Origin: a virus
Reading direction: 5' to 3' (one strand)
IMG/VR virus record: IMGVR_UViG_3300012920_000362
Location: 1 to 20,563 of that record
DNA: 20,563 nucleotides
Shown: piece by piece, positions 1-20,563 of the stretch
Position numbering within the stretch: position 1 is the stretch's first letter
Layout of the letters: every line of letters starts with the position of its first letter
Translations under genes and position numbers: made by a program
Notes under the pieces: generated by a model
Seen by the model: only the letters and a program-made list of their open reading frames with translations
The model's database searches: none
Told to the model about the DNA's origin: nothing

Positions 1-1081
1 ACGATATTCCTGTGCCGCTGCCTCCACTTGCTATTTTTAAATTGCCATTAGTGTCTACTGCAAAATGAGAGGAGTTATAACCAAAATTAATTGTGTCACC
101 CTGTTTAAATAAAGGGGTAGTATGTGCGGGGTTAGTTGCAGCAGTTACGTTGGCTACACTAATCTGACCAGCACCAGAGAATTGCGTAAAAGCAATATTG
201 CTGGAACCCATTGTCCCTGCCGTTGACCATGTGTTCTCGGTCTGAACAAAACCTCTGTTAGCGTTGGTTGATCCCTGCTGAATAAAGATAAAATCTCCAT
301 CGTTAATTTCAGCAGGAGTGTCATAGTCGGTTGCCCTAGTTAAAACGAATGCTGCGCTGCCTCCACCAGCATTTGTAACGGTGTAGATGCCATTTTGTGC
401 GGCAGTAGATTGGTCTTTTACTACAATTCTTTGCGATGAAGAAACTGCTGAACCGTCAATGGTCAAAGACCCATTTGCGTTGCCTGTCAGAGTTGCCCCA
501 ACACCATCATCTGAGGTTCCATTGTCATATGTACACGCTGGAAGCGCAGCGGCGGTTGCTAGGTAGGCTGGATCAATTATTGTTAGCCCTTGAGCAACTG
601 AATCCACATAACCCTTGGAGGCCGCATAATCATCTGAATCATTTTTTGCTGGAGTGCCAACTTTTATTCGGCCTTGCCCGTCTCTGGCCGCAATAGTATC
701 GCCAGTTTTATCCTCGTCCCAAACACGGTTGTTTAGGTAGCCAGCATTTAAGTTAGCTACGACTTTTTTGCTTGTGACAATAAATGGTTCTGACCCAGTT
801 CCTCCACCTCCTGCCGCATTTCCTTTATCACCAGCAACTGAAACGGTGAACGAACTGCCTGTTGATAAAGGAACACCCGTCCGGTGGATGTTTTGCCAAT
901 TGCTGCCGTCATACAGTTTAAGGTGAGTATCTCCGCCATAAGCTAACTCACCGGCAACCGGCGTTGTAAGGTTGCCTATTTCGGTGGTCGTTAGCTCATG
1001 CAGCTTACTACGGTGCAAGGTTGCTCCAGACTGAAAGGCTAGAGTCGTAAAAACTTTTTTTGAAGTCGTTGGTAATGCCAT
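1..1081 (-). CDS. tail-fibre-like structural protein, 3' end cut by window edge
   Basis: An open frame runs from an ATG at 1081 to the window edge with no stop (about 360 codons read), so the C-terminus is missing. Residues 1-60 carry a stretch (LHRSKLHELTTTEIGNL) followed by a pattern typical of phage fibres and baseplate-associated proteins (AGELAYGGDTHLKLYDGSNW). Around residues 150-260 there is a module seen repeatedly in phage tail proteins: AASKGYVDSVAQGL, then YDNGTS..GVGATLTGNANGSLTIDG, then AQNGIYTVTNAG and LTRATDYDTPAEI. Composition is rich in Gly, Ser, Thr and Asn, as in beta-rich fibres. The start lies one base after the stop of the upstream fibre-like gene, so it is the distal gene of the tail operon. 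Host receptor contact is inferred, not shown. Confidence 0.8.
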   Translation of the reverse strand, partial: MALPTTSKKVFTTLAFQSGATLHRSKLHELTTTEIGNLTTPVAGELAYGGDTHLKLYDGSNWQNIHRTGVPLSTGSSFTVSVAGDKGNAAGGGGTGSEPFIVTSKKVVANLNAGYLNNRVWDEDKTGDTIAARDGQGRIKVGTPAKNDSDDYAASKGYVDSVAQGLTIIDPAYLATAAALPACTYDNGTSDDGVGATLTGNANGSLTIDGSAVSSSQRIVVKDQSTAAQNGIYTVTNAGGGSAAFVLTRATDYDTPAEINDGDFIFIQQGSTNANRGFVQTENTWSTAGTMGSSNIAFTQFSGAGQISVANVTAATNPAHTTPLFKQGDTINFGYNSSHFAVDTNGNLKIASGGSGTGIS

Positions 1082-1082
1082 T

Positions 1083-1736
1083 TTATTTAATTATTACTTT
1101 CATGCTTACACCACCTTCGCTAACCGTTACGTCAGTTGTGGTCGTTGTGCTTTTCACTTCAGCATCTATTTCTGAAAAACTTGGAGGGTCTTGCCCGTCA
1201 CTCTGGTAAACGGTTACATCGGGGATGTAGCCAAGGTTATGCGTAAATGTGGACGGGGATTGGGAAACATTTGATAAAGAGGTTGCTGTGTATTCATACG
1301 CTGCCGCATGGCCTGTGTGGTTTGCAACATTTGCTAAATAGCTAGAATGCGTTGAGTCTAACTGGTTCCGGTTGGAATCGGTAAAAGCATTGGTATCCGA
1401 ATTTTCTTCGTAGGCAGCTTTGACCTCGGCGGGGGTTTTATCCCTCGTCGCACCTTCTTCAATCCCATCCAGCTTTTCCTTTTGTTCGTCAGTAAGGCCA
1501 TCGCCAGTAACTACTGTTGAGGGTGTCTCTGGAAAATTGACTGTGAGTTTGCCGGATCCATCAAGAGTACCGTCACCGTGAACAGTGACTGGCTTAAATT
1601 GGAGATGATCTTTTGCGTCAGCATTGTCCTCGGCTACAAGCAATTGAGCGCCTTCATCAGCCTTTTGCAGTTTGCTGTGCTTGAGTTCAAACTGCTGGCT
1701 GAGGTGGCTTTCCCGTATGGATCCCGGCTTGTTCAC
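1083..1736 (-). CDS. tail-fibre-like protein, 217 aa
   Basis: The start is a GTG whose last bases overlap the TGA of the upstream gene (GTGA, 4 nt), so translation is probably coupled. Residues 80-130 contain the fibre-stem style motif LTDEQKEKLDGIEEGAT followed by DTNAFTDSNRNQLD, a pattern common in phage side-tail-fibre and collar proteins. The C-terminal 70 residues include FTHNLGYIPDVTVYQSDGQ, which resembles the HNLG-x-P-x-VTV end domain of many tail proteins. No enzymatic motif is visible. It sits second of three consecutive fibre-like genes and is inferred to be a fibre or fibre adaptor. Its exact place in the particle cannot be told from sequence. Confidence 0.8.
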   Translation of the reverse strand: MNKPGSIRESHLSQQFELKHSKLQKADEGAQLLVAEDNADAKDHLQFKPVTVHGDGTLDGSGKLTVNFPETPSTVVTGDGLTDEQKEKLDGIEEGATRDKTPAEVKAAYEENSDTNAFTDSNRNQLDSTHSSYLANVANHTGHAAAYEYTATSLSNVSQSPSTFTHNLGYIPDVTVYQSDGQDPPSFSEIDAEVKSTTTTTDVTVSEGGVSMKVIIK

Positions 1737-2833
1737 CTAACTAGTGCGTGTAATTCCCAACTGCCTACGGTTATTGCGCTCCAGTTGCTGGAGAATGGAT
1801 CTGTGCCACTTACTGGACTTGTAGAATCGTTTGTAGTGTCAGTGGTAGCGAAAGGTCTTTTCCTCATGTAGATTACGCCATGCTGGTTGTAGCAAAAGTG
1901 AGTGCTATCAGCGAAAATCATGTAAGCGTTTTCATTATCCTGCTCTAGCAGCATCACTATGTCATTTTGATAATACTGGTGAGTATTATCGCTCCTAGTT
2001 GATTCAGTGCATTTTAGGTAAAGCTTTAAATCAGTTGGGGTGTAAGTCAGGCCGTGCTTCATGCGAACGTATTTGTTACCTGCTGACGGAGGCGTCCCTA
2101 AATTAAGATCAGTGTAAAGAGTTTGAAAAGTAGGGTTGCTGTTACCCCTAGCAGTCAACACTTGGCCAACATTCCCCCCTTTGATTTGAGCGCAGGAACC
2201 ATCTGAAGTGAACGCAAACAGACCTCCGAAATATTCTGAGTTTGTAGCATCGGCTAGTTGCGCCGCATTGATGCTGTTGTCCAAAACTTTAAGAACCGTA
2301 TCGTCACCGGATCCAGACACTCCGATGGTTGGGCTAGAGCTGCCACCAATAGTTGAAGACAAGTGGCGTGCATCCACTTTGCCATCTTGGATGTCTACTT
2401 TCAGTCGGTTGTTTACAACGTCTATGACGATGTCCCCGCCAACGGTCCCGATGTCAGTGCCGATCAACCCCATCTCATTTGGATTCGTCCCTCGGCTTAC
2501 AGCAAACCTAGCTCGCTTGTTGTTGTTCTCCCCATCGTAACCTCCGGCAGCAAATGCACCGGATACACTTGTGTCAGGGTGGAGGATTACTCCGGCATCA
2601 TTAGCGCCACCGGCAACCAGTGCGCCTTGGGTGATACCTAGCTTAGTCCCATTGATGGCTGCGTTGGCCGCAACCTTTGCATCGGTCACTGCGCCGTTAC
2701 TGATGTCGCTGGTTCCTATTGTGCCGCTTAAAGACACTTGCGGGGTGGCTCCGTTTCTCAACATTGCCCTCGTCACATTAGTGTTGTCTGGGAATGTTTC
2801 GCTGGGTGTTACTGTTACTGTAAACTCACTCAT
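1733..2833 (-). CDS. tail-fibre-like protein, 366 aa
   Basis: ATG at 2833 overlaps the TGA of the upstream propeller-type tail gene by 4 nt (ATGA), and its own TGA overlaps the next start. The N-terminal third has repeats of the type SNGAVTDAKVAANAAI and INGTKLG, which are frequent in trimeric fibre shafts. A second shaft-like copy (NSINAAQLADATNSEYF) follows near residue 190. The C-terminal part contains MKHGLTYTPTDLKLYLKC, like the HGLG-x-P-x-x-v-x-v-x-L-x-C end domains of other tail proteins, then an aromatic-rich tail. No catalytic motif is seen. It is most likely a fibre or spike attached to the tail hub encoded just upstream. Alternative: a head-fibre or decoration protein. Confidence 0.8.
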   Translation of the reverse strand: MSEFTVTVTPSETFPDNTNVTRAMLRNGATPQVSLSGTIGTSDISNGAVTDAKVAANAAINGTKLGITQGALVAGGANDAGVILHPDTSVSGAFAAGGYDGENNNKRARFAVSRGTNPNEMGLIGTDIGTVGGDIVIDVVNNRLKVDIQDGKVDARHLSSTIGGSSSPTIGVSGSGDDTVLKVLDNSINAAQLADATNSEYFGGLFAFTSDGSCAQIKGGNVGQVLTARGNSNPTFQTLYTDLNLGTPPSAGNKYVRMKHGLTYTPTDLKLYLKCTESTRSDNTHQYYQNDIVMLLEQDNENAYMIFADSTHFCYNQHGVIYMRKRPFATTDTTNDSTSPVSGTDPFSSNWSAITVGSWELHALVR

Positions 2834-4959
2834 CGTCGTTCAATAATATTGTTATCATGTGGAACAGCGCTGACTGCGACATCAGTAATTTCAGTCGCGC
2901 CAACATTGTTTGTTATCTTGATCTGGCAGTATCGGCCATCTCCGTTGAAATAGTTTTTGTGGGTGCTCTCCTGCATCCTGTCAGGGTCTATGCCTGAGCC
3001 GGGATTAATCGCGTCAGATCCAGCCAACGCCACGCTGTAATCCTCCCGGTAAGCCGTTAGGTGATCGTCGTTGATGTTGGTGGTGACGTACTCTGCCTTA
3101 TCAAAAGGGCGGGTGTAAGAGGTCCGAGAGAAATTCTTGTTTGTGAGGATTGGCGTCTCCTCAGCAACTCCATCAAACAGTGCGGTAGCAGAGATCCCTT
3201 TGTCAGAGCCAACCACTCCATTGCTGTTGATATGCACCCCGGAAGCTCTGAACTTTTTGCGGTAATCACCACCGCATCGGTAGCCGCGAGTGGTTAGGCT
3301 CGTTTCAATTTCTGAGGTGGTAATATTGCGCCCGGTGGTGTCGCTAGTGTCTACAACCTCGTCTACGTTCCCGCAAAGCTGCTCGTCATCGTAAAGGTTG
3401 ATGAACTTGTCGGTGGCGAAGAACAAGCGTCTCCGGCCTTGGTAACGATAGGCGACAAAGTCCACGATGCCATTGATCTCTGTTGAAGTATCAAACCCAC
3501 TCCAAGCACCGCTTTTAAAATCAAAGACGCAAATCACATTGTTGACCGTTGAGTCATCCAGCGGGAATGCGATGTAGTAACGTGAGTTGTGCCAGATGGC
3601 ACACGCCTTGTCCGCATAGGCCCAGTTGATCCGATCTATGATGTCTTGGATGTTGCTGCTGACCGGAACATCTCGGCCCTGCATTCTGCCGCTCTCACTG
3701 ATGGAAAGGCTGGCTATGCCTCGCTGCTCAGAGAGGAACCAAACATCAGCGCCAACACTGGCGAATGCCTTTGGTCCTGCGAGGCCATAATTGCCGCTGA
3801 TCTGCGTGAGGAAACAGTCACTGAGATTTCCAAAGACATTCCTAATGGCAAATATGCTGGCCTCCTTGAAAGCAAGCAGTGTTGTTTCATCGTAAGCGTG
3901 AAGTGCTACTAAAGCATCGTCAGATCCTTGATTAACCCTAAATGAAGCAAGGATGGGAGAGAACCGGCTGACGTTTAAAAAATCGGAACAAGCTATAAGG
4001 TCGCGAGTACCTCCTTGGATTACAAACAGGCGGTTCTGAAGAAACAAAGCGCCACCGTTTGAGTTTGGAATTGGCAGTGTTCCATCAGAATCATTCTCCA
4101 AAAGCGAGGTGTCACTATCCTCTTGAGGAATGGTCAAAAAGCCCTCGTCAATTTCAGTCATTTTCATAGGGCGAGTATCCTCACCCCGGAACATGATGAC
4201 CTTATTGAAGCACTGCACAAACTGGACATCGTCGCTGTTGGCAATGGATATCCCGGCGCTAATGGTTCCGGTCCCTGTGCCGGTCCCAGACGCAACAGTG
4301 AACGTGAATGTGGTGGCTGTTACTCCGGTGACGGTGTGCTCAGCGTTGTAGACTGTCTTGTTCGCTGAGGTGACTCCTTGGATGACTACCTTGTCGCCAG
4401 TGACAAATTCATGCGCTGTAACAGTGACTGTCGCAGTGCCGCTGGATTCGGCAATGTTGTTACTTGCCGGGACAAATACTTTCCTCTCAAAGAGCTCAAT
4501 GTGTGGGTTGCCATCGCGCAGGGCGTAGACGTTCTTGGGCGCTGCGACGAGGATCCAATTGAAGCCAGCAGGATCTTGAAACTTGCCGATGCCCTTAATG
4601 CCGCCAAGGGGAGGGGTCCATGTGCCACCGGCACTCTCACAAGCTGATTGAGTTGCATGTGAGCCAACTGAACACACGCCAGCCTCGTAATAAGACTTGA
4701 GCCCTTGGTCTACATTGCGGGTCCAGTTAGTGGTGGAGGATCCGCTGGTTGTGGATCCTGTGACTGGGCTACTGCTGGTGTTCTTACGATTGGCGAATCC
4801 AATCTTCTTGATGCCTTTCCGAGGGACCGCCGACCCACTGGTGAAACGATAGTTAATCGCCTCTGAAACGAAGCCAGCCGGAAGCTGGTCCGGCGACTCT
4901 AAACTGTTTACTCCGGTGAAACTGTTGTCACCGTCATTGAGAGGGAAGGGCGCTGGCAT
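2830..4959 (-). CDS. large tail protein, probable beta-propeller hub/nozzle
   Basis: 709 residues from the ATG at 4959, three bases after the stop of the lipoprotein gene. The N-terminal LPAGFVSEAINYRFTSGSA then VPRKGIKKIG resembles the opening of tail stabilisation/nozzle proteins of short-tailed phages (P22 gp10 or T7 gp12 type). From residue 250 to 560 there are repeated short beta-blades: NKVIMFRGEDTRPMKM, NRLFVIQGGTRDLIACSDF, DVWFLSEQRGIASLS, SRYYIAFPLDD and RRRLFFATDKFINLYDD. Residues 96-114 hold a small two-cysteine motif (C96, C107). Residues 171-236 look like an inserted beta domain (AHEFVTGDKVVIQGV). The family link is by pattern only, so the hub/nozzle role is an inference from propeller-like repeats and the position between lysis genes and fibres. 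Confidence 0.78.
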   Translation of the reverse strand: MPAPFPLNDGDNSFTGVNSLESPDQLPAGFVSEAINYRFTSGSAVPRKGIKKIGFANRKNTSSSPVTGSTTSGSSTTNWTRNVDQGLKSYYEAGVCSVGSHATQSACESAGGTWTPPLGGIKGIGKFQDPAGFNWILVAAPKNVYALRDGNPHIELFERKVFVPASNNIAESSGTATVTVTAHEFVTGDKVVIQGVTSANKTVYNAEHTVTGVTATTFTFTVASGTGTGTGTISAGISIANSDDVQFVQCFNKVIMFRGEDTRPMKMTEIDEGFLTIPQEDSDTSLLENDSDGTLPIPNSNGGALFLQNRLFVIQGGTRDLIACSDFLNVSRFSPILASFRVNQGSDDALVALHAYDETTLLAFKEASIFAIRNVFGNLSDCFLTQISGNYGLAGPKAFASVGADVWFLSEQRGIASLSISESGRMQGRDVPVSSNIQDIIDRINWAYADKACAIWHNSRYYIAFPLDDSTVNNVICVFDFKSGAWSGFDTSTEINGIVDFVAYRYQGRRRLFFATDKFINLYDDEQLCGNVDEVVDTSDTTGRNITTSEIETSLTTRGYRCGGDYRKKFRASGVHINSNGVVGSDKGISATALFDGVAEETPILTNKNFSRTSYTRPFDKAEYVTTNINDDHLTAYREDYSVALAGSDAINPGSGIDPDRMQESTHKNYFNGDGRYCQIKITNNVGATEITDVAVSAVPHDNNIIERR

Positions 4960-4962
4960 CTT

Positions 4963-5181
4963 TCATTTTTTAGCGAGCTCCGCTTCTAGCCTGTTGATCT
5001 CCTTCAGCGTTGCCCTCGTAAAATTTGGTGCTACCTGTGCTGCCTTCCGTGCCTCTGTCGGATACTCCTTCAGTATCCTCTGTGACCCATTGTATTGTGT
5101 CACATGACATCCCCCTAGCATCGGCAATAAAAGCGTCAACAGCAGCGTCTTTTTCAATGCGATGCGCTTCTGCTTGGGCAT
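4963..5181 (-). CDS. small lipoprotein, outer-membrane spanin (Rz1-like) candidate
   Basis: 72 residues. The N-terminus has a basic stretch (KQKR, KK) and a hydrophobic core (TLLLTLLLP), ending at a lipobox (LGGC, Cys25), so a signal-peptidase-II-processed lipoprotein with about 48 mature residues is predicted. The mature part is polar and ends in a helical, charged segment (LKEINRLEAELAKK). The gene begins inside the 5272-4970 gene in another frame and ends seven bases beyond it, the nested arrangement known from Rz/Rz1 spanin pairs. The next gene upstream is a holin-like protein, which fits a lysis cassette. No good Shine-Dalgarno is seen, so translation may depend on the enclosing gene. 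Function is inferred from signal, size and architecture, not homology. Confidence 0.7.
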   Translation of the reverse strand: MPKQKRIALKKTLLLTLLLPMLGGCHVTQYNGSQRILKEYPTEARKAAQVAPNFTRATLKEINRLEAELAKK

Positions 5182-5272
5182 GTCTGTAATGTTTTACGGC
5201 GTCCTCAAAAATGTCAGCCAGTTTTGGGAACGCCTTAAAAAGTCCTGCCAGTATTTTAAGCAGACTTATCAC
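4970..5272 (-). CDS. inner-membrane spanin (Rz-like) candidate overlapping the lipoprotein gene
   Basis: 100 residues from a GTG at 5272, which overlaps the end of the holin-like gene by 17 nt. Residues 1-22 form a moderately hydrophobic, lysine-interrupted helix (ISLLKILAGLF, then KAFPKLADIF), borderline for a membrane anchor. Residues 25-52 look helical and charged (AQAEAHRIEKDAAVDAFIADA). From about residue 60 on the protein becomes low-complexity, rich in Gly, Ser, Thr and Glu, exactly where the lipoprotein frame runs through the same DNA. This suggests the second half is shaped by the other frame. An inner-membrane spanin is the best fit by context, but the weak anchor leaves room for an unknown protein or a shorter functional product. 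Confidence 0.55.
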   Translation of the reverse strand: MISLLKILAGLFKAFPKLADIFEDAVKHYRHAQAEAHRIEKDAAVDAFIADARGMSCDTIQWVTEDTEGVSDRGTEGSTGSTKFYEGNAEGDQQARSGAR

Positions 5273-5447
5273 TGGGGGTTTCCAGCTTTTTGTCCACTTT
5301 AGCTACTGAGTGCCTAAGCGTGACCGCTAAAACGGCAGGGACACAAACTGTCAGCATCTCACTAAGTGAAATTTCCGACATCTGCCACGCGCCAATCGCG
5401 CCGATAATGGCGGTCAGGGAGGCGTATAAGGTTTTTGATTTTAACAT
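5256..5447 (-). CDS. small holin-like membrane protein
   Basis: 63 residues from an ATG at 5447, two bases after the TAA of the upstream gene, with a modest GGAA upstream. Two hydrophobic helices are visible: residues 8-24 (LYASLTAIIGAIGAW) and about 31-45 (MLTVCVPAVLAVTLRH), followed by a short charged tail (KVDKKLE). The size, two membrane spans and basic ends match small class II-type phage holins, which open the inner membrane at lysis. The following overlapping genes look like spanins. No endolysin is recognisable in the window. Many small two-helix phage proteins are annotated as holins only by context, and that caution applies here. Confidence 0.65.
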   Translation of the reverse strand: MLKSKTLYASLTAIIGAIGAWQMSEISLSEMLTVCVPAVLAVTLRHSVAKVDKKLETPSDKSA

Positions 5448-5448
5448 A

Positions 5449-5637
5449 TTATTCCGTTAGCACTTCGGGCTCGTCCGGCTTGGCATCGCTGCCGCCTGAC
5501 TCCTCCAAGTAGTCCATTAATTTCTGAGCTGCCGCCTGACACTGGTCATGTTGTGGCTTGCTCAGTAATGCTGTCGCCGCTGCTTGATACAAAAGGTTCA
5601 AGCCCTGTTTGAGTTCTTCGTTGTTAACCGCGCTCAT
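5449..5637 (-). CDS. unknown 62-aa protein
   Basis: Starts at ATG 5637 with an AGGA about 11 bases upstream and ends two bases before the holin-like start, so it is read in the same operon. Residues 5-45 look like one or two amphipathic helices (NEELKQGLNLLYQAAATALL and CQAAAQKLMDYLEE), followed by an acidic, disordered tail (SDAKPDEPEVLTE). No signal peptide, membrane span or catalytic motif is seen. Its position between a small beta-rich structural protein and the lysis genes does not decide a role. It could be a minor virion protein or a lysis regulator, and I do not recognise a family. Confidence 0.65.
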   Translation of the reverse strand: MSAVNNEELKQGLNLLYQAAATALLSKPQHDQCQAAAQKLMDYLEESGGSDAKPDEPEVLTE

Positions 5638-5644
5638 ATAAAAA

Positions 5645-5923
5645 TTATCCTAGCTCTACAAAGTTGACGGTAGCTGCACTGGCCTTTACTGGTCCTGTGT
5701 AGTTATCTAAAACCATTGTGGCTCCGTTGGTTTCCTTAGCCGTTAAAACAAAATCGTGATCACCAGATCCAACAGCACCAGCTTGCGATGCCAGCTTGAC
5801 GTACAGCACTCCGCTGTTTGCTGTGTTGGTTATGATCAGCTTTTTACGGCGGTCATTACCGGCCAATGTTGCGCTGTTGTTTGAGCGCCCAATCACGTTT
5901 GTTGATGCTTCTGTGTAAGTCAT
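5645..5923 (-). CDS. small beta-rich protein, probable virion component
   Basis: 92 residues. The ATG at 5923 shares its A with the TAA of the upstream connector-like gene (TAATG), a sign of coupled translation. The sequence is Ser/Thr/Ala/Gly-rich with alternating hydrophobics (KKLIITNTANSGVLYVKLAS, then HDFVLTAKET and TVNFVELG), so a compact beta-sandwich is likely. Residues 22-30 (GNDRRKKLI) give it one strongly basic patch. No cysteines and no catalytic pattern are present. Proteins of this size and style next to connector and tail genes are often head-decoration or tail-accessory proteins, but that is context only and I do not recognise the family. Confidence 0.7.
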   Translation of the reverse strand: MTYTEASTNVIGRSNNSATLAGNDRRKKLIITNTANSGVLYVKLASQAGAVGSGDHDFVLTAKETNGATMVLDNYTGPVKASAATVNFVELG

Positions 5924-6639
5924 TAGTAAGTGTTCATTTGTATCCGGCGATGTTGGCCCTGCACCCGCTGGACCTTCTCTATTTCCCGGAAAAGTATAAG
6001 CTCTGACTGCTGCTCCTCAATGGCTGCTTGCTGCGTTTGGCCATTCGCCTTGAGGTAGTCCGCAAAACATGCGCGGACCAAAAAGCTTTGAAATATTTTA
6101 GGAATTTTCTTTTCAATGGCCACATGTCCTTGGCTCAACATGAGCGAGAATACTCCTGCCGGTTGAAGACTGGATGTGACCTTGTAAAAATTGCCATCAG
6201 CATAGACTTGGTCGCCAACGCTGTAGTTGTTGCCGGACTTGAAAGTGTCTCCAGTAAAAGAAGGCGGGGACTCCTTGTATTCCACCACAAGACTGGTATC
6301 GGACTCCGGCACAATCACTTGCTGATTAGTCCCGTCATAATCCAACGCAAAGCCATAAGTTGTGACGTTGGTGCTCTCCCTTGGATCTCCGCTGTAGACG
6401 TTTAAAATAACGTCTGCGCCGGTAGGATAGGTAAACTTGTTTAAGTTGCCGGAGGAGCTAACTGAGGGGGCATTGTAGCGTATTGAGCCGGGCCATTCGC
6501 AGCGGTCCCAAGCCTGTGCAACTCGGCGGTCAGCAAAGTCCCGCATCTGCGTGAAAAAGCTGTTTGGAATAGTGTCTTGGTCTATCCCGGCAGCGGCGGC
6601 TGTTTGTTTCAAGAAGACGCTGAAATCAATTGTTTCCAT
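5923..6639 (-). CDS. head-tail connector/adaptor-like protein, 238 aa
   Basis: ATG at 6639 overlaps the upstream gene by 14 nt. Residues 1-55 are helical (FLKQTAAAAGID then FFTQMRDFADRRVAQAWDRC). The middle is beta-rich and includes YSVGDQVYADGNFYKVTSSL (139-158), close in spacing to small chitin-binding-type (CBM5/12-like) modules. The C-terminal 70 residues are helical (KKIPKIFQSFLVRACFADYL, then LILFREIEKVQRVQGQ). The helix-beta-helix layout, the length and the place after the capsid genes and before the tail hub suggest an adaptor joining portal to tail, comparable in position to tail tubular protein A of T7-like phages. The assignment is positional; no close family match is claimed. Confidence 0.7.
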   Translation of the reverse strand: METIDFSVFLKQTAAAAGIDQDTIPNSFFTQMRDFADRRVAQAWDRCEWPGSIRYNAPSVSSSGNLNKFTYPTGADVILNVYSGDPRESTNVTTYGFALDYDGTNQQVIVPESDTSLVVEYKESPPSFTGDTFKSGNNYSVGDQVYADGNFYKVTSSLQPAGVFSLMLSQGHVAIEKKIPKIFQSFLVRACFADYLKANGQTQQAAIEEQQSELILFREIEKVQRVQGQHRRIQMNTY

Positions 6640-7003
6640 ACTTCTTGGTAAACTTAGGTTTCTTAGACCCGTACCCAGCTTGAATCTTAGTGCCGCCGCA
6701 ATTCACTCTGGCGTATTCGTTGTCCCTCTCAAACTCATTGAGGAACTGTTTGTCCTTCCAGCACTGGTAGCCTAGTCGCTGCCCCCAGTAGTGGTAGGTG
6801 TACTCATCAATTCGCATTCGCAAACGGCCTAAACCGTTCACTGCTTTGTATTCCTTATCTGCACTACCGCCGATGGTCTTAGCGGCCTCTTTCTGAGCTT
6901 TGACATGATCCATCAACCGGCCCTGCCGAAACTCCTGCTCCAAGTGGGGCAGGAGATCGGCTGGAACCGAGGAGATGTCAAACTCTAGAGAAGAGTTAGG
7001 CAT
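6626..7003 (-). CDS. conserved-looking 125-aa protein after the capsid gene
   Basis: ATG at 7003 lies 8 nt inside the end of the capsid gene. The N-terminal 40 residues are helical (LLPHLEQEFRQGRLMDHVKA). The middle has RLRMRIDEYTYHYWGQRLGY followed by a cluster of aromatic and charged residues (CWKDKQFLNEFERDNEY), and the C-terminus is Lys/Gly-rich (GYGSKKPKFTKKYG). No known catalytic motif is seen. The tight coupling to the major capsid gene and the connector-like gene points to head completion or assembly, but this is inference and I do not recognise the family. Confidence 0.75.
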   Translation of the reverse strand: MPNSSLEFDISSVPADLLPHLEQEFRQGRLMDHVKAQKEAAKTIGGSADKEYKAVNGLGRLRMRIDEYTYHYWGQRLGYQCWKDKQFLNEFERDNEYARVNCGGTKIQAGYGSKKPKFTKKYGNN

Positions 7004-8177
7004 GTGTTGAATCGGACCGGAAGCGTCCGAAGGAAAGCGGGTTGTTAACCGCTAAGCCCATAATGGCGCGTAGCAAGCGAGCCTCACCGCCACCATTGTT
7101 AGTTAACTCACTAACATTAGGAGCCGTGTGGATCTTCAAGCTTACCTCGTCAAAAGGTATGATGTAACCGTTGCTGGCGTGATCAGTGAAATGAGATGGC
7201 AGCAAGGTAATTTCGCCGAAATCCCCAGAAAAAATGTCAATTGAACTGACATAACTTCTGCTGGCTTGGTCCTTGGTTACTGTGCGAGTCCGATCAGCGG
7301 CGATCCCCGGATAAGCTGATAGCTCAGTGCCCGGAGGGTTACCGGTTCCAGTAGGATCAGCAGTATGCTGAATCGTACTCGTTACTGTGTTAGTGCTGGC
7401 TAGGTTGGTAAACTTACGCTTGAGCGTAGTACCAACGATACCCGTGTAATCGCGAGCAGTACCAGTGGCATTGTAAATGCCTTCCAGCATGTTCTGAACA
7501 ACCTCTTCAGAGAAGCTCCCAATTGCACCAGTGTAGATACCGGCAGCAGTGGATCCCGTTCCGGCTGTTGGCTGGAAAGCGTCATCAACAGTAAATGTTG
7601 ACGCCTCAGTACCACCAGCAGTTGATTTTCCATTCTCGTGAATGTAGCTGCCCAATGCCTTGGTTTTGTAGCCCGTTTTATTGTGACCAGCGTCAGAAAC
7701 CTGATCAATAGCATTAGATCCTGACATCATGTGCTTCTCAATCTCCCGCTTCATTTCAACGATGCGGCGAGCAACAGAGCGAGCTAGTTCGCTAGGCGCA
7801 CCAGCAACTGTGCTGACATCTTCAGCCAAGAAACCAATCCGAGTAGCTTTCTCAAATGTGTGAACATAGTTCTGAGCGAGCTTACGGGTTCTTGTTTCTG
7901 CGAATACATCACCAGTAGTGGCGTGGTCAGTGCCGTCTACTACAGAGCTTGTTCCAAGCAATGCAGCAGCTCCTGCTGAGTCACTTACTTTAGCGGTGTC
8001 AGCAACTGGATCGTTGTATTTATCCATTTGCCATTGGAACACTACGTTCTTCGGAATAGCACCCTTCGGGACTTGGTTGTAGAAGGGGGTGTTCTTCCTA
8101 TCTGCGGTTGCAATTAAATCGCTAAGATCTTCTCTCTTACCGACTTGATCAGATTCTAATTGGATTGAAACTGGCAT
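6996..8177 (-). CDS. major capsid protein, SU10/DUF5309-like HK97 fold
   Basis: 393 residues from ATG at 8177, with AAAGGA upstream (spacing about 10). The N-terminus (GKREDLSDLIATADRKNTPF) and the following VVFQWQMDKYNDP are characteristic of the SU10 major-capsid family (DUF5309), whose members build T-number shells from the HK97 fold. The long helix with EMKREIEKHMMSGSNAIDQV (about 142-162) matches the spine-helix region in that family, and the C-terminal part has ITLLPSHFTD and EVSLKIHTAPN. It directly follows the scaffold gene and precedes connector-like genes, as expected for a capsid. The upper part of the protein is Ala/Gly/Thr-rich. No protease gene or prohead-cleavage signal is evident. 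Confidence 0.9.
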   Translation of the reverse strand: MPVSIQLESDQVGKREDLSDLIATADRKNTPFYNQVPKGAIPKNVVFQWQMDKYNDPVADTAKVSDSAGAAALLGTSSVVDGTDHATTGDVFAETRTRKLAQNYVHTFEKATRIGFLAEDVSTVAGAPSELARSVARRIVEMKREIEKHMMSGSNAIDQVSDAGHNKTGYKTKALGSYIHENGKSTAGGTEASTFTVDDAFQPTAGTGSTAAGIYTGAIGSFSEEVVQNMLEGIYNATGTARDYTGIVGTTLKRKFTNLASTNTVTSTIQHTADPTGTGNPPGTELSAYPGIAADRTRTVTKDQASRSYVSSIDIFSGDFGEITLLPSHFTDHASNGYIIPFDEVSLKIHTAPNVSELTNNGGGEARLLRAIMGLAVNNPLSFGRFRSDSTHA

Positions 8178-8202
8178 CCTAATTATCCTTTCTTGTTGTG
8201 TG

Positions 8203-9159
8203 CTATAACCCTATTTGGCCAAGCACATTGGCTAAGTCATTTACTGATCCTTCGCTTGAGTGAAATTGGTTGAGGGCAGCGGCCTTTTCCCGGTCAGCGC
8301 TTTGTTTAACTCTTGGAGCTGCACTCGGTGAAGTGGGTTGGGGCGGGGCTTTGGCCGGAGCCTTAGCTGGCACTTGCTTCTTGGTGATGGCTTGCTCGCG
8401 CATGTAGCGGCCATAGAGGTAATCCCCAATAATGATTTTATAATCGGGAAATTGCTTTATGCCCGGAACGCTGCGAATGAACTCGGAAGCTACTTTGTGC
8501 TCAGCGCTAGTTGGCTTATTCCAAAACGGGTACACTTCCTTGGCTACCGGGTCATAACTCCTCGCCGCATCTATGTACTGTCGTTGCTTTGGAATGTGCG
8601 TTCTTAGTGCCTTGCGAGCTGCTTTTCTAATTCGGCGCACATCGTCCAAGTCGTACTCCCGCTCACCACGAACGCCTCCATCGGGATTGTCTTCGCACCA
8701 CTCCAACCAGTCTTCAGCCTCCTCCTCAGCACGCTCTAATTCACGCACCGTGGATTTGTCTGAGTAGGGGTTGTCGTTGGCGGGGGCTGGCTCTTTATTT
8801 CCCTCCTTCATGGAGCGAAACTCTTCACGCATTTCAGCCAATTCCTCACGCAGATGATCTGCATCGGCCTCGGCGTCTTTGCGCTGTTTCACCAGCTTAT
8901 CAATCCGCTTCTGGACACCTCGCGATTCACTAGGAGTATCCTCAGAATCACTCTGTGAAAGATCTTCTGGATCGCCTTGCTCTTCATCGGTTTCAACCTC
9001 GGTGACTGGCTCCGGTTCCGACTCCGGTTCTTGAGGGCGAACGAAATCCTCAACTGCGGCTGCTAAGCCGTCCTCGTTCAAAACATCACCTACGTTGTTG
9101 AAGCTTTCTGTTAATGTGGCAGTGCTTCCTTCTGCCGGTTTAGTCTCTGACTCAGCCAT
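8203..9159 (-). CDS. capsid scaffolding protein
   Basis: 318 residues from ATG at 9159. Residues 35-80 are very acidic and Pro/Ser-rich (EPESEPEPVTEVETDEEQGD). Residues 83-118 form a strong heptad-type coiled coil (KRIDKLVKQRKDAEADADHL, then REELAEMREEF). Residues 135-210 are again acidic and helical, and 261-281 is an Ala/Pro linker before a short C-terminal helix. High charge, coiled coil and position 25 bases upstream of the capsid gene are the hallmarks of phage scaffolds, which guide shell assembly and leave before DNA fills the head. The Shine-Dalgarno is weak (GGACC about 11 bases upstream), so expression may depend on the leader in front of it. Confidence 0.85.
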   Translation of the reverse strand: MAESETKPAEGSTATLTESFNNVGDVLNEDGLAAAVEDFVRPQEPESEPEPVTEVETDEEQGDPEDLSQSDSEDTPSESRGVQKRIDKLVKQRKDAEADADHLREELAEMREEFRSMKEGNKEPAPANDNPYSDKSTVRELERAEEEAEDWLEWCEDNPDGGVRGEREYDLDDVRRIRKAARKALRTHIPKQRQYIDAARSYDPVAKEVYPFWNKPTSAEHKVASEFIRSVPGIKQFPDYKIIIGDYLYGRYMREQAITKKQVPAKAPAKAPPQPTSPSAAPRVKQSADREKAAALNQFHSSEGSVNDLANVLGQIGL

Positions 9160-9190
9160 GATTTTTTAAGGTCCATCAAGTGGGACCGCA

Positions 9191-9205
9191 GGGTTTCTAA
9201 AACCC
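9191..9205 (-). other. hairpin in the leader of the scaffold gene
   Basis: GGGTTT at 9191-9196 pairs with AAACCC at 9200-9205 around a 3-base loop, 32 bases before the scaffold ATG. There is no T-run after it on the minus strand, so it is not a terminator. It could influence mRNA stability or translation, but a chance hairpin is also possible. Confidence 0.35.
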
Positions 9206-9260
9206 AGAAAGTCATGGCGTTTATAGGGGTAGTGAGTGGTGCTGCGTATTAGCGGTTTGT

Positions 9261-9290
9261 ACTGAATGACACTGACTGGTCTTGACTGGT
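9261..9290. repeat. three tandem 10-bp units upstream of the head operon
   Basis: On the plus strand three adjacent 10-mers read ACTGAATGAC, ACTGACTGGT and CTTGACTGGT. The last two share TGACTGGT exactly (9273-9280 and 9283-9290), and the first is a looser copy. The period equals one DNA helical turn. They lie just past the terminator of the preceding gene and upstream of the scaffold gene, a fitting place for an activator or repressor site acting on the late head operon. No consensus sigma-70 promoter is obvious nearby. Confidence 0.5.
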
Positions 9291-9302
9291 AGTATGGGCA
9301 AG

Positions 9303-9334
9303 AAAAAACCCCCGCGCCTTGCTTGGCCGGGGGT
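9303..9334 (-). terminator. rho-independent terminator of the isolated gene
   Basis: On the minus strand ACCCCCG pairs with CGGGGGT (7 bp, very GC-rich) around a 13-base loop and is followed at once by TTTTTT (plus-strand A6 at 9303-9308). It sits 23 bases after the stop of the 9788-9357 gene and isolates it from the scaffold operon. Confidence 0.9.
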
Positions 9335-9356
9335 GCTGGAATGTGATTCCACTGGA

Positions 9357-9788
9357 TTATGGGTTGAACTTGTTTAAAGTTACACTTACTGGCATAATCG
9401 CGTCCTGTTCGCTTTGTTCCTGCCAACTCCACTTGGTTTTGGTGTACCCATTTAGCGGGAGGGTTTTGAGGGAAACCCACCTTGCTAATTCCTCATGGAA
9501 TCGTTTTGGAACTTTGCGACCATTTTCAAACTTCTCTGGAAGTTTGCCGGTGGCTAGATTCACATACGCCCAAGAACGGTCAGTGATACCTCCAAACTCG
9601 TTGCCAGTGTTGAAAACCAACACCAGTTCTGAGTTATCATCAAGGTCTGCCACATGTTGATCGCCGCAACCATCAATCCAAACCATCCGTTCATATAATG
9701 AACCGGGCTCAAAATGATTCATGTCATTGCAATCACCATTCTCGTCGCGAATCTCTTCGCACCATTCGTAGAACACTTTGTCTCTCAT
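9357..9788 (-). CDS. unknown 143-aa protein in its own transcription unit
   Basis: ATG at 9788 follows a ribosome binding site with 11 bases complementary to the 16S rRNA tail. The protein is acidic in its N-terminal half (FYEWCEEIRDENGDCNDMNH), with three early cysteines (two before residue 21, one near residue 41). It has a basic middle (KLPEKFENGRKVPKRFHEEL) and a Trp-rich C-terminal part (ARWVSL, KTKWSWQE). No signal peptide, membrane span or catalytic motif is recognised. The YEWC-x-x-x-x-DENGD opening reminds me of small phage proteins of unknown function, but I cannot name a family. With its own promoter and terminators on both sides it looks like a moron or an independently timed gene set between the portal and head operons. 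Confidence 0.85.
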   Translation of the reverse strand: MRDKVFYEWCEEIRDENGDCNDMNHFEPGSLYERMVWIDGCGDQHVADLDDNSELVLVFNTGNEFGGITDRSWAYVNLATGKLPEKFENGRKVPKRFHEELARWVSLKTLPLNGYTKTKWSWQEQSEQDAIMPVSVTLNKFNP

Positions 9789-9793
9789 ATTAT

Positions 9794-9804
9794 ATCACCT
9801 CCTT
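9794..9804 (-). promoter_or_regulatory. near-perfect Shine-Dalgarno of the isolated gene
   Basis: AAGGAGGTGAT on the minus strand is complementary over 11 bases to the 3' end of bacterial 16S rRNA (CACCUCCUU core). The GGAGG core is 9 bases from the ATG at 9788. Most other genes in this window have much weaker sites, so strong translation of this gene is expected. Confidence 0.9.
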
Positions 9805-9828
9805 CCGAGGCATATTGCCAAAGATCAA

Positions 9829-9846
9829 CTTGCCCAAATCGGCAAG
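9829..9846 (-). promoter_or_regulatory. 5' leader hairpin of the isolated gene
   Basis: CTTGCC (9829-9834) pairs perfectly with GGCAAG (9841-9846) around a 6-base loop. By the promoter prediction it begins within a few bases of the transcript start, so it could protect the 5' end of the mRNA. A smaller repeat (GGC-ATATT-GCC, 9809-9819) lies between it and the ribosome binding site. Confidence 0.5.
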
Positions 9847-9855
9847 CAAACGTCC

Positions 9856-9864
9856 ATTATAACA
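9856..9864 (-). promoter_or_regulatory. extended -10 promoter for the isolated gene
   Basis: TGTTATAAT on the minus strand is a perfect TATAAT (9856-9861) preceded by the TGn of extended -10 promoters (TG at 9863-9864). No TTGACA-like -35 sits at 16-18 bases, which extended -10 promoters can tolerate. The predicted start is near 9849. It lies between the terminator at 9969-9999 and the gene starting at 9788. Confidence 0.75.
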
Positions 9865-9968
9865 TATTGGGTTTTTGGAAATCTTGAAATCGGGTGATAT
9901 AGAAGAAAAAATGTGTCTAGTTCTTAGGAAATAAAAAAATAAAAAAAAAGCTTGTTGCGGTTTTTAAC

Positions 9969-9999
9969 AAAAAAAGCACACCCCCCGAAAGAGGTGTGC
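9969..9999 (-). terminator. rho-independent terminator after the packaging/portal genes
   Basis: On the minus strand GCACACC pairs with GGTGTGC (7 bp; arms 9993-9999 and 9976-9982) around a 10-base loop and is followed by TTTTTTT. It is 34 bases after the stop of the 10263-10033 gene and marks the end of that transcript. Confidence 0.9.
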
Positions 10000-10032
10000 C
10001 GAGCACGGTAGGCGACCGCATGTCCAAACCAC

Positions 10033-10263
10033 TCAGCTTGGACTGCTGGGAGTATTAGCCTCCGTATATAGCTCCATCAATCGCTCTTTTATGTTTTGAG
10101 TGCCACATAGTTCCCCGCAATGAAAATTTCTTTCACTATCAGGGATGTCACGCATCGTTGAGTAGTTGTTGGCTGCATTGATGTGCTCGTCAATCACTTC
10201 ATGTATTTTGTTCCAAAGGCGGTTCTCGCCTTCCCAGCGGAACATCGTTAGGTCTTCGCTCAT
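10033..10263 (-). CDS. unknown 76-aa protein coupled to portal gene
   Basis: ATG at 10263 overlaps the TGA of the portal gene by 4 nt (ATGA), so it is read in the same transcript, and a terminator follows. The protein looks helical (RLWNKIHEVIDEHINAANNY), with a short Cys-containing segment (NFHCGELCGTQNIKERLMEL, C-x-x-x-C) and a Ser/Pro tail. There is no signal or membrane span. A two-cysteine spacing of this kind could bind metal but would need partners. I do not recognise it; a small head-assembly or regulatory role is possible. Confidence 0.75.
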   Translation of the reverse strand: MSEDLTMFRWEGENRLWNKIHEVIDEHINAANNYSTMRDIPDSERNFHCGELCGTQNIKERLMELYTEANTPSSPS

Positions 10264-12377
10264 TGTCCTGTTACCGGGCTCATGCCCATCTTGCCGATCA
10301 TGGCATTCTCCTGCTGTTGCACACTGAATTGAAGGTTTTGCTGATACGCCTCCAACATCTGCTGAAGCATCTCGTCACCGGACTGTATCTGCTGCTGTAG
10401 CTTGGGATTGTTCTGCACAATGTTTTGAAGCATGGCCAACTTATTACCAGCAGCAGGGTCAACGTCTTTTGAATATTCGGGCTCCACTCCCGCCATCATT
10501 TTGGTGACATCAGACTTCACTTGCTCCTTCATTTTAATTGTCGCCTGTTCTTGAGGCACAATTAGGTCTTCAGCGTACTCCGGCGCTATTGCCCTAGTCT
10601 GAAACTCAATCAGTTTTGCCCGATCAATAACACCGGCCATGTCTTGAGGGACGATGTATTGAGCAATGGCACTCAGGCGCTTTTCAACACCCTCAGCATC
10701 CAGCGCCTCAGCCACATCAAATTTTAAAATGATGTCATAATCATTCACTTGCATGTTAAGAGGCAGCTCAGATCCTGTGACTGCTTTTATCTCATCGGCA
10801 TCCATATATTGAACCGCGAGACAAAGGATCTGCTGATAAGCTTCCTGCCAAACACTCAACCATGAATTTGTTATTCGCTGCTGTTTGACCTGACTGACCG
10901 CCGGGGGAAGTTGCGCGTTTGGAAACCCATAGTACTTATCGGCCTGTGCCTTTACCTCTTCAATTAATTTAAAGGCTACCGCCGGATCCTTTCTTGGCCC
11001 GTCCAGATGTTGAATGTCATCCGGGCGACTGACCATGATCTGTGTGCCGGGACCGTATTTTTTTATCTGCCCCATGCGCCTGTTTACGGCAAGCGGGGGT
11101 AGGGTGGAGAAGCTGGTGAAATCATAAACCGAATCGTGCTGTGACTTTAGCTCGTTCTGTTGAGTTTGGCTGATCTCAGGAATGCCTCGGCTCTCAGTTA
11201 TTTGCCGCCGAACATTTTCTCTTTTATATAAAACAAAAGGGTACTGATTGTGTGCGTAATCAACATGTAAATGCTTGCCGAACAAAGGATCCCCAGCATT
11301 GTTAGCAGATACAAGAGGGCTAAACACGGTGCAATAAATACCGATGTTATTTTGTTCATCAATTGATTTAGTATATGCATATACGATTTCAATTAGGTTA
11401 TCGCGAACAATCAACCCATCGCTAACTTTTAAGCCGCTTATGCTCGTTTGAATATCATTGTAATAGCTAGAGTTACCTTGAGTCTTTAAAGCTTGCTCAA
11501 CAAACTCCTCGTCCCATCCCTCAGACTTAATTTTTTCACGCACTTGTACAGCGTTCAAAAATACTCTGCGAAATATTACCCGTGCGTCCTGCACGTTTAC
11601 GGTTTCCGGGGGGAAGCTGACATCTTCAAGAGGTTTGCAAGCTGTGACTACTGGCGAATTTTTGGCTAAAAACGAAACCGGAATTTCAGTTTGTCCGGTA
11701 TCTCGCAATTCCTTTACAAGCTTCTTAGCTTTGCGCCGTGTAGTGTCAGCGAGTTGGCTCATAATGATGTCCACCGCCTGACTCTCGCGCTCAGGATCTC
11801 TGATCATTTCCGGCAGTTCAGATAACAGCGAGCTAGGATCCACTTGCCCGGTTAACGCAACCAAGTCATCCATCGTGACCTTAAATGGTCGCAGCCCGTG
11901 TTCCTGTTCCCAACCAACAAACAAAAGAGAGTACCCGTACTGCTGGCCAAACTGGGCGAGCAGTTCAGACTCCCGTGTCAGTTGATTGCGGAGCTTAGTT
12001 CCCACTAGCCACTTCATCAGTGTGGTGGCTGTTTGGGCCACTGGCATGTCGGTCATCTCTGTGCCGCTTAGCTTGAGCTGGGCTCGCTTAAAAGCGGTTT
12101 GCAAGATGTCCACTTGCGTGTTGATAAGGTCATCGCAGTGGAACATTCGCCCGTCATTAGCACCCTCAAAAGGAAAAGCCTGTTTGCCTTGGTCAAGGTT
12201 GGCAGAATGTTTCTTTCCATCCGATGATTGGCCGCTCCAGCGAGCGAACCTCACATCGTCGTTTTCGTTCATGCGCTGTAGAGAGTATCCATCGTCAATG
12301 GACCTCCGGTACTCACGCTGTAACTCGGTAATTTGCGGTACGTCTACCGCATCCGCGAGTTTATCATACTCATTCAT
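10260..12377 (-). CDS. portal protein, 705 aa
   Basis: ATG at 12377, 8 nt inside the preceding small gene. The N-terminal half shows portal-like traits: RFARWSGQS, then KQAFPFEGANDGRMFHCDDL, and a long helical stem region. The middle has ITESRGIPEISQTQQNELKS followed by YDFTSFSTLPPLAVNRR, typical of portals of podovirus-like phages with this gene order. The last 90 residues are a Gln-rich helical barrel-type tail (PKLQQQIQSGDEMLQQMLEA). It forms the ring at one capsid vertex through which TerL pumps DNA. The position directly after TerL (one small gene between) and ahead of the head genes supports the call. The length is at the large end for portals, as in P22-like particles. Confidence 0.85.
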   Translation of the reverse strand: MNEYDKLADAVDVPQITELQREYRRSIDDGYSLQRMNENDDVRFARWSGQSSDGKKHSANLDQGKQAFPFEGANDGRMFHCDDLINTQVDILQTAFKRAQLKLSGTEMTDMPVAQTATTLMKWLVGTKLRNQLTRESELLAQFGQQYGYSLLFVGWEQEHGLRPFKVTMDDLVALTGQVDPSSLLSELPEMIRDPERESQAVDIIMSQLADTTRRKAKKLVKELRDTGQTEIPVSFLAKNSPVVTACKPLEDVSFPPETVNVQDARVIFRRVFLNAVQVREKIKSEGWDEEFVEQALKTQGNSSYYNDIQTSISGLKVSDGLIVRDNLIEIVYAYTKSIDEQNNIGIYCTVFSPLVSANNAGDPLFGKHLHVDYAHNQYPFVLYKRENVRRQITESRGIPEISQTQQNELKSQHDSVYDFTSFSTLPPLAVNRRMGQIKKYGPGTQIMVSRPDDIQHLDGPRKDPAVAFKLIEEVKAQADKYYGFPNAQLPPAVSQVKQQRITNSWLSVWQEAYQQILCLAVQYMDADEIKAVTGSELPLNMQVNDYDIILKFDVAEALDAEGVEKRLSAIAQYIVPQDMAGVIDRAKLIEFQTRAIAPEYAEDLIVPQEQATIKMKEQVKSDVTKMMAGVEPEYSKDVDPAAGNKLAMLQNIVQNNPKLQQQIQSGDEMLQQMLEAYQQNLQFSVQQQENAMIGKMGMSPVTGQ

Positions 12378-12576
12378 TTTGATTTTCTAAGCCGAAGTGG
12401 CGCAAAAGCTCGTCCCGGTAAAACATGTACCTTGAGCCGTTCACATATTTATAAGTTTTGACCGCACCGCATAGCCTCAGCTTGTCAATGTAGCGAGGAT
12501 GCGCTCCAGTCATTTCAGCCGCCTGTTCGCGCCGGAGCAGGGGAGGCCATTTGTTTTTAGTACCCGCCGCCGCCAT
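12370..12576 (-). CDS. small winged-HTH, excisionase-like DNA-binding protein
   Basis: 68 residues. The start has AGGAG two bases before the ATG and GGGAA further up. The gene overlaps TerL by 20 nt and the portal by 8 nt. Residues 13-63 (LLRREQAAEMTGAHPRYIDK, then GAVKTYKYVNGSRYMFYRDEL) match the helix-turn-helix plus wing seen in excisionase/MerR-type small DNA binders. The second helix is followed by a basic, aromatic wing. Such proteins normally bend DNA or regulate. Placement between TerL and portal is unusual. It may be a packaging accessory or a regulator of the late genes, but no integrase is present to suggest true excision. Confidence 0.75.
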   Translation of the reverse strand: MAAAGTKNKWPPLLRREQAAEMTGAHPRYIDKLRLCGAVKTYKYVNGSRYMFYRDELLRHFGLENQNE

Positions 12577-14200
12577 AGCTCCTATTCCCTTTTGGGTCCA
12601 AGTAAGTTGGATTCATTACCGCCAAATATCTGAGGGTATCAATCGGATCCTTAGTGGCCCCGTCCTTTTCACGATTCGCCCATGTCCTCATACAATAAAT
12701 TAAATTTTCACACTTCTCGCTCACATACAGCGATGGCTCGTTATCAATTGATATTGGCCTGTCTTCATCGTAAGCAAGCCAGTCATTGATCATGCCAACG
12801 CCTTGATCTATTCGCAGTCCGGCACTCGGTAAAACGTCCATGCCCTCGTCAGCCAGTAAATCAATATAACTTGTGCCGCCGAGTTTCCCGGCAGCTTGCG
12901 TTGCGCCCATTCTAGGATCAATCCAGCGCTCCTCAATAGCTTCTTCACCTTCCAGCTCTTTGATTAACTCCACGATGTCAGCGATGCCCAGAACCACATC
13001 CTGTGTCTGCGCTAATCCTTTCTTCCCATCGCCGGGGCCGGGAACCGCCCACTCAGCATTGTCCGGCCACTCCCGGTAGATATATTTTCGGCCATGTTCA
13101 TCACAGGCAACCCATAGCATGAACCAGTTTTTCTGCCCCCCCGGATCTGTCGCAAAATATCGGCTCACATTCTCTGTAGGAATTCGGTCATGCGGGATAA
13201 TGTTGTGGCTCTTGAACTGGGGGAACTGGGTGGTGGTGGCGTCATCAGCAAAACCGTAAGCCCTAATTTTTATTTCCTGCTTAGGACGCCCGGATAGCTG
13301 CTTCACCATAGAGTCCCAGTCTTGATACGGGTTCATTTTTGTATGAAACCACATCACCGCCGAATTTTTTCGCCCTGAGCGAGCTATGTAAGGCATTTCG
13401 CCCAAAGCAACGCCCTTAACATTCTGGCCGGGTAAAAGTTCGCTTTTCTCGGACCGTATAGTCTCAAACCCGGCCAAGTATTCACGGCAGACAGGAGAGA
13501 ATCCTGTGATAGGGGTAAATGTCATCAAAAGCTTCCCGCGACCATCACCAAGCCCTCGCCGGGTAATGAGCCGATACCTGAGCGTTTCAATCCAATCCAG
13601 CTCATCAAAGCCTTCATCAATCCAGACCATGTCCACCTCTCCACCCTCTATCACTCGCTTCTCCTGAGCGAAATTTAGGAAGGTAACTTGGCTACCATTC
13701 GGCCCGATGAACGTATTGTTCCCAAAGCCGTTTTTTTGGCTATAAAGAATATTGGTTACCCGGCCTTTCTTTGCATTCTTCCACTCCAAAGGCAGATATT
13801 GGTGGATCAATGGGTGCTGCATCTGCACTGAGCTCATAGAGGTGGTGTGAAGACACCAAATCCTCGCATTCGGGATCCGCACGGCCATCTGGACCACCCT
13901 CTTCGCCGCATAGCAGGATTTTCCCGCCCTGTTTCCACCATTAATCAAAAGCTCGTCATACTCAGCCAATAAATCATCCGCATCTCTCCAATTATCCGGC
14001 TCGTATCCAAAGTTAAAAGGGTCATCGTTCTCCCTCCTTATCGTCTCCTCGCGATCAATAATGTAACTGGCCAGCAACTCCTCCCCATTAGGCTGCTTGA
14101 GGACCGCCTCAATCATTTTCTCGTCCGGGGCCGGAAGAACAGGGTGGGGCGTGACGTTTAAATCACTGATTGAGAACTTATTTTTCCTGCCATTCGCCAT
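12557..14200 (-). CDS. terminase large subunit (TerL)
   Basis: I place the start at ATG 14200 (547 aa); a TTG at 14206 would add two residues. Walker A is GGNRAGKS (about residues 88-95) and Walker B is VDMVWIDEGFDE (about 189-200) with the catalytic Glu after the Asp. Next comes a coupling motif region (LLMTFTPITGF). The C-terminal nuclease half shows YFATDPGGQKNWFM and ERWIDPRMGATQ, giving the acidic residues of an RNase H-like fold, and ends with the usual D-x-x-RYL pattern (DTLRYLAVMNP). It drives ATP-dependent DNA packaging and cuts concatemers. It overlaps the DUF1599-type gene by 23 nt. The packaging mode (pac or cos) is not visible. Confidence 0.92.
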   Translation of the reverse strand: MANGRKNKFSISDLNVTPHPVLPAPDEKMIEAVLKQPNGEELLASYIIDREETIRRENDDPFNFGYEPDNWRDADDLLAEYDELLINGGNRAGKSCYAAKRVVQMAVRIPNARIWCLHTTSMSSVQMQHPLIHQYLPLEWKNAKKGRVTNILYSQKNGFGNNTFIGPNGSQVTFLNFAQEKRVIEGGEVDMVWIDEGFDELDWIETLRYRLITRRGLGDGRGKLLMTFTPITGFSPVCREYLAGFETIRSEKSELLPGQNVKGVALGEMPYIARSGRKNSAVMWFHTKMNPYQDWDSMVKQLSGRPKQEIKIRAYGFADDATTTQFPQFKSHNIIPHDRIPTENVSRYFATDPGGQKNWFMLWVACDEHGRKYIYREWPDNAEWAVPGPGDGKKGLAQTQDVVLGIADIVELIKELEGEEAIEERWIDPRMGATQAAGKLGGTSYIDLLADEGMDVLPSAGLRIDQGVGMINDWLAYDEDRPISIDNEPSLYVSEKCENLIYCMRTWANREKDGATKDPIDTLRYLAVMNPTYLDPKGNRSYGGGGY

Positions 14201-14519
14201 TCTCAAGCATTATTCCGATTATACCATAGTTCGTCATGTCCATATAAGTGTCAGTTTTCGCCTCAAACTGGACATTACCCTTACTCTCCAATATGTGGCG
14301 CAACCTACACACCTTGTCCTGCATCCTCACCGCAATACCCAGCTCCCCAGAATAGGCGATATTGTTGGGGCCATAATCCTGCTGCTTACGGTCCAACAGT
14401 TGGACGCATTTCATCGCATGGACCAATGCCTTTTTGCCCTGCGAAGTTTTTAAGCCAAGCGCTCTGCTCAGCTTATGCACCTCAGAGGCGTCCACGCTGC
14501 CTTGGTCTATTTCGCTCAT
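14178..14519 (-). CDS. DUF1599/nucleotide-modification-associated-like protein
   Basis: 113 residues from ATG 14519, chosen because GGGGGGAA lies 5 bases before it; an ATG at 14534 has no such site. The core reads LLDRKQQDYGPNN, then AYSGELGIAVRMQDKVCRL, then AKTDTYMDMTNYGIIGIML. This is the pattern of the small all-helical DUF1599/Nmad1 proteins of phages, where D-Y-G and D-x-x-x-D-x-x-N-Y are conserved. Family members are found near base-modification genes and have been compared with MazG-like nucleotide pyrophosphatases; their biochemistry is unsettled. Here the gene is wedged in the packaging operon and no base-modifying enzyme is visible nearby. The family call is by memory of the pattern. 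Confidence 0.7.
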   Translation of the reverse strand: MSEIDQGSVDASEVHKLSRALGLKTSQGKKALVHAMKCVQLLDRKQQDYGPNNIAYSGELGIAVRMQDKVCRLRHILESKGNVQFEAKTDTYMDMTNYGIIGIMLENGEWQEK

Positions 14520-14712
14520 AATAATTCCCCCCATCTGAAGTAACCGGAAACATCATCCCATCGCAATATAGGGTATTGTCATGGACCTTTACGTTAACAA
14601 GCTCGCCGTTGTCTAATTCAGCGAGAACCAATCGCGGATTGCGGTGGTTTTTACGCCAGTGCGCCATTTGCGGGGGAGGGGGTTTAGGGGAGCGTTTGCG
14701 CTTAGTAGCCAT
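14482..14712 (-). CDS. unknown 76-aa basic protein
   Basis: ATG at 14712, with no clear Shine-Dalgarno (a run of T, C and A precedes it). The first 20 residues are Lys/Arg/Pro-rich (KRKRSPKPPPPQ). The middle (RLVLAELDNGELVNVKVHDN then TLYCDGMMFPVTS) alternates like a small SH3-type beta barrel. The end is again basic (NYYERNRPRQRGRL). It overlaps the next gene by 38 nt. The charge would suit nucleic-acid contact. I do not recognise the family. It is the first gene after the terminator at 14801-14830, so it may have a separate promoter. Confidence 0.6.
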   Translation of the reverse strand: MATKRKRSPKPPPPQMAHWRKNHRNPRLVLAELDNGELVNVKVHDNTLYCDGMMFPVTSDGGNYYERNRPRQRGRL

Positions 14713-14775
14713 TTTTTGGGAAAAAAGTTTACGGGTCAGAATGCGTTATTTAGCCGCCGAAAAGCACCAAAATGA

Positions 14776-14789
14776 CCCCCCCCACCCCC
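14776..14789 (-). other. G-rich tract (G5-T-G8) in the intergenic leader
   Basis: On the minus strand GGGGG, one T, then GGGGGGGG occupy 14 bases, 64 bases before the 14712 start and just after the terminator. It may be a length-variable tract or fold into a G-quadruplex-like form in the transcript. It may also be part of a packaging or initiation site between the terminase genes. Confidence 0.6.
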
Positions 14790-14800
14790 ATCTGCTGTAT

Positions 14801-14830
14801 AAAAAAAAACATACCACAATATGTTGTGGT
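14801..14830 (-). terminator. rho-independent terminator after the TerS candidate
   Basis: On the minus strand ACCACAA pairs with TTGTGGT (7 bp, loop of 4) and is followed by ATG and nine Ts (plus-strand A9 at 14801-14809). The stem is only moderately GC-rich, so it may be leaky and let some transcripts continue to the TerL operon. Confidence 0.7.
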
Positions 14831-14855
14831 CAGGGCCAAAAGGGACACAATATGT
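14814..14855. repeat. 10-bp direct repeat CACAATATGT, two copies
   Basis: Copies at 14814-14823 and 14846-14855 are identical and 32 bases apart (about three helical turns). The first is part of the terminator stem. They could be an operator or a terminase recognition element near the TerS gene; chance is not excluded. Confidence 0.45.
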
Positions 14856-14889
14856 AGATTCAAACTCAATATTTTTTCGCACAATAGTC

Positions 14890-14895
14890 ATTATA
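14890..14895 (-). promoter_or_regulatory. weak candidate -10 box after the TerS gene
   Basis: TATAAT occurs on the minus strand just after the stop at 14897, preceded by TGAA (one base off an extended -10). No good -35 hexamer is found at 16-18 bases. If used, its transcript would cross the terminator at 14801-14830 before reaching the next gene, as in attenuation. Confidence 0.3.
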
Positions 14896-14896
14896 T

Positions 14897-15367
14897 TCAA
14901 TCTGACAACAAATTATCCGATTTATCAACTGACTGAACATCAATGACTTGCGATTGATTCTTCATTGATTTGAATTGGTCCACTAAGTTTGCATGTGTCA
15001 GCTTATGTTCATGGACCACTGTTTTTTGGGGCATAGATCCAGTTAATTCTTGGATTTTGGAAAGCAATATACCAAGCGATAACGCCTTGGATTGCCACGG
15101 GATATTCTCATGGCCCTCTACCAGAGACTGGGCAATACCCTCACTAGCCTCAGAGAGCGCTTGTACCGTCCTACGTTTCCAATTGGGGACAACCTCCGCA
15201 TTGTCCTCTCTAATCTTCTGTACGGTAGCAGGGGCGACACCATGTTCGCTTGCAAGCTGCACCAAGCCTCTGCCTTTCTTTAATCCATCCACAATACCTT
15301 TGTATTTGGCGGGATCTTTATTAATAAGGTGATTCTTACTAACCTTCTTGGGGTCAGGGGCTGGCAT
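14897..15367 (-). CDS. terminase small subunit candidate with HTH
   Basis: 156 residues from ATG 15367, with AGGA five bases upstream. Residues 33-54 (RGLVQLASEHGVAPATVQKI) form a clear helix-turn-helix. It is followed by a helical, oligomerisation-type stretch (RRTVQALSEASEGIAQSLVE, then IPWQSKALSLGILLSKIQEL) and a polar tail (LTHANLVDQFKSM). Small terminase subunits recognise packaging sites through an N-terminal HTH and form rings through the middle helices, which fits size and architecture. It lies upstream of TerL, separated by a terminator and two genes, which is less tight than usual. A transcriptional regulator is the main alternative. Confidence 0.6.
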   Translation of the reverse strand: MPAPDPKKVSKNHLINKDPAKYKGIVDGLKKGRGLVQLASEHGVAPATVQKIREDNAEVVPNWKRRTVQALSEASEGIAQSLVEGHENIPWQSKALSLGILLSKIQELTGSMPQKTVVHEHKLTHANLVDQFKSMKNQSQVIDVQSVDKSDNLLSD

Positions 15368-15635
15368 ATTTCCTACTACGCTTGGCAGTCTTCTCTAGCT
15401 GCTTGAGGTAGGATTGTAGTTTGTCATCTTGTGTCCTCAAGGGCTTATTTTTGCGAGCGGTTGCCTTTCTGTGTCTATAGCTGCTCAAGGATGGATTATT
15501 GGTCCATCTGGGATCGTCACCGACCATGTGGTCTACAACGTCCAATATTGCGGGATGGATATAGTCATCTGGTCCCACACTGTGGACAACTTTCCCGTCA
15601 CATTTATCTATTAGCTCTTGACAGTGTTTATCCAT
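15354..15635 (-). CDS. unknown 93-aa basic protein
   Basis: ATG at 15635 lies inside the 41-codon gene before it (25-nt overlap), and the stop overlaps the TerS candidate by 14 nt. The N-terminal 50 residues are mixed (CQELIDKCDGKVVHSVGPDD, then IHPAILDVVDHMVGDDPRW). The C-terminal 45 are very basic (HRKATARKNKPLR, KQLEKTAKRSRKY), so nucleic-acid binding is plausible. There is no membrane span and no catalytic pattern. The operon position just ahead of packaging genes gives no firm role. Confidence 0.7.
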   Translation of the reverse strand: MDKHCQELIDKCDGKVVHSVGPDDYIHPAILDVVDHMVGDDPRWTNNPSLSSYRHRKATARKNKPLRTQDDKLQSYLKQLEKTAKRSRKYASP

Positions 15636-15736
15636 AGATCGTTATAATTTCCCTGTCTACTAGGTCGCGGGCTCGCATGGGTATTTTTCACTGTCGCTTT
15701 GGTCGCCCGGTACATAGGTCTACTGGTGTCTATCAT
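15611..15736 (-). CDS. 41-aa basic protein in an apparent gap, coupled start
   Basis: The ATG at 15736 overlaps the TGA of the upstream gene in an ATGA junction, and the frame runs 41 codons to TAA, overlapping the next start by 25 nt. The product is Arg/Lys/Ser/Thr-rich (RPMYRATKATVKNT, then HASPRPSRQGNYNDLW). The same kind of overlapping junction joins most neighbours, and without it this would be the only 97-base gap between genes in a packed operon. No domain is recognisable. The evidence is architectural, so it remains a prediction. Confidence 0.5.
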   Translation of the reverse strand: MIDTSRPMYRATKATVKNTHASPRPSRQGNYNDLWINTVKS

Positions 15737-15984
15737 AGTTTGTGCTCCACTACCTTGTTAACGAACACCATGCCTTCCTTGCTGTGACCACCAACCCAAT
15801 CACCGTCCCACTCAAGCTTATCTCTTAGTAAGCGAGCTGCCCTCATGTGGTTGGCGTCATCGTCTATACTATGATCATAGGAACTGATGACATACTGCTG
15901 GTCGCTGGAGCGGTCTGTGCTCGCTTTCACTCTGGCGTCCCGGTGATTTGTGCAGGGTAGATATTTTGTTTTAATTATTTGCAT
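15733..15984 (-). CDS. small conserved phage-type protein of unknown function, 83 aa
   Basis: ATG at 15984 directly abuts the TAA of the upstream gene. The opening (MQIIKTKYLPCTNHRDARVK), a middle with YDHSIDDDANHMRAARLLRD and the end (WDGDWVGGHSKEGMVFVNKV) together follow a layout I associate with a widespread small phage protein that has a strand, a His/Asn-bearing helix and a Gly-rich turn. No function is known to me for that group. It sits in a run of small genes between the primase-helicase and the packaging genes. Confidence 0.8.
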   Translation of the reverse strand: MQIIKTKYLPCTNHRDARVKASTDRSSDQQYVISSYDHSIDDDANHMRAARLLRDKLEWDGDWVGGHSKEGMVFVNKVVEHKL

Positions 15985-16179
15985 TTAACCGTTGTATTTC
16001 TTCCCATAAACAATATTAGACTTGCTAGGGTCCATCATTCCACGCTTAGCCCAGAACTTGGCAGCACCCTTGTCTATTCTATCCTTGGTTCCTTCTACAG
16101 AAGCCTTGCTCAGCTCTCCTACGGTATCGTGCTGACTTGTTTCGCGGTACTGACCGCCTGACATTGGTTTGTGTGACAT
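15985..16179 (-). CDS. unknown 64-aa protein
   Basis: ATG at 16179 shares its first base with the TAA of the upstream gene (TAATG), and the stop abuts the next ATG, so it is firmly embedded in the operon. The protein is polar, Gly/Lys/Ser-rich, with a helical centre (TVGELSKASVEGTKDRIDKG) and a Lys/Trp segment (AAKFWAKRGMMDPSK). There are no cysteines, no membrane span and no motif I can assign. Confidence 0.7.
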   Translation of the reverse strand: MSHKPMSGGQYRETSQHDTVGELSKASVEGTKDRIDKGAAKFWAKRGMMDPSKSNIVYGKKYNG

Positions 16180-16493
16180 TAGTATTCTTCCTCTATTGAT
16201 TCATCGTTGTTTTCTTTAAGCTCAATCAGCTTGACTGGCATGCTGTGAAGGAGCTCAAAAATCATTAAATCGTCTACATCTAGTCCATCGCGCTCTGTTA
16301 GCTTTGCCAGCTCCTGAGCCGTCTGAGTACACCAGTAGGTCCGGTCAGCGTTGTAGACCTCCACACTGGGATTTCGGCAACAGCACACGGGTGACTTACC
16401 GTCAGAATAGCTGATGGCTTGGATGAAATCTCTGCCGTCAGGTAACGGCTCAGTGTAGATGTAAAATTGAGTGTTTTCTTCTCTACCTTTCAC
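16179..16493 (-). CDS. unknown 104-aa protein with a cysteine cluster
   Basis: I place the start at GTG 16493, which overlaps the TGA of the primase-helicase by 4 nt and has GGGAAG about six bases upstream; a TTG at 16508 is the longer alternative. The N-terminal half is beta-like (TQFYIYTEPLPDG, FIQAISYSDG). It is followed by three consecutive cysteines and a fourth 17 residues on (SPVCCCRNPSVEV then TYWCTQ), possibly metal-binding. A helical acidic C-terminus follows (DVDDLMIFELLHSMPVKLIE) and ends in Glu residues. No family recognised. Coupling to the primase-helicase suggests a DNA-metabolism role, as inference only. Confidence 0.7.
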   Translation of the reverse strand: MKGREENTQFYIYTEPLPDGRDFIQAISYSDGKSPVCCCRNPSVEVYNADRTYWCTQTAQELAKLTERDGLDVDDLMIFELLHSMPVKLIELKENNDESIEEEY

Positions 16494-18139
16494 GCTTCTT
16501 CCCAGCAAATGCCCTGCTTGCCGTGCCTTATGCTAACAACATCGCCGGGAATGCCTCCAGCAGCGCAGAGGTTGGCCCTAGAGCCTCTTTTGGCTGCTCT
16601 GAGGGTGAATACGCCATAGTCCTGTTCATCGTCCGGCATAAGCACCATGACGGCCCTAGCCCAGTTTGTGAGCTGGCTGCTACCGTTTCCAATGTAGCTC
16701 CAATCTAGCGCTGTACGGTTGCCCGTGATCGCCTTGCCGGTGTGGTGAATTAGTTGGACCGCAACACCCGTCTGGACCGACAAATCCCTCAGCGGCGAAA
16801 GGAACGCCATGCACTGCTGTTGCGAGCACACATCGCCGTCCATGTAGGCTTGAATATTATCAATCCAAAGGAGGTCTGGCTGCACCGTCTCCACCATCTG
16901 CCGGGTGTACTCTAGGAACTTCAAACCGCTGATGCCTGTCTTGCTCACAATGGCCACCCTTTGCTTCAGATCGCTCCACATGGCACTTAAATGAGGCAAC
17001 CCTCTCCGCACACCTTGGACGGCCTCGCGAACGTCTCCGGCGTCATTCTCGGCCTGTATAATCAGCGACTTGAGCGGCTTGGTTGGTGTGATACCAAACA
17101 GATCCATGCCTCCAGCCCAAGTGAGCGCTGCTTGCAATGTGAGCGATGATTTGCCAACGCCACTTGGGCCCACCCAAAGACAGGAGCCCTGACGGCACTG
17201 CCACCGATTGCCCAGCAACGTGTCTGGATCCGGTACACTGTCATCCAATAGATCCCAGCTCATTATATCCACCTCTGGTCCGGCCTTGATGACCGCTGAG
17301 GATCCTATGACTCGCAGCAGCTCTGCCGTAGTGGCTCCTGCCTTGAGCCAATCGTTAAGATCATTGTGAGGGGCAGGGGGGCGAGCGGTACACACCCGCT
17401 GATTTTCAATCATGTCAGCAGCTTGCACCGCCCATTTTTCTCCCGCTTCATCGTTCTGCAAAAACAGGATGACAGGACCAATGGTCAAACCTTTGATCCG
17501 CTTGGCGTTGCTGGCTCCACGGGTGACAATGATGCGCTGATACTCTGGCCAGCCAGCTAGGTCAATGTAGGCGAATGCATCCCACTGCGATTCAAATATT
17601 ATCGTGCTGGCTGCGTCCCGTGCTGGCTCAATGACCAACGGCAAAGCGTTGATCCCCTTCGGCGAATAGGACCAACGGTCATCGTCCTTGATGTGCCAGC
17701 CTATGAGTTGACTCTCTGCCTTGACCGGCAGCGCCAGCTTGCCCTCAACCATTGCCAACTGCTCCCGGTTAGCCAGCAGCTCAACGGTGGTCGCCTTGTA
17801 GCCACGCCACTTGGCCACCTCATCAGTCCATGACCCTTCAGTCGTTACAACTAGCTTTGCGAGCTCCTCCTTTGCGCCTACGAGCTCTTTGTAAAGCTCA
17901 ATGGCCTGTTTATCATCTAGTCCTTTAATCTCCTTTAGAAACGAAATTTCATCGCCACTGAGGTTGGCCCCAAAATCGCGGTAATACCATCGGCCCTCAT
18001 GTGTAAATATGCCGAAGCTGGGTTTCTTCTCATCCCTAAAAGGGGAGCGACATGATCGCTTCTGAAATTCTTCACCATATCCCAATCGGCCCATGAGCTG
18101 AGGGAGCGGCAACCGTGTTTTCATATCATCAATTTCCAT
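16490..18139 (-). CDS. TOPRIM-RecA primase-helicase-like protein, possibly primase-defective
   Basis: 549 residues from ATG 18139, with GGGAAG four bases upstream. Residues 28-70 resemble a DnaG-type zinc ribbon (RSPFRDEKKPSFGIF then DFGANLSGDEISF), but only Cys30 remains of the usual four metal ligands. A TOPRIM-like domain follows: FESQWDAFA (E183), then FLQNDEAGEK (229-234), where the first Asp of the usual D-x-D is Gln. The C-terminal half is a RecA-like AAA_25/RepA-type ATPase: Walker A GPSGVGKSS (324-332), Walker B DLLWIDN (422-428) and a His pair at 465-466. It probably unwinds DNA at the phage fork. Whether it makes primers is doubtful from the missing residues. Confidence 0.85.
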   Translation of the reverse strand: MEIDDMKTRLPLPQLMGRLGYGEEFQKRSCRSPFRDEKKPSFGIFTHEGRWYYRDFGANLSGDEISFLKEIKGLDDKQAIELYKELVGAKEELAKLVVTTEGSWTDEVAKWRGYKATTVELLANREQLAMVEGKLALPVKAESQLIGWHIKDDDRWSYSPKGINALPLVIEPARDAASTIIFESQWDAFAYIDLAGWPEYQRIIVTRGASNAKRIKGLTIGPVILFLQNDEAGEKWAVQAADMIENQRVCTARPPAPHNDLNDWLKAGATTAELLRVIGSSAVIKAGPEVDIMSWDLLDDSVPDPDTLLGNRWQCRQGSCLWVGPSGVGKSSLTLQAALTWAGGMDLFGITPTKPLKSLIIQAENDAGDVREAVQGVRRGLPHLSAMWSDLKQRVAIVSKTGISGLKFLEYTRQMVETVQPDLLWIDNIQAYMDGDVCSQQQCMAFLSPLRDLSVQTGVAVQLIHHTGKAITGNRTALDWSYIGNGSSQLTNWARAVMVLMPDDEQDYGVFTLRAAKRGSRANLCAAGGIPGDVVSIRHGKQGICWEEA

Positions 18140-18140
18140 C

Positions 18141-18341
18141 TTACTTCCCGTACCACCGTTTATGTCTTAGTGCTGCATCTTGCTGCTTATCAAAATATAT
18201 TTCGCTGTACTTAGCCCGGTCCTTCATCTTGCGCTTTTGTTTCTTGGTGGGCTCCTGTTTGCGCTTCACATCAAGCGTCCTACGGGTGACAAAGCCATCT
18301 CCCGTAAATATCAAATCGTCTGGTGATTTATCTTTGTTCAT
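18141..18341 (-). CDS. unknown 66-aa basic protein
   Basis: ATG at 18341 overlaps the upstream 50-aa gene in an ATGA junction, and its TAA is one base from the primase-helicase ATG. The N-terminal third is acidic (KSPDDLIFTGDGF). The remainder is Lys/Arg-rich (KRKQEPTKKQKRKMKDRAKY) and ends in HKRWYGK, so nucleic-acid binding is plausible. No domain is recognised. It may assist the neighbouring helicase, as an inference from coupling only. Confidence 0.7.
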   Translation of the reverse strand: MNKDKSPDDLIFTGDGFVTRRTLDVKRKQEPTKKQKRKMKDRAKYSEIYFDKQQDAALRHKRWYGK

Positions 18342-18490
18342 TTTCTTTTCTTTGGTTTGTTCCGATTAGTGGCCTTACCCTTCTTGTGCTTACCTTTAAA
18401 TGGAGGGCGGGTAACTGCCGTAAGATTAGCATGAGAGCTTTCCTCTGTTTTTAAATAGCCTACTTGTTTGTAAACATTTTCTATTTCCAT
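18338..18490 (-). CDS. 50-aa very basic protein
   Basis: The ATG at 18490 has a strong Shine-Dalgarno (AAGGAG, 5-base spacing), overlaps the previous gene by 10 nt, and its TGA overlaps the next ATG (ATGA). The 50 codons begin MEIENVYKQVGYL and end in a Lys/Arg/Asn-rich tail (GKHKKGKATNRNKPKKRK). Strong initiation signals and tight joints on both sides make it a convincing small gene that a length filter would miss. A basic tail of this sort often binds RNA or DNA; no family is recognised. Confidence 0.75.
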   Translation of the reverse strand: MEIENVYKQVGYLKTEESSHANLTAVTRPPFKGKHKKGKATNRNKPKKRK

Positions 18491-18822
18491 ACTATCTCCT
18501 TTCTCCCTTCTATTACTAAATCAATGTTGCGCCGGATCATTTCGGCTGATTGGTTTGGCGCTAACGCATCCAAGAACAACTCCAAGCCGCCATTGTGGAT
18601 GAATAAATATGCCGTGCGAATCTCTGTTCTATCACATCCTAGCATTGTGTTTGGCTTGAGCGTGAACTGGCCCTGCGACTTGGCTACAGCTCTTTCATTT
18701 ATGTAGCCTTCAGCGTCAATAAATCCACGCATACGAGCTACAACGTAGTCCTTGCATGCTTGGCCAATAACTGCCGCTAACAGGCGCTCAGTAGGCTGTT
18801 CATAAATCAGAGCGTTATCCAT
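18481..18822 (-). CDS. unknown 113-aa protein
   Basis: The start is taken at ATG 18822 with GAAGGA about 9 bases upstream; a TTG at 18843 would add seven residues. It overlaps the preceding gene by 16 nt. Residues 8-45 are helical with small residues (TERLLAAVIGQACKDYVVAR). The second half contains AYLFIHNGGLELFLDALAPN and an amphipathic end helix (SAEMIRRNIDLVIEGRKEI). The mix resembles conserved small phage proteins of unknown function. No catalytic motif or membrane span is seen. It lies within the replication gene cluster. Confidence 0.75.
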   Translation of the reverse strand: MDNALIYEQPTERLLAAVIGQACKDYVVARMRGFIDAEGYINERAVAKSQGQFTLKPNTMLGCDRTEIRTAYLFIHNGGLELFLDALAPNQSAEMIRRNIDLVIEGRKEIVWK

Positions 18823-19268
18823 GTGGCCAATTCCTTCGGGCAATAATAAGCTTTGTAGGTATGGCCGCGCCTAGTGTCAGTGCAATCCTTCCTGAGCCAA
18901 CGATCCTTGGTCATTCGCACATCAATGATAGCCGCATGAGACATTGGTCCGTTCACTATGAAATAATAACGAGGCTCTACTGCTTGACCGTCAAATGACT
19001 TACAGTTGCACACGATTAATTCATCAAACGGGAATGTCTGCACACAAGTGAAGTCAGCCCGTGGATTGTGCTTTACCTCAGTCCGCATATGCATGAATAA
19101 ATCACCGCCATCCTTGTAACGATCTGGATCTCCACCGGGGGGAACCATGACGCTTGGATTAACAGAGCAGGGTACTCCTGCCTTGTTTATATATTTAGCC
19201 ACTTCCCACTTTGCTGCCTCACTGGCATTCAATCGCTCACTAAAATCAGTTCTGTAATTTTCGTTCAT
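18807..19268 (-). CDS. PD-(D/E)XK nuclease-like protein, 153 aa
   Basis: ATG at 19268, with AAGGAG touching the start codon (spacing zero), which is unusual and may weaken translation. Residues 14-30 form a helix (ASEAAKWEVAKYINKAG). Then comes KDGGDLFMHM with D56 and a strand ending EVKH (E64, K66), the D...E-x-K spacing of restriction-endonuclease-fold nucleases. The second half has FPFDELIVCNCKSFDG and YYFIVNGPMSHAAIIDV, plausible beta strands of that core. Three cysteines (74, 87, 89) are extra. The call rests on motif spacing, so nuclease activity is inferred. The preceding sequence is the structured RNA at 19278-19363. Confidence 0.6.
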   Translation of the reverse strand: MNENYRTDFSERLNASEAAKWEVAKYINKAGVPCSVNPSVMVPPGGDPDRYKDGGDLFMHMRTEVKHNPRADFTCVQTFPFDELIVCNCKSFDGQAVEPRYYFIVNGPMSHAAIIDVRMTKDRWLRKDCTDTRRGHTYKAYYCPKELATWITL

Positions 19269-19277
19269 CTCCTTAAC

Positions 19278-19363
19278 AAAAAAAATGGCAGCGCAGAGTG
19301 TTCACTATGAGGCAACATCGTCCTCGTCCAGAGCTCTCCTCTGGCTCTATTCTCTGCACTGCC
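19278..19363 (-). terminator. terminator-like structured RNA with three helices
   Basis: On the minus-strand transcript the outer stem pairs 12 bases (arms 19352-19363 and 19287-19298) with one G-U wobble. The plus-strand RNA would have an A-C mismatch at that place, so pairing favours minus-strand RNA. Inside the 53-base loop lie CCAGAG/CTCTGG (19328-19333 with 19339-19344) and a small GAGG/CCTC helix. Eight Us follow the outer stem. It separates the Hjc-like gene from the next gene, whose ribosome binding site starts four bases later. A plain terminator would not need the inner helices, so a structured small RNA or attenuator is also possible. Confidence 0.6.
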
Positions 19364-19374
19364 AACCCTTAACA

Positions 19375-19385
19375 TGGTCAGACCA
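19375..19385. repeat. short inverted repeat TGGTC-A-GACCA
   Basis: A perfect 5-bp inverted repeat around one base lies 9 bases after the Hjc-like gene and ahead of the structured RNA. Size and symmetry fit a small operator or a processing signal, but an arm of five bases is expected by chance fairly often. Confidence 0.3.
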
Positions 19386-19394
19386 AAAAGGTGT

Positions 19395-19736
19395 TTAACA
19401 CCCGGTACGCTGATAAGCCAGCTTCACTAGCTTAATCCAATCTTCAGCAAGCATGCAGACCACCCAAGGCTTGTGATCCTTGTGCGCTGCGACAACTGGC
19501 AGTTCCTCCGAACCTTTGTCTTCCATTGCTTGCTCAAGTGCTTTCCAGATATTAATAGCTTTACCAGATTTCACTTCAAAGTGGATATCAATTAGCTCAG
19601 GACATATTACATCCGGGCTATCCTCAGTCCCCTTGAACTGCTGGCCGCGCCGAGCATCCTTGAATCCTGCCGCCTTCAGCAGCTTCACCCAATCCAGCTC
19701 ATTGCGTTTGCCTTTTCGCTTACTATTAACCGGCAT
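19395..19736 (-). CDS. Hjc-like Holliday-junction resolvase/PD-(D/E)XK nuclease
   Basis: 113 residues from ATG 19736, overlapping the exonuclease gene by 11 nt. The N-terminus is basic (KRKGKRNELDWVKLL), with E13 placed as the first acidic residue. Then GTEDSPDVICPELIDIHFEV supplies D42 and, with the next residues, E54-x-K56, the catalytic signature of the PD-(D/E)XK fold. A helix (IWKALEQAMEDKG) and the strand PVVAAHKDHKPWVVCML follow, as in small phage and archaeal Holliday-junction resolvases. It would resolve branched DNA before packaging. A general endonuclease of the same fold is the alternative. Coupling to the 3'-5' exonuclease supports a role in replication or recombination. Confidence 0.75.
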   Translation of the reverse strand: MPVNSKRKGKRNELDWVKLLKAAGFKDARRGQQFKGTEDSPDVICPELIDIHFEVKSGKAINIWKALEQAMEDKGSEELPVVAAHKDHKPWVVCMLAEDWIKLVKLAYQRTGC

Positions 19737-20424
19737 AGGTTAGCCGCCTATACACATACTCAGTTAGTTCCAGATCGTTTGCCAGATACTCATACGCTAC
19801 ATCTGGATCAACTTTGAGGGTGTCAGCAAAGTATTTACCTGACTTGCCAAACTTCCCTTCTTTGTGACCCAAAAACTTAGCCAGAGGATCCAGCCCAATA
19901 TAGTCCTTGAATTTACCAAGCGCCCATAGATCACTTGTATCAACAAACCATGTGCTCCAGTAACGGTCCTTGAACCAACCACTGGGCTGAGGAATTTGAT
20001 ACTTCATAAATCGGCGCAAAATAAACGGCAGATCAAAGTCCTTAATGTTGTGACCCACCCATGTTCGCGGACCAGCTTTGGCAGCCAGCAACTCAATGCC
20101 ATGCAACAGCACTTGCTCAGGCGTTGGTTCGCCCCAATCAATTGCGTAGTTGGTTTCCTTGTACCTAAAACCAAACGCAACGATCTCGCCAACCAGAGGA
20201 TTGAGCGCAGCATTTTCAAGCCACTTGTTTTCCTGCTCTGCGATGTTGGCTTCAATTTTCGCAGGATCCTTCCAGTTGGACGGGGCATGAAACTCAGGCA
20301 TCAGCCCTTGCATTTCAGCTACCTCGCACGGCCCTGTTTCAATGTCAAAAAACAACGGCTCCCGATCATGCACATCAAACTCAAACTTCTTGATGTCCTC
20401 ATGGTTCAGTAGGTTGCAACTCAT
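19726..20424 (-). CDS. DEDDy 3'-5' exonuclease, PolB-exonuclease-like
   Basis: 232 residues from ATG 20424, which overlaps the TGA of the upstream gene (ATGA). Motif I is FFDIETGP (D27, E29). Motif II is GHNIKDFDLPFILRR (N126, D131). Motif III is YEYLANDLELTEY (Y213 and D217 of Y-x-x-x-D), giving the complete DEDDy set. The form fits the free-standing exonuclease domains related to family B polymerase proofreading (DNA_pol_B_exo2). No polymerase domain is attached. It probably removes 3' ends during phage replication or recombination. It is followed by the Hjc-like nuclease in the same operon. Confidence 0.85.
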   Translation of the reverse strand: MSCNLLNHEDIKKFEFDVHDREPLFFDIETGPCEVAEMQGLMPEFHAPSNWKDPAKIEANIAEQENKWLENAALNPLVGEIVAFGFRYKETNYAIDWGEPTPEQVLLHGIELLAAKAGPRTWVGHNIKDFDLPFILRRFMKYQIPQPSGWFKDRYWSTWFVDTSDLWALGKFKDYIGLDPLAKFLGHKEGKFGKSGKYFADTLKVDPDVAYEYLANDLELTEYVYRRLTYAG

Positions 20425-20563
20425 AATAGCAGCCTTTGTTGAGTCGCCTTGAAGCTCTTGTCATGCATGTCCTCTGCCTTGACGGCTTTGTACACCTCGT
20501 CAAACGCATTCTTGCATGTTTGGATCTCCTCATTACTGATGCCTAAATGGCTCACACCATTTG
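20421..20563 (-). CDS. C-terminal end of an unknown protein, cut by window edge
   Basis: An open frame enters from the right edge and ends at TGA 20421-20423, overlapping the exonuclease ATG by 4 nt. The last 46 codons encode a helical, charged tail (SNEEIQTCKNAFDEVYKAVK, then EDMHDKSFKATQQRLLL). Too little is present to name it. Its coupling to the exonuclease suggests another DNA-metabolism gene. Confidence 0.65.
   Translation of the reverse strand, partial: NGVSHLGISNEEIQTCKNAFDEVYKAVKAEDMHDKSFKATQQRLLL

Follow-up and report, generated by a model that had tools for sequence, protein, structure and literature searches.

The put RNA of phage HK022 is made of two stem-loops and occurs in a few lambdoid phages, and the pRNA of phi29 is a single-copy phage RNA with a three-way junction. 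HK022 put RNA is a cis-acting antiterminator (PMC9378689), the manA and wcaG motifs are structured marine-phage RNAs that were found by comparison and are linked to metabolic genes (PMC2864571), and ribozymes are enriched near Mu-like phages (PMC10085705). Here we describe an RNA in the window, that is, the whole stretch of viral DNA analysed (20,563 nucleotides, positions 1 to 20,563 of IMG/VR virus record IMGVR_UViG_3300012920_000362), which is almost certainly one copy of a phage-borne family of sense-strand RNAs with a three-way junction. It has P1, a J1/2 strand matching [CA]AURGWG, a P2 of 6 bp, a GAGAN loop, AC, P3, and a J3/1 strand with AACA. Like put it is phage-encoded, would act folded and from the sense strand, and is present at about one element per operon, but put has two adjacent stem-loops with no junction and a known role in antitermination, whereas the RNA reported here has a three-way junction and is found in very diverse phages. 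With hammerhead and other small self-cleaving ribozymes it shares its size, a three-stem junction, about 20 near-invariant bases, scattered phage contexts, and tandem copies; the hammerhead core blocks CUGANGA, GAAA, and UH are absent, the consensus being [CA]AURGWG / AC / ..RAACA (93 members), there is no Rfam match, and some copies lie in frame in essential genes. The purine, TPP, and c-di-GMP-I riboswitches also have covarying stems around an invariant junction and a GNRA-type loop, yet they share no sequence core with it, and where a riboswitch is expected in the 5' leaders of coherent genes together with an expression platform, we found incoherent contexts, no consistent downstream gene, in-frame copies, and no general platform. 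The phi29 pRNA resembles it as a single-copy phage RNA with a three-way junction but differs in sequence and size, and phages that carry the new RNA include ones with large terminases, some with the copy within the terminase gene itself. The manA and wcaG motifs are in Rfam and the new RNA is not: Rfam 15 gave no match over the element, whether for the window, for 12 member loci at E up to 1 and 5, or for whole phage stretches. A search of open-access papers found no description either. With no Rfam 15 model and no description in the literature searched, the family was previously uncatalogued.

The element occupies positions 19286-19364 of the minus strand, as judged from model matches and folding, in the order P1-J1/2-P2-J2/3-P3-J3/1-P1'. 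Two covariance models match it, R1 at 19284-19365 with 78 bits and R2 with 65.6 bits and an E-value of 1.2e-14; E-values of the models built in this analysis are rough. The 5' strand of P1 (UGGCAGUGCAGAG, 19352-19364) pairs with its 3' strand (CUCUGCGCUGCCA, 19286-19298); 12 bp, including one U.G, are formed by GGCAGTGCAGAG (19363-19352) and CTCTGCGCTGCC (19298-19287), and the pair U19364-A19286 lengthens the stem to 13 bp. P1 encloses a loop of 53 nt (19351-19299), which begins with the J1/2 core AAUAGAG (19345-19351). It is followed by the 6-bp P2, CCAGAG (19344-19339) with CUCUGG (19333-19328), closed by the GNRA-type pentaloop GAGAG (19338-19334), by the invariant J2/3 dinucleotide AC (19326-19327), by the 4-bp P3 (GAGG at 19325-19322 with CCUC at 19312-19309, both strands placed by folding), and by J3/1 (AUAGUGAACA, 19299-19308), which contains the invariant AACA. 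A tract of eight U residues (19278-19285) comes immediately 3' of P1 and makes P1 terminator-like in this clade. The first-pass annotation had listed the 12-bp outer stem with one G-U pair, the two inner helices, the 53-nt loop, and the U8 tract, and all of them can be read directly on the minus strand. The minimum free energy of this strand is -39.4 kcal/mol (z -4.3; 0 of 200 dinucleotide shuffles as good), and in a longer context the pair probabilities are 0.98-1.0 for P1, P2, and P3, with 0.48 and 0.92 for the two outermost P1 pairs. The plus strand likewise folds well (-33.7, z -5.2), so that folding alone cannot fix the strand.

The RNA lies between two minus-strand genes. The upstream gene (19395-19736) encodes a RusA-like Holliday junction resolvase (phrog_244, E 1.1e-16). 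The downstream gene (18807-19268) encodes a 153-aa protein, g153, which is conserved in the clade with 54-60% identical homologues in relatives and for which a Pfam and PHROG search detected no family. The description of the locus as flanked by two nuclease genes is thus correct for the upstream gene, and the label "nuclease-like" for the downstream one finds no match in Pfam or PHROG. The ribosome binding site said to be pressed against the ATG at 19268 is present as AAGGAG (19274-19269) with zero spacer; a spacer is present in the relatives L006-L008, and the true start of the 153-aa gene, or the way in which it is translated, may be unusual. A second small hairpin, GGGUGUUAAACACCU followed by UUUUGG (19389-19403, minus strand), overlaps the rusA stop codon and resembles a weak terminator about 25 nt ahead of the RNA.

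Relatives were found by a viral-contig search with the primase-helicase, which gave eight contigs. L006, L007, and L008 (primase about 70% identical) have the same three-helix RNA between their rusA and g153 homologues, and the 5' flank UUAAGGGUUG (19363-19372 in the window, minus strand) is common to these three; L002 has UAAGGGUUG. In L002/L003 (primase 73%) and L005 (71%) the RNA directly follows rusA, with added sequence containing small open frames between the RNA and g153. Relatives whose primase is about 40% identical (L014 and others like it) gave no copy. In a structure-blind MAFFT alignment of the six close relatives, 97.7% of the stem cells pair and 18 of the 22 pairs change on both sides, with a covariation score of 0.915 against 0.08-0.17 for slid-partner controls. 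The P1 letters are nearly free in this group, and the joining strands and the GAGAN loop are constrained.

The same pattern holds in a wider alignment of 93 members. It was made with a covariance model and fitted to the structure, and hence leans towards it, which the MAFFT alignment does not; in it 96.4% of the stem cells pair, double changes occur in 21 of the 22 pairs, and the covariation score reaches 0.814, with shuffled controls at 0.182. Hundreds of paired substitutions across the family preserve the helices: each of the 13 P1 pairs has changed on both sides with compensation, covariation extends over both strands of P1 and P2, the P2 cells are 99.6% paired with five of six pairs doubly changed, and P3 varies across the family in length and loop. 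Arms that vary without compensation in related genomes would have reduced the element to a chance or ordinary hairpin; both arms do vary, with compensatory changes among the relatives and the 93 members alike. The suggestion that this may be a structured RNA with a three-way junction, and not only a terminator, is therefore strongly supported by compensatory changes in 18 of 22 pairs (relatives) and 21 of 22 (93 members). In the P1 and P2 stems of the 93 members there are 80 G.U/U.G and 14 A.C/C.A combinations. This excess of G.U/U.G settles that the functional strand is the minus strand in the window. The earlier claim that the stem works only in minus-strand RNA is right about the strand on these counts, and folding alone would not prove it in view of the plus-strand fold. 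A DNA-level element such as an origin or a recombination site was considered and is unlikely, as the stems keep G.U on one strand.

The stems covary freely around a core of about 20 near-invariant nucleotides. Positions A19, U20, G22, G24, C36, A42, C43, and A109-A110-C111-A112 (A5 columns) are 100% conserved in the 93 members, as are the G, A, and A of the pentaloop, whose third position is G in 98%. The family loop is of the GNRA type; copies with a GAAAG loop fold correctly but are rare, one and the same strict pattern giving 4 stretches with GAAAG and at least 99 with GAGAN. There are two main subtypes, CAUGGUG with GAAACA and AAUAGAG with UGAACA, the window having the latter J1/2. Mixtures are few, so J1/2 and the 3' part of J3/1 are coupled, and these two strands probably touch each other in the folded RNA.

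Many further copies are present in IMG/VR and in bacterial genomes. The IMG/VR pattern consisted of the core only (AC, GGAGANC, AACAC, and AURGNG at fixed spacings), with no P1 pairs and none of the five outer P2 pairs, the sole P2 pair demanded being the loop-closing one. It gave at least 120 matches, against about 13 expected by chance on a rough estimate. About 118 of 120 among the matches listed were judged genuine, with the six P2 pairs complete or almost so, and a P1 of 4-16 bp is present in most of those listed. The contigs are metagenomic and the abundance is a lower bound. A stricter pattern run on 84,980 bacterial and archaeal genomes found 14 stretches, of which 13 are genuine, in Verrucomicrobia (four), Nocardia, Planctomycetaceae, Myxococcales, Fimbriimonas, and others, mostly metagenome-assembled. 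A phage record usually carries one copy and sometimes two, in tandem or at separate sites and occasionally on opposite strands, and bacterial genomes seldom carry any. An origin in host chromosomes was rejected, the RNA being present in only 2 of 388 Verrucomicrobia genomes. One annotated phage genome, the fosmid-derived Ayaqvirus AP013544.1, has a copy directly 5' of its RNA polymerase gene (E 3.4e-5, rough as above). Blastn with six sequence variants found no near-identical copies in deposited phages or plasmids, and isolates whose RNA polymerase or primase genes are related had no copy in the regions examined.

Several individual loci deserve mention. Tandem pairs were seen in L118, L131, L166, L192, and L276/L279, and one of the copies in L131 has no recognisable P3 and a GAAAA loop. 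The cultured bacterium Geminisphaera colitermitum TAV2 (L226) has two copies on different contigs, one of them adjoining prophage-type RecT and DUF2800 genes. In a Verrucomicrobia assembly (L234:7000-7092, plus strand) a copy is some 0.4 kb away from smpB and may mark a prophage at a tmRNA-type site. A look-alike three-stem element downstream of an exonuclease gene (L059:6346-6409, plus strand; also L060 and L062-L065) is laid out in the same way, with GGGG/CCCC ends that do not vary and with UUGAACG, and comes near the next ATG, where no Shine-Dalgarno sequence is obvious. It is possibly a distant cousin; R2 gives no match to it and its covariation is thin.

The neighbours of the RNA are mostly replication and recombination genes, yet the families to which they belong are many and unrelated. 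Upstream are several RusA families, SSB, exonuclease, and integrase; downstream are helicases, T7/N4-type RNA polymerase, and DNA polymerase. Where a T7-like RNA polymerase gene adjoins, the RNA is just 5' of it, and 30 of the 94 copies with a co-directional upstream gene start within 0-7 nt of its stop codon. In seven contigs the RNA is in frame near the middle of the terminase large-subunit gene (L112:5985-6065, minus strand; also L136, L142, L159, L165, L196, and L204), and in L112 terminase homology extends on both sides of it. Another in-frame copy (L225:968-1044, plus strand) separates the N-terminal DNA-binding domain of a Mu-type transposase from the catalytic part, both of which are recognised. 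L136 and L204 differ by compensated P2 pair swaps that alter amino acids. This suggests that the RNA is selected over the peptide there, and in these two terminase copies selection appears to act on the RNA. A U-run follows 28 of 124 copies (23%; random windows give 5%) and is absent after every in-frame terminase copy. The feature of an intrinsic terminator, a stable stem and then a U-run, is thus present in the window and in those 28 of 124 family copies, and the tail is U-rich in all close relatives (L002, L005-L008) as in the window. With a U-run in only 23% of copies, the function common to the family is not termination, which may come in addition in the window and its clade.

Incoherent contexts, in-frame copies, and sparse U-runs together leave a portable RNA domain with a conserved partner that recognises it, and this is our leading reading of the mechanism, with a probability of roughly 0.4. 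The RNA would be a self-contained, position-independent, non-cleaving recognition RNA, in which the junction and the GAGA loop would form a binding surface for the conserved partner. A candidate partner is a host or phage protein, for example RNA polymerase or an RNA-binding factor. The RNA might act in trans or on whichever mRNA carries it, so that any transcript position would suit, and neither cutting nor ending the RNA would be required for its action. In the window and its close relatives, P1 and the U-rich tail would probably also serve as a (partial) intrinsic terminator, by which the RNA would end at a defined point between rusA and the gene that follows. Three observations speak against a portable recognised domain: the position just 5' of T7-like RNA polymerase genes could mean gene-specific control, tandem copies (L118, L131, L166, L192) are typical also of riboswitches and self-cleaving ribozymes, and the core is as conserved as expected of a ligand pocket or a catalytic centre.

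A catalytic centre is what the junction core would be in a self-cleaving ribozyme of a new class that cuts phage transcripts, a reading we consider unlikely. The size of about 80 nt, the multi-stem junction, the core of about 20 near-invariant nt, and the heavy covariation would suit a ribozyme, as would the scattered gene contexts, the tandem copies, and the one copy in a Mu transposase gene; these features resemble the selection criteria for new ribozymes that were tested (PMC10085705). The core motifs are unlike those of the hammerhead, no Rfam ribozyme model matches, and copies with the full core are in frame in terminase and Mu-transposase ORFs, where cleavage would destroy the message. 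Self-cleavage is therefore hard to accept, although translation could hold the RNA open.

An improbable alternative of similar standing is a ligand- or protein-responsive attenuator, in which the bound core would stabilise P1, and P1 with the U-run would end transcription before the next gene, as a riboswitch does. The P1-U8 arrangement of the window, the U-rich tails in six of six clade members, the enrichment of U-runs (23% against 5%), the tandem copies, and the many downstream genes of replication or nucleotide metabolism are consistent with it. Three quarters of the copies have no U-run, though, the family has no shared downstream gene, some copies are in frame, and P1 is often 7-16 bp long and very stable with no obvious competing structure. 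The proposal that the RNA is an attenuator of the downstream nuclease gene does not carry over to the family: control of a single gene is not general, since downstream genes differ wholly and the RNA can sit in a coding frame. The other roles put forward in the first-pass annotation, an RNase III processing site and a stable small RNA, are conjectural.

Slightly more doubtful is a nascent-RNA antiterminator like HK022 put, which would bind the elongating RNA polymerase and carry it through phage operons. The RNA is phage-borne and on the sense strand, a record has one copy or two (in some cases on opposite strands), and a put-like role would fit positions inside ORFs. On simple longest-ORF gene calls, which make these placements rough, it is near a divergent operon start in G041 and G011 but not consistently promoter-proximal, being mid-operon in G001, about 6 kb in in G036, and far inside in G025. 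It also has a three-way junction instead of the two stem-loops of put, and in the window the U8 tract comes at once after P1. An ordinary intrinsic terminator with an unusually large loop, to which the GC-rich stem of 12-13 bp followed by U8 would point, is rejected for the family, as distant phages conserve the loop helices and the letters of the junction but not those of P1, the U-run is absent from most members, and members lie inside ORFs.

It is rare for a compact RNA to covary this heavily, to occur so widely among phages, and to be missing from the standard RNA library. On balance we favour, with some reserve, a new functional class of small phage RNA, shared by unrelated tailed phages of several bacterial phyla, whose core binds a conserved host factor (e.g., RNA polymerase) or is catalytic. 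The consensus is sufficient for direct in vitro work. Its conservation in such dissimilar phages and hosts points to a target common to all, and the partner or the chemistry, once found, could bring to light a general means by which phages deal with host transcription, RNA turnover, or defence.
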